Shown here piece after piece: positions 1 to 64,000 of a stretch of 64,000 nt of DNA. The stretch spans positions 57,910 through 121,909 of the forward strand of contig JAJQCE010000024.1 in the NCBI GenBank assembly GCA_021202895.1, written 5' to 3'. The stretch comes from Ruminococcus sp. Its GTDB lineage: Bacteria; Bacillota; Clostridia; Oscillospirales; Ruminococcaceae. Under the pieces are notes generated by a model, which was not told the DNA's origin, ran no database searches, and saw only the letters and a program-made list of their open reading frames with translations. Within the stretch, counting starts at the first letter, position 1; every line of letters starts with the position of its first letter. Both the position numbers and the translations under genes were made by a program.

Positions 1-513
1 AATTGGAGCAAGGTTTCAGGCGCAGACGGTTACAGAGTTTACCGCTATGATTCCACAACTAAGACGTATGTCAAGGTTAAGACGATTAAAAGCGGCAGCA
101 CTACAACCTACCGCGACAGCGGTCTTAGCGCTGCTAAAACCTATAAATATAAGGTTAAAGCCTACACAAAAGAAGGCGGCACAACAACCTGGAGCTATGC
201 ATCGTCAGTAAAGACTACCGTCACAAGACCTAAAACCACTAGCTTTACAAGCTCGTCTAAAACCTCTACAGCTATAAGACTTAACTGGAAAAAGGTTAGC
301 TGCACAGGCTATAAAATTCAACGCTACAACAGCAAAACAAAGTCTTGGGTGACGATAAAAACCATCACCTCCTCCTCGACAACCACCTATAGAATTTCAG
401 GGCTTAGCAAAAATACAACCTACAAATTCCGCATAAGAGCTTATAAAAAGGCTTCGTCGGTAACAAAGTTCGGCAAATACAGCTCCGTTTATACGGTGAA
501 AACGAAAAGTTGA
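1..513 (+). CDS. Fibronectin type III-like repeat protein, C-terminal fragment (5' end outside window)
   Basis: Frame 1 open from base 1 to TGA at 511-513; repeated NW-K-V--A-GY-VYR---TK---V-TI and GL---TTYKF-IRAY patterns typical of FnIII domains. Confidence 0.8.
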   Translation, partial: NWSKVSGADGYRVYRYDSTTKTYVKVKTIKSGSTTTYRDSGLSAAKTYKYKVKAYTKEGGTTTWSYASSVKTTVTRPKTTSFTSSSKTSTAIRLNWKKVSCTGYKIQRYNSKTKSWVTIKTITSSSTTTYRISGLSKNTTYKFRIRAYKKASSVTKFGKYSSVYTVKTKS

Positions 514-579
514 CGTAATATGTGAAAAGCTTGTGTAATTTGTCTTATTCGCTTGAAAAACGAACATAAATGTGCTATA

Positions 580-614
580 ATAGTATCAGCTGAAATTGGC
601 TGATACTATTTTTT
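580..614 (+). terminator. Intrinsic terminator after the FnIII gene, overlapping the next gene's promoter
   Basis: ATAGTATCAGC-TGAAATTG-GCTGATACTAT then TTTTT; upstream TTGAAA (553-558)-N17-TATAAT (576-581). Confidence 0.65.
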
Positions 615-629
615 AGGAGATGTTTTTTA

Positions 630-1229
630 GTGAGTGAAGAACAGGAAAAGAGCGAAGAAAAGCTTGTCGATTACTCGTCCGATGAAACCTATGATAGAAA
701 GCACGCTATGCTTTTAGCTCTTTTAAAATGGCTTGAGTGCGATTTTTTCGGAGCGTTTATTTTCCTCTCACTCCTTGCAATGACGCTCATGCTCGGTAAT
801 GCAGGCAACTTTATTTTTGGAACTATCGGACTTTTGCTCTATATATGCGTGCTTGCGGATTTCGGACTTAAAGAGGGAGCTAAAGCTCATACAAAAAAAA
901 TCATAAGAGGAGACGACACAGGTTCAAACTTCGGTCTTAAGCTAGGTCTTGTCGCCATGCTTCCCGCACTTTTCTCATATATCCTGCTGCTGATGTCCTA
1001 TTTTGACGTAGTAGGCTCGACAGTGCTTATTTTTAAAATTCTAAACTCTGGACTTTGGGGATATATAAATATCTTTGCTCCCTCAATGCAAATCGAGGAC
1101 GTTTCATCAACACTTCTTATCATCTACCCCTTGACAATGCTTATTTACCCCCTTACTGTTTTCTTTACATTCAAAATGGCATATAACAATGTTGACATAA
1201 AAACAAAAATCATGTACAAAAATCAATAA
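630..1229 (+). CDS. Multi-pass membrane protein of unknown function
   Basis: 199-aa ORF, GTG start, several hydrophobic segments. Confidence 0.7.
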   Translation: MSEEQEKSEEKLVDYSSDETYDRKHAMLLALLKWLECDFFGAFIFLSLLAMTLMLGNAGNFIFGTIGLLLYICVLADFGLKEGAKAHTKKIIRGDDTGSNFGLKLGLVAMLPALFSYILLLMSYFDVVGSTVLIFKILNSGLWGYINIFAPSMQIEDVSSTLLIIYPLTMLIYPLTVFFTFKMAYNNVDIKTKIMYKNQ

Positions 1230-1244
1230 GGAAGGGCTTAATCT

Positions 1245-2027
1245 ATGAATTTTTTAAAAATCATCACCTCTGCGGCTTTAACGGCATTGTGCCTCTCCTC
1301 CTGCTCAGGCTCTGCTGATGAAAGCACAGATGAATTTACAGATGAAAAAACCTACGCCGAAACGCTTTCAGATAACCTTGACGCAGGGCAGTATTATATA
1401 GACATGGTTATTTCAGGCACAGATTACGAAACCGATATGCCCTGTATCATGATTGAAAACGGCAGCGACGGCTATGTATCTATGACGCTCAGCGGAGTTG
1501 TAACTGAGTTTTATACGGTTGATTCCGCCACATACATGATTATGGAGGACATCTGCTGCTATCAGCTCACTGATGAAACTGGCGGCTTCGGAAACGGTTT
1601 TTTAAAAATCGGCGAGGGCGATTCCTTGACAGATACAAGCTCGCAAGACGGCATAGTCACAGAAATATACACCTCCTCAGGAGATTCATCAGAGTCAGCT
1701 AATGAAACCTACACATTTACCTTTGACGAAGAATCAGGCGACCTATTAAGCTTCACAGCTAAAAGCGATAATGAAACAACTACCGCCGATATAAATTCCA
1801 TCTCATGGGAGGGTTCAGAAATTGTAATGCCCGACATAACAGGCTGGAGCGATATTTCAAATGAAAATATTGACGAGGATACGCAGCTAAAAATCACACT
1901 TTATTTCATGGGAGTCACAGAGCAAATGCTTGAGGATAACGGCACCACCTTTGACGAAGCAATAAAACTCAGCGATGAAGAGCTTAACGATTTGCTCGAC
2001 AAAATGGAAATTGATATTTATAATTAA
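1245..2027 (+). CDS. Secreted lipoprotein, unknown function
   Basis: Signal peptide with lipobox-like ALCLSSCSG; acidic mature region. Confidence 0.75.
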   Translation: MNFLKIITSAALTALCLSSCSGSADESTDEFTDEKTYAETLSDNLDAGQYYIDMVISGTDYETDMPCIMIENGSDGYVSMTLSGVVTEFYTVDSATYMIMEDICCYQLTDETGGFGNGFLKIGEGDSLTDTSSQDGIVTEIYTSSGDSSESANETYTFTFDEESGDLLSFTAKSDNETTTADINSISWEGSEIVMPDITGWSDISNENIDEDTQLKITLYFMGVTEQMLEDNGTTFDEAIKLSDEELNDLLDKMEIDIYN

Positions 2028-2041
2028 AGGCAGAAAACGAT

Positions 2042-4189
2042 ATGAAACAAAAGCTTTTGAAAAATTACTTCGGATATGAAGCCTTCAGAGATGGTCAGGA
2101 AAAAATAATAGATGAAATACTCTCAGGCAGAGATGTTCTCGCCATTATGCCTACAGGCGCAGGAAAATCGGTTTGCTACCAGCTTCCTGCGCTTATGCTT
2201 GATGGAATAACTGTTGTAATTTCACCGCTTATCTCTCTTATGAAGGATCAGGTAAATTCGCTGATTCAGTCAGGCATAAGCTGCGCCTACATAAATAGCT
2301 CGCTTAATCCCAGCCAGCTGGGAATTGTGATGGAAAGAGCAAGAAACAATCAGTATAAAATCATCTATATAGCCCCCGAAAGACTAATGACGCCCTCCTT
2401 TATCAGCTTTGCTGAAAATGCGAAAATCAGCATGATTTCAGTTGACGAGGCGCACTGCGTTTCTCAGTGGGGACAGGATTTTCGCCCGTCCTATGTAAGC
2501 ATACGCGAGTTTGCGGCTTCTCTCCCCTTCCGCCCGATTATCTCCGCATTCACCGCCACCGCCACAGACGCTGTGAAAAAAGATATAGTAAAAATGCTTG
2601 CGCTTAATAATCCCTATACCGTAACCACAGGCTTCGACAGAAAGAATCTTTACTTTAGCGTTTGCGAGCCTGACAATAAGCTTTTAAAAACCAGACAGCT
2701 TGTCGAGCAATCAAAAAATTCATCAGGTATAATTTATTGCAGCACAAGAAAAAATACAGAAGCAGTGTACGACTATTTAAATTCTGTAGGAATCCCCTGC
2801 TTAAAATACCACGCAGGACTTTCCGATGACGAGCGCAGACGCAATCAGGAGGATTTTATCTGCGACAGAGTTAAGGTTATGGCGGCAACTAACGCTTTCG
2901 GTATGGGAATTGATAAATCAAACGTCAGCTTTGTAATTCATTATAATATGCCAAAGGATATAGAAAGCTACTATCAGGAGGCAGGCAGAGCAGGTCGCGA
3001 CGGCTCTGAAGCACTCTGTACACTGCTCTTTTCAAGACAGGATATCCGCACAAACAGATTTTTAATTGATAAAACAGCAGAGGACTCACAGCTTGACCCC
3101 ACTCTTGCCGAAGCTCTTCGTCAGCGTGATTATATGCGCCTTAACGAGATGGTTAAATACTGCACAACTACAGATTGCCTGCGACACTTTATTTTAAGCT
3201 ATTTTGGTGAAAAATCAAACGACTACTGTGGCAAATGCTCCTCCTGCGAAAACGGCTGTGTAACCGAGGACGTAACAATAGCATCTCAGAAAATTCTCTC
3301 CTGCATCTTTAGACTTAAACAGCGAAATCTTAAATTCGGAGAAACGATGGTTACAGATATTCTCTGCGGCTCTAAAAATAAAAAGCTCCTTGATATGAGC
3401 CTTGACAGTCTAAGCACCTATGCAATTATAACAGATGTTAAACGAGAAAAAATCCGCCAGATTATTCAGGGACTTTGCGGCAGAGGCTATATCAGAAAGG
3501 ACGAGCATGACGCTCTTGTGTTGACTGCCTCCGCAAAAGAAGTGCTTATAGACGGCAAAAACGTGACGATGAGCTTTAAAAAGAAGAGCGAAACAAAGCC
3601 TAAGGTTATTAAAAAAGCATCGGGAAGATATGAGGAAAACGAGGAGCTTTTCGAGCTTTTAAAGCAGCTTCGACTTTCAATCGCTCAAAAAGCAAGGGTT
3701 CCCGCTTACATAATTTTTCCCGATTCCTCTCTCCACGATATGTGCCGTAAGCTTCCTAAAACTCTTGACGAATTTTCAGATGTTTCAGGAGTAGGACAAA
3801 ATAAGCTTCAACGCTACGGCAAGGATTTTGTCAGGGTGATTAACGACTTTGCAGCTAAAACAGATAAAAATCCAGAGCACAGCAATACCAATTCCCCTGA
3901 ACAGCTCTCCTCTAAAAGAATAATAAAGCCCCTCACCCTTGAACAGCTTTCTCAGAAAAAAGCCGATGAACTCGGCTCGAACGCACAGGATGAAAGAGAA
4001 AAAATTCTGAATTTCCTTTCAAAGCAAGGCTTTGTTGCCTTAGATAATTCAAACCTCACAGTAACAGCTCTGGGCGGCACAAACGGAATACATCTCTCAA
4101 CAACATTTTCAGACGATGAACTCGTTACAGAAATCGTACTGAAAAAAAACGTCCAGCTTTTGATTGAAAAACAATTGTACAATTCCTAA
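2042..4189 (+). CDS. recQ: ATP-dependent DNA helicase RecQ
   Basis: MPTGAGKSVCYQLPA (Walker A), DEAHCVSQWGQDFRPSY, QEAGRAGRDG, zinc-binding cysteines, HRDC-like C-terminus. Confidence 0.95.
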   Translation: MKQKLLKNYFGYEAFRDGQEKIIDEILSGRDVLAIMPTGAGKSVCYQLPALMLDGITVVISPLISLMKDQVNSLIQSGISCAYINSSLNPSQLGIVMERARNNQYKIIYIAPERLMTPSFISFAENAKISMISVDEAHCVSQWGQDFRPSYVSIREFAASLPFRPIISAFTATATDAVKKDIVKMLALNNPYTVTTGFDRKNLYFSVCEPDNKLLKTRQLVEQSKNSSGIIYCSTRKNTEAVYDYLNSVGIPCLKYHAGLSDDERRRNQEDFICDRVKVMAATNAFGMGIDKSNVSFVIHYNMPKDIESYYQEAGRAGRDGSEALCTLLFSRQDIRTNRFLIDKTAEDSQLDPTLAEALRQRDYMRLNEMVKYCTTTDCLRHFILSYFGEKSNDYCGKCSSCENGCVTEDVTIASQKILSCIFRLKQRNLKFGETMVTDILCGSKNKKLLDMSLDSLSTYAIITDVKREKIRQIIQGLCGRGYIRKDEHDALVLTASAKEVLIDGKNVTMSFKKKSETKPKVIKKASGRYEENEELFELLKQLRLSIAQKARVPAYIIFPDSSLHDMCRKLPKTLDEFSDVSGVGQNKLQRYGKDFVRVINDFAAKTDKNPEHSNTNSPEQLSSKRIIKPLTLEQLSQKKADELGSNAQDEREKILNFLSKQGFVALDNSNLTVTALGGTNGIHLSTTFSDDELVTEIVLKKNVQLLIEKQLYNS

Positions 4190-4217
4190 TATCCATATTT
4201 GTAAATAATTTACTGTA

Positions 4218-4247
4218 AATCCGAACCATTTTGGCTCGGATTTTTTT
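4218..4247 (+). terminator. Intrinsic terminator downstream of recQ
   Basis: AATCCGA...TCGGATT followed by T-run. Confidence 0.7.
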
Positions 4248-4325
4248 GTGCATATAGTACAAATTGAAGAGTTTAAATCTGTGCAAACAAACAGTTTAAA
4301 TTTTAATTTAGACATATTTCGTTAA

Positions 4326-4349
4326 TTGTTGCACATTTTTGTGCAACAA
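4326..4349. repeat. Perfect inverted repeat upstream of phage cassette
   Basis: TTGTTGCACA-TTTT-TGTGCAACAA. Confidence 0.8.
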
Positions 4350-4439
4350 AAGTGCGAAAAAAGCCTAATTATGAAGGGGGTCGAAAATAAAGTGAGCGAA
4401 ATTTACCAATTCCAAAAGGAAAAACAGGAGGTTAAAAAA

Positions 4440-4490
4440 ATGAAAAATAAGTACGAAATCTTCGCCTATAAGTATTCCGAGTGTGGGAAC
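4440..4490 (+). pseudogene. Truncated duplicate of the first 17 codons of the small terminase gene
   Basis: MKNKYEIFAYKYSECGN is encoded here and at 4599-4649; the copies differ only at six synonymous third positions; reading diverges after GGGAAC. Confidence 0.8.
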
Positions 4491-4598
4491 TGGGCTTGCT
4501 CAAAATTTCGCTCATGCTTTTCTTTATCATAGCAAGCCCTATAAATTTGCACTTCGTGCAAATTTCCAAAATTCAGCACAATGCAGAAAGGATAAAAA

Positions 4599-5042
4599 AT
4601 GAAAAATAAGTACGAAATTTTTGCCTATAAATATTCTGAATGTGGTAACATTTATGAGGCTGCTAAAGCGGCTGATATTTCACCGCTTGACGCAGTTGCA
4701 ATGATGATTAATGCCAAGGTATTTAAAAAGGCAAAGGAATTTAAGCAAAGCAGAATAAGCTGTCCTGCGTCAGAGGGTCTGAGGCGGATAGCTTTCGGAA
4801 GAAATAACGACGCTGTAAAGCTTGCGTTTTCTGAGGAGGTCACTCCGCAGATGATTGAAAATTTAGATTTGTACGGAGTAAGTGAAATCAAATGCGGCAA
4901 GGGAGTGGTTGAAATTAAATTTTTCGACAGGCAAAAGGCGCTTGACGCACTTTACCTTGCGGAAAGCGAACAGGCAAATGAAAACAGTGCGGAGAATCTA
5001 ATAACTGCCATCTACGGCAAACGAGAGGATGATATGCCTTGA
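4599..5042 (+). CDS. Phage terminase small subunit-like
   Basis: HTH-like N-terminus; overlaps start of terL. Confidence 0.65.
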   Translation: MKNKYEIFAYKYSECGNIYEAAKAADISPLDAVAMMINAKVFKKAKEFKQSRISCPASEGLRRIAFGRNNDAVKLAFSEEVTPQMIENLDLYGVSEIKCGKGVVEIKFFDRQKALDALYLAESEQANENSAENLITAIYGKREDDMP

Positions 5043-6283
5043 AGCTAAAGATGCTTTCAGATAAACAGAAAAAAATTTTCACATGGTGGAAAAATAAAGA
5101 GCCCTGCGAATTTGACGGTATAATCTGCGATGGCGCAGTCAGATCCGGAAAAACAACCTGTATGTCATATTCCTTTGTCGTATGGTCAATGCTCAGCTTT
5201 AATCATTCAAATTTTGCGATATGCGGAAAAACAATAAGCTCTGTAAAAAGAAATTTTCTCGAACCGCTGATCGCTTTTTCAAGGGAAATCGGATTTAACG
5301 TTGAGCAAAAGGCTTCAAAAAACTACATTGAAATTTCCTCTGCAAAATACCGCAACAGATACTATATTTTCGGTGGCAAGGACGAGGGCTCTGCGGCAAT
5401 AATTCAAGGCATGACGCTAAGCGGAGTGCTGTTTGATGAAACTGCGCTGATGCCTAGAAGCTTTGTCGAGCAGGCAGTTGCCAGATGCTCTGTGCCGGGT
5501 TCAAAGCTGTGGTTTAACTGCAATCCAGAAAGCAGCTCACATTGGTTCAAACGGGAATGGATAGACAAGTGCAAAGAAAAGCGGCTTTACCATCTTCACT
5601 TTACACTTGACGATAATCCTGCTCTTTCCAAAAAAATCAAGGATCGCTACAAAAGACTTTACAGCGGAGCTTTCTACGAAAGATTTATTCTGGGAAAATG
5701 GTGCGATGTGACAGGTCTTATCTACCCCATGTTCAAGGAAAAGCTTCATGTTGCAAGACTGCTTCCCGAAAGCTTTGAAAGGTATATAGTAAGCTGTGAC
5801 TACGGCACTGTAAACCCATCAAGCTTCGGACTGTGGGGACTTTCAAACGGAATATGGTATCGTATCAGCGAATACTATTACGATTCTAAAAAAGAAGGTA
5901 TGCAGCGAACGGACGAAGAACACTATGCAGCTTTAGAACGGCTTTGCGGCGACAGAAAAATTGAAAAGATAATTTGCGACCCTTCAGCCGCTTCCTTTAT
6001 CACCTGTATTCGCCGTCACGGAAAATTTGCGGTAACGCCTGCTAAAAATGATGTTCTCAGCGGAATAAGGCGTGTCGGCGATATGCTAAGCTCAGGCAAA
6101 ATAAAAATTTCCTCCGCCTGCACCGACTGTATTCGTGAATTTTCCCTTTACCGCTGGGACGACTCGGCGGCGGCAGATCGCCCACTTAAGGAAAACGACC
6201 ACGCAATGGACGATCTGCGTTACTTTGTAAGCGACATATATAAAGGCGACGACTGCTTTTTTGTAATGTCGCTGGAACGATAA
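5039..6283 (+). CDS. Phage terminase large subunit (PBSX-type)
   Basis: ICDGAVRSGKTTCMSYSF (Walker A), GVLFDETALMPRSFVEQA (Walker B), nuclease-region SCDYGTVNPSSFGLWG. Confidence 0.92.
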   Translation: MKLKMLSDKQKKIFTWWKNKEPCEFDGIICDGAVRSGKTTCMSYSFVVWSMLSFNHSNFAICGKTISSVKRNFLEPLIAFSREIGFNVEQKASKNYIEISSAKYRNRYYIFGGKDEGSAAIIQGMTLSGVLFDETALMPRSFVEQAVARCSVPGSKLWFNCNPESSSHWFKREWIDKCKEKRLYHLHFTLDDNPALSKKIKDRYKRLYSGAFYERFILGKWCDVTGLIYPMFKEKLHVARLLPESFERYIVSCDYGTVNPSSFGLWGLSNGIWYRISEYYYDSKKEGMQRTDEEHYAALERLCGDRKIEKIICDPSAASFITCIRRHGKFAVTPAKNDVLSGIRRVGDMLSSGKIKISSACTDCIREFSLYRWDDSAAADRPLKENDHAMDDLRYFVSDIYKGDDCFFVMSLER

Positions 6284-6312
6284 TTTAATACACTGGGAGG
6301 TGTGTCTTTTAG

Positions 6313-7464
6313 TTGAAAAGGAAAAATAATAAGCAAAAAACAGTTTTTAGTGAAATCAGCGCATCCGCTCCACAGCAGGGAGGCTTCAGGCTTGCGCCTC
6401 ATCCGCTGACCTTTGAGGAGGGGTTATACGAGGAGCTTCGTGCAAAGGTACCGATTATCGATGCGGCTATTTCAAAAATAGTCAGACTAACCTGCGGCTT
6501 TAAATTAAGCTGTGACGACAAATCAACCGAGCAGAGAATAAACGACTTCTTTGCGACCTTACCTGTATGCGTATCGGGAAGCTCTCTTGAAACCTTCAGC
6601 GAAATCTACCTCGATTCACTGCTGACCTACGGCAGAGCGTTCGGAGAAATTCTCGTGAGCAGCCGCACACATTCGCTGTCAGGACTTTACTGCGCAGACT
6701 GTACGCTTTACAATGTGCGTCCTACGGAAAATGAGCAGGGCTATGAAATTTACAGTATCCTGACCAGAGAAAGGCTTAGCACTGCTCACCCTGAGCGGCT
6801 GCTCTACACAGCGCAAAATCCCACGCCAAAAAATCCAAGCGGCGTATCTCTGCTGAGAGGACTTCCAGCACTAAGCTCAGTGCTTATGCGGATTTACGAG
6901 GCTGTCGGACAAAACTTTGACCGTGCGGGAAATGTGCGCTATGCCGTAACCTACAAGCCGTCAACGGAAAATGACTCGGCTTTTGCAAAGCAAAGAGCAG
7001 TTGAAATAGCCGAGCAATGGTCTGACGGCATGGCGGCATCAAAGGCAGGCTGCATTAAGGATTTTGTCGCTGTGGGAGATGTTGATATTAAGGTTATCGG
7101 CGCTGATGGAATCATGCTCGACACGGAAATTCCGGTTCGCCAGATTTTAGAACAGCTTATAGCAAAGCTTTCTATTCCACCCTTCCTTCTGGGACTGAAC
7201 TGGTCTACAACCGAGCGCATGAGCAGTCAGCAGGCTGATATACTGACAAGCGAAATCGACTACTACCGCAGGCTTCTCACTCAGGCTATAATGAAAATAG
7301 TCAGATTCTACTGCGCCACAGAGGGCATAAACAAAAGAGTCAGCGTTGAGTGGGACAATGTAAATTTGCAGGACGAGGAATCGCTTGCGCTTGCGGCTTT
7401 GTACCGTGCGCAGACAGCACAGCTTGAACAAAATCTGAAAGGAGTAAACAGCTATGGAAACTAA
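6313..7464 (+). CDS. Phage portal protein
   Basis: Position after terL; portal-like motifs including QILEQLIAKLSIPPFLLGLNWSTTERMSSQQADILTSEI; TTG start. Confidence 0.85.
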   Translation: MKRKNNKQKTVFSEISASAPQQGGFRLAPHPLTFEEGLYEELRAKVPIIDAAISKIVRLTCGFKLSCDDKSTEQRINDFFATLPVCVSGSSLETFSEIYLDSLLTYGRAFGEILVSSRTHSLSGLYCADCTLYNVRPTENEQGYEIYSILTRERLSTAHPERLLYTAQNPTPKNPSGVSLLRGLPALSSVLMRIYEAVGQNFDRAGNVRYAVTYKPSTENDSAFAKQRAVEIAEQWSDGMAASKAGCIKDFVAVGDVDIKVIGADGIMLDTEIPVRQILEQLIAKLSIPPFLLGLNWSTTERMSSQQADILTSEIDYYRRLLTQAIMKIVRFYCATEGINKRVSVEWDNVNLQDEESLALAALYRAQTAQLEQNLKGVNSYGN

Positions 7465-8365
7465 TGAAAACAATGAATTATCGAATGAGCTTGAGCTTAT
7501 CAACAAGCTTTCAAGACGTAAGCTTAACGAGGACGAGGTGTATATCTTTTCGGTAATTCTCTGCGACAACGAAACGGACAGAGATAACGAGAGATTTTCA
7601 ATAGCCTCTCTCAGGAAGCTTGCAGAGCTTTTTGTCGGCAAGACGGGAATTTTTGACCACGACCCAAAGGGAGCAAATCAAACTGCGAGAATTTTCTCAA
7701 CGCAGCTGCTTCAAGAGCCCGAAAAACGCACGCATTCAGGTGAGGTTTACACCTATCTGAAAGCTAAAGCCTACATGATGAGAACCGACAAAAATTCCGA
7801 CTTTATCAAGGAAATTGACGGCGGAATCAAAAAGGAGGTAAGCGTATGCTGCTCGGTAAATCACGAAATTTGCAGCATATGCGGCGAGGACAAAAAAAGC
7901 TCATCCTGCTCTCACATCAAAGGCGAATACTACAGCGGAAAGCTTTGCGAGGGTATTTTAGACGGCGTTACAGACGCATACGAATGGTCCTTTGTCGCAA
8001 TTCCTGCGCAGCCAAATGCCGGAGTAACAAAGTCATTGACAAGTATAAGCGATGGAAAAGTAAGCGAAAGCAATGAGAATTTGACAAAATCGCTTGAGAG
8101 AAGGCTTGAAAAAAGCAAGGCTGACATATCAAAAGCCAAGGACGATATTTTAACGGAGATTATCCGACTGGGACAATTTTGCGTACCTGCATTTAATCCC
8201 GAAACAACAAGAGCGTTATGCGCTAATATGGATATTGATCAGCTTCTTAGCTTTAAAGAGCAAACAAGAAAACAGGTAAAGGTGCAAACGCCTAAAAGCA
8301 CACTTGCGGCAAGTGAAAATTATGCCGCTAAAAACTTGAAATTTAAAATGAAAAAAGGAGAATGA
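7454..8365 (+). CDS. Putative prohead protease/scaffold fusion
   Basis: Between portal and capsid; GKTGIFDHDPKG and GVTDAYEWSFVAIPAQPNAGVTKSL followed by a charged scaffold-like tail. Confidence 0.6.
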   Translation: METNENNELSNELELINKLSRRKLNEDEVYIFSVILCDNETDRDNERFSIASLRKLAELFVGKTGIFDHDPKGANQTARIFSTQLLQEPEKRTHSGEVYTYLKAKAYMMRTDKNSDFIKEIDGGIKKEVSVCCSVNHEICSICGEDKKSSSCSHIKGEYYSGKLCEGILDGVTDAYEWSFVAIPAQPNAGVTKSLTSISDGKVSESNENLTKSLERRLEKSKADISKAKDDILTEIIRLGQFCVPAFNPETTRALCANMDIDQLLSFKEQTRKQVKVQTPKSTLAASENYAAKNLKFKMKKGE

Positions 8366-8371
8366 TTATTT

Positions 8372-9340
8372 ATGTACACAGATGTAAAACTTGAAAAGGG
8401 ACTATATTCAATCACGTCAAAGAGCTTCACACAGGCACTTGCGGAGCTTGATCCTGACAGTGACTACAAGGGAACAGAGCTTGAGGGCTTAGACGCATTT
8501 GAGCGTCAGCTAAAGAGATTCGACATTAAGGTTGCGGGAAACTGCTGCGACAGAGTGGAAAAGTTTTTCCTCTCCACTGATTCAGCCGTGCTTTTTCCTG
8601 AGTACGTTCGCCGTCAGATAAAGGAAGGAATGGACTCGGTTTCAATTCTACCCGACATCACAGCGGCTCAAACCTACACCGATTCAATTGATTTTCGTGC
8701 TTTAACAATGACCGCAGATGGTGAAGAAGCTGACATAGATCAGTTGGCGACTCTTCCTGAAACTACAGTTACACTTGCTTCCTCATCTTCAGCTCTTACA
8801 AAGTTCGGAAGACAGCTTGCCTGCTCATACGAGTCAATCCGCAAGCAGCGTCTTGAAGCATTTGGAGTAATACTTCGCACCTTGGGCGCACAGATTTCCC
8901 GTGCTATAAATTCAAAATGTATCGAAGTGTTATCTGACGCCGCTGAAGCTTCAACATATTCATCCGATATAACCTATGCGGATCTTGCTTCCTTCTGGGC
9001 GGCAATGGACGAATACGACATGGACGTCATGCTTGCTTCACCTGAAATGATGGCTAAGATTTTAGCACTTGACGAGATGAAGTACTGCGTCACAGACTTT
9101 ATGTCAGGCGGCAAGGTAGTTACTCCATATGGTGTAACTATTGTCAAGTGTTCTGCACTTGATTCGGATACTGCAATTGGAATAGACAGTAAATGCGCCG
9201 CTGAGGTTATCTATGGAACCGATGTTATCGTTGACAGCGACAAGCTCATTTCAACACAGTCAGACAACATTGCAGCTTCAATCATGTGCGGCTTTGCGGT
9301 ACTGACAAGCGATGCAGTAAAAAAGCTTCAGCTGGCATAA
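8372..9340 (+). CDS. Putative HK97-fold major capsid protein
   Basis: Position after protease; domain pattern of phage capsid proteins. Confidence 0.75.
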   Translation: MYTDVKLEKGLYSITSKSFTQALAELDPDSDYKGTELEGLDAFERQLKRFDIKVAGNCCDRVEKFFLSTDSAVLFPEYVRRQIKEGMDSVSILPDITAAQTYTDSIDFRALTMTADGEEADIDQLATLPETTVTLASSSSALTKFGRQLACSYESIRKQRLEAFGVILRTLGAQISRAINSKCIEVLSDAAEASTYSSDITYADLASFWAAMDEYDMDVMLASPEMMAKILALDEMKYCVTDFMSGGKVVTPYGVTIVKCSALDSDTAIGIDSKCAAEVIYGTDVIVDSDKLISTQSDNIAASIMCGFAVLTSDAVKKLQLA

Positions 9341-9390
9341 GTAAAAACTTAATTATCTTTATAAAAAATCCAATCCAAAAATTTAAAACA

Positions 9391-9413
9391 GGGGCGGTTC
9401 GCCGTCCCTTTTT
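9391..9413 (+). terminator. Intrinsic terminator immediately after capsid gene
   Basis: GGGGCGG-TTCG-CCGTCCC (one G-U) followed by TTTTT. Confidence 0.7.
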
Positions 9414-9440
9414 CTATAAAAATATGAAAGGAGAATACCT

Positions 9441-9821
9441 TTGCAATATTTAAGCTTTGACAATGTTAAAGAAATATTTTTAAGAACAACGGGTGTAAGC
9501 GAGGATGATTTTGAACACTCTCAGCTGCTGGAAAATGCAGAGGACTTTGTACTTTCTCATCTGAGCGTTTCTTATGATGAGCTGACCAGCGTACAAGTGA
9601 GCCTTTGTGAATATGCTGCGGCAGCGGTTGCAGTGTACGACTATTCATTTGAGCTTTACCTTAGACAGCAGGCAGTCATGAGTGAAAGCGGGGAGGTCAC
9701 GCTGACAAGAGCGGACAAATACCAGCTTGAAGCATCTGGAAGAATGAGAAGCAATGCGCTTAAGCAGCTTTACTGTGCGGAAATTGCAGAGCCGAAGGAC
9801 TTTGCGTTTATTAAAATTTGA
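9441..9821 (+). CDS. Putative head-tail connector protein
   Basis: 126-aa ORF at connector position downstream of capsid. Confidence 0.5.
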   Translation: MQYLSFDNVKEIFLRTTGVSEDDFEHSQLLENAEDFVLSHLSVSYDELTSVQVSLCEYAAAAVAVYDYSFELYLRQQAVMSESGEVTLTRADKYQLEASGRMRSNALKQLYCAEIAEPKDFAFIKI

Positions 9822-9835
9822 AAGGAGCAAATTGA

Positions 9836-10255
9836 ATGTTGATAAGTCAGACAGTGACGGATTACATAAGTGAAAGACTGACTGAAGCAGGCTTTAGTCC
9901 ATGTAAAATTTACGAAGCAGATTTAGGATTAAAGACAAATGGGGCGATGAGTGCGGAGTATCCTGCGCTCATTACAGTAAACAAGGTTTCCCTCAACCAA
10001 TATTCTAAAGCAGCTTCAGATTTATGCCGTGCGGAGGTTTCTTTGAACGTTCAATGCTTTGGAAGCAAAAAAGGATTTTACGATGCAGATGCTTTGCAGG
10101 AGATGACGGAAACCGCTCTTAGTGAAATTTTATTTAATTCAGAGATGATAATCTCAAAATTAAGCTGTTCTCAGATAAAGAAAAACATCAAATATGGCAG
10201 GCTTGAGCAGGATTTTGACACCATATTAATTACATCAATTGAACAGGAGGAATAG
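9836..10255 (+). CDS. Putative neck/tail-terminator-like phage protein
   Basis: Size and position only; ends with TAG. Confidence 0.4.
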   Translation: MLISQTVTDYISERLTEAGFSPCKIYEADLGLKTNGAMSAEYPALITVNKVSLNQYSKAASDLCRAEVSLNVQCFGSKKGFYDADALQEMTETALSEILFNSEMIISKLSCSQIKKNIKYGRLEQDFDTILITSIEQEE

Positions 10256-10257
10256 GA

Positions 10258-10611
10258 ATGAATTCTACAGGTGTTATAAACTCTGTTATATATAATGGAA
10301 GTGTCTACTACTTTGAAACGCTGAAATTTACAATTGCAAACAAGGTAGAGGACTCAGCTCTTATTGACGGAGATCTTTACAGAATAAAGGCCGCAAGTGC
10401 AAGCGAGATAATTTATCTCAAGACTAGAATATCTCACAGTAAAATATTTACATACAGAGCACTTTTAAAATCGCTTGCCCAAAACGTTTCAAGCATAAGA
10501 ATTAACGCAACCTTATTTTCAAACCTAACTCTTATGACGGGGAAAATCAGTTCTCCTGAATCTGAGGAATTTGCTACTTGTGAAATTACTCTTACGGAGG
10601 TAGAAGCATGA
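10258..10611 (+). CDS. Small phage structural protein, unknown
   Basis: ORF tightly packed in the cassette; overlaps the next start. Confidence 0.4.
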   Translation: MNSTGVINSVIYNGSVYYFETLKFTIANKVEDSALIDGDLYRIKAASASEIIYLKTRISHSKIFTYRALLKSLAQNVSSIRINATLFSNLTLMTGKISSPESEEFATCEITLTEVEA

Positions 10612-11534
10612 ACAATTTCACTCTTACAATTACAACTTCGGACGGAGATATAACTCTGACTCAAGGTGTAAGCTTCACCTTTGAAAAGGAGCGATACACG
10701 GGATACACTAAATTCAGCGGAACCTTTATAGGAAGCTGTGAGCCGTCAGACATTTTATACATCAGCTTTTATTACCAAACGAAGCTTCTGCACTGCGGCT
10801 TTGCGGACAAGGTTTCATGCAGACAAACGAGCGGAAAAAATACGGTGACAATAAGCTCCTATGGATTTACAATGCTGTTAGGGCAAAATTTATCAGAGCC
10901 TGGAATTTTATCCTCGCCTAATCTTGACACTTTGCTTGACACGGATTTAGACTTTTATGGGATAACGCACCAAAGCAGCACTTCTGCTGTAAACTACCTT
11001 TACATCAACGACAACACTACAATATGGGATTCTATCTGCAACTATACGCTCAAAGCTTACGATAGCTTCCCTGTTGTAATAGGCGCAAACAAAGTTGTAT
11101 GCAAGGCTTCGGGAAATACCGCTTACAGCTACGATACGGAAAAGATTGTATACACTGAAAGCGGAGTGCATCTAACAAATTTGATTTCCAAAGCCTACAC
11201 AAACGACAGCGATGGAGACTGGAGCTACGAACTGGAAAACTCCTATGCCGCAGAGAGAAACATCATAAAGCAAAAATACTATCAGCAGGACAAGGAATTT
11301 TTATACAACCTAAACGTTCAGCTAGAACAAAAGATTCAGTATGCAGACAAAGGCAGAGAATACGCAAAATATAAATACGTGGGATACAAAGGCGAAGATT
11401 TACTTGACACAGTTACTTTAAGCAATGGAAACATAAACCTTTCCTCCGCAGAAGTTGATTATATCAAAATAGACGGCTCTAAAAAGGGAATATTTACAAC
11501 AATTTCCTGCTACTTTGATTCATACTGCAATTAA
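10608..11534 (+). CDS. Putative baseplate hub/late-control-D-like protein
   Basis: 308 aa; TIWDSICNYTLKAYDSFPVV resembles hub proteins; last gene of cassette. Confidence 0.5.
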   Translation: MNNFTLTITTSDGDITLTQGVSFTFEKERYTGYTKFSGTFIGSCEPSDILYISFYYQTKLLHCGFADKVSCRQTSGKNTVTISSYGFTMLLGQNLSEPGILSSPNLDTLLDTDLDFYGITHQSSTSAVNYLYINDNTTIWDSICNYTLKAYDSFPVVIGANKVVCKASGNTAYSYDTEKIVYTESGVHLTNLISKAYTNDSDGDWSYELENSYAAERNIIKQKYYQQDKEFLYNLNVQLEQKIQYADKGREYAKYKYVGYKGEDLLDTVTLSNGNINLSSAEVDYIKIDGSKKGIFTTISCYFDSYCN

Positions 11535-11541
11535 GAAAAAG

Positions 11542-11574
11542 GCGCACCTGTTAGATGCAGGTGCGCTGTTTTTT
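11542..11574 (+). terminator. Intrinsic terminator ending the phage cassette
   Basis: GCGCACCTG-TTAGATG-CAGGTGCGC then T-run. Confidence 0.85.
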
Positions 11575-11594
11575 ACAATACACTTTCAAGTGGC

Positions 11595-12662
11595 TCAAAG
11601 CTTAACTATCCAGCCGAACTCGTCCTCAATTTTACCCCACTGGATACCTGTAAGCGTATCATAGAGCATCTGAGAAACCTTGCCAATTTTGTTGTCATTT
11701 ATAATCATAATCTTATCTCCCCATTTTAGATGACCTACAGGGGAAATAACTGCGGCTGTACCAGTTCCGAAAACCTCGTCAAGCTTGCCGTCGTCATAAG
11801 CCTTTGATACCTCTTCAATCGAGATTTTTCTCTCGGTAACCTTATATCCTTGTTTTCTGCAAATTTCAATAGCGGACTTTCTGGTAATTCCCGAAAGAAC
11901 AGAGCCTGTAAGCTGAGGAGTAACAACCTCTCCGTCAATTACAAAGAAGATGTTCATAGAGCCAACCTCTTCGATATACTTCTGCTCTACTCCGTCAAGC
12001 CACAGCACCTGCTCGTAATCCTGATTATGAGCCTCGTCCTGTCCCTTAAGAGAAATAGCGTAGTTTGCAGCGGTCTTTGCAAAGCCCGTTCCGCCTCTTA
12101 CCGTTCTGACATACTTCTGCTCCACATAAATCTTAACTGGATCAAGACCTGTCGAATAGTACGCGCCTGACGGCGAAAGGATAATCATAAACAGATAATG
12201 ATCCGCAGGACATACGCCTACATAATCATCTGTAGCGAAAATAAAGGGTCTTATGTAAAGCGATGCTCCGTCAGTATGAGGAACCCAGTCCTCCTCAAGC
12301 TTAACGAGAGTCTTGGTCGCCTCAACCATAAATTCCTCGTCAAAAGGAGGAATAACCATTCTCTCAGCAGAAATATTCATTCTCTTGAAATTTTCATCAG
12401 GTCTGAAAAGCTGAACTGTGCCGTCGGCTGTTCTATATGCCTTTAAGCCCTCGAAAATTTCCTGTCCATAATGCAGGCAACAAGTGGCGGGCGAAAGCGA
12501 AATATCTCCGAACGGAACTATTCTGGGGTCATGCCAGCCCTCTCCTGTGTCATAGTTCATAACAAACATATGGTCGGTAAAAATATGCCCAAAGCCAAGC
12601 TTGGTTTCATCCGCCGGCTTTTCCTTTGGCGTAGTGGTACGCTCGATTCTGATATCTAACAT
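11595..12662 (-). CDS. ilvE: Branched-chain amino acid aminotransferase
   Basis: FGHIFTDHMFVMNYDTGEGWHDPRIVPFG, YGQEIFEGLKAYR, EEVGSMNIFFV; likely start MLDIRIERTT (the supplied ORF begins 6 codons earlier). Confidence 0.93.
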   Translation of the reverse strand: MLDIRIERTTTPKEKPADETKLGFGHIFTDHMFVMNYDTGEGWHDPRIVPFGDISLSPATCCLHYGQEIFEGLKAYRTADGTVQLFRPDENFKRMNISAERMVIPPFDEEFMVEATKTLVKLEEDWVPHTDGASLYIRPFIFATDDYVGVCPADHYLFMIILSPSGAYYSTGLDPVKIYVEQKYVRTVRGGTGFAKTAANYAISLKGQDEAHNQDYEQVLWLDGVEQKYIEEVGSMNIFFVIDGEVVTPQLTGSVLSGITRKSAIEICRKQGYKVTERKISIEEVSKAYDDGKLDEVFGTGTAAVISPVGHLKWGDKIMIINDNKIGKVSQMLYDTLTGIQWGKIEDEFGWIVKL

Positions 12663-12899
12663 ACAAAATCCTTCTTTCAAAAAATTTAATCCTTACATCA
12701 CAAAAATTGTGAAAAGGATATTTATTATCAAAATAGCCCACTTTATATTATATACTAAAACCGAAAGATTTTCAATAGCGCAGGCGCATTATTCATAGAT
12801 TTTTGATAATTTATTATTCGATTTGACAAATTGTCGTAGGAAGCTTTGAAAAAGTTCTGTCTAAATCAATAGCGCAAAGAATTTTTCATACAAAAGAGA

Positions 12900-12928
12900 T
12901 TGACAAGCTGAAAAAAAAGGAGTATAAT
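12900..12928 (+). promoter_or_regulatory. Sigma-A-type promoter for the 12989 gene
   Basis: TTGACA-N17-TATAAT. Confidence 0.75.
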
Positions 12929-12988
12929 AAAAGTAAGAAACATAGTCAGGTACGAAAGTACAAAAAATTTAGAAAGAGGTAGACAAAT

Positions 12989-13201
12989 ATGTCAATTAAC
13001 GAGCTTGAAAGCGGAGCGCTTATCACGATTACAGAGGGAACTACATCATATGATGCGATTTTTGTTAAGGCTTACGAGCATCACATCAACTTCAAGCATC
13101 TTACAAAATCGGGAAACAGCTACAACACAGGTTTGAATCTCTGGGACATACAGTGCGGAAACGCAGTTATTTATTTTAACGACGAAAAGGTTACAGTCTG
13201 A
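12989..13201 (+). CDS. Small protein of unknown function
   Basis: 70-aa ORF with upstream RBS and promoter. Confidence 0.6.
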   Translation: MSINELESGALITITEGTTSYDAIFVKAYEHHINFKHLTKSGNSYNTGLNLWDIQCGNAVIYFNDEKVTV

Positions 13202-13295
13202 ATTTTAAGGCAAAAAATGCACAAATATTGTGTGTCTGTTGCCTTAAGCACACTGTGCGGCGGTTTACTTTTTTGAAAAGGAAAGGATTTTTCAA

Positions 13296-14164
<869 letters not shown>

Positions 14165-14167
14165 GAG

Positions 14168-14193
14168 AAAAGAGCCGTAACATCGGCTCTTTA
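14168..14193. terminator. Bidirectional-looking terminator between convergent genes
   Basis: AAAGAGCCG-TAACAT-CGGCTCTTT hairpin. Confidence 0.65.
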
Positions 14194-14201
14194 TTATGCC
14201 T

Positions 14202-14633
14202 TTAAAACAATCCGAAAAATTTTTTGTCAGCACGTTTCTTTTCAACACAGTCAATTTCTATGCTGTCGCTGTCATCGCTTCCCTCAAAGATTACCGTGAC
14301 AACACAGCCCTCTGAGCTGTCCTCTAAAAAGCTAATCTCAGTAGACCTATAATTGATAGACTTTGAGCAAATATACTGATATTCTTGCGTTTCATTATCC
14401 ACAACATAAATCTTAAGGCTTGTAGTATCCTCAGATCCGCCGAATGTAGCGGGATCCTTAAGCTCTACTGAATATGTGCCGTCCTCTGTTGTGTAGGCTT
14501 CATAATCCTTATCCTCTAAAGCAGTAAACTGATTATTCTGATAATTGAAATAGTAATTATAAATACCCACAGGCAAAGCGACAAACACAATTAAAATTGT
14601 GATAATCGTAACTATAACCTTTGAATGATCCAT
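14202..14633 (-). CDS. Single-TM protein of unknown function
   Basis: 143-aa ORF with N-terminal TM segment. Confidence 0.6.
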   Translation of the reverse strand: MDHSKVIVTIITILIVFVALPVGIYNYYFNYQNNQFTALEDKDYEAYTTEDGTYSVELKDPATFGGSEDTTSLKIYVVDNETQEYQYICSKSINYRSTEISFLEDSSEGCVVTVIFEGSDDSDSIEIDCVEKKRADKKFFGLF

Positions 14634-14805
14634 AAATCAACTCCCCCTCCCTGAGTAATTCATCAACCGATTCATGCTTACATACTAAGTATATAGTATT
14701 TTTTAAAAATTGTCAATAGTCAAATTGTTAAATCTTTTCTTTGAATATTTGATTTTTTCAGACAAATTGCAGTAGTTTGCTAAAAAATACTTAAATGAGT
14801 GTTGT

Positions 14806-15465
14806 CTAAAGCCTTAGCAGCTTATCTAAAACGTCTGTGACGTCAGCAAGGCTGTCGCATACAGCGTAAACTTTAGCTTTAAGCTCCTCATCAGGCTGTG
14901 ACAAATCGGGAACCATTATCGGAATACAGCCTGCACGATATGCAGATTCTATCCCGTTAGGCGAATCCTCAAGCGCCGCGCATTCGTTCGGCAAAAATCC
15001 AAGCTTTGCCGCTCCCTCAAGGTAGGTATCTGGATCAGGCTTGCCGTTTTTAATCATATCTCCGCACACAAGCTCGTCAAACGGTTCAAGTGCGTTAATT
15101 GAGCTTAAATAGCGTCTTGTCCGCTGAGAATCGGTAGCTGTGCAGACTGCGCATTTAAGTCCGCTCTGCTTTATATAGTCAAGCAGTTCATAAAGTCCTG
15201 CCTTAGCTTCAATTCCATTTTTAGATATATAATCGTCCATAAGCTCAATGCGCTTAGCTCTCACGGCAGGGTAATCAAAATCCTCTCCGAAAATTGAGCG
15301 CAGGTGAGGTGCGGAATATTTTGAGCAGAGTGAGCGTATTCCGAGAACGTGCTCGGGCGTCATATGATAGCCGTAAAAGGCGGCGGCTTCACACCAAAAG
15401 CGTGACAAAAGCTTCTCAGTATCGGTTATAAGTCCGTCCATGTCAAACAAAACAGCTTTAAGCAT
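14806..15465 (-). CDS. HAD-superfamily hydrolase (phosphoglucomutase-like)
   Basis: MLKAVLFDMDGLITDTE, CTATDS, GKPDPDTYL, ALEDSPNGIESAYRAG. Confidence 0.88.
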   Translation of the reverse strand: MLKAVLFDMDGLITDTEKLLSRFWCEAAAFYGYHMTPEHVLGIRSLCSKYSAPHLRSIFGEDFDYPAVRAKRIELMDDYISKNGIEAKAGLYELLDYIKQSGLKCAVCTATDSQRTRRYLSSINALEPFDELVCGDMIKNGKPDPDTYLEGAAKLGFLPNECAALEDSPNGIESAYRAGCIPIMVPDLSQPDEELKAKVYAVCDSLADVTDVLDKLLRL

Positions 15466-15628
15466 AGGGCTTCTCCTTCTTTTCTGATTCATATTCCTAT
15501 TGTATCACAAAATATGCAAAAAAGCAAGGGTAAACCTATGAAAAATTGTTTGCTTAAACACTTGAAAAAAATTTAAAGGTGTGGTATAATATACGTAGAA
15601 AGCTTATTACGAAAGGACTGGTTGATTT

Positions 15629-16642
15629 ATGGCAAATATTTTAGTCACAGGCGGAGCTGGCTTTATCGGAAGCCACACCTGTGTTGAGCTTTTAAATGCA
15701 GGGCATGACATTGTTGTCGTTGACAACTTTTCAAATTCCAAGCCAGAAGCGCTTAAGCGCATAAAGGCTATCACGGGCAAGGATTTTAAATTTTACGAGC
15801 TGGATATTCTGGAGCTTGACAAGATGGACAAGGTTTTCAAAGAGAACAGCATTGACGCTGTAATTCACTTTGCAGGACTTAAGGCGGTAGGCGAATCGGT
15901 CGAAAAGCCGGTTGAGTACTACCACAACAACATTACTGGCACGCTTATGCTGATTAAGGCTATGCGCCAAAACGGCTGCAAGAGGATAGTTTTTTCTTCA
16001 TCGGCTACTGTTTACGGGGTTGACAATCCTGTGCCGTATGTTGAAACTATGCCCACTCACACCTCAACGAATCCTTACGGCTACACAAAGGTGATGATTG
16101 AGCAGATTCTGACTGACGTTTGCGCTTCAGACCCAGAGTGGAGCGTTTCGCTTCTGAGATATTTCAATCCGATCGGAGCGCACAAGAGCGGCTTGTTAGG
16201 CGAGGATCCTAACGGCATACCGAACAACCTTTTCCCCTACATCGCACAGGTTGCAGTCGGAAAGCGTGAATTTTTAGGCGTTTTCGGCAACGACTACGAC
16301 ACACCTGACGGTACGGGAGTGCGCGACTACATTCACGTTATGGACCTCGCAAACGGTCATCTCTGCGCCGTGGACTATGTGCTTGAACACAAGGGAGTTG
16401 AGGCGGTTAATCTCGGCACAGGCAAGGGTTCAAGCGTATTTGACGTGCTCCACGCATTTGAAAAGGCTTGCGGACGTGAGCTTCCCTACAGGATTCTTCC
16501 TCGCAGAGCAGGCGATATAGCTTGGTGCTATGCAAATACCGACAAGGCTAAGGAGGTATTCGGCTGGACGGCTAAGTACGGTCTTGACGAAATGGCGGAG
16601 GACGGCTGGAACTTTACCAAAAACAATCCTGACGGACTTTGA
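15629..16642 (+). CDS. galE: UDP-glucose 4-epimerase
   Basis: ILVTGGAGFIGSHTCVELL, SSSATVYG, NPYGYTKVMIE, GVRDYIHVMDLA. Confidence 0.95.
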   Translation: MANILVTGGAGFIGSHTCVELLNAGHDIVVVDNFSNSKPEALKRIKAITGKDFKFYELDILELDKMDKVFKENSIDAVIHFAGLKAVGESVEKPVEYYHNNITGTLMLIKAMRQNGCKRIVFSSSATVYGVDNPVPYVETMPTHTSTNPYGYTKVMIEQILTDVCASDPEWSVSLLRYFNPIGAHKSGLLGEDPNGIPNNLFPYIAQVAVGKREFLGVFGNDYDTPDGTGVRDYIHVMDLANGHLCAVDYVLEHKGVEAVNLGTGKGSSVFDVLHAFEKACGRELPYRILPRRAGDIAWCYANTDKAKEVFGWTAKYGLDEMAEDGWNFTKNNPDGL

Positions 16643-16654
16643 TTTAAGCAATTT

Positions 16655-16690
16655 AAAAAGCAGATGTGTTGTGAAATGCGTCTGCTTTTT
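16655..16690 (+). terminator. Intrinsic terminator of galE
   Basis: AAAAAGCAGA...TCTGCTTTTT hairpin. Confidence 0.75.
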
Positions 16691-16763
16691 ATCGAATTTC
16701 GCAGCTTAATTTGTGCAAAATGTACAAAAATCAATTTCGAGGAAAGATAATTTAAAAATCCGC

Positions 16764-16792
16764 TTGACATCAGAGCGAATTTGTGGTAAAAT
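16764..16792 (+). promoter_or_regulatory. Promoter of tRNA-Ser pair
   Basis: TTGACA-N17-TAAAAT upstream of the tRNA genes. Confidence 0.7.
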
Positions 16793-16837
16793 AATTAAGT
16801 GGTTCGGCGAATATGTCGGAGCAAGCTTTCTACTTTT

Positions 16838-16923
16838 GGACAGGTGTCCGAGTGGTTTAAGGAGCCGGTCTTGAAAACCGGTGATACGGCAACGTACCGT
16901 GGGTTCGAATCCCACCCTGTCCG
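16838..16923 (+). tRNA. tRNA-Ser(TGA)
   Basis: GGACAGG/CCTGTCC acceptor stem, long variable arm, GGTTCGAATCC T-arm, anticodon TGA; CCA not encoded. Confidence 0.92.
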
Positions 16924-16926
16924 TAT

Positions 16927-17016
16927 GCGGATTTACCCAAGTGGTGAAGGGGCTCGCCTGCTAAGTGAGTAGGTCGTGAAAACGGCGCTAGAGTTCGAAT
17001 CTCTAAATCCGCGCCA
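16927..17016 (+). tRNA. tRNA-Ser(GCT)
   Basis: GCGGATT/AATCCGC acceptor stem, anticodon GCT, T-arm GAGTTCGAATCTC, CCA encoded. Confidence 0.9.
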
Positions 17017-17020
17017 ATAA

Positions 17021-17052
17021 AAAAGCTGTAGGCTTATGTCTACAGCTTTTTT
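17021..17052 (+). terminator. Intrinsic terminator of tRNA-Ser pair
   Basis: AAAAGCTGTAG...CTACAGCTTTT hairpin and T-run. Confidence 0.8.
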
Positions 17053-17084
17053 GCGTTAAAAGCCGCCTTGAAAGCAAAGCGGCT

Positions 17085-17831
17085 TTATTCTAAATATCCA
17101 ACTAAAATCGTTCTCGAATCGTTGCTGTCCCTTGTGCAGGTTGAAAGAACCACCAGATTTTCTTCGGTAAGCTCACTTGGTTCAAAGTCGGTTTTGCAGA
17201 TTGCAACATCTGAAAGCATCTCTAAATAGGTTTCTCTGTCAGATTTTGCAGGGTGAACCACGCTGTAAACAAATGCGTCGCTTTCCACAACTGCGCAGGC
17301 TATGAAGCTTATAGTCTTAATTTCATGCTCCAGCGTCAGCGTGCCAGTCGGGTGTTCGTTGAAGTAGGTCTGATTCTTGAAGTTCAGAAGTGGGGCGAAA
17401 ATGTACTTGTTCGAGTAGTTGTGACCGTAGATTATCGAGTTAAAATCGGTGAAATCGGAGCTGTTTCTATAGTCTAGAAACGGGCAGCCGTACACGCTGT
17501 AATCCCCCTCAAAGCTATGCTTAAGGTAATAGGAGTTATCCTCGCACTGCATTACGGGGAAGTCTATCGCTGTATCTGGAATGTTGAGCCATGCTACCAT
17601 CTGCGGATTTATCGCCTGAGCGTCGGCTAGAAGGTTGACTTCATCGCTTTCTTCACCGCTCGGCTTGACTGAAGAATAAATCTGAGTCTGCGCTTCGTAA
17701 TCCTCTGATGTATTGGTTTCGCTTGATTGACTGAAATAGTAATATGCCGTGCCGCCAATAATTATCAAAATTAACAAAATTATAATCACAGTCGCAATAC
17801 GGCGTTTGCGCTTGCCTTTAGTCTTCTTCAT
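17085..17831 (-). CDS. Class B-like sortase
   Basis: N-terminal TM; MVAWLNIPDTAIDFPVMQ, SIIYGHNY, VVLSTCT catalytic Cys motif. Confidence 0.88.
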   Translation of the reverse strand: MKKTKGKRKRRIATVIIILLILIIIGGTAYYYFSQSSETNTSEDYEAQTQIYSSVKPSGEESDEVNLLADAQAINPQMVAWLNIPDTAIDFPVMQCEDNSYYLKHSFEGDYSVYGCPFLDYRNSSDFTDFNSIIYGHNYSNKYIFAPLLNFKNQTYFNEHPTGTLTLEHEIKTISFIACAVVESDAFVYSVVHPAKSDRETYLEMLSDVAICKTDFEPSELTEENLVVLSTCTRDSNDSRTILVGYLE

Positions 17832-18636
17832 CGGTCACGTTTGCGTTATTATATGTATCCTGATAATCGTCAAAATATCCTGCGATTATGTCGCCATTTT
17901 CATCATCATCGCCAAAGCTTGTAATTTCTACCATTCCAGTCGGAACGCACTGAGCGGTGACTATTATGTTATAGTCGGTGTCGAAAATGCCGTCGTATTC
18001 AGCTTTCAGAACTGGGATTAAAATATAGTCGAACAAATTTTCGGTATTACCACCTGCGGCTAGAGCGGCTAGTTCAGCAGAATTTGAACCTGTATAGTAG
18101 AACCAACCTGTATAATCATATGTAACTGTGCTGTCTTCATCGTCTGTTACAGCATCGCTATCATCATCATCATAATAGTAGAACGCAGAATTTTGGCTCG
18201 ATACACCATCATCGCCAAACTCATAAAGCTGATATGAAGTTCCCTCATCATCTGTTGAAGTGGAATAAAAATATATCGCAGAAAGTATCGCTTTGCCTCT
18301 TGCCGAGTTGGTGATGTCTTCTCCGTTTTCGTCCGTTATCGTTATCTGCATACGGATATAGACTTCGGTGTCGGAATTGTTGAGGACGTATGGGTCTTTG
18401 GCTATCGTCATACCTGGCTCGCTCAGCTTGGCGTCAGATTTGCCGCTTGAGTACCAGCTCGGCTCTAAAAGTGAGATTTGGTACTCCTGCGCTTCAAGCT
18501 CGTTTGTTACGGTGTCTCTGCTGGTGAAAAATGCCAGTGTGATTCCTGCAATTAGGAGCGCAGCAAGCAGAACTATTATGCAGATTGTATAAGTTGTGCG
18601 CTTGCAGCTGAACAGCTCTTTAATTTTCGTACTCAT
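17818..18636 (-). CDS. TasA/camelysin-like protein with SipW-type signal
   Basis: ALLIAGITLAFFTSRDTVTNELEA signal region. Confidence 0.7.
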   Translation of the reverse strand: MSTKIKELFSCKRTTYTICIIVLLAALLIAGITLAFFTSRDTVTNELEAQEYQISLLEPSWYSSGKSDAKLSEPGMTIAKDPYVLNNSDTEVYIRMQITITDENGEDITNSARGKAILSAIYFYSTSTDDEGTSYQLYEFGDDGVSSQNSAFYYYDDDDSDAVTDDEDSTVTYDYTGWFYYTGSNSAELAALAAGGNTENLFDYILIPVLKAEYDGIFDTDYNIIVTAQCVPTGMVEITSFGDDDENGDIIAGYFDDYQDTYNNANVTDEED

Positions 18637-19165
18637 TGCGTTCCCTCCTTTTGCTTTTTATCCATCTGACAAGTGTGAAAGCTGCTCCTAAAAGCAGATA
18701 TGCCGCCAACAGGCAGATTATTACAACTATCACTCTGCGAACGGTTGTGCTATTGGTGTAAAATGCCAGAGAACCTATTTTTGGGATTCCGAAAACCACC
18801 TTGCCAAGGACGTTTTGATAGTCTGACGGGGTGGAATCGGCGGTGTTGTTCATGTCGCCTTTGGTGTAAATCTGCTCGTTTTCCGTGTCGTTTTCTACCA
18901 CTCTGTGAGTTACCACAGCATCGCCGCTTGTCACGAATGAAATCACATCGCCCTCGGCTAAATCCTCCGGTGCAGTGTTGTCAACTAAAACCAGTGTGCC
19001 AACGGGGTAAATATTTTTCATGCTCTGGGTTTTCACCACATAGAATCTGTAGCCGAAAGCGTACAGAGCAATCATTGCTATTCCTATAAAAGCCATCAGC
19101 GCAAATACTAACGACGTCAGAATGTGCGCTGCTTTTTTTACGTATGTAAGTTTGTTATGCGCCAT
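18620..19165 (-). CDS. SipW-type signal peptidase I (intact)
   Basis: VKTQSMKNIYPVGTLVLV (Ser), AVVTHRVVE (His), IYTKGDMNN. Confidence 0.88.
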   Translation of the reverse strand: MAHNKLTYVKKAAHILTSLVFALMAFIGIAMIALYAFGYRFYVVKTQSMKNIYPVGTLVLVDNTAPEDLAEGDVISFVTSGDAVVTHRVVENDTENEQIYTKGDMNNTADSTPSDYQNVLGKVVFGIPKIGSLAFYTNSTTVRRVIVVIICLLAAYLLLGAAFTLVRWIKSKRRERNEYEN

Positions 19166-19982
19166 TTAGCTCTCCGCCCTGAGTATCTTCGTTTTCACGG
19201 CTGTTACGTCTTTTTTTAATTAAAATGGCTATCAGGATAAAAATTATAAGTATTGCCAAAATCGCAATTACTGCGAAATATCCAATATTTCCGGAATCGA
19301 AAATTCCAGTGTTCGGAGGCGTGTATTCCTCGTCAACCGCCGCATAAAAAATCCACCGAAACCACACCTTGCCCTCGATATAGTTGTCGCCGCTTTCAGC
19401 TTCCAAAATTTCCACTCCATCAGAGCTTACAAGCCTTGTGCCATAATTCTTAAAATAGTCCGCTGTGTCGCCCGTCCATGTTATCGACACGCTAAGCGTC
19501 GCAGAATCGTTCGGCTCGTACAGACCTAAATCAATAGGTTCGTCCGCTAAATTCACAGTGCCGTCAGAGCTAAGTCCTGACACTGAGCCTGTAAAAACCT
19601 CCTCGCCGTCCAGGGTGAAAACTGCCGTGCAGCCGTCCTCAAGGTTAAAATCTCCGCTCCAGCCTATCGGCTCGGCATAGAAATAAATGTGATAAGCCTT
19701 GTCCTCTCGCAGGTTCATAATTTCAATATTTTTAGTGTACTCTGTGTCCGGCTGCATATTTTCCACATAGAAAAAATACTCGCCGTCCTCGCTCACTGCG
19801 TTGCCATCGCTGTCCATAACTGTCAGCTCTTCCAGAAGTCCCGCTGCCGTTCCATCGGGCAGTGTGACCTCCGCAGCCGCCGAAAGCGTGCTGCAAAGAA
19901 TCAGAGCGGCAGACAGAAATGCTGACAAAGTAAATTTGACTGCGCTTTTCATTAGCCGCTCTCCTTTCATAATTCTATGCAA
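19155..19982 (-). CDS. Surface protein with sortase-type C-terminal anchor
   Basis: Signal peptide; C-terminal PPNTG + hydrophobic segment + KKRR tail; directly upstream of the sipW/sortase genes. Confidence 0.72.
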   Translation of the reverse strand: MHRIMKGERLMKSAVKFTLSAFLSAALILCSTLSAAAEVTLPDGTAAGLLEELTVMDSDGNAVSEDGEYFFYVENMQPDTEYTKNIEIMNLREDKAYHIYFYAEPIGWSGDFNLEDGCTAVFTLDGEEVFTGSVSGLSSDGTVNLADEPIDLGLYEPNDSATLSVSITWTGDTADYFKNYGTRLVSSDGVEILEAESGDNYIEGKVWFRWIFYAAVDEEYTPPNTGIFDSGNIGYFAVIAILAILIIFILIAILIKKRRNSRENEDTQGGELNGA

Positions 19983-20024
19983 GACCTTTGTCCTGCCAAC
20001 GCCTTTATCTCTGCAAGCCGTTCC

Positions 20025-20045
20025 GACGCCGCCGCCTGCGGCGTC
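20025..20045 (-). promoter_or_regulatory. GC-rich intergenic hairpin inside the fibre operon
   Basis: GACGCCGC/GCGGCGTC 8-bp perfect stem, no T-tract on the coding strand. Confidence 0.5.
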
Positions 20046-20107
20046 ATCTCAGCTTTTATCTTGAAATTTTTTGATTTCGCTTGGGGTTAGTCTTATTCTG
20101 TTTCTGT

Positions 20108-21268
20108 TTAATCACCATTACCTGATGCGCTAGGATCAGACCAAGTTACTGTTGTTGTGGTGTTAGCCACTTTCGTTTCATCATCTGCATCTTTAACAAT
20201 GATTCCCTCTTCATTCACATAGACTTTATTATTATCATCAATCGATGCTTCATATCCCCATCCTAGAGCGTTTACAGCCTCTGTACTAACTTCGCCAACT
20301 CCGTTTTCTCCAACGTTTTCTGTAACAGCCTGTGCACTAGCAAGAGCTACATTCAGATCATAAGTAAATGAAGTATAAGCTTCAGCAGTAACGTCATCAT
20401 CAAGCTCCATAGCTTTTACAAGCAGCTCAGATGTTTCACCTGCGCCAAGAACGTGGTTGTAGTAGAATGTCCACGTGTCAGTGTCATAAACCGCTGTCCA
20501 GTTATCTTTATAATCATCGTCAAGATAAATGTTAATTACGATGTCGTCAGCAGTTGAACTTGTATCAGTACCAGCATATGTAGCCGTGATGTACCAGCCT
20601 GTACTTGCATTACCTAAAATTGTAGAACTGAAAGTGATTGTAGCATTATCAACCGTTTTCTCAACAGCATAACTAGCTGTATATGTGCCTTCACTTTCAC
20701 TGATAGAGCTTACTTTGTAATAGATATTATCATCTGCATCATAATAATACCCTACATAAGTACCATCCGAACGCTCAAAAACATACAACCCTGTTGTTGA
20801 AGGTGTATAATCCTCAGAAGAAACAGTATTGTCAGTAATTGTTTCACCTGCCGCATAAACAAGCTGTCCGCCCGCCTGAAGCGAGGTTACCTCATCAGAA
20901 GTAAGCGTCACGTAAGTATCAGACCCATTTGCACTTGGAATATCTGTTGATGTACTTTCATACGTCAAGCTTAATGTATCCGTCAGTTCAACCTTAACAA
21001 ATGCCGCAACATTTCCTGTGTTTACTGCCGCAACTTCCTTTGTGATAGTCTGTCCCGGAGTCCACTGCTCGGGCGGTGTGAAATCTTCAGTAATTGATAC
21101 GCCGTAGCTGCTCGACGCACTAAGCTCGTTGACTACCGTGTCCTCTGATGTAAACCAAGCGAACGTGCCGCCGATTGCAATTAAAGCGGCGAGAATAACA
21201 GACGCCACCAACGCCCTTTTCTGCTTGGCATTTTTCTTTTTGTTCTGTGTAGTTGTTGTACTTGTCAT
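20108..21268 (-). CDS. TasA/camelysin-like exported protein
   Basis: ALIAIGGTFAWFTSEDTVVNELSASSSYGVSI SipW-cognate signal pattern. Confidence 0.78.
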   Translation of the reverse strand: MTSTTTTQNKKKNAKQKRALVASVILAALIAIGGTFAWFTSEDTVVNELSASSSYGVSITEDFTPPEQWTPGQTITKEVAAVNTGNVAAFVKVELTDTLSLTYESTSTDIPSANGSDTYVTLTSDEVTSLQAGGQLVYAAGETITDNTVSSEDYTPSTTGLYVFERSDGTYVGYYYDADDNIYYKVSSISESEGTYTASYAVEKTVDNATITFSSTILGNASTGWYITATYAGTDTSSTADDIVINIYLDDDYKDNWTAVYDTDTWTFYYNHVLGAGETSELLVKAMELDDDVTAEAYTSFTYDLNVALASAQAVTENVGENGVGEVSTEAVNALGWGYEASIDDNNKVYVNEEGIIVKDADDETKVANTTTTVTWSDPSASGNGD

Positions 21269-21322
21269 AATTCAAAACTCCTTTTTATAATATCTATATT
21301 TAAACGCCGAGAATGCGTTAAT

Positions 21323-21967
21323 TTACTTATTTTCAGACTGCTCCTCGACAGCCTTTTTTCCTTTATTCTCAGACGGTTCAAGATAAATCCTAAGCAGCCT
21401 AAAGAAGATAAATATCAAAACAATAATCGCAATTACAAAATACCATCTTAGCTGAACAAATTTGATTATGTAGCCCAGCTTCGGAATACTAAACGTAACC
21501 TTGCCGATAACCCTGCTCTCGTCAAGCAAAAAGCCGTCCTCGTCCTCGTTAGCGTCGCCCTTTGTTGTAAAGCAGGTAACGCCCGTGCCCTCGTAGTCGT
21601 CAAACTTCTACGTAACTCTATGCGTAAGATAAGTATCGTAATCGCTCGACGGATTAAAGGTAATAACATCGTCAACCTCAATCTCGTCCGCATCGCAAAC
21701 CCTTACGATAACCAAATCCCCCACCGAAAGCTCAGGCTCCATCGAGGGAGTAAGAACCGTGTAGTAACGGTAGCCGAAAATCGACTTGTCATTGCTCCTG
21801 TCAGCCGCAAATATCAAAGCCGCAATGATAATGCAAATCGCCAGCAAATAAATGAAGATATTTCTAAAAACCCTCAAGACAGCCAACCCGACAGCCTTAC
21901 CGCTGTGCGAATCACCCTCGACCGCCGTTTCCTTAACCTCATCACTCATCTCGGTAAAGCTCACCAC
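21323..21967 (-). pseudogene. SipW-type signal peptidase interrupted by one in-frame TAG
   Basis: Frame reads ...TPSMEPELSVGDLVIV...TYLTHRVT-TAG-KFDDYEGTGVTCFTTKGDANEDEDGFLLDESRVIGKVTFSIPKLG...; same frame on both sides of the stop at 21608-21610. Confidence 0.85.
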
Positions 21968-22010
21968 TTTCCTTTTGCTCCATTTTTATATCTGTATGTA
22001 AATCTTAGAG

Positions 22011-22955
22011 TTAGTCATCTTCGTCATCTGTGCCATCATCAGTGGTTTCCGTAGCCTCTTCCGTTGCCGCTGTAGCAGTTGTCGCTTGTACGAGCGAGCT
22101 GTTTTCATCAATTGAAACATTACTCCAACGAGCGTCAACCGCACCGCCCTCCGTCTGAATCGCATCGGTAAGCACATCAATTTGTAGTGTGATGCCATAT
22201 TCTTCAAGGATTGCATACGTGTCACTTGAAATTGTAACGCTTGCTAAAAGCTGCTCGGTAGTATCTCCCGCCTCAACGGCAGTCTTGTAATAAAAATACC
22301 CATCAGCCGAGTTGTAGAACCAGTATTCAGACCAGCCATCAGCTAAAGTAAAGGTAACATCGCCGTTGGTGAAAGAAGTCGCCGTGCCATCTGCAAGCGA
22401 ATCTGAATCAGTTACCGCTGTGAGCTCATCAAAAGATTCAAGCCCATATTCCGCAGCATCACCCGATTGAATATCAACGTCAATTTCACTTGTAGATGTT
22501 TGAGTTTCACTATTTTCATCTTCATATTCGCTTGTAGTTGTAAGCGTTGTCACATATCTGGGAACTAAAGCAACACGAACGTAGGATTTAACGTAATTGC
22601 TGTCAGCAGCGCTAGTTGTCGTAATCTCAACAGGCTTTGAAGCCGTATAAGATACAACCTCAGACCCGTTTTCATCAGACGAAGTGTCCTCCGACCAAGT
22701 TACGGTATTAGTTTTTTCCGTTATATCAGCATATGAAGATGAGTCAATTCCGCTCTCCGTTACCGCAACCTCAATCTCCGCAGGCGTGAAGCTGTTAGTC
22801 GCCGACTTATTAACTTTGGTGTCGCTGTTTGCAAAAACCGAAAGCACGCAGGCAACCGCAAACGCAAGCAGTGCAACAATTATAATCGGGACTCTATATT
22901 TTTTAAATGTGCTAGTATTTTCCAAATCAGCGCCGTCCTTTCTTTTCCAAATCAT
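22011..22955 (-). CDS. SipW-dependent exported protein, first gene of fibre locus
   Basis: Signal anchor with ACVLSVFANSDTKVNKSATNSFTPAEIEV; an alternative TTG start near 22925 has a better RBS (AAAGGA). Confidence 0.65.
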   Translation of the reverse strand: MIWKRKDGADLENTSTFKKYRVPIIIVALLAFAVACVLSVFANSDTKVNKSATNSFTPAEIEVAVTESGIDSSSYADITEKTNTVTWSEDTSSDENGSEVVSYTASKPVEITTTSAADSNYVKSYVRVALVPRYVTTLTTTSEYEDENSETQTSTSEIDVDIQSGDAAEYGLESFDELTAVTDSDSLADGTATSFTNGDVTFTLADGWSEYWFYNSADGYFYYKTAVEAGDTTEQLLASVTISSDTYAILEEYGITLQIDVLTDAIQTEGGAVDARWSNVSIDENSSLVQATTATAATEEATETTDDGTDDEDD

Positions 22956-23009
22956 CAGACGCTAAAAAAGTCATTTCAAAATTTCACATCATATTTCACT
23001 ATCAAAAAA

Positions 23010-23049
23010 ATTATACACCATTTATTCAACTTTGTCAACCCCCCCCCCC
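23010..23049 (-). promoter_or_regulatory. Consensus promoter with adjacent poly-G(11) tract
   Basis: Minus strand G11-TTGACA-N17-TATAAT; C-run at 23039-23049, -35 at 23033-23038, -10 at 23010-23015. Confidence 0.85.
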
Positions 23050-23276
23050 TTAAAAAAAATCATTTAATCAGTCAAAATTCATCATTTTCAATAAATTCTC
23101 CGCCTAAAAACTGTTGGATTTGCACAGTTTTTATATTAACAATTTCAAATGAAATTCATATCGTTACAAATATTCATTTTCCAAATCATTATTATCAAAT
23201 TTAAACTTATACAAATTAAACCCATTTTTCCTATTTAAACCCATTTTGCTCAAAATACAATTTTTTTGTTGTAGCC

Positions 23277-23549
23277 CTCTTGACAAATGCAAAAAAATGT
23301 GGTATAATAAAAGTATGATGTCTCCCGTCTCTTAGGCGGCGGGTGCCATTCTGACTTTCAGTAGGGGATATAATCCCCTACTGAAACCCAGCGGAGCTGG
23401 TAAGAACATGGTAAGAACATTTTTTTGGACGAAACTAATGTTCTTACAAGTTCCGTGCGGAACAAAAGTTACTTACGCTCCGAACTTTTATTGCAAGCGT
23501 TCGCAATCAAGCTTAAGCAAGCTTAGCTTGCCTTGCTCCGCTTTAAATA
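23277..23549 (+). repeat. Promoter-bearing hairpin-rich repeat element, copy 1
   Basis: CTCTTGACAA...TATAATAAAAGTATGATGTC...GCTTTAAATA; near-identical inverted copy at 29831-30092. Confidence 0.88.
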
Positions 23550-23559
23550 GATGTGCAAT

Positions 23560-23641
23560 GCGGGTGTGGTGAAATTGGCAGACACGCAAGATTTAGGTTC
23601 TTGTGCCATATGGTGTGCAGGTTCAAGTCCTGTCACCCGCA
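23560..23641 (+). tRNA. tRNA-Leu(TAG)
   Basis: GCGGGTG/CACCCGC acceptor, TTTAGGT anticodon loop, GGTTCAAGTCC T-arm. Confidence 0.92.
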
Positions 23642-23644
23642 TGA

Positions 23645-23681
23645 AAAAGCTCCGTGGCAACTCGCCAAGGAGCTTTATTTT
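23645..23681 (+). terminator. Intrinsic terminator of tRNA-Leu
   Basis: AAAGCTCC...GGAGCTTT then T-rich tract. Confidence 0.7.
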
Positions 23682-25072
23682 TAAACCCTTTCAAGCTCTT
23701 CCTTATGCTCCTCACGCTCAGTTTTAATCGGCTTCTCGTCAACGCCCTCAGTAGCGTCAGGCACAAAAACAATCTTAATAGTCATGAGAATCAGCTTAAA
23801 ATCAAGCCTCAGCGACTGCCTTTCAATGTACATCAAATCCAGCTTCAGCTTGTCATAAGGAGTAGTATTATACTTTCCCATAACCTGCGCATAGCCCGTA
23901 AGCCCTGCCTTAACCTTAAGTCTGTAGCGAAACTCTGGCATATCCTTTTCATACTCAGCCGCCAGCTGCGGACGCTCAGGGCGAGGTCCCACAAACGACA
24001 TATCCCCCTTAAGCACATTAAAAAGCTGCGGCAGTTCGTCAAAGCGAATCTTGCGGATAATTTTGCCCACAGGCGTGATTCTGTCGTCATTTTTCCCCGC
24101 AAGCTGCGCCCCATTCTTTTCAGCGTCAACAATCATACTGCGAAATTTATGTACCTTAAAAATTCGTCCGTTTTCCGTCAGTCTTTCCTGCGAATACAGC
24201 ACTGGACCGCGGTCATAAAGCTTAATTGCCAGTGCGGTAATAAGCATAAACGGCGAAGCAATAACCGACAGCACCACAGAAAAGAGAACGTCCATTCCCC
24301 TCTTGATAACATGCTGCTCAAACGAAAGTCCGTCATTTCTGCAAAGCAAAAGCGGTGTGTCAAACAAATTGCACTCGTCCGCTCCCCTGACTAAAATGTC
24401 CGAAAGCTTAGGATTCAGATAGGTGCGCACATTATTTTCAAAGGTGAATTTCATAAGCTGATTTTTCAGCTTGCTGGGAATATCGCTGATAATCACAGCC
24501 TCATGCTCCAAAATCCGCTCCTTTATAAGCTCTATATCCTCGTCACAGCTGATAGACTCGTTTATTATGTACTTATCAACCCTGCTGCTCATTTTCTTGA
24601 CTAAATACTGTGCGCTTCGATTGCCGTAGACTATAATCATCTTTCTGGGCGGATAAATGCACTCAAACAGCTTTGTAAAAAGCAGACACCAGACAATAGC
24701 AATTACAATCTCCGCAGCGGTTAGACCAAGCAGCGGCATAATTGAAAGCCGTCCTCGTCCTATAAGGCTGATCTCTAAAAAGGTAATCGCATTTGTAAGA
24801 AGTATACCCAGCGTCTGAGAGCCAATAAGGCTCCCCGCCTTTAAATAACCCAGCCTGAATGCGCTAAAGCTGTTTGCGCTCAGCACATATACAAAGACAT
24901 AGATGACAACCATCAATATATTTCCATAATACCAGAATGGGTCGTTCATCTCACTGTTATAGGATGAATACCATATAACGGAAAATCCATATCCGAACAG
25001 TACAATTATAAGAAACGATGAAAAGAAAGTAATCAGTCTCTTAAATTGATCTCTGTTTTTATTTCTCATCAA
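23681..25072 (-). CDS. Exopolysaccharide polyprenyl glycosylphosphotransferase (initiating sugar transferase)
   Basis: KRGMDVLFSVVLSVIASPFM, KVHKFRSMIVDAEKNG, RKIRFDELPQLFNVLKGDMSFVGPRPERP. Confidence 0.93.
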   Translation of the reverse strand: MMRNKNRDQFKRLITFFSSFLIIVLFGYGFSVIWYSSYNSEMNDPFWYYGNILMVVIYVFVYVLSANSFSAFRLGYLKAGSLIGSQTLGILLTNAITFLEISLIGRGRLSIMPLLGLTAAEIVIAIVWCLLFTKLFECIYPPRKMIIVYGNRSAQYLVKKMSSRVDKYIINESISCDEDIELIKERILEHEAVIISDIPSKLKNQLMKFTFENNVRTYLNPKLSDILVRGADECNLFDTPLLLCRNDGLSFEQHVIKRGMDVLFSVVLSVIASPFMLITALAIKLYDRGPVLYSQERLTENGRIFKVHKFRSMIVDAEKNGAQLAGKNDDRITPVGKIIRKIRFDELPQLFNVLKGDMSFVGPRPERPQLAAEYEKDMPEFRYRLKVKAGLTGYAQVMGKYNTTPYDKLKLDLMYIERQSLRLDFKLILMTIKIVFVPDATEGVDEKPIKTEREEHKEELERV

Positions 25073-25114
25073 TCACTTACATCCTTTCAAATTCGGTGCT
25101 TTATGCACTATAGA

Positions 25115-25168
25115 GCATCTGACAAAAGCTGTTGCTGTGCAAATGCGGCAAAGCCTTGCGTCAGATGT
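25115..25168 (+). repeat. Short palindromic motif with GCTGTGCARATGC core, copy A
   Basis: CATCTGAC...GTCAGATG stem; core resembles copy B at 55604-55646. Confidence 0.5.
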
Positions 25169-25429
25169 GCGGCAAGATGTCCTTTATACAGTATATCACA
25201 TTTTTAAAAGATAATCAAGTATTTTTTTATGGATTTGTTTTTTCCTTTTTAAATAAACCATTTTTATCACAAAGCACAGCTAATTTTTTTAGAAAATTTT
25301 TCCTTTTATTTTTCTATTTTTTGGAAGTTATTAACTGAATATGCATGCAATAGTAATTTCAGCAAGCAAAAAATACGCTAAAAAGCACCTCTGAATCCTG
25401 CGAGGTGCTTGTGATTTTATTCCTTATCA

Positions 25430-26770
25430 TCATTTTTTTACGGCGAAAAGCTTTTTGAGAAGCTTTACTCCCTTAGACTGGCTGTCTGACTGTCCGTCAT
25501 TTTCCTGCCCGTCAGGCTTATCCGAAGCCTCCTCTTTATATTCGTCAGCTTCATCATTGTCATCCGCAGCCGCACCGCCCGAATCTGTAGCTTTAGCAGG
25601 CATAAGCGAGGTCTTGCCGTGCTTTTCGAGCCTGTTATATACAAACTTCTTGACAATATCGTAAATGACTGCAAAGAGCGGAACGCCTATAATCATACCG
25701 ACAACACCCATTATCCCGCCGAAGAATAGTATTGCGAAAAGAATCCAAAAAGCCGACATTTTTGTAGTGCTGCCCATACATCTAGGTCCTATAATATTGC
25801 CGTCAATCTGCTGTAAAACGAGTATAAAGATTATAAACCATATTACCTTTCTAGGCTCGATAACTAAAATCAGCAGTGCGGACGGTATTGCGCCTATAAA
25901 GGGTCCGAAAAACGGAATTATATTTGTCACTCCGACAATAACGCTTATAAGCACGGCGTCCTGATAATTCATTATGCTAAGGACAACAAAGCAAATTATC
26001 CCTATTATCATCGAATCAAGTACCTTGCCTCTTAAAAAGCCGCTGAACATCTTATCGGCATAGAGAATCTCATCATACACCATATCAGCCGTCTTTGACG
26101 GAAAAAGCGCATAGATAAGCATTTTTCCTTGACGTGCAAAGGTTCTGCGTGAAATGAGAAAATATATAGAAATTATAAATCCGATTACTACATTGAGCAA
26201 AAACTGGAGAATCACTCCTATACCGCTTCCGACTCCGCTGAGCATAGGCTGAATCGTCTGCATTGAGGTAGTCAGATCGGCGGTGAGATCCTCAAGGCGC
26301 TCATACACAACGTCAACCGCATTCATCATATAGCGTTTAACATCAGGATATGCTTCAAGCTTCTCATTTGCCCACGCTATAAAATTCACTATATAGTCAG
26401 GAACAGCCTTAACGATTGAAACCAAACTGTCAATTGTTGCAGGAACAATAAGCATTACAACTATCGCAAAAATCAGCAGTGCGGTCAGCGAGCTTAAGGT
26501 TATCGACAATCCGAACGCCCATTTTTTGCTTTTGGGCTTGTCCGGCAGCAGTCTGATAAACATATTTTCAAATTTATTGCAAAGCGGCGCTAAAAGATAA
26601 GCTAAAACTCCGCCGATTAAAAACGGCTGGAGAATATCCAGAATAGACTGAATTATACTTGCCAGTTCGCTTCTTTGGAATACAATATAAATCATAACCA
26701 TAGCAGCCGCAATAACGGCTATTGCGGTCAGACCTGCGGAAACGAATGGATTGTTGCGCTTTTGCTTCAT
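25430..26770 (-). CDS. AI-2E family transporter (PerM-like)
   Basis: Multi-TM; GVTNIIPFFGPFIGAIPSALLIL and QQIDGNIIGPRCMGSTTKMSAFWILFAILFFGGIMGVVGMIIGVPLFAV. Confidence 0.9.
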   Translation of the reverse strand: MKQKRNNPFVSAGLTAIAVIAAAMVMIYIVFQRSELASIIQSILDILQPFLIGGVLAYLLAPLCNKFENMFIRLLPDKPKSKKWAFGLSITLSSLTALLIFAIVVMLIVPATIDSLVSIVKAVPDYIVNFIAWANEKLEAYPDVKRYMMNAVDVVYERLEDLTADLTTSMQTIQPMLSGVGSGIGVILQFLLNVVIGFIISIYFLISRRTFARQGKMLIYALFPSKTADMVYDEILYADKMFSGFLRGKVLDSMIIGIICFVVLSIMNYQDAVLISVIVGVTNIIPFFGPFIGAIPSALLILVIEPRKVIWFIIFILVLQQIDGNIIGPRCMGSTTKMSAFWILFAILFFGGIMGVVGMIIGVPLFAVIYDIVKKFVYNRLEKHGKTSLMPAKATDSGGAAADDNDEADEYKEEASDKPDGQENDGQSDSQSKGVKLLKKLFAVKK

Positions 26771-26932
26771 AAGTTATGCTCTCCTGACGAGTTGAATAAT
26801 TTTGCTTTTTTACTTTCAACAGAACTTCTATTTTTATTATACAATAAAATAAATTTTTAATCAACCCTTTTTATCAATATTTTTCAAAAAACGACGCAGA
26901 AGTTTTTCAACAGCATCTCTGCGCCGTCCTTT

Positions 26933-28654
26933 TTACCAGTACATTATAACAGGCGTGTCAAGCTCTACATTTTCATAGACATACTTTGCGGCGTTATACG
27001 GCATATTTATACAGCCATGTGAGCCGTAATTTACATAGCGTGTGCCGCCGAAGGAGGACTGCCATGTTGCATCATGAAGTCCGATGCCAATAGTCGAGAT
27101 ATTGTTCCAATAGGTAACAGGGGTTGACCATGTTTCGCCTGCGGAATTTGAGCCTGTGAGCGTCTTGTTAAGCTCCTTATACCACAGCTTATAAACTCCT
27201 GCCGGAGTATTTCTTTCCTCTGTGGGCTTGCCTGAAACTATATCACATTCATACTCAAGCTCGCCGTCTTTATAGTACCAAAAATGCTGCTCCTCCAAAT
27301 CAACCTCGCAGTATGTATCGCCTATATCATCGTCCGCCGTTCTTACATTGGCATTGCAGGTATAGGTATACTGTGAGTTTGGATTAACATAGTAGTACGG
27401 CTCAGTAGTTGCGGAAATACCGTCCTCTATCAAACCAACAAGCAATGCGCAGGTCTTTTCCTGATCAATCCACCAGCCATAGCAGCCGCTTCCCTGCTCA
27501 ACGGTAATTTCTCCTCTTGTCGTGGAATTAAAGGTTCTGTCCTTGCCGTAGGTATCGTACTCATCAGCCAGCTTCTCTACATACTCCATCGCCTTATCCT
27601 CGTCAACGGTATAGCCGTCAAGCGCATTGTCATTTTCAAAGGTAATCCAATCTATAACCTCGCTTCCGCTTAGTGTTTCAGTTGTGTATGTAAAATCAAA
27701 GGTAAATTCAACATTGTAAAGTGAATTAAGCTTTTCAAGCTCTTCAGCCAGGTCGTCAGCTGTAACCTCCGCCGATTTATAGCAATTACAGTTTTTAAGG
27801 CTTATCGAGTAATCGCCTCTGTCAAGAAAGCCATCGATAAAGTCATACAAATCCTCAACCTTATCCTCGTCAATTACCGTGCCTATAACCTCGTCCACAA
27901 TTTCAAAGCCGTCGTCGGTGCGCTGAATATAGGCGTTCTCAGGCTCAACTGCCTCATCCTGATTTGCAACGATTTTTTCATAAACAGCATCATAAAGCAG
28001 TTCTCTGTCGTAATCATATTTAACGGTAAAAGTGTAGTGCGTTTCTTCAGTTCTGGACTTATACCAGCCTGCATGGTCCTGACCGTTATAGAAATCCTCA
28101 ACGCTGTTTACGATATTATCCTCACCGTCAAGGCTAGTCATCTTAATCATAACCGTTTCGTCATCAGGAGTTATAATTGTAATTGAATCGGGAATATCAG
28201 AATCCTGTCTGACAAGCTCTGCTGCCTCCTCAGCGGTTTTTCCGCTTACGTCAGTATCATTTATATAGGTGTTATCAAGAAAAACTCCATCGTAAAGCGC
28301 CTTGCCGCTTTGATACCACATCACTGTACCTGTGATTGCTCCGCCGATAAGCAGCACAAAAACAACAAGACAAGCAATCAAAGTGCGCTGTCTACATTTC
28401 TTTTTACGGCGCTTAGCCTCCATTTCAGCTTTTTTGCGCTTTTTAGCCGAAGCACTCTTACGCTTTAAATTTGCAGTCGGTTGCTGTGCTTTAGGCGCAG
28501 CATATCTGCGTTCGGGATATGTAGCGCCAGAATCACGCCTCTTTTGTTCAGCCGTTTTAATGTCCTCATTGCTTTTAGTCATTACGCTGCCCGAAATTTT
28601 CTTAGCCATTTCCTCCTTGAAAAGCTGCTCATTTATATTTTTATTCTCAGCCAT
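26933..28654 (-). CDS. L,D-transpeptidase (YkuD) with peptidoglycan-binding region
   Basis: N-terminal TM; HDATWQSSFGGTRYVNYGSHGCINMP catalytic motif. Confidence 0.93.
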   Translation of the reverse strand: MAENKNINEQLFKEEMAKKISGSVMTKSNEDIKTAEQKRRDSGATYPERRYAAPKAQQPTANLKRKSASAKKRKKAEMEAKRRKKKCRQRTLIACLVVFVLLIGGAITGTVMWYQSGKALYDGVFLDNTYINDTDVSGKTAEEAAELVRQDSDIPDSITIITPDDETVMIKMTSLDGEDNIVNSVEDFYNGQDHAGWYKSRTEETHYTFTVKYDYDRELLYDAVYEKIVANQDEAVEPENAYIQRTDDGFEIVDEVIGTVIDEDKVEDLYDFIDGFLDRGDYSISLKNCNCYKSAEVTADDLAEELEKLNSLYNVEFTFDFTYTTETLSGSEVIDWITFENDNALDGYTVDEDKAMEYVEKLADEYDTYGKDRTFNSTTRGEITVEQGSGCYGWWIDQEKTCALLVGLIEDGISATTEPYYYVNPNSQYTYTCNANVRTADDDIGDTYCEVDLEEQHFWYYKDGELEYECDIVSGKPTEERNTPAGVYKLWYKELNKTLTGSNSAGETWSTPVTYWNNISTIGIGLHDATWQSSFGGTRYVNYGSHGCINMPYNAAKYVYENVELDTPVIMYW

Positions 28655-28772
28655 TTCTACTCTCCTATATCTATCAAAAAACCTTTTCTACTATTATTAT
28701 ACACTTTTTTATTACAAATTGCAAGCCCTTTTTCGGTAAAATCAGGCGATGCAAAAAAATTTCACAAAAAGA

Positions 28773-28958
28773 TTGACAAACTAGAATAAATGTGGTATAA
28801 TAAAAATGATAAGCTTAGTCTTATCGTATGGAAGTTCTAGACTTCTGTAAAAAGAGGTGCGTCCTACCGTATAAGTGGAAATCTTACAAGAGGTGCGTCC
28901 TACCGTATAAGTGGAAATCTTTAAAAAGGCTGTGGATTTTTTCACAGCCTTTAATTTT
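28773..28958 (+). ncRNA. Putative small RNA gene with tandem 33-nt repeat (promoter and terminator included)
   Basis: TTGACA-N17-TATAAT (28773-28801); 5' hairpins; two perfect copies of AGAGGTGCGTCCTACCGTATAAGTGGAAATCTT with 36-nt period; terminator AAAGGCTGTG...CACAGCCTTT. Confidence 0.75.
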
Positions 28959-29001
28959 GGCAAGCAAGGTGAAAATATGTTGCAGATTTTTGAAAAAGGG
29001 G

Positions 29002-29260
29002 TTGACAAACGTGATGGAATGGGGTATAATAATAATAGAAACAGGGAAACCTGTTATGCAGGAACATGAGTTCTGGGTATACTGACGAAACTTTACAGTC
29101 GTTGCGGTATACTAAGTGATGAAACCTTATGTATGGTCAGGGGTGTGTAAGGTGGAGCTCAATAAATGAGGTTGCAAGTGTGCCAAGTCCTGAATAGGTT
29201 GAAAACAGCTGAAGAGAAAACCTGCATAATATAAGCTCTGCTTTTTCGCAGAGCTTATTT
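29002..29260 (+). ncRNA. Putative structured ncRNA gene (~220 nt), family unresolved
   Basis: TTGACA-N17-TATAAT (29002-29030); GAAA-tetraloop hairpin; long-range TTATGCAGG/CCTGCATAA; terminator TAAGCTCTGC...GCAGAGCTTA; no convincing ORF. Confidence 0.75.
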
Positions 29261-29294
29261 ATTGAACATAAAGCTTATCCCTATCAAGTCAACA

Positions 29295-29738
29295 TCAATA
29301 GTGACCGTTTAAATTTGCAATAAAATCAAGGCATTTGGAAAGGTCTTCTGATTGGTTGTCATCTATTTCATCATAGGCAATGTCAAGCTTTTTAAATACA
29401 TTTGCTGAAATTTCGTTTATGTAACTTTTGGCTTTATCTGTGAGCGATATGTTTATTGTATGTCGGTTGGCGGCATTTTGCGAACGGCTGACAAAGCTTA
29501 TATCTACAAGCTGCGCTACCGCACGAGTCGCCTGCTCATTGCTGGTACAAATTCTGCGTGCGATTTCCGACATGCTCAGCATTTCCTCTTTGTTAAGTGC
29601 CAGCAAAAGAATTTGCTGGGTTCTTGTAAGCTTCATCGGGTGTGCGTCAAATGCTTCGAGAACAACACGGCGCAAGGTTGGATACACTTTCATTAATGAT
29701 AATGCTTCGGAATTGTTAAAATAGTTATTATTGTCCAA
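29295..29738 (-). CDS. MarR-family transcriptional regulator
   Basis: Winged-helix pattern SMSEIARRICTSNEQATRAVAQLVDISFVSRSQNAANRHTINISLTDKAKSYI. Confidence 0.82.
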   Translation of the reverse strand: MDNNNYFNNSEALSLMKVYPTLRRVVLEAFDAHPMKLTRTQQILLLALNKEEMLSMSEIARRICTSNEQATRAVAQLVDISFVSRSQNAANRHTINISLTDKAKSYINEISANVFKKLDIAYDEIDDNQSEDLSKCLDFIANLNGHY

Positions 29739-29830
29739 GTCAATCCTCTCCCTTTTGTAGTGAATTTATTGCAATAAAATCAGTTGCCTGATTAAAAATA
29801 ATCGCTGTAATTTAAACTATCTTAATTGAT

Positions 29831-30092
29831 ATTTAAAGCGAAGCAAGGCAAGCTAAGCTTGCTTAAGCTTGATTGCGAACGCTTGCAATAAAAGTTCGGA
29901 GCGTAAGTAACTTTTGTTACGCACGGAACTTGTAAGAACATTAGTTTCATCTGAAACAAATGTTCTTACCAGCTCCGCTGACTTTCAGTGGGGGATTATA
30001 TCCCTTACTGAAAGTCAGAATGGCACCCGCCGCCTAAGAGGCGGGGACATCATACTTTTATTATAACACATTTGTTCCCCTGTTGTCAAGAG
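29831..30092 (-). repeat. Promoter-bearing hairpin-rich repeat element, copy 2 (inverted)
   Basis: Reverse complement matches copy 1; -35 TTGACA and -10 TATAAT with 18-nt spacer on the minus strand. Confidence 0.88.
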
Positions 30093-30262
30093 ATAAAAGG
30101 CTAAATTTGCTCTTATTTGCAAATTTTCGATAAATTGTATCATTATCAAAGAAATTGTAATTTATTTTTGGTAATTTTGACTATTTAATAAACTACCAAA
30201 TTGCCTTTGCTCAAAAATTAAAGGAGCTAACATTTGAATAACATCAAATAATTAACTCCATT

Positions 30263-30805
30263 CTATCCCTTAACCACCCTGACACAGCGGTGAACTCTTT
30301 CTGCAAAATCCTCTGGCGTTGAAAGCTTTTTAGATGTAAGCCAACGAATAAGCGAGGAAATAATCGCATCGGTAAAAAACTCTGCGGCAAAAACTGAATC
30401 CTTGTCATCGGCAAAATAAAACTTCAAATATTCGAACAAAATAGATTCAAGAATGTCCTTGAAGTACTCCCTAAAGGAATTTTGTCCTTCAATTTTAAGC
30501 GCCTTTGAATAAAAACGCTTATTTTCATAAAAATACTTGCATACGTCGATGAAATGCTGCCAACCATTATCATCAGGAGAATAATTCAGGGTATGGACAA
30601 ATTCAGTATAAAAAATCCAATTTACAAGGTCGTATTTATCACGAAAATGATAATAGAAGCTTTTTCTGTTCATATTACAACCCTCGCAGATGTCGCCTAC
30701 GCTTATTTTAGCAAAGCTTTTGCTTTCCATCAGGGTTTTCAGACTATCCGCCAAAGCACGCTTGGTAACATTAGAATCAGCCACAAAATCACTTCCTTTT
30801 TTCAT
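30263..30805 (-). CDS. TetR-family regulator
   Basis: VTKRALADSLKTLMESKSFAKISVGDICEGCNMNRKSFYYHFRDKYDLVNWIF. Confidence 0.88.
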   Translation of the reverse strand: MKKGSDFVADSNVTKRALADSLKTLMESKSFAKISVGDICEGCNMNRKSFYYHFRDKYDLVNWIFYTEFVHTLNYSPDDNGWQHFIDVCKYFYENKRFYSKALKIEGQNSFREYFKDILESILFEYLKFYFADDKDSVFAAEFFTDAIISSLIRWLTSKKLSTPEDFAERVHRCVRVVKG

Positions 30806-31039
30806 TTTGAGAAATACAAGGATATTATATCAAACTTATATCAACGATTTATGTTTGAATTGTGAAAGATTTTTGACAGAGCCAGTTGATTTAAGCTTTT
30901 CAAATCCTCATCTCAGGCTTGTAACACAGAATTTTACAAAAAAAGCCTTGAAACTAGCTCTGCTTTGTGGTACAATTGATTTAAAGGCAAATGGGCTTTT
31001 GAATTTTCAGAATTTTATTGCCAAAAGGAGCGATGCACA

Positions 31040-31602
31040 ATGAAAGAAAGCTTTATGCTTGCGCTGGAAAACCGTTTTCCACGGTGGAACGGCGCTATTG
31101 CGATTATCTTTGCGGCGTCACTTTTTTGCTTGCTTATCTTATGCAGAGAAAGCACTGCTCCAAATTAAGAACAGCAGTGGCGGCTCTCCTGTACTTTTAT
31201 ATATTTAATGTGCTTGTGACAACGCTTTTAATGCGTACTCCATACAGCTATTACCGCTGCACCTTAGAAATACAGTTTGTCAATCAGATTTTTGTGCAAA
31301 AGGATTTGTATGCTCTTTCCGAAGCGCTCCTTAATATTATGATGTTTCTGATTCCAAGCATATTTTTGCCGTTTTTCTTTAAGGAGCATGAGGCTTTGAA
31401 AACGCTTTGCTGCGGGCTGGGTTTTACACTTTTTATAGAAATTACACAATATTTTACTCGGCTGGGCGAGCTTCAGACTGACGACTTGATAATGAACTTC
31501 TCAGGCTGTCTGCTTGGAGTGCTGATTTATTTTACGTTGAGATTAACTATCAGCTTTTTTAAAGAAAAAAATAGCTATTCTCAGGTGCAAAAGGCTTCAT
31601 AA
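31040..31602 (+). pseudogene. VanZ-like membrane protein with apparent -1 frameshift at T6 tract (or alternative start)
   Basis: Natural N-terminus MKESFMLALENRFPRWNGAIAIIFAASLF is in a different frame from the VanZ body; frames join at TTTTTT 31122-31127; the ORF track calls 31018-31602 in the downstream frame. Confidence 0.6.
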
Positions 31603-31788
31603 GGTCATTTGCAGAGCTGTTTTATTTTTAAAATGGCATATTTATGAGATATTTTATTAATTTTTCAGAAAGGACTTGCATTTTATATCAAAAAGGTATA
31701 TAATGATTACAGCAAAAAGCAGCGACTGGTTTATACATAAATTCCAAAAATGAAACCGGCACTTAAGGTATAGAAAGGACTTAGAAAA

Positions 31789-33000
31789 ATGGAGAAACGC
31801 TTTATTTATGCTGATAATGCCGCAACCACGAAGGTTACGCAGAATGTGCTTGACGCCATGCTGCCTATTTTTACTGAAAATTTCGGCAACGCTTCAAGCA
31901 TATATAATCTTGGAATGGACGCCGCAAAGATAGTTCTCGCTTCAAGAGAAAAGGTTGCGAATGCCCTTGGCGCAAAGGTCAACGAGATCTACTTTACCGC
32001 TGGTGGCTCAGAATCTGACAACTGGGCTATCAAAGGTGCGGCTGAAATCGGTGCGAAAAAGGGCAAGAAGCACATCATAACAACCGCCATAGAGCATCAT
32101 GCGGTTTTGCACACCTGTGAATATCTCGAAAAGCACGGCTTTGAGGTGACATATCTTCCCGTTGACGAGTACGGACGCATAACTGTCGAGCAGGTTGAAA
32201 ATGCTATAAGAGAGGACACCTGCCTTGTCACCGTCATGTTTGCGAACAATGAAATCGGTACTATCATGCCGATTCCTGAAATCGGAAAGCTCTGCCGACA
32301 GAAAAAGGTGCTGTTCCACACAGACGCTGTACAGGCTGTAGGTCATGTGCCGATTAACGTCAAGGAGATGAACATTGATATGCTCTCGCTTTCAGGGCAT
32401 AAAATTCACGCTCCCAAGGGCGTCGGTGCACTTTACATCAAAACGGGAATCGCTCTGCCAAACCTGATCGCAGGCGGTGCGCAGGAAAGAGGCAAGCGTG
32501 CGGGAACGGAAAACGTGCCCGGAATTGTAGGTCTCGCAACGGCAATCACAGATGCCTGCGCAGATATTCCTGAAAAAACCGAGAGAATCGCCGCTTTAAG
32601 GGACAAGCTCATTGATGGAATCCTGCAAATTCCGCAGACACGTCTGAACGGGCATCCAACACAACGTCTTGCAGGCAATGTGAACATCTCAATCAGAGGC
32701 GTTGAGGGCGAAAGTATGCTGCTGTTGCTTGATTTAAACGGAATCTGCGCTTCGTCAGGTTCAGCCTGCACATCAGGCTCGCTTGATCCATCGCACGTTT
32801 TGCTTGCAATAGGACTTCCCCACGAAATTGCTCACGGAAGCTTAAGACTTTCGCTTGGAGAGGATATAACTGAAGAAGAGATTGATTACATCATCGAAAC
32901 TGTGCCTAAGGTGGTAACAAAGCTGCGTTCAATGTCGCCGCTGTGGGAGAGAATTTGCTCAACGGAAGGATTAAATCCTGACGGCACTCCCAAGGCTTAA
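31789..33000 (+). CDS. nifS: Cysteine desulfurase (NifS/IscS family)
   Basis: [58 protein letters not shown]. Confidence 0.93.
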
Positions 33001-33037
33001 ACAAACATACAATTGCTTTTATAAAAGGAGAATTGAA

Positions 33038-33472
33038 ATGATATACAGTGAAAAGGTTATGGATCACTTTGCCAATCCTCGCAACGTCGGTGAAATAGAA
33101 AACGCCGACGGCGTCGGAGAGGTTGGAAACGCCAAGTGCGGAGATATAATGAAAATGTATCTCAAAATCGACAATGGAATAATTACAGACGTAAAGTTTA
33201 AAACCTTTGGCTGCGGTGCGGCTGTCGCCACCTCGTCAATGGCTACCGAGCTTATCAAGGGCAAGCCTATTGAAGAGGCAGTCAAGCTTTCAAACAAGGC
33301 GGTTATCGAGGCTCTGGACGGACTTCCGCCTGCAAAGCTGCACTGCTCTGTTTTAGCCGAGCAGGCTACAAAGGCGGCGCTTTCAGACTACTATCGCAGA
33401 AACGGAATAGATCCCGTGCCGATTGTCGGCAGAATTGAGGACTGTGAAGACTGCGAAAGCTGCGGCATATGA
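33038..33472 (+). CDS. nifU: Fe-S cluster scaffold protein (NifU/IscU)
   Basis: [58 protein letters not shown]. Confidence 0.93.
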
Positions 33473-33909
33473 CAAGTGTTGAGATTTTTACAGACGGTGC
33501 CTGTTCAGGCAATCCTGGTCCAGGCGGCTGGGGGGCTGTGCTAAGATATGGGCAGGCTGAAAAGGAGCTGAGCGGCGGCGAAGCTTCAACCACAAACAAC
33601 AGAATGGAGCTTACGGCGGTAATCAAAGCGCTTGAAGCTCTCACACGTCCCTGCAAGGTGACGCTCTACAGCGATTCAAAGTATATAATCGATTCTGTAA
33701 CAAAGGGTTGGGCTAAAAGCTGGCAGGCAAACGGTTGGGTTAAGTCAGACAAAAAGCCTGCTCTTAATCCCGATTTGTGGAAAAGGCTTTTGCAGCTTCT
33801 TGAGGTTCACGAGGTAAGCTTTGTCTGGGTCAAGGGTCATGCAGGGCATCCCGAAAACGAACGCTGCGACCGTTTAGCGGTTGAACAGTCGAAAAAATTT
33901 GCAAAATAA
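33469..33909 (+). CDS. rnhA: Ribonuclease HI
   Basis: [63 protein letters not shown]. Confidence 0.96.
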
Positions 33910-33912
33910 CAA

Positions 33913-33943
33913 AAAGAGCGGATTCATGATGAACCGCTCTTTT
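33913..33943 (+). terminator. Intrinsic terminator of nifS-nifU-rnhA
   Basis: AAAGAGCGG...CCGCTCTTT hairpin. Confidence 0.8.
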
Positions 33944-34049
33944 CCTTTGTTCTGTTTAAGCCCAAAATATTTATGCTTGTCATGTACACTTATTTTTAGT
34001 CAGTGAAAAATGTATTTCAATTTGCAAAAAATCCCATCTTGGATTTTTT

Positions 34050-35024
34050 CTATTTTTTTCTCGCTCTCACGACATTTTTCACCTGTCTTATATCCTTTCC
34101 CAAGAAAAGAAAGGTTGTGTATTCATTTAAAAGTCTTGAGGTTATTCTTTCGTCATAGCGTTTATTCATTTGATTTTCGTCAAGATTTGTTGAAATAATC
34201 GTAGGCTTTTTCAGATTGAGCCTGCCGTTTATAATATTGTACACAGCTGAATCGTTGAAGCTGTTCTTAAATTCTGACGCAAGATCGTCAATTATCAGAA
34301 GATCGGCGTTTAATGCTGTATCAAGAGTATTTCCGTCCTCTCGTCTGAAATACTCATTTTCAATTCTCCTTAGAAGGTCGGGTGCAGAGGAAAACACAAC
34401 GAAAAAGCCCTTATCAATAACAGTCTTAGCTATACATGACGACAAGAAGGTTTTGCCCAGCCCTGTTGAGCCTATAAACAAATACGATTGAGATACCTTT
34501 GGAAAATGCTCGCAAAAGCTGACAAAATTATTCTTGTATTTTACCATCTGTCTGCTAAGCGCTTCATTGTCATAATAGTCCGAACGAAAATCGCTGAAAT
34601 CGTGCAGCGCTATAGAGCTTTGCTTGTTAAGCTCATTTATCGTGTAGCTTTTTAAAAGCTTACTGGCACATTCACAGCGGATTCCCTCAACATAGCCTGT
34701 ATCGTGACACCTTTCACAGACATATTTCGCTTCAAGATAATTTTCATCGCCTGTCAAATCATAAACCATAGTCTTTATTCTTTTCTGTATATCTAAATTT
34801 TCCTCTTTCAGCTCCTCCGCCTTGCGCAAAGCGTCCTTGTCATGAGAGGCTACAAGCTTAACAAGCTTAATGCAGCTTACTTTAAGCGACTGCCTGAGTG
34901 TGTATATTTCAGGAGCTTTAGAGTAGACAAATTTTTCTTTCTCCTCAAGCTCAGCAGCTGAACGCTGACGTCTTTGTGCAAGCTCCGCTTCTGTTTTTTC
35001 ATACGCTTGCTCTGTGTACCTCAT
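34050..35024 (-). CDS. dnaC: DnaC-like helicase loader ATPase
   Basis: YLFIGSTGLGKTFLSSCIAKTVID, ADLLIIDDLASEF, TIISTNLDENQMNKRYDERITSRLL. Confidence 0.9.
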   Translation of the reverse strand: MRYTEQAYEKTEAELAQRRQRSAAELEEKEKFVYSKAPEIYTLRQSLKVSCIKLVKLVASHDKDALRKAEELKEENLDIQKRIKTMVYDLTGDENYLEAKYVCERCHDTGYVEGIRCECASKLLKSYTINELNKQSSIALHDFSDFRSDYYDNEALSRQMVKYKNNFVSFCEHFPKVSQSYLFIGSTGLGKTFLSSCIAKTVIDKGFFVVFSSAPDLLRRIENEYFRREDGNTLDTALNADLLIIDDLASEFKNSFNDSAVYNIINGRLNLKKPTIISTNLDENQMNKRYDERITSRLLNEYTTFLFLGKDIRQVKNVVRARKK

Positions 35025-36145
35025 GCTTCGTCCTCCTCAAAGCTAATAGTATCAGGATCAAACTCCTCAGCCATTTTCCTCCACAGCTTTAAATCATAGG
35101 ACGGCTCTTTCTCCTGATTTTTCTCTTCCTTATAATCCTTTTGATATTTTAAAATATCGTCAAGCTTATCAAAGCCCTTTTCATGCCAGTTTTTCAAAAT
35201 GCCATTTATGTAGTTAAGAATATTTTTTCCTTTTAAATCTCTGCAAATTTCACCGGCATAGCTTACGATTTTTTCATCAAAGCCCCAAGCCTGCCACTGT
35301 TCAAAGTACTCCCTTTGCTTCTTGGTAAGACTTCCCTCCAAACCAAAATCACTTTTGATTTTATTGCTGTAATCTCTCAAAGCAAGCTGTCTCTGAGCTT
35401 CCGCTTCAATCTGGTCATATTCGGTAATTCCCTTTGAAAACCAATCCTTTGCAACCGTTTCAGCATAAGCCATGCTTTTCTTGCCTATATCAACGCAAAA
35501 TTGAAGTATAATAAGAATCTCAGCAGCCGAAAATCCATAATATTCATACAAATTAAGTACAGCGGCAGTTTCGGTGTGATTTATCGGGCGACCGAAAATT
35601 TTCTGCAATTCATCGGTTAGAAGCTTAAGCTCCTTATTCTTTTCAACCTTTTCGGCAAGCTCCTTGGTTGTATAACGAACCTTTGCCGTTGCAGAAGCAG
35701 TCTTTTTCATCGGATTTACAGCCTCAGTAAGGCAAACTGGAAGATTCTCAGACTGCGCCTTAGGAACTGCCTTTTCAGTATTTTGTTCTTTATCCTCTGT
35801 AAGCCTTTCAAAGCAAGCTACACCGCTACTGCTCCAAAACTCAAGTGCGTCCTCAACCTTTCCAACGCTCAAGCCGCACTGCTTAGAAAGCTCAAGCGAA
35901 TCAATAACGCTCTCATTTGTACAAAGCGCACAGAGCAAAGCCTTGTAAAAATCAGCGTCCGCAAACCTTATGAAATTTTCTACAGCACTGCATGGAACGG
36001 TAAAATACTTACCGAATACAGGTGCGCTAATTTTATACTTCACAACAAATCTGCTCCTTTTTAAATCCTGAAACATGGTAACCGAGTTATTTCTATTATA
36101 CCACATTCTAATCAAGGTTGCAAGTGATTTTTTACAAATTTCCAA
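35021..36145 (-). CDS. DnaD/DnaB-type replication initiation protein
   Basis: DnaD-like helical domain (ELQKIFGRPINHTETAAVLNLYEYYGFSAAEILIIL; YAGEICRDLKGKNILNYINGILKNWHEKG); adjacent to dnaC; true start may be an internal GTG. Confidence 0.85.
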   Translation of the reverse strand: MEICKKSLATLIRMWYNRNNSVTMFQDLKRSRFVVKYKISAPVFGKYFTVPCSAVENFIRFADADFYKALLCALCTNESVIDSLELSKQCGLSVGKVEDALEFWSSSGVACFERLTEDKEQNTEKAVPKAQSENLPVCLTEAVNPMKKTASATAKVRYTTKELAEKVEKNKELKLLTDELQKIFGRPINHTETAAVLNLYEYYGFSAAEILIILQFCVDIGKKSMAYAETVAKDWFSKGITEYDQIEAEAQRQLALRDYSNKIKSDFGLEGSLTKKQREYFEQWQAWGFDEKIVSYAGEICRDLKGKNILNYINGILKNWHEKGFDKLDDILKYQKDYKEEKNQEKEPSYDLKLWRKMAEEFDPDTISFEEDEA

Positions 36146-38357
36146 TCAGGAGCGGATTTAAGAGAAAATAATCAAAGAAGTCTATCCCCAGAAGCGAAAG
36201 CAAAATCGGAGCAATCAAAATTGCCGTAGCCGCCACAAATGTAGAGATAAAGCTTTTTAGTTTACTTGAAAGAAAATAAATTATCAGCATTGCAAGAAAC
36301 AGAGCAAGAAATCTTCCAACAGAAATCAAAATCAAGTACTGCTTTATGCTGATGCTCCAATTTTCAAACGCTTCAAGCGAACACAAGGGTGCATCAATCT
36401 GCCTTGTGCCGTAGGTTGAAAGAACGTTATAAAAATAGGGAGCATAAGTCAGAATAAAAATTACAGCTATGATTAGCGTTCCTATTAAAAGCTTAATAAA
36501 AAACGTCGTTTTTCTCCCTCTTTTCGAGGTTTTAAGAAGCACGTTTGCGCCTGTCTGATATTCAACAGAATAAACATAGGTGAGTGAACAGATAAGAACT
36601 GCCATTGCGGTAAGGGCAAGCGTCAAATCCTTGTTTGAAGCTGATACATCACCCATTAAAAGCTTATAGCCGCTGTCATAGACAAACTCGCCGTTTTCAG
36701 TGGTCTGCAAATATTCAGCATGAGAAAGAACCTGCTCAAAAGCAAATTGCGGAGCAAGAATTTCCTGATATTTCATCATAACAAAAATGCCCTCATCAGC
36801 CGATTCAAGCTGGGTATACATTGCATTTTGAGCATCCTCAAATTTCTGCGCTTCAGCATTTATATATTCCTGCTTCTCCTGATTATATTCGCCCTCAAGC
36901 GTAAGCATATACTGCTTGTAATAAACCTCGTCCGCAGAAGAAAAGCTTTCGCTCATCGGTTTATAGGTGACTATTACAGCTGCTAAAAAGATAATTAAAA
37001 TAAAAGCTGCCTTTCCACCTATAAAAATCTTATAACACTCCTGCAAAAAAAGATTTGTCGAACATCCTTTAAAGAGATTGAGACTTGCAAAATTAAGGCG
37101 CTTTGATTTGCTTTTTATAACGCCTTTTTTATCAAAAACAAATATTGATATGAAAGAAAAAATCAATATCAAAAGAAAAATCGAAACAATAAAAACAGGA
37201 ATATAATTTATCGGAAAAGAAAAAACATTTAGATTTAAATACTGCGAAAAAATATCGCTGGTGTTTGCATATGCAAGAATATTGATATATTTAAATAGGC
37301 AAAGATAGCTTGCGGAGGGTATCGTATAATAAAGCACAGCCTCAAGCGCAATAGCTATAAAAAGCGAAGCATAAACCTTAATGGCGGAGTCAAAGATAAC
37401 TGAAAAAAGAAAGATAAGCCCTGCAAATAAAAGATAAACTGAAAGCTTTGAAGCAATAAAAAGCAGAAAAAATTCAAGCACGCTAAGTCTCAAATTACTG
37501 TCGTTAAAATTATAGACCGACTGAATTTGTCTTGACAAATCTCCAAATCCATATGTGAAATATGAAACTGCAAAATTAACGATATAAAGAAGAATTACTG
37601 CGACAAAAGCCGCAGAAAAGCAAACTAAAAGCTTTGAAAAGCCAAGATTTTTTCTGCCTTTAAATGTGGTTCTTGAAAGAATAATCTGATTTAATTCCTT
37701 TTCTCTGGTCAAAATCATAACGGAAATTGTCATTATCATTAAAAAGCCGATTAAATCTGTCGCAAGAAAATCGGTCGCCATTTCAACACCCTTTGAAGGC
37801 GCAACTTCAAGCATTGAGCCTTTTAATTTGATAAAATCATCGGGGGTTTTTTGAATATTTTTATAGCTAAAGGAATCCTCATCTGCAAAAAGAGAAATGC
37901 TGGCCATTTTTGCGGCGGTCTGATCTATCGATTCAAGATAATCGGTATAATTTGCACAGCTCTCAACCTCTGCAAGCACGTCCTTCATCAGCTGCTGTTC
38001 ATTAAAAATATCGTCAGTATAAACCAAATAGCTTTTACTTTCATATTCACTCATAAGCTCATCGCCGTCAATGTTCGGATATTCATTTAGCATATCAGAA
38101 ATATCCTCGCCAAAGGAAAGCATCTGAATAAGCTCAAGCTTCTGACAACGCAAGCTTATTTGTTCATATGCGCTTTGAGCGTCCAATCCATCTAAATCTG
38201 CAAAAACCGTCTTATATTGTGCGGCGGTGTAGTTTTCATTACTCTGATTTTCATTTACATAAAGCAAAATACCGTTTAACACAGCTAAAAAAATAAAAAT
38301 TCCAATCGTGCTTTTTTTGCAGAAAACCTTGACAAGCTCGCTTAAATATATTCGCAT
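36132..38357 (-). CDS. ABC transporter permease (large, multi-TM)
   Basis: 741 aa, repeated TM blocks, directly downstream of ABC ATPase. Confidence 0.8.
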   Translation of the reverse strand: MRIYLSELVKVFCKKSTIGIFIFLAVLNGILLYVNENQSNENYTAAQYKTVFADLDGLDAQSAYEQISLRCQKLELIQMLSFGEDISDMLNEYPNIDGDELMSEYESKSYLVYTDDIFNEQQLMKDVLAEVESCANYTDYLESIDQTAAKMASISLFADEDSFSYKNIQKTPDDFIKLKGSMLEVAPSKGVEMATDFLATDLIGFLMIMTISVMILTREKELNQIILSRTTFKGRKNLGFSKLLVCFSAAFVAVILLYIVNFAVSYFTYGFGDLSRQIQSVYNFNDSNLRLSVLEFFLLFIASKLSVYLLFAGLIFLFSVIFDSAIKVYASLFIAIALEAVLYYTIPSASYLCLFKYINILAYANTSDIFSQYLNLNVFSFPINYIPVFIVSIFLLILIFSFISIFVFDKKGVIKSKSKRLNFASLNLFKGCSTNLFLQECYKIFIGGKAAFILIIFLAAVIVTYKPMSESFSSADEVYYKQYMLTLEGEYNQEKQEYINAEAQKFEDAQNAMYTQLESADEGIFVMMKYQEILAPQFAFEQVLSHAEYLQTTENGEFVYDSGYKLLMGDVSASNKDLTLALTAMAVLICSLTYVYSVEYQTGANVLLKTSKRGRKTTFFIKLLIGTLIIAVIFILTYAPYFYNVLSTYGTRQIDAPLCSLEAFENWSISIKQYLILISVGRFLALFLAMLIIYFLSSKLKSFISTFVAATAILIAPILLSLLGIDFFDYFLLNPLLIGNL

Positions 38358-38368
38358 TTTTTCACCGC

Positions 38369-39229
38369 CTAATCAAAGTAATAAAGATACAAGTCCTCTA
38401 AATCAGGTTTACAAAGCCTAAACTTAAAGTCGCTTGGAGTGTCGTCTGAAATGATTCTAACATAAATTTTTTTATCATCCTTTGAAATATTTCCTACTTT
38501 TTTATTTTTTGAAATTTCCTCTAAGCCTTTTTCATCGGTTTTTATTTCATAAACCTTGCTGCTGATTTTTTCACAAAGAATATGCGGTGCGCCGCTGTCG
38601 ATAATTTCTCCCTGCTTTAAAAGCAAAACCTCTTTTGCGATAAATTCAACGTCGGAAACTACATGAGTAGCAATTATAACAATTTTTTCAAAAGCAATCT
38701 GAGAAATTAAATTTCTGATTCTGATTCGTTCTTTCGGGTCAAGTCCAGCCGTCGGCTCGTCTAAAATTATAACCTTTGGATCACCAAGCATAGCCTGTGC
38801 AATGAGAGCTCGCTGCTTCATTCCTCCCGAAAATCCGCCAAGCTTTTTATTTGTACTGTCTTTAAGGTTTACAAGGCTGAGAAGCCGTTCAATATCCGAT
38901 TTGGCATCCTGCTTTTTCATGCCCTTAAGCGCAGCCATGTAGTAAAGAAATCTTTCAAGTGTAAAATTTGGATAAATGCCCTGCTGCTGCGGCATAAAAC
39001 CGAGTATTTTTCTGAATTCCGCTCCCATTTCAACCGTGCTTTTTCCGTCAAATTTAACGCTTCCAGAGGTTGCTTTTAAATTGTCGGTGATTATATTCAT
39101 AAGCGTGGATTTTCCTGCACCGTTTGGTCCTAAAAGTCCGTAAACTCCAGGATTAAATTCATATGAAAAGCTCTTAAGGGCGGTAAAATCGCCATAGTTT
39201 TTCGTTAAATTTTCTAAAGTTAAAATCAT
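38369..39229 (-). CDS. ABC transporter ATP-binding protein
   Basis: GLLGPNGAGKSTLMNII, GFSGGMKQRALIAQAMLGDPKVIILDEPTAGLDP. Confidence 0.95.
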   Translation of the reverse strand: MILTLENLTKNYGDFTALKSFSYEFNPGVYGLLGPNGAGKSTLMNIITDNLKATSGSVKFDGKSTVEMGAEFRKILGFMPQQQGIYPNFTLERFLYYMAALKGMKKQDAKSDIERLLSLVNLKDSTNKKLGGFSGGMKQRALIAQAMLGDPKVIILDEPTAGLDPKERIRIRNLISQIAFEKIVIIATHVVSDVEFIAKEVLLLKQGEIIDSGAPHILCEKISSKVYEIKTDEKGLEEISKNKKVGNISKDDKKIYVRIISDDTPSDFKFRLCKPDLEDLYLYYFD

Positions 39230-39500
39230 TTAGCCCTCCAACTGTGTAATTGCCTTTTTGTAGTATTCATTCGTTCCCTCTTCATCATTTATAATTAAAA
39301 ATACTGCTTCTTTAACTTTAGTTATATAAACGATGTCATAGCTATTATCAAGTTTTGTCAAGGTTTTATCTGCTTCGTTAAAAAATAATCAAATTCGCTG
39401 CCATTCAACAAGGAATAGCCGTATACGCTGCAATCATCTTCCTCAGTATGAGAGCATTGCGGTTTATCACAAAGCGGAGCACTTTCCATCATTGAAAAAT
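39230..39500 (-). pseudogene. Decayed remnant of the C-x4-C-x-H lipoprotein family
   Basis: FFDFSMMESAPLCDKPQCSHTEEDDCSVYGYSLLNGSEFDYF, then a frameshift at A6 (39380-39385), NEADKTLTKLDNSYDIVYITKVKEAVFLIINDEEGTNEYYKKAITQLEG*; stop abuts ATG of the ABC ATPase. Confidence 0.75.
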
Positions 39501-39624
39501 CAAAAAATCAAGTCTGTCAAAGGCTTTTATATGTTTTAAATAAAATTCAGCAATATAGACAATTATAATTTGAAGTTTTTGTGCATTATTATGTAAAGAT
39601 ATTTTTTTTTAAAGAATCAGGGCA

Positions 39625-40959
39625 TTATTTCTTTGACAATTCAGTTGAAAACTCAGAGATTAAATTTTCAATATTTGCAGCTTCTAATTCTTGTTTTAGA
39701 GATTGTATCTCCTCATCCAAATTATCACTTTTATAAAGTTCAGTATTGTATTCAACTTGATTTGAAAGATCATTATTTAAGTGAATATCCATGGCTGGAG
39801 ATTCCAAAACATTTTCGTCATAATATTTAATTTTATCCTCAGGTAAATCAAATTTTAATAAATAATCCCCTGTCCAAAGCAAGCTCTCATCTAAACCAAA
39901 AATTAGTTTATTAATATAGCTATCTATCACTTCGCCGCTGCTGTCAACAGCATAACCATTAACGGTTTCATAATCTGAACCGTAAATCAGACAATTTGCA
40001 AGACCACTATCACTGTGTAAAAGCTCAAGAATTTTAAAAGCAGCATCTTTATTTTCACTTGACGACAAGATACCAGTTGAAGCAGAATATCTTGTACCTA
40101 AAATAGCTTTGGTAGAAAAGGTATATATGTTTTCTTTTGTGATTCTTTCTGTATCCTTGGTGATACAAATAGACCAGTCATCGCTTTCATCGTCGTCATC
40201 AATTAATTTTCCATCATTATATAAGGTATTCATTTCGCTAAGCCAGTCAATGCAATCACTGCACTCAAAAGGATTAAGAACCTCGCAATCTTGCGAAATA
40301 AGAACGCCCTCGTTCAGCTCATATCCATAATATGAAACAAATTCAAAGCCATTAAGCTGATATAAAAGAATACCGTCATCGCCAAGTATATCGCTTAATT
40401 CAGAAATTGTTCCGCTGAAGCTTTCGGCAGATTCTTCGCCAATTTTGTCAAGATTGAAAATTATTTTAACTCCAATGTCCTGAGCAGTGCAGTTTGGAAA
40501 GGTGTATATACTACCGTTATATTTCACACTGTCCCAGAGCATTGAAGAAATTTGCGAATATATCTCACTATTTTCAAGATAGCTGTCAAGATTTTTATAG
40601 TATCCTGAAGAAATAAGCTCTTCTGCGACATCAGTGTCGTCATCATCAAAGCCTGTAAAAGCAATGTCAGGCGAAATGCTTTTTAGTTCACTATTATAAT
40701 TATCAAAGCTTAATGTTGTAATCTTCAGACCGAAATCATAGCCATTTTCTGCAAGCATATTGTTGAACAGATCAACATTTTCGTCTGAAATACTTACTAA
40801 ATCTGGCACTGCCCACTCAACATAAGTTTCAATATCACTTGTGTTTTCAGTACTGCTTGTAACGGAATCGGTCTCTTTTTTCTCACTTTCAGTAGCTTTT
40901 GAGCAAGAGGAAAGAAAGAATGTTGAAGCACATATAATACAGAAAATATTTTTTCTCAT
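39625..40959 (-). CDS. Solute-binding-protein-like lipoprotein (module B)
   Basis: Lipobox STFFLSSCSK; RYSASTGILSSSENKDAAFKILELLHSDSGLANCLIYG resembles SBP C-termini. Confidence 0.75.
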   Translation of the reverse strand: MRKNIFCIICASTFFLSSCSKATESEKKETDSVTSSTENTSDIETYVEWAVPDLVSISDENVDLFNNMLAENGYDFGLKITTLSFDNYNSELKSISPDIAFTGFDDDDTDVAEELISSGYYKNLDSYLENSEIYSQISSMLWDSVKYNGSIYTFPNCTAQDIGVKIIFNLDKIGEESAESFSGTISELSDILGDDGILLYQLNGFEFVSYYGYELNEGVLISQDCEVLNPFECSDCIDWLSEMNTLYNDGKLIDDDDESDDWSICITKDTERITKENIYTFSTKAILGTRYSASTGILSSSENKDAAFKILELLHSDSGLANCLIYGSDYETVNGYAVDSSGEVIDSYINKLIFGLDESLLWTGDYLLKFDLPEDKIKYYDENVLESPAMDIHLNNDLSNQVEYNTELYKSDNLDEEIQSLKQELEAANIENLISEFSTELSKK

Positions 40960-40983
40960 AATTTAGCCTTTCTAAATCATTCT

Positions 40984-42183
40984 TCATTTAAATTTTTTTA
41001 TAAATTTTAATGAATTGATTTTGCCAGAGTAGAAATCCTCTTTTTCTATACAACCCATTACGTAATCAGATTCATTATAGTAATTTAAAAAAATAGTATT
41101 ATCAGTCACCGCTGAAATTATGAAATCTGTATCAGCGTCCATCTGAATTTCCTCTATTTCTTCGGATTCAAAGTTTAAAAAATATGTTTTATTTTCACTG
41201 TTGCGAATTATTACACCATCTTTATCGATAGTAAATGAGCAGTCTGAATACTCTGCTTCAAAAGAAAAAATATTCATATCTGAAAGTCTGATTATTTTAG
41301 GTATTTTATCATTTACACAAACATATCCATAATTCATATCGTTGCAGGTTGCATTTGACGACCATAATATATTTTCGCTATTATCTTTAATGTTAAAATC
41401 GATTATCTCCAATTGTGAAATACTATCAATATATTCTGAAAATTCTTCTGAATCAAGATCCCATTCATCATAATCTACAGATTCAGACAGATAAAAATAA
41501 GCATAATAAATATCATCATCTGAAATATATACGCTTCTAATTTGTCCTTGATAGTTTTCTTTAACATCTGTAGAAATAACTGTGCCATCGTTTAAATTAA
41601 TTGCAGAAACAGTTGACCTGGATTTTTCAAGATTTTCTCCATTTTCATCGAAAGTACTAGAGTAGCCTAATATCAGATAATTCTCACTATAACGAGCTAC
41701 GGTAATCGACTGCGCATCAGAAATTTCTGCAATATCCTTTCTGTTTGTGCCGTCTGTATCAGCACGACAAAGCTTTTTATATGAAAATCCTGAATAATCA
41801 TCGTTATCAATGTTTGGAGTATAAAGAAAATATAAATTATCTCCAATTACAGCTGTGCAGGTTGTGTCAATTCCTTCAACAAAACCATCACAATCAGGTG
41901 TGGGATTTGTCGAAGACTCACCCTCATGGGTGCAATTTGCCTTTGAACAAATTGCGGTATCATAGCCACTTTCAATATCAAAATAATGAAGAATACTTTC
42001 ATCTGAAATATATGTAATGCCCTTATCCGTAAAGCTGTAATCTAAAAGCGATGACATACTGACATTTAAATTTTCATTTGAACTTTCGTCAGTAGAATCA
42101 GAGGATTTACACGACGATAAAAATAATGATAATGTAATTAACAAAATACAATAGTAGTTTGTTTTTTTCATTAGACACCTCAT
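40984..42183 (-). CDS. Lipoprotein with C-x4-C-x-H motif, propeller-like (module B)
   Basis: Lipobox LSLFLSSCKS; AICSKANCTHEGESSTNPTPDC. Confidence 0.75.
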   Translation of the reverse strand: MRCLMKKTNYYCILLITLSLFLSSCKSSDSTDESSNENLNVSMSSLLDYSFTDKGITYISDESILHYFDIESGYDTAICSKANCTHEGESSTNPTPDCDGFVEGIDTTCTAVIGDNLYFLYTPNIDNDDYSGFSYKKLCRADTDGTNRKDIAEISDAQSITVARYSENYLILGYSSTFDENGENLEKSRSTVSAINLNDGTVISTDVKENYQGQIRSVYISDDDIYYAYFYLSESVDYDEWDLDSEEFSEYIDSISQLEIIDFNIKDNSENILWSSNATCNDMNYGYVCVNDKIPKIIRLSDMNIFSFEAEYSDCSFTIDKDGVIIRNSENKTYFLNFESEEIEEIQMDADTDFIISAVTDNTIFLNYYNESDYVMGCIEKEDFYSGKINSLKFIKKFK

Positions 42184-42238
42184 AAATTAAAGCGTTATAC
42201 ACATATAGATATAACGCTTTAAAATCTATATGTTTTAA

Positions 42239-42628
42239 TTAGTAGGTAGCAGAAGTAGATGCACTCCAACTTTGTGATGAATAAGTAACAGAGTGTGTCG
42301 CTTTTTCCTTCACGCTTCTACAACCTGACGGAGCAGAAAAGCTTACAGACGCAGAGTACATATATCCATTAGATTTAGAAACTTGGCCTGTTTTTAATGT
42401 AGAAGTATTAACATAAGAATATGTTCCCGTCACTCTCGCTGTTGTATTTGCAGAAGTTGATGTTGAACTTGAACCCGTTGTAGCTGTCACCTTAGATGTT
42501 CCTTTAACAGAATACCCAGATAAGGTACCTGTTTTTGTGTTAGCTGAAACTCCAAAATTCGTCATGCTTACCGCCATCATCATAGCTGCGCCGATTGCTA
42601 CTATCCTTTTCTTAAAACAGGTCATTTT
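42239..42628 (-). CDS. Small secreted Ser/Thr-rich protein (module B)
   Basis: MTCFKKRIVAIGAAMMMAVSMTNFGVSA signal peptide; better start than the 42694 ORF start because it follows the AGGAGG RBS; promoter TTGACA-N17-TATTAT upstream. Confidence 0.7.
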   Translation of the reverse strand, partial: KMTCFKKRIVAIGAAMMMAVSMTNFGVSANTKTGTLSGYSVKGTSKVTATTGSSSTSTSANTTARVTGTYSYVNTSTLKTGQVSKSNGYMYSASVSFSAPSGCRSVKEKATHSVTYSSQSWSASTSATY

Positions 42629-42812
42629 AAGACCTCCTGTTGAAATTATTCCGCTAATATTAAATATACTAATGTTACAATTTAATAATAACATACTACC
42701 ATTGCTTTGTCAATAGTTTTTTTTAAAAAAAAAAGAAATTTTGTATAATTGCACAAATTTTTACTTAAAGCTTTGTAAAATATGACAAAATCAAAAATAA
42801 TTTTTTTATAAA

Positions 42813-44393
42813 TCACGAATTGAAATGCACAAATTTTTTCAACTGATTATTAGTTTCATCCAGAGCATTGTCAATATCAGCAGCATCAAGCTTTTCATTT
42901 GCTGCCTCAAGCATATCCTCATATCCGCTATAGTCACCATAATCACCATAAAACAAACCATAAAATTCATCATAAATTTCAGCAATCGTATCAAGCTTAG
43001 CTTGTAAATCGTCTGAAACTTCAAATTTATAGTATGCAGAAATCTCTGAATTTTCATTGCATAGCTCAACATCTTCAGATTTTTGAGGATTATCATTAGA
43101 ATTTGAATCTGCAATAATTGGATTAGTCATAGTTTCATTGACGTCATAAAACGGCAAAGCGTGATAATTTAAACATTTAACGCCGTCTATAACGGTATAA
43201 TTTCTACCTTCAACACCATTATAAATCAATTCAGCAAGCTCTTCATCAGTGTTTAACAGTGCTAGAAGTTCAAAAGCACTTTCCTTATTTTCACTGCTGG
43301 AGGAAATTCCTACAGCACAATTTATGCTTTCTTCCTGTAAATATCCTTTAGAAATGACAGTTGATATACTATTATAAAGCGGCATTGCAATGTCAACGCT
43401 GCAAATTAGAGGCAGATATTCATTCATTCCATTAGTAATATATCCTTTTTCGACATAATCATTTATTAGCTTAAAATATTCTATTGCAGTTTCGTTCTCA
43501 AAAATATTTTCAGGTTCACCTGTTTCTGCATTGATGAAAATACCATTATATTTATAAAAGCCAAGAATTTCATAATATAAATCAATATCTGGACTAAGAT
43601 ACAATCCGCTATAACCATCAGAAGCAAACGAATCAAGATAGGGTTCTAAATCCTCAATTCTTTCAATTGAACTAATATCGAGATTATAGCTTTCACAACT
43701 GCTTTCGTCAAAAGTTAAAACTAAAGGAACAGCTAAATCGTAAATGCTTGATTTTGCATAAATAACTCCGTCAAAGGTTGTTGTCTGCGCCCAAACTAAT
43801 TCATCAAACTGGTTATAAAAAATTTCCCCAAGTTCGCTTTCAAAATAATCATTAAGCGGCTCCAAATAACCATTTTCAACAAACAAATCAAAAGTATCAG
43901 CATAACCGTCGAAATACTCAAATGAGTAACCAGTATTGACAATATCAACCTGCTCGCCATTTTCTATCATTTGCTCATAGACATCAAAATTTTGATTTAA
44001 TTCTTCAGTTATATAATCCATCTCGCCATTTAAAATAAAATCTACATAAAAATCATACCCTTTTTCATCAAGATAGTCATTTACAGCATTTTCTATAGCG
44101 ACCTCATCATAAATTATTTCTTGGTCAATAGAAACAGCAAATGCATCATAATTTGTTAAATAAACTAGTTTGTTTTTGCCATCATATGTATTAGGCTCAA
44201 CATCGTCAACCTCAAAGCTGCAAAAACCGCTTTCGTCAGTGCTATAGATAACCTCTGTTTGATCACTTGACAAAGCTTCCTCTTCATCAATGTTTTCTCC
44301 ATTTGATCCTTGACTGCTAAAATCCGAAACGGACGAACATGACGTTCCTAGCATCGATAGAAAAACTAAAAAAGCTAAATATTTATTTTTCAT
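42813..44393 (-). CDS. Solute-binding-protein-like lipoprotein (module A)
   Basis: Lipobox LSMLGTSCSS; CAVGISSSSENKESAFELLALLNTDEELAELIYNG, paralogous to 39625-40959. Confidence 0.75.
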   Translation of the reverse strand: MKNKYLAFLVFLSMLGTSCSSVSDFSSQGSNGENIDEEEALSSDQTEVIYSTDESGFCSFEVDDVEPNTYDGKNKLVYLTNYDAFAVSIDQEIIYDEVAIENAVNDYLDEKGYDFYVDFILNGEMDYITEELNQNFDVYEQMIENGEQVDIVNTGYSFEYFDGYADTFDLFVENGYLEPLNDYFESELGEIFYNQFDELVWAQTTTFDGVIYAKSSIYDLAVPLVLTFDESSCESYNLDISSIERIEDLEPYLDSFASDGYSGLYLSPDIDLYYEILGFYKYNGIFINAETGEPENIFENETAIEYFKLINDYVEKGYITNGMNEYLPLICSVDIAMPLYNSISTVISKGYLQEESINCAVGISSSSENKESAFELLALLNTDEELAELIYNGVEGRNYTVIDGVKCLNYHALPFYDVNETMTNPIIADSNSNDNPQKSEDVELCNENSEISAYYKFEVSDDLQAKLDTIAEIYDEFYGLFYGDYGDYSGYEDMLEAANEKLDAADIDNALDETNNQLKKFVHFNS

Positions 44394-44411
44394 TACAAGC
44401 GCCCTTTCTTC

Positions 44412-45587
44412 TTAATATTCTAATTGCTCAAAACAAAACTGTGCGTTTTCAAAATTTAAGCTCCAAAAATCCTCATCACTCAAAATACCGAAGCTGTCCT
44501 GCTCGCTATTTTGATAAAGAATAATATGAACATCAGAAATATGAGCTTCTATACCGAGATAGAAATCATCATCAAATTCTTTTTCTAACGTTATTTCGTT
44601 GTTTTTTAAGCTGTAAAGCCTAACGCCTCTGGTTTCAGTCGAATCAGAATTTTCATAACTATATATATAAAATATATCATCATCCTTTCTATATAATTCA
44701 TAAACGTAGCGGTCGGATTCAAATAACAGCTCACTTTCTTCACTGTTTAAGTCAAGCGAATATGCCTTTGAAATGTTATTATCATCTGATAATGTATAAA
44801 GAACTTCGTCATCAATATAGTTGTTTATAACTAAATTTTTATCTGATTTAAACAATTCTTCGCTTGAATTACCGCTCATGTCACACGACATAAATTTTGA
44901 AAGATACTCATCACTGACTACTTCTTGAAATCCGATATATACATTATTATCGTAAATATACAAGCTGTTCATGCTAAAAATTACCTTGTTTTCTTCGCCT
45001 AAATCGGCTAATTCTTTATAAGTCCAATCATCGAAATTTAAAACACATAAATAATATTCACCTGTGATATTTTGAGTTTCCAGATCGTCAACGTTATATC
45101 TAGTACCCACAAAAACGAGATTTCCATCTATAAAATACGGATATATCATTGTAGAAAATGAAATTTCTGATGTAAAAACTTTCTTTCGATTAAGACCGTC
45201 CGTATCAGCCTCATAAATAATAAACTCATTTAAATTACTATGGCAAATTGAATATAGCTCGTCATTATATGTAAAAGCATAATGATACATCATTCCGTAA
45301 GGCGATGCTGCAGTGCATTTTGTATCAGGATTTTCCGAATATGTCTGATGCTTGCAGTCTGGCTGAGCACAAAAAACCTCGTAGCTGCCGCTTTCAAAAT
45401 CCATAAAAAAAAGCAAATCGTTGTTCATTGTCGGATTGTCAAAAGCATATTCACCGCAAATTGCAAGATTTCCATTAAATTTAACTTCACTTGATTCAGT
45501 GCTATCAGAATCACTGTTTTTATCTGAATTGCCACATGAAGAAAACAGGAGCAAAGCGGATATTAAAAAGATAATTTTCTTTTTCAA
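44412..45587 (-). CDS. Lipoprotein with C-x4-C-x-H motif, propeller-like (module A)
   Basis: Lipobox ALLLFSSCGN; VFCAQPDCKHQTYSENPDTKC. Confidence 0.75.
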   Translation of the reverse strand: MKKKIIFLISALLLFSSCGNSDKNSDSDSTESSEVKFNGNLAICGEYAFDNPTMNNDLLFFMDFESGSYEVFCAQPDCKHQTYSENPDTKCTAASPYGMMYHYAFTYNDELYSICHSNLNEFIIYEADTDGLNRKKVFTSEISFSTMIYPYFIDGNLVFVGTRYNVDDLETQNITGEYYLCVLNFDDWTYKELADLGEENKVIFSMNSLYIYDNNVYIGFQEVVSDEYLSKFMSCDMSGNSSEELFKSDKNLVINNYIDDEVLYTLSDDNNISKAYSLDLNSEESELLFESDRYVYELYRKDDDIFYIYSYENSDSTETRGVRLYSLKNNEITLEKEFDDDFYLGIEAHISDVHIILYQNSEQDSFGILSDEDFWSLNFENAQFCFEQLEY

Positions 45588-45674
45588 TTAATGATTTTCC
45601 TTTCATAATTGCTTTTAAGACATCATTAAGGGATTGCAAAAAAAGCAATTCCCTTAACACCTTCATAATTTACT

Positions 45675-46043
45675 TTATACAAGTGATCCTGTAAATACGG
45701 TTGCGCTCTTGTATTTATGTACAATTGTAGCAGATTGAAAAGTTCCTCCTGATGGAGTAGAACAATTAGTACTTACCGCAGTTTTTCCTGAATTACCACT
45801 TCCTGTGTTATATTTGACTCCATTCTTTTTGTAATAAAGTGTTACTGTGACACTTACAGAATTTGAACTTCCATCTGCTGATGAAGTTGATGCATATACA
45901 GAAGAACTAGTTGATTTATAAGCAGTACAATTTGCTCCACTTTTACAAAGATTTGTATATGCACTTGCATTAATACCCATCATGCTTACCGCCATCATTG
46001 CCGCAATACCCATTGTTGTAACCCTTTTTTTTAAATTAGTCAT
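45675..46043 (-). CDS. Small secreted Ser/Thr-rich protein (module A)
   Basis: MTNLKKRVTTMGIAAMMAVSMMGINASA signal peptide, paralogous leader to 42239-42628; promoter TTGACA-N17-TATGAT. Confidence 0.7.
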   Translation of the reverse strand: MTNLKKRVTTMGIAAMMAVSMMGINASAYTNLCKSGANCTAYKSTSSSVYASTSSADGSSNSVSVTVTLYYKKNGVKYNTGSGNSGKTAVSTNCSTPSGGTFQSATIVHKYKSATVFTGSLV

Positions 46044-46230
46044 TTTAAAACCTCCTAAAAATAATAATTTTCAAAGCATATATATGCTTTAGATTAATCA
46101 TAACATATACTCCTCAGCTTGTCAATAGTTTTTCCAAAAAAAAATAAATTTTGTATTGTTGCACAATTTTTGACGTCAAATTTGTACAATTTTACAATCA
46201 ATGTATTTCGCTTAATCAATGCTAAACATA

Positions 46231-46268
46231 AAAATAAAAAACCTCAAAAGCACAGAGCTTTCAAGGTT
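46231..46268 (-). terminator. Intrinsic terminator of tRNA-Leu
   Basis: Minus strand AACCTTGAAAGC...GCTTTTGAGGTT then T-run. Confidence 0.7.
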
Positions 46269-46275
46269 AAAAAAG

Positions 46276-46359
46276 TGCAGGTGACGGGACTTGAACCCAC
46301 ACGACATTGCTGTCACAGGCACCTGAAGCCTGCGCGTCTGCCTATTCCGCCACACCTGC
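46276..46359 (-). tRNA. tRNA-Leu(CAG)
   Basis: Minus strand GCAGGTG/CACCTGC acceptor, TTCAGGT anticodon loop, GGGTTCAAGTCCC T-arm. Confidence 0.92.
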
Positions 46360-46461
46360 ATATAAAAATAGAATCCTCGAATTTTCTTTCAAAACACCGA
46401 ATCTTCAAAGAAAATCCGAGTGACCCTATGAACTGAACGAGCTATTGCCCGCCCTAGTTTG

Positions 46462-46965
46462 CTAAATTGTTTCCTGCTCGTTTTTTATCATGCTCATAAA
46501 CGCTTTGTTTTTAGAAAGCGCTTTCATGAGCAGTCCGCCGACAATGGTAACGCATACAATTTCTCCGATTGCCACCTCAATCATCGACAAAACAAGCGGC
46601 GCATTAAGTACTATCCACAGCTCAAGTCCGACAAATACCGCATTAAACAGTACTGGAAAAATCGAAGCTGTGAAAAAGTTTAATTTGTTCCTCGAAAGAT
46701 AAATACATACTCCTGCAAAAAGCGTTGCGGCTGTTCCTACTACCGTATCAATAACGCCTACCATGCTGAAGATATTTGCAATAAAGCAGCCTAGCGTCAG
46801 CGCAACAACATAATCCTTGCTGAACAAGCACAGCAGCATAAGTGCTTCTGCAACTCTGAACTGAATACTTCCATACGACAGTACCGATAAAGTGACTGTC
46901 AAAACCACATAAATTGCTGCAATCACTCCTGATTTTACAATTCTTCTTGTGCTTAAAGCTTCCAT
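46462..46965 (-). CDS. queT: QueT-type ECF transporter S component (queuosine precursor)
   Basis: Six-TM small protein with GSIQFRVAEALMLLCLFSKDYVVALTLGCFIANIFS; preQ1-like element upstream. Confidence 0.82.
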   Translation of the reverse strand: MEALSTRRIVKSGVIAAIYVVLTVTLSVLSYGSIQFRVAEALMLLCLFSKDYVVALTLGCFIANIFSMVGVIDTVVGTAATLFAGVCIYLSRNKLNFFTASIFPVLFNAVFVGLELWIVLNAPLVLSMIEVAIGEIVCVTIVGGLLMKALSKNKAFMSMIKNEQETI

Positions 46966-46973
46966 TATTTATC

Positions 46974-47016
46974 TCTCCTTGTTTTTATTATTGAGTGGTT
47001 ATCTAGGCTACACTCA
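46974..47016 (-). promoter_or_regulatory. preQ1-I-like riboswitch overlapping the queT RBS
   Basis: Minus strand TGAGTG-TAGCCTAGATAAC-CACTCA-ATAATAAAAACAAGGAG: P1 stem, A-rich tail and terminal CAAGG as in preQ1-I aptamers. Confidence 0.75.
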
Positions 47017-47032
47017 TTTATTAAATTTTAAT

Positions 47033-47902
47033 TTATGCCTTTCCTACAGATCCGAAGAGTACCATCTTCTCCTTAACCTTAGCTTTGATTGCATCGCAAC
47101 CAGGCGCAAGAAGCTTTCTCGGGTCAAATCCCTTGCCTCTCAGATCCTTTTTCTCTTCAATGTACTTTCTTGTAGCAGCCTGGAATACCAACTGGCACTC
47201 GGTATTTACATTGATCTTTGCAACTCCAAGCGAAATAGCTTTCAAAATCATATCGTCAGGAATACCCGTTCCGCCGTGAAGTACAAGCGGCATATCTCCA
47301 ACCTTTTCCTTAACAGCCGCAAGCGTTTCAAATGAAAGTCCAGGCCAATTTGACGGATAAACGCCGTGAATATTTCCGATTCCTGCGGCAAGCATTGTAA
47401 CACCTAAGTCTGCAATCATCTTGCACTCATCGGGATCAGCACATTCGCCCATTCCTACAACTCCGTCCTCTTCGCCTCCAATAGCTCCAACCTCAGCTTC
47501 AATCGAAAGTCCGAGAGAATTGCAGGTTTTAACAAGTTCGGTAGTTTTTTCAATGTTTTCCTCTATAGGATAATGAGAGCCGTCAAACATGATTGAGGAA
47601 AATCCTGCCTCTATGCACGCCTTTGCGCCCTCAAACGTACCGTGATCCAAGTGCAAAGCAACAGGAACGGTAATTTCAAGCTCTTCAAGCATACCGTTTA
47701 CCATGCCTACTACAGTCTTGTAACCGCACATATACTTTCCTGCGCCCTCAGAAACGCCAAGAATTACAGGCGAATTGCACTCCTGTGCAGTCAGAAGAAT
47801 GGATTTTGTCCACTCAAGATTGTTAATATTGAACTGTCCTACCGCATAATGATTGGCTTCCGCCTTTTGCATCATTTCTTTAGCTGAGACTAACATCTTC
47901 AA
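47033..47902 (-). CDS. fba: Class II fructose-1,6-bisphosphate aldolase
   Basis: AVGQFNINNLEWTKSIL, VALHLDHGTFEGAKACIEAGFSSIMFDGSHYP, LVLHGGTGIPDD, KINVNTECQLVF. Confidence 0.95.
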   Translation of the reverse strand: MKMLVSAKEMMQKAEANHYAVGQFNINNLEWTKSILLTAQECNSPVILGVSEGAGKYMCGYKTVVGMVNGMLEELEITVPVALHLDHGTFEGAKACIEAGFSSIMFDGSHYPIEENIEKTTELVKTCNSLGLSIEAEVGAIGGEEDGVVGMGECADPDECKMIADLGVTMLAAGIGNIHGVYPSNWPGLSFETLAAVKEKVGDMPLVLHGGTGIPDDMILKAISLGVAKINVNTECQLVFQAATRKYIEEKKDLRGKGFDPRKLLAPGCDAIKAKVKEKMVLFGSVGKA

Positions 47903-48048
47903 ACACCCTCCGTTATTATATTTTAAATTTTGTCATTGCAAATATTACTTTTACAACAATAATATTATACACTCTTTTACGCTTTATTTCAAGTCCTTTT
48001 TTATGTCTTTTACATTTGCAGGAACATTTTTTAACATTCCATACACAA

Positions 48049-48621
48049 TTACGGCTCGTAGGTTTTTATAACCTCCTTAGCCACCTCAAGCTTTGTGCAG
48101 CGCATATCCATAGCCTGCTTTTCAAGATACCTATGCGCTTGAGTTTCCGTGAAATTTAAATACTGCATAAGCGCAAACTTTGCTCTGTTTATAGTCCTTA
48201 GCTCCTCAAGCCGTTTATGAAGCTTGATATTTTCCTTTTGAAGTCCGAGCATTCTCTTTCTTGAAGCGTTTACAAGATGCAGGCAATCGTAAAAGGCTTT
48301 TTTATTTATAGGCTTAGAAATCACAGCGACTCCGTAATCCTCAAGGCTGTACGATACCTCATCGCTGTTTTCAGCCTTTACAATCATTATGCAGCCCGAA
48401 AGCGTAGACTGTGTAATATGCTCCGCAAGCTCGTGCCCATACTCGTCGGAAAGCGGAGAATTTATCAGCACAGCATCATAATCATTCTGAGCAATAGACC
48501 TCCTTGTTTCACTTCCAGTATTTACAACCGCCTGTTGACAGTTTGGATATGTTTCTTTGACAAGACCTACAATAACGCTTGTCGCCTTTTCTCCGCTTGA
48601 AGCTATAAGCACTCTTTCCAT
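48049..48621 (-). CDS. ANTAR-domain antiterminator with receiver-like domain
   Basis: LRTINRAKFALMQYLNFTETQAHRYLEKQAMDMRCTKLEVAKEVI; receiver-like N-terminus. Confidence 0.88.
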   Translation of the reverse strand: MERVLIASSGEKATSVIVGLVKETYPNCQQAVVNTGSETRRSIAQNDYDAVLINSPLSDEYGHELAEHITQSTLSGCIMIVKAENSDEVSYSLEDYGVAVISKPINKKAFYDCLHLVNASRKRMLGLQKENIKLHKRLEELRTINRAKFALMQYLNFTETQAHRYLEKQAMDMRCTKLEVAKEVIKTYEP

Positions 48622-48694
48622 ATAAGAACCCCCTTGTAGTTTCTGCGTTTTTCCCTCAACAATTTATTGAAAGACGTTCTGATATGCTTTTAGC

Positions 48695-50008
48695 TTAAAG
48701 CGTGTAGAAATACTTGACTGTTTCGTAAATTTCCTTATTCTGCGCCTGCTCAAAATCTGCGCACATTTCCTTTTTCTTATCCATCACATACGCAAGCATT
48801 CTCTTGTCCATACTGTTTTTTATAAAATCGCTGTCCTCAGCCGCCGCAACCGCCTGTGAAAGGCTTGACGGTATCTTTTCAAAGCTTGTCTCAAAGCTGT
48901 CTGAGCTGTCAAGTGCTTTTACAGCCTCAGGCGAAGAGCAGCCGCTTTTCACTCCGTCAATGCAGGCGTTAAGTATCAGTCCAAGTACAAAGTACGGATT
49001 GCAGGTGTTGTCAGGAGTACGTACAATAAGTGCACCTGTTCCATCGCTTGTAGTTTTAAGTTTAATAGGAGCATTTATATTTACATCTGTCCAGAAGGAA
49101 TATTTCATTGAATCAATCGCAGTCATTCTTGAATAGGAATTTGTAATACCATTTAAAAAAAGTGTCATTGCAGGGAGATTTTTTATCAGTCCGCCAATCA
49201 TCTTTTCCGCTAAATTTGTAAGCCTACCGTCCTTTCTTTTGAAAACATCACTGCCGTTATTTTTGCAATTAAGCACAATCTGCAAGCTGCTGCCGCTCTT
49301 GTCAGGCAGCGGCTTAGGCATGAACGAAGCATACAGTCCGTTTATTGAAGCGACTGATCTTATGGTATTTTTAAATGTGATGAGATTATCCGCCGCACTT
49401 ATCGGCGCAGAGGAATTGAAATCAATCTCATTTTGTCCTGGTCCCGCTTCATGACGCGAGCTGCTTGGATAAATTTCCATCTGCTCAAGAGTCATACAAA
49501 TATCACGTCTTAAATTTTCTCCTCTGTCTACAGGCGCAACGTCACAGCAGCCTGCATTATCGTGAGGAATCTTTGTCGGCAAGCCCTTGGAATCCAACTC
49601 AAACACATAAAATTCGCATGAGGTTCCCGCTTTGAAATCAAGTCCAAGCTTTTTTGCCTTTAAAACCACATCGTTAAGGTAGTGTCTGCCATCGCCTTCA
49701 AACGGAGTACCGTCCTCTCTGAAAATACTGCAAAAAAGCCTCATTACTCTGCCCTGCTGAGGACGCCATGGCAAAAGCGAAAGCGTGTCAAGCACAGGCT
49801 TAAGCACTAGATCCATATCAGAAACACCCATAAACCCATCCATCTGTGAAGCGTCAAATCTGTATCCGTTTTTAAAAATGCCTGGAAGCTCATTTGCAAG
49901 CACAGAAATTGCCTTAAGATTGCCGAATACATCACAAAACATCAGCTTTATAAATTTAACATCGTTTTCCTCAACAAATTCCAAAACCTCTCGTCCCGTA
50001 TAGCCCAT
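48695..50008 (-). CDS. glnA: Glutamine synthetase
   Basis: FCDVFGNLKAISV, FDASQMDGFMGVSDMDLVLKP, AGTSCEFYVFELD, HEAGPGQNEIDF. Confidence 0.94.
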   Translation of the reverse strand: MGYTGREVLEFVEENDVKFIKLMFCDVFGNLKAISVLANELPGIFKNGYRFDASQMDGFMGVSDMDLVLKPVLDTLSLLPWRPQQGRVMRLFCSIFREDGTPFEGDGRHYLNDVVLKAKKLGLDFKAGTSCEFYVFELDSKGLPTKIPHDNAGCCDVAPVDRGENLRRDICMTLEQMEIYPSSSRHEAGPGQNEIDFNSSAPISAADNLITFKNTIRSVASINGLYASFMPKPLPDKSGSSLQIVLNCKNNGSDVFKRKDGRLTNLAEKMIGGLIKNLPAMTLFLNGITNSYSRMTAIDSMKYSFWTDVNINAPIKLKTTSDGTGALIVRTPDNTCNPYFVLGLILNACIDGVKSGCSSPEAVKALDSSDSFETSFEKIPSSLSQAVAAAEDSDFIKNSMDKRMLAYVMDKKKEMCADFEQAQNKEIYETVKYFYTL

Positions 50009-50049
50009 TTTAATTCCTCCGTTTCAATATATCAAAATAAAAATTTCAC

Positions 50050-50112
50050 TGATAAAACGCAAAGCTTTAAAGCTAAGAGGAACAGTGAAATCCGCTGTTC
50101 CTCTTTTTATTA
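50050..50112 (-). promoter_or_regulatory. glnA promoter region and 5' leader hairpin
   Basis: Minus strand TTTACA-N17-TATAAT then AAGAGGAACAG-CGGATTTCA-CTGTTCCTCTT. Confidence 0.6.
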
Positions 50113-50120
50113 TACACTTT

Positions 50121-50843
50121 TTAATTGTCCGTGTAAAGCTGTTTGTATGGATTTTTTGTGTCGGGAGTTAAAACAAAAAATCTGCTGTTAATTATTTCGT
50201 CATAATTCATTTCAAACTTCTCGCAAAAGCTCTTTACATAGCCGCTTATCTCCGACATATCTCCTGAATCAGCTTCCTTATACTTAACCTGCGCAGGCAA
50301 ATCCCAAGGAGCTTTGTTGGTTCTTAAGAAAATCTTTCCTCCATGCATTCCTGTACCGCAGAAGCGTCCGACAACGTTTTTGTTTTCATATCCAATGCCA
50401 AGAACTACTATATAGCCTCCTGCCTGATATTCGCCCAAAAAGCTTCCTGCCTTTCCGCCTATGACAAGCGCAGGAATGTGCTCCATATAGCTTTTCATAT
50501 GTATTCCTGTGCGGTAGCCTGAATTTTCACGAACGTAAATCGTTCCGCCCCTCATAGCATAGCCTGTAGCGTCGCCTGCCGAACCATAAATTGTAATCGA
50601 GCCTTTGTTCATAGTATCGCCGCAGGCGTCCTGAGCGTTACCGTTTACAACTATATCGCACCCGTCAAGGTATGCTCCGAGCGCATTTCCAGGAGTGCCG
50701 TTTATAATAACGCTGCCGTTCTTTTTACCTGCCGCTATATATCTCTGACCTATACAGTTGTCAAGCTCTATAACCTCATCATCGCACGACTTTACCATCT
50801 CGTTCAGCTTTTGAAAGTGCATTAAATCTACCTGTATTCTCAT
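50121..50843 (-). CDS. Glutamate synthase GXGXG domain protein
   Basis: Repeated G-containing beta-helix strands (VIINGTPGNALGAYLDGCDIVVNGNAQDACGDTMNKGSITIYGSAGDATGYAMRGG). Confidence 0.9.
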   Translation of the reverse strand: MRIQVDLMHFQKLNEMVKSCDDEVIELDNCIGQRYIAAGKKNGSVIINGTPGNALGAYLDGCDIVVNGNAQDACGDTMNKGSITIYGSAGDATGYAMRGGTIYVRENSGYRTGIHMKSYMEHIPALVIGGKAGSFLGEYQAGGYIVVLGIGYENKNVVGRFCGTGMHGGKIFLRTNKAPWDLPAQVKYKEADSGDMSEISGYVKSFCEKFEMNYDEIINSRFFVLTPDTKNPYKQLYTDN

Positions 50844-50866
50844 ATATGATTCCTCCTTGTCGTGCT

Positions 50867-52126
50867 TTAGTGGCTCTGAGCCAGATCTGCGTAACGCTTT
50901 TCGGCTGAAAATGCCATAAGCTGCGGCTTGCGCTTTATAAGCTCAAAATCAATGCTGTCAAGCGGCGTCTGATTTTTTATCAGAGCCGTATAAATTCCCG
51001 CTCTTTTTATATCGCCTATCATGATATATCCCATCAGGCGGTTATTCTTATAAAACAGCTTCTTATAATTTTCGCCCTCTCGCTCGGTATAAACATTTCC
51101 GTCATAAGAGCCTGCGGTAATCATATGATAGCCAAACATTCCCATTGCGTTCATAGGTATAGCGTTATCATAGGTTTTCTCGCCGCCGCCCATGTTTACA
51201 CCCGCAGCTTCACCTTGAAGATAAGCGTTCGGCAAAAGTGCAAGCACACGCTCCGCACCGATTGTTATATCGTAAGATTCCGTGCAATCGCCTGCCGCAT
51301 AAATATCCTTAACCGATGTTTCGCACTTGTTGTTAGTCTTTATTGCTCTCCCACATTCTCCGCCTACATCCTTAAGCAAAGAAATATTCGGTCTCACTCC
51401 GACTGCGACAACCAAAATATCAAACTCAACCTCTGCACCGCTCTTTAAAATTGCTTTGTCAGGGAAAATTTCATCTGTGCTGTCGTTTAAATAAAAGCTC
51501 ACTCCGTGCTTTTCAATTGATTCCTGAACAATCTGCGCTCCCTCTGCGTCAAGCACCGATGGGAGAATCCTGTCCGCCATATCTACAACGGTAATTTGTC
51601 CCACCTTATCAGCAATTCCCTCAACGCATTTAAGACCAATAAGTCCTGCTCCTATAACCAGCACCTTGCTGTCAGGCTTAATCGCTTCACCAAGCGCATG
51701 AGCGTCGTCAAGCGTCATAAAAGTAAATTTGTTTTCAACTGTATCAAGCCCTTTCATAGGCGGTACAAAAGGCGACGAGCCTGTCGCTATAAGCAGCTTG
51801 TCATAGCCTATAACCTCTCCTGATTCAAGCTTTACATTATGCTTTTTCGGATCTATAGCTGTGACTGTTTTTCCAAGCATCACATCTACAAGGTTATCCG
51901 CATAAAAGGAATCGGGACGATATTTCATTCTCTGCTCATCGGTTTTCCCATAAAGCAGGTAGGAAATAAGCGGACGCGAATATGTATGATACTTTTCACT
52001 TGAAATAATAAGTATTTCAGAGAACTTGTCAACGCTTCTTACTCCCTCAACGCAGCCTATTGCCGCCGCAGAGTTTCCGATAATTACAATCTTACTCACT
52101 TTTCGTCCCTCCTTATCTTTCTTCAA
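50867..52126 (-). CDS. NAD(P)/FAD-dependent oxidoreductase of the glutamate synthase cluster
   Basis: KIVIIGNSAAAIGCVEGVR, LLIATGSSPFVPP, VLVIGAGLIGLKCVEGIA, IYAAGDCTE. Confidence 0.92.
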   Translation of the reverse strand: MKKDKEGRKVSKIVIIGNSAAAIGCVEGVRSVDKFSEILIISSEKYHTYSRPLISYLLYGKTDEQRMKYRPDSFYADNLVDVMLGKTVTAIDPKKHNVKLESGEVIGYDKLLIATGSSPFVPPMKGLDTVENKFTFMTLDDAHALGEAIKPDSKVLVIGAGLIGLKCVEGIADKVGQITVVDMADRILPSVLDAEGAQIVQESIEKHGVSFYLNDSTDEIFPDKAILKSGAEVEFDILVVAVGVRPNISLLKDVGGECGRAIKTNNKCETSVKDIYAAGDCTESYDITIGAERVLALLPNAYLQGEAAGVNMGGGEKTYDNAIPMNAMGMFGYHMITAGSYDGNVYTEREGENYKKLFYKNNRLMGYIMIGDIKRAGIYTALIKNQTPLDSIDFELIKRKPQLMAFSAEKRYADLAQSH

Positions 52127-52544
52127 ATACTATAGCGTTGTTCGGACAGCCCGATACGCACGCAGGCTCTCCGCAGGCATTCTTTGTGCAAAGCTCGCAC
52201 TTCTGAACCGCATGACCCTCGCTGTCAGGCATAATACAGCCGTAAGGACATGACAAAATGCAGGTATAGCAGCCCACGCATTTATCGTGATTAAAGGAAA
52301 TAACTCCGTCCTCAATCGTAAGCGCACCTGTTATACAGCTCTTAACGCAGAGCGGATTTTCACAGTGGCGGCAGGAAACGGCAAAGTTGATTCCATTGCC
52401 CTCCTCCACCTGTATTTTAGGATTTATCGCAACTCCCTTAAGAGCATTCACCATGCTGTCCTTTCCCGAATTTGCATATGCGCAGTAATATTCACAGAGA
52501 TGACAGCCAAGACACCATTTTTCATTTACATAAATTCGTTTCAT
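52113..52544 (-). CDS. 4Fe-4S ferredoxin-type protein
   Basis: CLGCHLCEYYC, CRHCENPLCVKSC, CVGCYTCILSCPYGC, CELCTKNACGEPACVSGCP. Confidence 0.93.
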   Translation of the reverse strand: MKRIYVNEKWCLGCHLCEYYCAYANSGKDSMVNALKGVAINPKIQVEEGNGINFAVSCRHCENPLCVKSCITGALTIEDGVISFNHDKCVGCYTCILSCPYGCIMPDSEGHAVQKCELCTKNACGEPACVSGCPNNAIVFEER

Positions 52545-52587
52545 AGCAAAACCATCCTCACTCTCGACTTAAATTTTGTACCCGTCA

Positions 52588-54093
52588 TTATTCTCCTGCA
52601 TGCTTTATGCCGAGAATTGAAAGCTCTCTGTCCGAAAGACCGATTCCTCTGAGCATAAGTCTGTTTCCTCTGAGCGATTCAATGGAGTTGATTCCCATTC
52701 CGCCCATGATTTCTTTAATTTCGTGATCCCATGCGCGTACAAGATTAACAAGTCTTTTGTATCCAATATCGGGATTAAGCCTTTTAACAAGCTCAGGACG
52801 CTGTGTCGCAATTCCCCAGTTGCACTTGCCCTTTTGGCAGGATCTGCACAGGTGACAGCCCATCGCAAGGCAGGCTGAGGTAGCTATATAGCAGGCATCC
52901 GCACCGAGAGCAATAGCCTTTACAAGGTCGGACGAGCTTCTTATCGAACCGCCGACTACAACCGCAACATTATCTCTGATTCCTTCTTCTCTAAGGCGAG
53001 CGTCAACGCTTGCAAGCGCAAGCTCTATCGGAATACCTACATTATCACGGATTCTTGTGGGAGCAGCTCCCGTTCCGCCTCTGTAGCCGTCAATTGCGAT
53101 TATATCCGCTCCGCTTCTTGCAATACCCGAAGCGATAGCCGCAACATTATGAACAGCCGCAATTTTTACTATAACAGGCTTTTTATAATCGCTTGCCTCC
53201 TTAAGCGAGAAAACAAGCTGTCTTAAATCCTCAATCGAATAAATATCGTGGTGAGGCGCAGGTGAAATTGCGTCGGCTCCCTTTGGTATCATTCTCGTTT
53301 TGGAAATATCCTTTGAAACCTTTATTCCAGGAAGATGACCGCCGATACCAGGCTTTGCGCCCTGACCGATTTTAATTTCAATCGCCGCACCTGCATTTAA
53401 ATAGTCCTTTGAAACGCCGAAACGTCCTGACGCTACCTGAACTATTGTATTTGCGCCGTACTTGTAAAAGTCCTCGTGGAGACCGCCCTCGCCTGTATTG
53501 TAGTAAATTCCAAGCTCTTCAGCGGCTCTTGCAAGCGATTCGTGAGCATTGTAGCTTATCGAACCATAGGACATAGCTGAAAACATCACAGGAGTTGTAA
53601 GCTTGAGCTGCGGAGCCATGTTGTTTACAAGTCTGCCGTCCTTGTCACGAACCACCTCCGTAGGCTTCTTGCCCAGATATGTAGTAGTTTCCATAGGCTC
53701 GCGAAGCGGGTCGATCGACGGATTTGTAACCTGCGAAGCGTTCAGCAGAATTTTATCCCAGTAGACCGGAAAAGGCTCTGGATTTCCCATTGACGAAAGC
53801 AAAACTCCGCCTGAATTTGCCTGACGGTAAACCTCGGTAATTGTCTTTCCCGTCCAGTTTGCATTTATTTTAAAAGTATGATCGCTCTTTACAATCTTAA
53901 GCGCTTTTGTCGGACATAGTGAAACACAGCGGTGGCAGCATACGCATTTTGCGTTGTCAGCGACCATTTTTCCCTGCTCCGAATCATAGAAATGCGCTTC
54001 GTTTGAGCATTGTCTTTCACAGACTCTGCAGGCGATACATTTATTAGTATCTCTAACAACCTCATATTCAGGATACAGATAATCTATAGCCAT
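52588..54093 (-). CDS. Glutamate synthase FMN/Fe-S core (archaeal-type split GOGAT)
   Basis: CIACRVCERQCSNEAHF, NTGEGGLHEDFYKYG, KIGQGAKPGIGGHLPG, GYRGGTGAAPTRIRDNVGIP. Confidence 0.93.
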   Translation of the reverse strand: MAIDYLYPEYEVVRDTNKCIACRVCERQCSNEAHFYDSEQGKMVADNAKCVCCHRCVSLCPTKALKIVKSDHTFKINANWTGKTITEVYRQANSGGVLLSSMGNPEPFPVYWDKILLNASQVTNPSIDPLREPMETTTYLGKKPTEVVRDKDGRLVNNMAPQLKLTTPVMFSAMSYGSISYNAHESLARAAEELGIYYNTGEGGLHEDFYKYGANTIVQVASGRFGVSKDYLNAGAAIEIKIGQGAKPGIGGHLPGIKVSKDISKTRMIPKGADAISPAPHHDIYSIEDLRQLVFSLKEASDYKKPVIVKIAAVHNVAAIASGIARSGADIIAIDGYRGGTGAAPTRIRDNVGIPIELALASVDARLREEGIRDNVAVVVGGSIRSSSDLVKAIALGADACYIATSACLAMGCHLCRSCQKGKCNWGIATQRPELVKRLNPDIGYKRLVNLVRAWDHEIKEIMGGMGINSIESLRGNRLMLRGIGLSDRELSILGIKHAGE

Positions 54094-54137
54094 TTTAATA
54101 CCATCCCTTCTTTACGAATAAGCCAGGCGAAAGCTGA

Positions 54138-55244
54138 CTATCTTACAAAAATCTTGTCCTTGTAGCTGTCAAGCGTTACAATGACAGGCTGACCGCCGTT
54201 CGGCGACCAAATCTTATCAAGATTAGGCTCGATAACTCGTATAGCACATTCCTCCGACGCCATGTAAACCATATCGTCCTTTTCTCCGATAACCATGCTT
54301 CTCAGCTTTAGTCTGTCGTTAAGAGCCATAAGCCCGCCCTCAAAACCAAGTATTATTGAAAAAGGTCCTGTGATAAGCAAGCTTGAATATGCCGCCCTAA
54401 GATAACGCTCTACCGCAGCCTCCTCTTCAGGCAGCTGGTCTATTGTAGACCAAAACGGCGCAGCTATAACCTTTGCCGCTTCCTCAAGGCTAAGTCCCTT
54501 TTTCCTTAACAGATAATCTATAATGTATGTAATTACCTCAGTGTCTGTCTGAAGAGTACACTTGTAGCCGTACATCTCTATATTTCTTCTGTTTGCGTCA
54601 TAGCTTGAAATTTCTCCGTTGTGAACTATTGAATAGTCAAGCATTCCAAACGGATGCGCTCCTCCCCACCAGCCGGGAGTATTAGTAGGGTATCTTCCAT
54701 GCGCCGTCCACGCATAGCCCTCGTACTCATCTAGTCTGAAATACTCTCCGACGTCCTCAGGATAGCCGAGAGCCTTGAATATTCCCATATTCTTTCCGCA
54801 GGAAAAGACGTAGGTTCCGTCAATGTTTGAATTGATATGAATAACGCACTGCGAAACATATTCCTTTTCATCAAGCTTTGAATCCTTAAGCTTTGTCTTA
54901 AGCGGCTCGACAAAATATCTCCAAATAAGCGGCTCGGCGATAATTTTATCGCTCTTGCGAACAGGGATTTTAGACAGATTTATAATGTCAAAATGACTGT
55001 CCAAAAATCTCTCACACTCCTCACGAGCCTCATTTCCATCGTAAAATACATGAAAAGCGTACAATTCAGGATATTGCGGATAAATTCCATAGCCCGCAAA
55101 ACCGCCGCCAAGTCCGTTTGAACGGTCGTGCATTGTAGAAATCGACGTTATCATTTCTCTTCCGTTAATGTTCTTTCCGCTTTTAGAAATGACGCCTGAA
55201 ATCGCACATCCTGACGGTATCCTTACTTCACCCTCACGCAGCAT
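54138..55244 (-). CDS. Glutamate synthase class II glutamine amidotransferase domain
   Basis: SGCAISGVIS, WTAHGRYPTNTPGWWGGAHPFGMLDYSIVHNGEISSYDAN. Confidence 0.92.
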   Translation of the reverse strand: MLREGEVRIPSGCAISGVISKSGKNINGREMITSISTMHDRSNGLGGGFAGYGIYPQYPELYAFHVFYDGNEAREECERFLDSHFDIINLSKIPVRKSDKIIAEPLIWRYFVEPLKTKLKDSKLDEKEYVSQCVIHINSNIDGTYVFSCGKNMGIFKALGYPEDVGEYFRLDEYEGYAWTAHGRYPTNTPGWWGGAHPFGMLDYSIVHNGEISSYDANRRNIEMYGYKCTLQTDTEVITYIIDYLLRKKGLSLEEAAKVIAAPFWSTIDQLPEEEAAVERYLRAAYSSLLITGPFSIILGFEGGLMALNDRLKLRSMVIGEKDDMVYMASEECAIRVIEPNLDKIWSPNGGQPVIVTLDSYKDKIFVR

Positions 55245-55320
55245 ACAAATTCCTCCTTATAAATTAGTTTTTACGAATCTGACTTTTACAAACCACATTC
55301 GCCCCATCGCCGTTAAAATC

Positions 55321-55366
55321 AAAAAAAGTTCGGTCAAACGGGTATAACTATGCCGTCTGATCGAAC
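55321..55366 (-). terminator. Leader attenuator upstream of the glutamate synthase operon
   Basis: Minus strand GTTCGATCAGACGG-CATAGTTATAC-CCGTTTGACCGAAC-TTTTTTT, ~80 nt before the first start codon. Confidence 0.8.
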
Positions 55367-55376
55367 GTCCTTGTTC
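55363..55376 (-). promoter_or_regulatory. ANTAR-type hexaloop hairpin overlapping the attenuator
   Basis: Minus strand GAAC-AAGGAC-GTTC: hexaloop with A1 and G4; 3' arm GTTC is also the 5' arm of the terminator. Confidence 0.6.
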
Positions 55377-55388
55377 CTTGCTCTAATT

Positions 55389-55417
55389 ATTATATCACTT
55401 TTTTTATCGCTTGTCAA
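55389..55417 (-). promoter_or_regulatory. Promoter of glutamate synthase operon
   Basis: TTGACA-N17-TATAAT on minus strand. Confidence 0.8.
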
Positions 55418-55603
55418 GCGTTTTTTTACACAAAATTGTGAGAAGTTAAGCGGTATTTTTTGTGCTTTGTTTGTACATACTGCACAATAAATCGACAATT
55501 TTTTAGCGTTAGCATAGGCGAACTCGATGTAAATGACAGCAATCAAGTACCCTGCAAAATTCACCGCCCAGATTTAATCAGGGCAAAATTTTATGAGCAT
55601 ATG

Positions 55604-55646
55604 ACAAAAACCATCGCTGTGCAGATGCAACAAGGGGTTTGTCAGG
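55604..55646 (+). repeat. Short palindromic motif with GCTGTGCARATGC core, copy B
   Basis: TGACAAA...TTTGTCA stem; core shared with 25115-25168. Confidence 0.5.
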
Positions 55647-55654
55647 CACCCTTA

Positions 55655-55852
55655 TTAAACTCTTTTCTCTAGCAAAAAATACGAGCCTGTCGAATCATTC
55701 TCCGAGTTTTCAAAGCCTTTGATCTCCCAACCGTTAGCAAGCATTAAATTAAGCTTTTCAATACGTCTAAACCTGTCAAGCTCGGGAGCGCATACCCGTG
55801 AAGCATTGGATATGCTGTCAGAATTTTTTGAAATAAAAAACTTTTTTTGCAC
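55655..55852 (-). CDS. Small DUF4177-like protein
   Basis: RIEKLNLMLANGWEIKGFENSENDSTGSYFLLEKRV resembles DUF4177. Confidence 0.55.
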   Translation of the reverse strand: MQKKFFISKNSDSISNASRVCAPELDRFRRIEKLNLMLANGWEIKGFENSENDSTGSYFLLEKRV

Positions 55853-56144
55853 AGTGCATCGCCTCTTTCGACGGTCACATATTATTTTTGCTTACATATA
55901 TATTATAGCACAAAATTTAGTACAGTTCAAGAGCTTAACAATATTTTTTTTATTTAACAAAAATACATGAAAATCGAGAGAAATCTTGACGAAAGCTAAG
56001 TTTTTTGGTTGGAATTTGCATTATAAAAATAAATTTGACGTCTAAAAAACCTTTTATTTTCAAAATATTTGCAAAAAGCATATTGACATTTTCCCGATAA
56101 TATTGTATTATAATATATGAGTGTATTTCAGAGGGTGATAATAT

Positions 56145-57146
56145 ATGAAAAGGGTCGGTCGCATAAATTTAGTTTTTCGTTTAGCAGTCTTTTTTATATA
56201 TTTACTCTCCGTTAATTTTTGCGCATATGCGCAAAGCAGTGATTTTATCGTTGAAACTAACTATCCGCCGCACATAGTCTTTTTGGGAGATTCGATTGCG
56301 GCAGGCTATGGGCTCGATGGATATTCAAGCGATAACAACACTCTTTGTGCATCATACGCAAATATACTTTCTGCAATATTTGATTCCGCGCTTGACGATG
56401 AAGCGGGATTTTCTTCGGAAAATGCTGCAAAAAACGGAATGACGTCCTCTGATCTGCTTGAAAAGCTTTCACAAGGAGAGTACGATGAAATGCTTACAGA
56501 TGCCGATGCCATTGTACTTTCCATTGGAGGAAACGACCTGCTAAGACCCTTTCGGGAAATTCTCGCTGAGGATTTGAGTCTGAGCGAAAGGCTTGATAGG
56601 TTTACCTCACTAAGCGATGAGCTTGACAAAAGGCTTGATGAATTTGAAGAGCTTTTGCCTCAGATTGTCAATTCGATTTTTTCATGCTCGGATGCAAAGC
56701 TTTTCGTGCAGACGCTATACAATCCCTTTGATGGATTTTCCATCACTTCTCTTGACGAGCTTGCGGATGAAAAAATCAGCAGACTAAACGAAATTATTTT
56801 TGAATGCAGCGACAACAACAATTTTTTAGTTGCCGACATTGCTCAGAGCTTTGAAGGAAGAGCACAGGAGCTTACCAACATTTCCAACTATGACATTCAC
56901 CCAAATGCGCAAGGACACGAGGAAATTGCAAGAGTGCTTGAGCCTCTAATAGAAGGCGAGGTTTACACCTACTACGATGCTCAAGCTGCAATGCAGTATG
57001 CTCTTGAAGAGGAAAATGCCGCACAGCTTGAAAAGCAAAATAAAAAGACTGCTGTTATTATCGCAGCCATATCTGCTTTTTTAATTGCTTTAATTTGTAC
57101 GATTGTATTTTTTATCCGAAGAAAATTAGGGGCAAAACGCTCCTGA
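56145..57146 (+). CDS. Membrane-anchored SGNH/GDSL hydrolase
   Basis: HIVFLGDSIAAGYGL, LSIGGNDLLRP, YDIHPNAQGHEEIA; C-terminal TM. Confidence 0.88.
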   Translation: MKRVGRINLVFRLAVFFIYLLSVNFCAYAQSSDFIVETNYPPHIVFLGDSIAAGYGLDGYSSDNNTLCASYANILSAIFDSALDDEAGFSSENAAKNGMTSSDLLEKLSQGEYDEMLTDADAIVLSIGGNDLLRPFREILAEDLSLSERLDRFTSLSDELDKRLDEFEELLPQIVNSIFSCSDAKLFVQTLYNPFDGFSITSLDELADEKISRLNEIIFECSDNNNFLVADIAQSFEGRAQELTNISNYDIHPNAQGHEEIARVLEPLIEGEVYTYYDAQAAMQYALEEENAAQLEKQNKKTAVIIAAISAFLIALICTIVFFIRRKLGAKRS

Positions 57147-57208
57147 AGAACTAATTTTTTCAGACTGTGATTTTTCGTCAAAAATATTTTTTGAAAGGAA
57201 AAATTTGT

Positions 57209-59323
57209 ATGAAATCATTTCTTATTGATTTTGAAAATGTAAAGTCCAAAGGACTTACAGGAATTGAAAGCCTTAACGAGGAAGACCATGTTATAATTTT
57301 CTACAGTGAAAATTCTGACACAATAAGCTTTGAAATGCACTACATGGTAATGCAGGCTAAGGCAAAGATTGACTACATGAAGGTAAGAGTTGGAGGAAAA
57401 AACGCTCTTGATTTTCAGCTTTGCTCGCTCATGGGATACCTTGTAGCCAAGGGAAACAACACTCACATTTTTGTAATAAGCAACGACAAGGGCTTTGACA
57501 AGCTCCATGACTTTTGGAAAAACACATTTCCAGACATTACATACTGCTCGGTTTACAGATGCACGAACATTGAATCCGCTATGAACTATGCAAACAGAAC
57601 GAATCCTGATGAGGACATAAGCGCATACATTCATGAAAATATTTATGACGATGAATATGAGGCTTCTGCAAACTCCTCAAGGATTTTTGAATTTAACTTT
57701 AACGGTAGCGACAATTTTGTTGTCAAAAAAAGCTTTTCAGATGCTAACATACATTCACACACGCCCAAAAAGCAAAGAGATTTTCGCGATTCAACTGATT
57801 CATTCCAAGGAAAAAAATACTTTGTTTCAAATACCGAGGATAAATTTGTCACATCAGCGGCAGTTGTAACAGATGAACACGACAACGATAATTACGTTCT
57901 AAAAAAAGCCTCTCCCTATGAGGAAAAGCTGCTCAAGGCTTTTACTCCTGATGGCTTTTCGGAAATTGACGTTCTATGCTTAGCGTTCAAGGGCGCAAGG
58001 AATCCATTTGAGCTAAAGAAAATTCTAAGCGAGGATTTTGGAATAATACTTGAAAAGGGCATATTTGAAACAATTGAAAAAAATTTTGATTTTATAAAAA
58101 AGCAGCTTGATATTTTAAACTCCTATTTAGATGAAAGCGAAAGCAATATTGAATCAAAGCTTGACCGTGCGATTGAGATGCAGCTTAAGCTTGACAAAAT
58201 TAAACCTATAGATATAGGTTTAACGAACAAAGCTGATAAAAAAGCCGAAAAAAAACAGCCTGATAAAAAAGCAAAACAGGATGATAAAAGAGCAAACACA
58301 GACAAAGAATACATGGCTTTTAGAAAAAGGATTTCAGATATTCTAAAAAGCAAGGCTACTCCAGCAGAGATAAAGACAGTTTTCGGCTCTATGGAAAAAT
58401 CCGACAACGACCTCGACCTTTGCTTAGATCTTATAGACAAGCTTGGCTGGGCAAGAGGAAGCGAAATTCACACTATCATAAAGCCTGAATTTATGACTTA
58501 TATTGGCGAATCAAATGCTGAGGGAAAACCTAAAAAGGTTGACAATGCTATGAAAAAGCGTCTTCATTCAACGCTTGACAAAAAGATTACGCCTGACGAA
58601 TTTTCTGGAACTGTATCTATGATAAACTATTCGGTAAATGAAAACGACCTTATAGATAATCTTACCACACGATTTGGTCCTGAGCGTGCAGAGGTGATTT
58701 TTAATCTTGTGCGTTACGACTTCAATGCTTTTGTAAGGGGAGAATTAAATCAGGAGGACAACAGCGATTCATTCAGAAAGGTTGACGTTGCTGCAAAAAA
58801 GCGTCTGCATACTATTCTCGATAAAAAAATCGGACAAGACGAGTTTTCGGGAGTTATCGTTCAAATGAACAGCTCGCTCACTACCGAACAGCTTCACCAA
58901 AACCTTGTCCGCCGCTTTGGTCAATCGCTTGCAAGTCAGATTTACCGTCTTGTAAAGGATGAATTTATCAAGCTTTATTCAGATGACGCCGACAAAGGCA
59001 AAGCATCAGACGAAAAGCAAATTAAAGATGAGCTTGCAGATATTCCTGCTGATGAAAATGTCTTTCTCAAATCAAACAAAAGTCCTGCTTCTATAGAGGG
59101 AGAAAATTTGATGAAAGCACTGCTCAAGGATTTGGAATACACAGATTATGAATTTGAGCTTATAAGGTTCGATCTTCTCAACAGCAAAACTCCAAAGGAA
59201 TTTTATCTTGCCATGGTTAAAAAATTCAAGAAAAGCAGAGGTCTTAAATTTTATAATGCGCTAAAGAATGAATATAAAAATCTCAACAGTCTCTTTTCCG
59301 CTGAAATTAAGGAGCCGCAATGA
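57209..59323 (+). CDS. PIN/NYN-like domain protein with tandem C-terminal helical repeats
   Basis: MKSFLIDFENVKSKGLTGI and VISNDKGFDKLHDFW; repeats KKRLHSTLDKKITPDEFSG... / KKRLHTILDKKIGQDEFSG...; start at the internal Met after an RBS. Confidence 0.8.
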   Translation: MKSFLIDFENVKSKGLTGIESLNEEDHVIIFYSENSDTISFEMHYMVMQAKAKIDYMKVRVGGKNALDFQLCSLMGYLVAKGNNTHIFVISNDKGFDKLHDFWKNTFPDITYCSVYRCTNIESAMNYANRTNPDEDISAYIHENIYDDEYEASANSSRIFEFNFNGSDNFVVKKSFSDANIHSHTPKKQRDFRDSTDSFQGKKYFVSNTEDKFVTSAAVVTDEHDNDNYVLKKASPYEEKLLKAFTPDGFSEIDVLCLAFKGARNPFELKKILSEDFGIILEKGIFETIEKNFDFIKKQLDILNSYLDESESNIESKLDRAIEMQLKLDKIKPIDIGLTNKADKKAEKKQPDKKAKQDDKRANTDKEYMAFRKRISDILKSKATPAEIKTVFGSMEKSDNDLDLCLDLIDKLGWARGSEIHTIIKPEFMTYIGESNAEGKPKKVDNAMKKRLHSTLDKKITPDEFSGTVSMINYSVNENDLIDNLTTRFGPERAEVIFNLVRYDFNAFVRGELNQEDNSDSFRKVDVAAKKRLHTILDKKIGQDEFSGVIVQMNSSLTTEQLHQNLVRRFGQSLASQIYRLVKDEFIKLYSDDADKGKASDEKQIKDELADIPADENVFLKSNKSPASIEGENLMKALLKDLEYTDYEFELIRFDLLNSKTPKEFYLAMVKKFKKSRGLKFYNALKNEYKNLNSLFSAEIKEPQ

Positions 59324-59850
59324 AATATCTTATCGCTTCAGACATACACGGCTCATCACTTTGGTGTGAAAAGCTGATAAACGCTTTTTCAGAGCTTAGT
59401 GCCGACAGGCTTATACTTCTTGGCGATTTGCTTTATCACGGTCCGAGAAACGACCTGCCAGATGACTATTCTCCGAAAAATGTTATAACAATGCTCAACT
59501 CTTTAAGTGATAAAATTATCGCCGTAAGAGGAAACTGTGATACAGAGGTTGATCAGATGGTGCTTGATTTTCCTATTCTATCCGACAGCGCATGGGTCTG
59601 CGATTTCGGGCAGAGAATATTCTGCTCGCACGGTCACATCTTCTCACCTGAAAAGCTCCCGCCGCTTAGCGACGGCGACATATTTCTTTCAGGCCACACT
59701 CACATTCCGACTGACAGAATTATTTTGCAGGGGCAAAAGCAGATTCGCTGCATAAATCCCGGCTCGGTTTCAATTCCGAAGGAAGCCTCAAAGCATCGCT
59801 GTCTGATATGGGAAAACGGCGTATTTACAGAGATTTTACTTGACCTATAA
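59320..59850 (+). CDS. YfcE-family metallophosphodiesterase
   Basis: ASDIHGSSLW, LGDLLYHGPRNDLPDDY, VRGNCDTEVDQ, CSHGHIFSPEKLPPL, SGHTHIP, NPGSVSIPK. Confidence 0.94.
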   Translation: MKYLIASDIHGSSLWCEKLINAFSELSADRLILLGDLLYHGPRNDLPDDYSPKNVITMLNSLSDKIIAVRGNCDTEVDQMVLDFPILSDSAWVCDFGQRIFCSHGHIFSPEKLPPLSDGDIFLSGHTHIPTDRIILQGQKQIRCINPGSVSIPKEASKHRCLIWENGVFTEILLDL

Positions 59851-59902
59851 CCCATTCGCCGATTTTAAGCAAGCTTACATCGAACTTTGCTCCGAGACAA
59901 AA

Positions 59903-59938
59903 AAATTTCCGTCTGAATTTTCAGGCGGAAATTTTTAT
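59903..59938. terminator. Terminator between convergent genes
   Basis: AAATTTCCGTCTGAA...TCAGGCGGAAATTT hairpin. Confidence 0.7.
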
Positions 59939-59940
59939 CT

Positions 59941-60117
59941 TTACAATACCTCAATAAGAAGCTTTATGAGCATAGCTGCGAAAATTACTACGCCGATACC
60001 TACGGAAATTCCGTATATCTTTCTGGAATCAGCATCTGCCTTTTCCTTAATAAGATAATACAAGCCAAAGCCGATGATCAAAGCTCCTATTAAAATTCCG
60101 ATAATACTAATGATCAT
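59941..60117 (-). CDS. 58-aa membrane protein overlapping the end of the P-type ATPase gene
   Basis: MIISIIGILIGALIIGFGLYYLIKEKADADSRKIYGISVGIGVVIFAAMLIKLLIEVL*; start overlaps upstream stop. Confidence 0.65.
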   Translation of the reverse strand: MIISIIGILIGALIIGFGLYYLIKEKADADSRKIYGISVGIGVVIFAAMLIKLLIEVL

Positions 60118-61996
60118 TTTTATTCCTCCATTTCAACAGCAATGCTGAATTTATTACAACAGTCACAGAACCTGCATTATGAACAAGCGCACCTATAACA
60201 GGATTAAGCGTTCCAATAATCGCAAGAATAATCGACACAAAATTGAGCGTCATTGAAAAGGTAAGATTTAGCTTTATCGTCCTCATCATACGCTTTGAAA
60301 GTGCCAGCAAATGCGGCAGATTCTTTATCTCGTCGTCAACAATTGCAATATCCGCAGCATCGATAGCAATGTCGCTTCCTACTCCGCCCATCGCTATTCC
60401 GACATGAGATTTTTTAAGCGCAGGCGCATCGTTTATCCCATCTCCAACCATGCAGATTAGGTCATTATTTTTTTGTAAAGAAGCTATATACTCAAGCTTA
60501 TCCTCTGGCAGACAGTTTGCTTTAACCTCATTGATATCAAGGCTCTTAGCTTTTGCTTTTGCCGCATTTTCATTATCTCCTGTAAGCAAAATGGGCTTGA
60601 CTCCAAGCTCCTTAATCGAAGCAATCATTTGCCCGCTTTCCTCACGAACTGCGTCTGAAAGAGCTATAAATCCCGACAATTCATTCTCAGCTGCAATATA
60701 TGTAAGAGTACAGCCGAGGTCGATATACTTTTGAGCGACAGCTTCAACTGCTTTTGTGTCAACCGAATATTCGTCAAGCATTTTTTTGTTGCCTGCAATG
60801 ATTCGCCCGCCGTCAATCAAAGCACTTACGCCTCTACCAGGAATCATCTCAAACCCTTCGGGCTGTGAAATCTGAGAGCCGTATTTTTCTTTGAAGCTTT
60901 TGACAATCGCCTTTCCCAGAGGATGCTCGGAATTTAATTCACAGCTTGCCGCAAGAGAGAAAAGCTCTTTATCAGACAAGCTTTTATTTGCGCTGAAAAC
61001 CTCTTCAACCTTTAATACTCCATAGGTGAGCGTTCCCGTTTTGTCAAAGGCTATCTTTTTAACAGCCGCAAGCCTTTCAAGCGCATCGCCCTCCTTAACG
61101 AGAAATCCGTAGCTTGTCGCATTTCCAATAGCAGCCATTATAGCCGTCGGAGTAGCAAGCACCAGCGCACAGGGGCAGAAAACTACAAGAATTGTCACAG
61201 ACCTTATAATTTCACCACTGAAAATCCAAGTCAGAGCCGCAGCCGTCAGCGCAATAACAACAATCCAGGTCGCCCATCTATCTGCAATGCCTACAATTTT
61301 AGCTTTACCTGCGTCCGCAGACTGTACAAGCCGAATCATTCTCTGAATTGAACTGTCTTCACCGACTCTTGTCGCACGCAATTCAAATGCGCCGAATTGA
61401 TTAACAGTGCCGCTTGAAACCTCATCGCCGATACCCTTATCCACAGGAAGCGACTCGCCCGTCATTACCGCCTGATTTACAGATGTCTGACCTGAAATAA
61501 TAACTCCATCTACAGGAACAGTTTCGCCTGGAAGAACTCTTATTAACGCACCAACCTCAACCTCCTCAGCTGGGATTACCGATTCTGCTCCGTCAACAAT
61601 AACTCGCGCTGTGCGAGGCGTCAGGGAAACAAGCTTTTCAATGCCCTCTCTTGACTTTGACGCAGTTAAATCCTCAAGCAATCCGCCAAGCTGCATAATA
61701 AACGCAACCTCACCCGCCGCAAAGTCCTCGCCGATACACACCGATGCAATCAGTGCCATGGAAACAAGCACATCAGCCTTAATATCAAACCGCAAAATAA
61801 GCCCTGCAATTGCCTTTAAAATTATCGGCAAGCCGCAAAGAACCGTCGAAATCCAAGCTGCGTCAAACGGCAAAGCGTCAAACCCAGCCAAGCTAAAAAC
61901 AAGCGAAAGAGCAGAAATTGCAAGCAAGGTGATGTCTTTTTTTGTACCGCCTATCTCAAGCAGGTCTTCCATTTTTTCTAACAATGCTTTCATCAA
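60107..61996 (-). CDS. P1B-type heavy-metal-transporting ATPase
   Basis: TGESLPVDK, VFCPCALVLATPTAI (CPC), FDKTGTLTYG, HPLGKAIV, MVGDGINDAPALKKSHVGIAMG. Confidence 0.95.
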   Translation of the reverse strand: MMKALLEKMEDLLEIGGTKKDITLLAISALSLVFSLAGFDALPFDAAWISTVLCGLPIILKAIAGLILRFDIKADVLVSMALIASVCIGEDFAAGEVAFIMQLGGLLEDLTASKSREGIEKLVSLTPRTARVIVDGAESVIPAEEVEVGALIRVLPGETVPVDGVIISGQTSVNQAVMTGESLPVDKGIGDEVSSGTVNQFGAFELRATRVGEDSSIQRMIRLVQSADAGKAKIVGIADRWATWIVVIALTAAALTWIFSGEIIRSVTILVVFCPCALVLATPTAIMAAIGNATSYGFLVKEGDALERLAAVKKIAFDKTGTLTYGVLKVEEVFSANKSLSDKELFSLAASCELNSEHPLGKAIVKSFKEKYGSQISQPEGFEMIPGRGVSALIDGGRIIAGNKKMLDEYSVDTKAVEAVAQKYIDLGCTLTYIAAENELSGFIALSDAVREESGQMIASIKELGVKPILLTGDNENAAKAKAKSLDINEVKANCLPEDKLEYIASLQKNNDLICMVGDGINDAPALKKSHVGIAMGGVGSDIAIDAADIAIVDDEIKNLPHLLALSKRMMRTIKLNLTFSMTLNFVSIILAIIGTLNPVIGALVHNAGSVTVVINSALLLKWRNKNDH

Positions 61997-62018
61997 ACGT
62001 CCTCCTTAACTAAAATTG

Positions 62019-62069
62019 TACCTATCGGGGTATATGTATATTATACAATAGGGGGTATGGGTTTGTCAA
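62019..62069 (-). promoter_or_regulatory. P-type ATPase promoter with two CsoR-like boxes
   Basis: Minus strand TTGACA-N18-TATAAT; ATACCCC-containing boxes at 62047-62060 and 62019-62034. Confidence 0.6.
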
Positions 62070-62136
62070 TAAAGAAATAAAAAATCAGCGATTTAAACAA
62101 AAGCGAGCAATTATTTTTGTTTAAATCGCACAATTT

Positions 62137-62412
62137 TCAACTCATATTAGCAAAGCGTTCAACCGCCTTAGTAAAGTCGGCAATAGTCTTATCCGCATCA
62201 CCGTTTTCAATTCCATCTCTGACACAATGCTTGATGTGCCCCTCTAAAACCACCTTACCGCAGCCATGAAGTGCTGATTTTGCCGCATTGATCTGAGCCA
62301 GAACGTCCTCGCAAGGAACGTCCTCATCAACCATTCTGTCAATAGCCTGAACCTGTCCTATAATTTTCTTTAATCTGCGATGCAGATTTTCAGCGTCCAT
62401 ACATTGTTTCAT
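62137..62412 (-). CDS. csoR: CsoR/FrmR-family metal-sensing repressor
   Basis: LHRRLKKIIGQVQAIDRMVDEDVPCEDVLAQINAAKSALHGCGKVVLEGHIKHC (Cys, His, Cys pattern). Confidence 0.88.
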   Translation of the reverse strand: MKQCMDAENLHRRLKKIIGQVQAIDRMVDEDVPCEDVLAQINAAKSALHGCGKVVLEGHIKHCVRDGIENGDADKTIADFTKAVERFANMS

Positions 62413-62818
62413 AAAGCCGCCTCCTATACGTTAATGGATAATGTATACATTTATATTATATCTCTTTAAGCGTAGTTTGTCAAGCGGGATTTTGAAATTT
62501 CCGCTGATTTTTTCTTTTATCTATTGACTTTTCACAGCTAGTCTTTCTTCATTTTTAAGCCCTAGAACATTATTCTATCACATTTAATCTGTTAAATCAA
62601 TTTGATTTGCTATTTACTCGTGATTTCAGCGTTTTATGCAAAATCAGGTTTGTCCTTTTTGACATAGGCAGATTTGCATCTCCTAATTAGATTCTTAGCT
62701 TTATAATGCGTTGCTCAATTTTCTATTTTTTCAGCAAAAAAAGAAAATGTTCATATAAAAACTATAGTAAGTTTACAAACATTGTTCAGTATCAAACGAG
62801 TTTTATGTCAAAAAAAAG

Positions 62819-62885
62819 TTGACATCTTCTTTGAAATGTTGTATAATTAAAAAGTAGATATGCTCATTAGCGCATTTGTTGCGCT
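62819..62885 (+). promoter_or_regulatory. Promoter plus immediate leader hairpin of the zinc-ribbon gene
   Basis: TTGACA-N17-TATAAT (62819-62847); AGCGCA-TTTGT-TGCGCT-TTTTAT hairpin. Confidence 0.55.
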
Positions 62886-63083
62886 TTTTATGCGTATCTC
62901 CTTGAATTTGAATAATATCGCCTTCAAGTACAGCTTTTTCACTGGATTTTATACCTATAATGGCTGTTTAGGCTTGAACGTGTTATTTTTATAAATGAGA
63001 TTTTTATATTTTTTAATATGGTTTTATAGCGGCTTAGCGGATTCTTGTCGCTGTGGAACAAGAAACGAAAGGATTTGATTTAA

Positions 63084-64000
63084 TTGAAAACAAAAAATTG
63101 CCCTTTTTGCAGTAAAAAAATTTCAGACGAGGCTATAATATGCAAATACTGCCATCGTTTGCTTATAGATGAAAACGGAAACGATATACAGCCCGATGAA
63201 GCAGTGGCTGCTGCTGAGGACATGGAAGAAATCACTATTGACAAGGAAACAATAGAAGCTGCAAAGAATTATTCCGAGCAGACTGCTGTCAGTGAGGATA
63301 AAACTATTATATACAGCAAGGAAGATCTTTTAAATGCGCTCAACGATTCTTCAGAAATAGATGATTCGGAAGCTAAAGATTCATTTGAAAACGGCTATAC
63401 ATATGAAAACGAAACAGAAGATAACAGCGAGTCCTTTGAAAATACTGATTATGATGAATACTATAGCAGCGAAGAATCACAATCAGAAAATAGCTTTGAT
63501 GATCATACAGATTTTTCCGACTTTCAGGTTTTCGCAGATGAACTTGAAAACACTGATAATGATAAAACCTATCAAAACGACAATGAGCTTTCAGATTACC
63601 AGGATGAAGGTGATGAACAGACTGGGGACGACCCAAGACGTACTTTTATTATCACTGCAATCATAACTGTTGGTATTTTGATTATAATTATAGCGGCAGT
63701 TTGTGTAGGCTTCAGACTGTTTGGCATGGGAAGCGATGATGAAAGCTCCTCTGCAGTGATAACGACGACCCCGAAAACAACAGCATCAGCAGAGGAAGAT
63801 TCCACAGCCTCTGCGGTTGAATATGTTCCACAGGTTACAGATGAAACTGTTTCAGAAGAGCCTGAGGAAACAACTGCAAGCAGTGAAGCTTCTGATCCTG
63901 TAGATGAGGAAAGCGAAACAGATTCAGAGTCTGCGGAGGACAGTGCCGCTGACACTGATTCATCAGAAGCTGAGGATTCAACTGAAGACACTACAAGCTC
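63084..64000 (+). CDS. Zinc-ribbon membrane protein with acidic linker (3' end outside window; missing from ORF track)
   Basis: TTG start after GAAAGGA; MKTKNCPFCSKKISDEAIICKYCHRLLIDENG...; TM FIITAIITVGILIIIIAAVCVGF; Ser/Glu/Thr-rich tail. Confidence 0.8.
   Translation, partial: MKTKNCPFCSKKISDEAIICKYCHRLLIDENGNDIQPDEAVAAAEDMEEITIDKETIEAAKNYSEQTAVSEDKTIIYSKEDLLNALNDSSEIDDSEAKDSFENGYTYENETEDNSESFENTDYDEYYSSEESQSENSFDDHTDFSDFQVFADELENTDNDKTYQNDNELSDYQDEGDEQTGDDPRRTFIITAIITVGILIIIIAAVCVGFRLFGMGSDDESSSAVITTTPKTTASAEEDSTASAVEYVPQVTDETVSEEPEETTASSEASDPVDEESETDSESAEDSAADTDSSEAEDSTEDTTS

Follow-up and report, generated by a model that had tools for sequence, protein, structure and literature searches.

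The window, a 64,000-nucleotide stretch of DNA from Ruminococcus sp., contains a cassette of nine tightly packed plus-strand open reading frames (4599-11534, ~7 kb) with overlapping or short junctions, flanked by recQ upstream (2042-4189, plus strand) and ilvE convergently downstream (11595-12680, minus strand). All nine genes are intact in the order terS, terL, portal, XkdF-like protease, capsid, two neck proteins (g6 and g7), tail-tube-fold protein (g8), and hub (g9), in agreement with a previous sequence-only reading of the locus. As also stated there, integrase, tape measure, and lysis genes were lacking from the cassette, as were sheath and baseplate genes, and a whole-genome search of the window organism gave no match to Phage_holin_4 (PF05105). 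The cassette and its adjoining genes likewise contained no integrase, replication gene, regulator, or mobility module.

The small terminase subunit encoded by terS (4599-5042, 147 aa; Pfam Terminase_2, E = 1.6e-7) was present in 97 of 104 related loci and is followed by the large terminase TerL (5039-6283, 414 aa; Terminase_6N, E = 1e-19; Terminase_6C, E = 2.8e-5; phrog_2, E = 8.6e-54), with intact Walker A, Walker B, and three nuclease Asp motifs that were invariant in 98-100 of 100 homologues. The portal protein (6313-7464, 383 aa) matched phrog_30703 (E = 5.4e-158). The next product (7454-8365, 303 aa) matched the uncharacterized family phrog_16951 (E = 8.9e-112) and is identified by sequence comparison as an XkdF-like prohead serine protease, because its homologue in a Tepidibacter phage-plasmid is annotated as an XkdF-like serine protease (E = 2.8e-41) and its His69, Ser130, and Cys/His cluster show no variation; its C-terminal extension is probably a scaffold. 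The major capsid protein (8372-9340, 322 aa) was recognized by Phage_capsid_4 (E = 7.7e-19) and phrog_3922 (E = 3e-78), and PDB sequence searches with the capsid and the hub gave no match. In an R. flavefaciens-type group of loci (L088, L122, and L125-L140), the capsid gene lies before the protease gene, opposite to their arrangement in the window. The neck gene g6 (9441-9821, 126 aa) is head-tail connector/adaptor-like according to its position 3' of the capsid gene and an iterative profile detected in 89 of 104 related loci, while g7 (9836-10255, 139 aa) is neck or tail-terminator-like according to its position and a weak match to the phrog_176 tail terminator (E = 0.05).

The strong terminator proposed for the cassette end was located at 11541-11567 (plus strand; 11-pair stem, 7 GC), and a terminator lay directly 3' of g9 in 43 of 78 relatives compared to 13 of 297 control stretches (4%). 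A further terminator-like hairpin (9390-9409, plus strand; 8-pair stem and T run) lies in the gap between the capsid and neck genes, is resembled by a hairpin in six of 55 relatives, and is a possible attenuator that may set capsid over tail expression. At the 5' end, a 56-nt direct repeat on the plus strand (4435-4490 and 4594-4649; spacing 159 bp, 89% identity) duplicates the initial 17 codons of terS. The six differences all fall at third codon positions, and the truncated upstream copy terminates after an insert of about 105 bp that is rich in hairpins. The cassette start previously placed at 4440 thus falls in this truncated copy, terS itself starting at 4599. The duplicate was not found 5' of terS in the relatives examined and, from its sequence, looks as if an inserted element had replaced the start of the gene or as if recombination had taken place with a diverged terS. 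Elsewhere in the window (17818-22955), several secreted proteins have a TasA/camelysin-like appearance (signal peptide, AFF/AWF motif) and form one cluster near tRNA-Ser genes.

Distribution, selection, and inheritance

The portal gene was single copy in 12 of 13 genomes of the genus, with 64-72% identity to the window portal among relatives. It was matched in 126 of 297 sampled Ruminococcaceae genomes (42%) and in 62 of 126 genera at about 42-72% identity, the identity dropping as kinship dropped, and it also occurred in other families of the order Oscillospirales. All five portal matches in a class-wide sample of 291 genomes fell within the order. Carriers include Ruminococcus albus 8 and KH2T6 and R. 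flavefaciens Y1 and ATCC 19208. The nine-gene architecture was common to 67 complete cassettes (6.6-8.3 kb) with core genes almost never truncated and no conserved extra phage gene adjoining. Their neighbors are assorted host genes (52 immediate upstream and 45 immediate downstream families); conservation between recQ and ilvE held for the cassette, which is widespread in relatives, but not for the site, which is common to the closest relatives only. Degeneration in relatives and full-length prophages at the same site, named beforehand as signs against domestication, were looked for among the relatives and neither was found. The cassette was absent from one 99%-complete congener and from over half of the family sample and is thus dispensable, and portal and TerL were not found in the related genome G024; many of the genomes behind these counts and the trees are MAGs, and absence is a soft result for those that are incomplete.

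Purifying selection acts on all nine genes, with median dN/dS values (Nei-Gojobori, close pairs) of 0.10-0.33, in accordance with the coding constraint that had been read from the major ORFs. The medians were 0.15 for terS, 0.105 for terL, 0.109 for portal, 0.16 for the protease, and 0.115 for the capsid, compared to 0.19 for g6, 0.26 for g7, 0.33 for g8, and 0.19 for g9, such that g7 and g8 evolve fastest. A chance deletion remnant of a prophage heading for loss, entertained by the sequence-only reading as a simple alternative, would explain the missing tail, lysis, and mobility genes, the absence from about half of the family, and the truncated terS-start repeat as some local damage. Such a remnant would decay independently in each lineage, accumulating pseudogenes under relaxed selection, and it can be given hardly any credence against intact lengths in the 67 complete cassettes and the same single-copy nine-gene set, its dN/dS well under 1, across dozens of genera. 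The view that this is not a decaying prophage was consequently upheld.

Congruence was evaluated in 26 genomes by comparing a TerL, portal, and MCP tree with an RpoB tree. The two had 17 of 23 splits in common (0.29 expected with shuffled labels), including 14 of the 15 strongly supported cassette splits, and their distances were correlated (Mantel r = 0.82; 0 of 999 permutations as high). Cassette dS was close to host-flank dS in most pairs with shared neighbors (0.32 vs. 0.37, 1.03 vs. 1.13, and 0.92 vs. 0.89), with the exception of the syntenic pair L113/L139 (one shared gene) in which cassette dS was well above host dS. Cassette GC also tracks flank GC (r = 0.955). Tree congruence, matching dS, and the GC correlation indicate that the cassette travelled with the chromosome, and a horizontally spreading prophage was ruled out by the first two. 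Single copy number, purifying selection, and co-inheritance with RpoB and flanking host genes, together with the lack of degeneration and of full-length prophages at the site, give strong support to the domestication that had been suggested. A phage satellite or helper-dependent capsid cassette, mobilized by or interfering with other phages, was a further suggestion of the sequence-only reading, and the compact gene content limited to capsid and packaging would suit it. This is very unlikely, as the integrase or regulatory module and mobility genes of the PICI/P4 type are missing in and beside the cassette together with any replication gene, inheritance follows the chromosome, and beyond chromosome-derived contigs the portal was found only in two distant elements, a Clostridia phage-plasmid (35.8%) and a Microcystis phage (28.7%).

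Portal-bearing IMG/VR contigs were considered as phages and rejected, since the three longest examined (L209, L218, and L172) are chromosome fragments with host flanks; they exemplify cassettes of this kind being catalogued as viruses. Five 'Bacteriophage sp.' records from human feces also contain the portal, the longest of which (MT835508.1, Mexico) is a piece of bacterial chromosome where rnf and ribosomal-protein operons surround a shortened cassette comprising terS to g6 and two small ORFs without a hub. VLPs of Mexican children were sequenced in a virome study (PMC8361208), and it is a guess that the records originate from it. They are weakly suggestive of encapsidated host DNA and also fit contamination.

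Predicted stub tail and long forms of the cassette

The products of g8 (10258-10611, 117 aa) and g9 (10608-11534, 308 aa) were not recognizable by sequence, and both gave confident AlphaFold models (pLDDT 92 and 93.7, respectively). The g8 model resembled tail-tube/Hcp/baseplate-initiator folds (phiCD508 baseplate, E = 1.7e-5; RcGTA tail protein 6tba, Z = 9.2), such that g8 is predicted to have a tail-tube/Hcp fold, the fold search settling the fold class only, and possibly forms a single ring. Profile alignment of g8 with the long-form tube, represented by two sequences only, gave no match. In view of this predicted fold, the earlier description of the cassette as tubeless is not fully accurate. 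The g9 model matched Mu gp44 (E = 2e-16), the MuSo2 tail protein (Z = 23.4), and T4 gp27 (Z = 16), and hhalign aligned g9 with long-form hubs (99.8%, E = 1e-27). By modeled fold and profile, g9 is a central hub of the Mu gp44/T4 gp27 type, in keeping with the hub-like last ORF noted before. These assignments suggest that, besides head and neck components, the cassette specifies one tube-fold protein and a hub.

Long forms of about 10-14 kb, which end in host genes, occur in sister families and in some further genera of the Ruminococcaceae. Long form L270 has the same front end plus a decoration protein, tube protein, LysM protein, hub, gp25, baseplate J, and tail protein I, and long form L279 also has a sheath. 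Short and long forms were separate groups in both the cassette and RpoB trees. The missing tail genes were also sought elsewhere, as had been recommended: baseplate J (phrog_6) was not detected in the whole genome of the window organism, in 12 of 12 congeners searched, or in nearly all other short-form genomes, the few exceptions to which may be prophages, and it was present in the long-form genomes searched, mostly adjoining the cassette. An intact contractile-tailed relative was identified in the 38.8-kb phage-plasmid of Tepidibacter hydrothermalis (NZ_CP120734.1), whose terS, portal, XkdF-like protease, capsid, and hub are homologous to those of the cassette and identically ordered. Unlike the cassette, it is an extrachromosomal circle with a tape measure, full contractile tail, baseplate, tail protein, holin, and endolysin, and its TerL had no match to the cassette TerL profile. 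The long forms and the phage-plasmid point to the ancestral gene order, and hence to a contractile-tailed phage domesticated in the order, of which the Ruminococcus clade lost the genes for sheath, tape measure, baseplate, and lysis and retained a capsid and stub tail.

Another, unlike compact head-tail cassette (L261; G027:C112, 251-11456; about 11 kb) has only a 244-aa tape-measure-like ORF. It was observed in a large Ruminococcaceae genus without the window-type portal and is possibly a second GTA-like lineage.

Proposed function as a GTA-like particle

PBSX of Bacillus subtilis (xkd genes) packages host DNA and has a full contractile tail and lysis genes. It resembles the cassette in the XkdF-like protease after the portal, the terminase-portal-protease-capsid order, and the gp44/XkdQ-type hub; it differs in that the sheath, tape measure, and baseplate wedge are absent from the cassette and phrog_6 from the genome. 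RcGTA (Rhodogtaviriformidae) is a longer, siphovirus-like cluster in Alphaproteobacteria, is by description set apart from the cassette by this length and type, and shares with it vertical inheritance, purifying selection, non-self-propagating head and packaging genes, and a tube-fold tail protein. The Faecalibacterium prausnitzii FpGTA forms 40-nm particles that look tailless and contain about 9 kb of host DNA, and it is encoded by operon I (terS, terL, portal, head scaffold, and capsid; 10.5 kb, ten ORFs) and operon II (baseplate, fiber, RBP, holin, and endolysin; PMC12946183). As judged by this published description, it is similar to the cassette in operon I content, lack of replication genes, and bacterial family (as placed in PMC12946183), in contrast to its larger operon I and its operon II versus nine genes in 7 kb and a genome without baseplate J or PF05105 holin.

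Of the features of a GTA, the cassette has a head and packaging cluster without replication or integration genes between host genes, genes kept by selection, and co-evolution with the host. From this anatomy and evolution, and the GTA-like packaging reported for Faecalibacterium and R. callidus (PMC12946183), which the pattern fits, the cassette, a domesticated and vertically inherited phage module, likely makes a small DNA-filled capsid, i.e., a GTA-like particle, and this is the best of the alternatives offered by the sequence-only reading. TerS and TerL would pump host DNA via the portal into the capsid, the XkdF-like protease would mature it, g6 and g7 would seal the neck, and g8 and g9 would build the stub tail. 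Since the cassette has no replicon of its own, the packaged DNA would have to be host DNA, supposedly short random pieces that would then be delivered, and release and receptor binding would rely on host genes outside the cassette. Arguments against a GTA-like particle are that the genome offers neither baseplate J nor PF05105 holin as candidates for receptor binding or lysis, that the window TerS keeps a Terminase_2 match while the FpGTA TerS is said to be without an obvious DNA-binding domain, that the cassette is dispensable, and the dS exception of L113/L139.

A domesticated particle with a non-transfer role, either PBSX-like or tailocin-like killing or packaging tied to cell death without gene delivery, is consistent with a contractile-tailed, XkdF-bearing ancestor and with PBSX packaging host DNA without injecting it (PMC12946183). 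This role is unlikely, as the short form lost the sheath and baseplate needed for contractile killing and the strongest constraint is on terminase, portal, and capsid. Such constraint on the packaging machinery, together with the shedding of tail parts, suggests that the selected function is most likely filling the capsid with DNA.

A more far-reaching version of the GTA-like proposal is possible although doubtful. The cassette would be the smallest GTA known (nine genes, 7 kb, with a tail of one tube ring and hub) and would have been present in the ancestor of a large clade of Ruminococcaceae. It would mark the last stage in the stepwise reduction of a contractile phage across the order, a reduction readable from living relatives, and would be the source of encapsidated R. 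callidus DNA and perhaps of DNA transfer in R. albus. VLPs contained chromosomal DNA of R. callidus in 4.6-kb pieces, for which no operon was named (PMC12946183), and a capsid sized for 4.6 kb could not hold the 7-kb cassette. In R. albus, DNA transfer by vesicle-like material is described in the account given by a review (Klieve et al., 2005, cited in PMC7105600). Linking this activity to the cassette that R. albus carries is speculation.

To our knowledge, GTAs are well documented in few lineages only, with the first report of one from the gut dating from 2026. Gut Ruminococcus and relatives probably make tiny virus-like particles carrying their own DNA, which, if true, would provide a fiber-degrading gut and rumen clade, cultured R. 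albus and R. flavefaciens among its members, with an inbuilt means of exchanging genes. Living relatives ranging from a full contractile-tailed phage through short-tailed to stub-tailed forms would make the phage-to-GTA transition directly testable, and the minimal form raises the question of how little tail suffices for DNA delivery.

Follow-up and report, generated by a model that had tools for sequence, protein, structure and literature searches.

What does a run of eleven G residues do when it abuts the −35 box of a perfect promoter, and can a change in its length alter the expression of the operon behind it? The question is raised by a window of 64,000 nucleotides from Ruminococcus sp., i.e., G000:C31:57910-121909 of a 2.1 Mb assembly (G000, called the own genome below). 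On the minus strand the sequence from 23060 to 23010 reads T8AA-G11-TTGACA-N17-TATAAT upstream of a SipW/BsaA-like/class B sortase operon, and here the preliminary description, which had proposed a phase-variable switch, proved correct in motif and position. The explanation favored here, which we consider probable with some reserve, is that G11 is a slippage-prone contingency tract located between a distal UP-like A/T block and the −35 box, and that it tunes the transcription of the fibre operon in steps.

The tract, its promoter and the fibre operon

The candidate contingency tract (23039-23049, minus strand) is the only G/C run longer than six in the window, where, at 40% GC, there are 452 runs of length 3, 59 of length 4, 11 of length 5, one of length 6 and then the single run of 11. 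Extrapolation of the tail predicts about 1e-4 runs of at least 11 per window, and the motif G8TTGAC, present once, was seen in none of 100 dinucleotide shuffles, so that the earlier view of the homopolymer as a strong outlier is well founded. The tract is much longer than composition predicts, as expected of a contingency locus, and it abuts the −35 of a surface-fibre operon, where a change in length could alter expression. The core promoter (23010-23038, minus strand) consists of TTGACA at 23038-23033 and TATAAT at 23015-23010, separated by a 17-nt spacer that is free of any tract; since the tract sits outside the −35/−10 interval, its length leaves the spacer unaffected, as had been claimed. 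Upstream of the tract lies the A/T block ATTTTTTTTAA (23050-23060, minus strand; approximately −57 to −47), which is a candidate distal UP subsite. In its position upstream of −35 the tract agrees with the distal-spacing geometry of the sabA/nadA type, for which the A/T block may be the functional element further upstream.

Within the 6 kb scanned, the core promoter matches the sigma-70-type consensus at 12 of 12 positions, and the sole other 12/12 site lies on the plus strand (23280-23308), facing the tRNA-Leu gene at 23559-23642. Between this perfect promoter and tRNA-Leu there is a copy of a repeat element (23309-23391, plus strand), composed of ATGATGTCNCCCGCC... followed by the hairpin CTTTCAGT...ACTGAAA; the sister-species copies of the ATGATGTCNCCCGCC element contain G9 inside the hairpin. 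An invertible promoter was rejected, as suitable flanking inverted repeats are missing: the scan at the promoter returned nothing beyond a 29-nt match (76%) that pairs the divergent consensus promoters with each other, a local hairpin of 19 nt and a few short matches made up of A/T. A known RNA element at the promoter was rejected as well, since tRNA-Leu alone reaches the gathering score.

Genes of the operon, all on the minus strand, were named with NCBIfam profiles and their cut-offs. Gene 1 (22011-22925) encodes an exported BsaA-like protein that weakly resembles the SipW-dependent type (TIGR04090, 23 bits, below the cut-off of 60). Its start is likely the in-frame TTG at 22925 and not the ATG at 22955, judging from AAGGA upstream of this TTG and from the sister-species orthologue, which starts at TTG as well. 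No relatives of gene 1 were found in the searched collection of genome contigs, which may omit close records. The following gene (21323-21967) encodes a SipW-type signal peptidase and is interrupted after 119 codons by an in-frame TAG at 21608-21610 (minus strand), while the 218-aa sister-species orthologue is uninterrupted. Next come a BsaA-family SipW-dependent matrix protein (20108-21268; TIGR04090, 101 bits against a cut-off of 60, with TIGR04088 also over its cut-off), a secreted, membrane-anchored cluster protein without family that is 65% identical in the sister species (19155-19982), a second, intact SipW-type signal peptidase (18620-19165; TIGR02228, 82.6 bits, cut-off 51.9), a BsaA-like SipW-dependent protein (17818-18636; TIGR04088 over cut-off, TIGR04090 43 bits) and a class B sortase (17085-17831; TIGR03064, 156.7 bits, cut-off 153.75). 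The combination of SipW-type peptidase with BsaA/TasA-like substrates identifies a SipW-dependent, BsaA-type matrix fibre locus, in which gene 1 itself stays below cut-off. The promoter does precede the first gene of the cluster, as had been proposed, and the earlier SipW/TasA-like/sortase naming is refined to SipW, BsaA-like and class B sortase. Two other repeats occur in the window: a perfect (AAT)11.7 at 14128-14162, beginning at the stop codon of the gene 13296-14132, and an intergenic perfect tandem repeat of a 36-nt unit (x 1.9) at 28852-28921.

G tracts at surface genes of the genome and the family

Pattern searches for G9 and G8, followed by a context script, revealed 14 interior G/C runs of 8-11 in the own genome, i.e., several such loci in one genome, as would be expected of contingency loci. 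Twelve of them are at least 9 long, against 0.13-0.32 expected per genome from composition. Two lie upstream of −35: the window G11 and, on contig C18, a G8 followed after 8 nt by TTGACA-17-TATGAT. Three lie inside promoter spacers (C19, TTGAAA-18-TATAAT; C26, TTGACA-16-TATACT; C21, spacer of 14), which is the spacer-length placement of the porA type. Eight tracts are coding, some of them out of frame, and lie in genes for glycan enzymes, the sulfatase-type synthase and surface proteins: a sulfatase-type synthase (C9, in frame), a membrane protein (C24, out of frame with the upstream ATG), a secreted LRR/fn3 protein (C28, out of frame with the signal peptide), two hexapeptide transferases and one Wzy-type ligase of a polysaccharide cluster (C20), the last codons at the C-terminus of a nucleotidyltransferase (C10) and a short ORF (C10). 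A further tract lies just 5′ of an ORF on C8 that reads as IscB-like. Thus, most tracts are found at exported proteins, surface-protein promoters and glycan enzymes. Contig C31 breaks off in pure G/C sequence (G000:C31:220940-221035), immediately 5′ of the TTGACA-17-TACAAT promoter of an LRR (BspA-type) protein of 951 aa; this is probably another tract that reads could not cross. At G000:C21:11208 there is a tract-in-spacer promoter whose upstream part is nearly identical to that of C19 and which runs directly into sequence resembling what follows the coding tract in a surface gene, an arrangement such as recombination of two loci at their G tracts might leave behind. Loss of mismatch repair was rejected as the cause of tract abundance, since a mutS1 match over cut-off is present in 10 of the 10 genomes checked.

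The genome of a sister species (G003, a MAG) contains a syntenic operon with 44-70% identity over the matched parts, the sortase being divergent there and located upstream of the promoter. The orthologous promoter reads G10-TAGC-TTGACA-N17-TACAAT, so the tract is in the matching place and differs in length; both hexamers can be aligned with those of the window, as can TTGAATAAATG within the spacer, and short stretches of upstream sequence are common to both. As a sign of length variation, G11 versus G10 is suggestive only. Two further surface genes keep the tract class across both species with differing lengths: an anchored-protein-like gene (48% identical) has a spacer tract in both (G9 with spacer 18 versus G10 with spacer 19), and the G003 homologue of the LRR gene at the end of C31 has G9-TAT-TTGACA at its promoter. 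In the own genome the membrane synthase of sulfatase type (LtaS-like) has an in-frame tract on the C strand at codon 200; the tract of its G003 counterpart is out of frame, on the G strand and close to codon 380. These are independent tracts in one gene, which is hard to explain unless switching was selected for.

What follows the tracts is also not random. In the own genome 11 of 14 tracts are directly followed by TA, compared to 8% of G4-G6 runs in the same DNA (p ~4e-10), in G003 it is 14 of 18 distinct tracts against 8% (p ~2e-12), and in six further family genomes TA stands directly after 76 of 108 tracts, with TA counts and tract totals taken from separate tallies. Within the genus, the TA preference is slight in the majority of the remaining members. 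The rule holds in promoters and coding sequence alike and on either coding strand, so that it is a feature of the DNA for which codons or −10 boxes by themselves do not account. Insertion of a tract with TA as one unit was rejected for the sulfatase-type synthase, where the alignment is ungapped across the G003 tract (SSYGYS vs QGGGYQ). The window tract breaks the rule, while its G003 orthologue obeys it, and this counts against its explanation as a contingency tract.

How far does this architecture extend? Tract-upstream promoters, searched as G8+, 0-8 nt and TTGACA-16-18-TANNAT, were found in 4 of 347 family genomes, which belong to two genera. Promoters with the tract in the spacer occur in 18 of the 347, covering 11 of 95 genera, and in both searches the reversed control pattern gave 0. 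The spacers of the latter range from 12 to 21, a scatter that is as expected if slippage gave rise to it. In the other genus one genome has G10 abutting TTGACA, as in the window, ahead of a signal-peptide protein. Two more tract-upstream sites of this genus precede an ORF with an MshEN-matching N-terminus, a type seen in pilus/secretion ATPases, and G9-TTGACA of an unrelated clostridial MAG stands before an N-terminus similar to the MshEN type, a likeness judged by eye. In 85,488 genomes, one per species, the strict tract-upstream pattern occurs in 35 stretches; roughly 20 belong to MAGs of clostridial type, and an estimated handful would be expected by chance. Exported-type N-termini lie downstream of 27 of 36 tract promoters versus 48 of 113 background ORFs (p=6e-4, crude hydropathy test). 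The zero-offset motif G8TTGACA was found, among 60 relatives, in the own genome only, because the offset from tract to −35 varies; both the tract length (8-11) and this offset (0-8) vary freely between promoters. Thus, the window tract is one of many G tracts that accompany surface genes throughout the genome and the family, and very likely it is one dial, prone to slip, among putative surface switches spread over the genome. A wider proposal, possible but to be taken as tentative, is that this clostridial family runs a broad G-tract phase-variation system, which comprises tract-upstream, tract-in-spacer and frame tracts at surface genes, with the rule of TA after the tract on the G strand pointing to some process on the level of DNA, be it a preference in replication, in repair or in nicking, by which tracts arise or are retained at such sites.

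Possible action of the tract and competing explanations

If the tract slips, it would gain or lose one G during replication in a fraction of cells. With the core spacer fixed at 17 bp, each such change would shift the upstream A/T block by 1 bp and rotate it by about 35 degrees relative to RNA polymerase, and anything bound at the block would move likewise; transcription would then change stepwise, and fibre expression would differ between sister cells. The positions of proximal and distal subsites come from the E. coli UP-element map. On the assumption that transcription starts approximately 7 nt after the −10 box, G11 falls at about −46 to −36, in the proximal UP subsite, and the distal one is taken by the T8 block, which spans about −57 to −47. 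We infer that the tract is hypermutable in this strain, that the C-terminal domain of the alpha subunit touches the A/T block and that the effect on expression is graded. Since the −35/−10 distance is fixed, a graded effect via upstream contacts is likelier than an on/off one, unlike in the tract-in-spacer promoters of the own genome, where a change in length alters this distance. The preliminary proposal of a switch therefore stands in part: genome- and family-wide G tracts at surface genes bear the marks of slipped-strand phase variation, but to speak of a switch probably goes too far. Also in favor of a graded response via upstream contacts are recurring A/T blocks, which lie upstream of the tract in most of the 16 tract-upstream promoters compared; the mean A+T of the 25 nt upstream of the tract is 0.78 in these 16, versus 0.53 for the loci, in intergenic DNA that is A/T-rich anyway. 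For that last reason the UP-like block may be incidental. The perfect core promoter may fire strongly whatever the upstream spacing, and both points count against tuning.

Could a protein be the sensor of spacing instead? Length would then vary and act via a DNA-binding regulator bound upstream, as NadR at nadA, and not through an UP element. The geometry permits this, nadA is a precedent (PMC2791445), and short upstream stretches are shared with the sister species; however, beyond the core promoter a comparison of the two species shows no evident conserved operator upstream, and the promoter has no regulator gene as its neighbor, since tRNA-Leu lies on the divergent side here and the sortase in the sister species. 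We regard such a regulator as rather unlikely. Still less probable is that the tract is hypermutable and neutral for expression, a leftover of a lineage tendency to grow G tracts. Tracts do occur at non-surface sites, i.e., beside the IscB-like ORF, in the last codons of the nucleotidyltransferase and in the repeat element of the sister species, but they preferentially occupy promoters and genes that serve exported and glycan functions, and some of these promoters or genes have a tract in both species. A tract of stable length, serving as a fixed structural part of the promoter (a stiff spacer or a protein site), would fit the position kept in the sister species and the similar elements in another genus; the free variation of length and offset between promoters and the high frequency at which G9-G12 runs slip in Bifidobacterium breve (PMC9187656) make it very improbable. 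Finally, the G/C-only stretch by a TTGACA promoter at the end of C31 indicates that G-tract read-through is poor in this assembly, but a sequencing or assembly artefact is highly implausible, given that the window tract lies inside its contig between unbroken flanks (its true length may still deviate from 11), that the sister-species assembly has it too and that independently assembled family genomes share the architecture.

Comparison with known phase-variable systems

The best descriptions of phase variation through slipping homopolymers concern mucosal Gram-negatives, spirochaetes and a few Gram-positives, e.g., Bifidobacterium. No report of G-tract phase variation in this clostridial family was found in full-text searches, which covered open-licence papers only, so novelty is unproven. 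Many sampled relatives in the family come from animal guts. If the tracts slip, little-studied commensals would make surface diversity stochastically, in fibres, wall or capsule polymers, LRR proteins and perhaps pili; this would affect interactions with host and phage, and also the reading of strain variation from metagenomes, where G tracts break assemblies.

The T tract of Helicobacter pylori sabA lies upstream of −35 and acts through upstream polymerase contacts, and the repeat of Neisseria meningitidis nadA is a tetranucleotide. The sabA gene encodes a surface adhesin, and the tract in its promoter region was reported to vary by slippage (PMC2715451). The likeness consists in a homopolymer outside the core spacer of a surface gene promoter; the differences are that sabA has poly-T in a Gram-negative bacterium and that its effect was shown experimentally, whereas here it is inferred (PMC2715451). 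At nadA the repeat is distal to the core promoter of an adhesin gene, and its length alters upstream spacing and the level of expression (PMC2791445). As in the window, this repeat is outside the core promoter of a surface gene, but the repressor NadR and IHF are involved there, and promoter length variants differed little after repressor removal (PMC2791445).

Poly-G occurs in the surface-protein promoters of Treponema pallidum tprE/G/J, tp0126 and tprL, and at tprL eight Gs gave more reporter signal than ten (PMC7864442). However, this is a spirochaete, the tp0126 tract is between −35 and −10, and the products are outer-membrane proteins of Gram-negative type (PMC7864442). As far as they are described in the same paper, the poly-G in the spacer of Neisseria porA resembles the tract-in-spacer promoters of the own genome, and the poly-C over the −35 region of opc resembles tracts overlapping −35 (PMC7864442). 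The porA spacer mechanism cannot apply to the window promoter, since this keeps its 17-bp spacer; as the own genome holds tract-upstream as well as tract-in-spacer promoters, graded and on/off designs are comparable in one organism. Lifestyle and product are similar in B. breve, a Gram-positive gut commensal in which slippage of G9-G12 governs a sortase-dependent pilus or surface fibre, and for which trouble in sequencing G tracts was also reported; there, however, the tract is intragenic and switches the reading frame, and does not belong to a promoter (PMC9187656).
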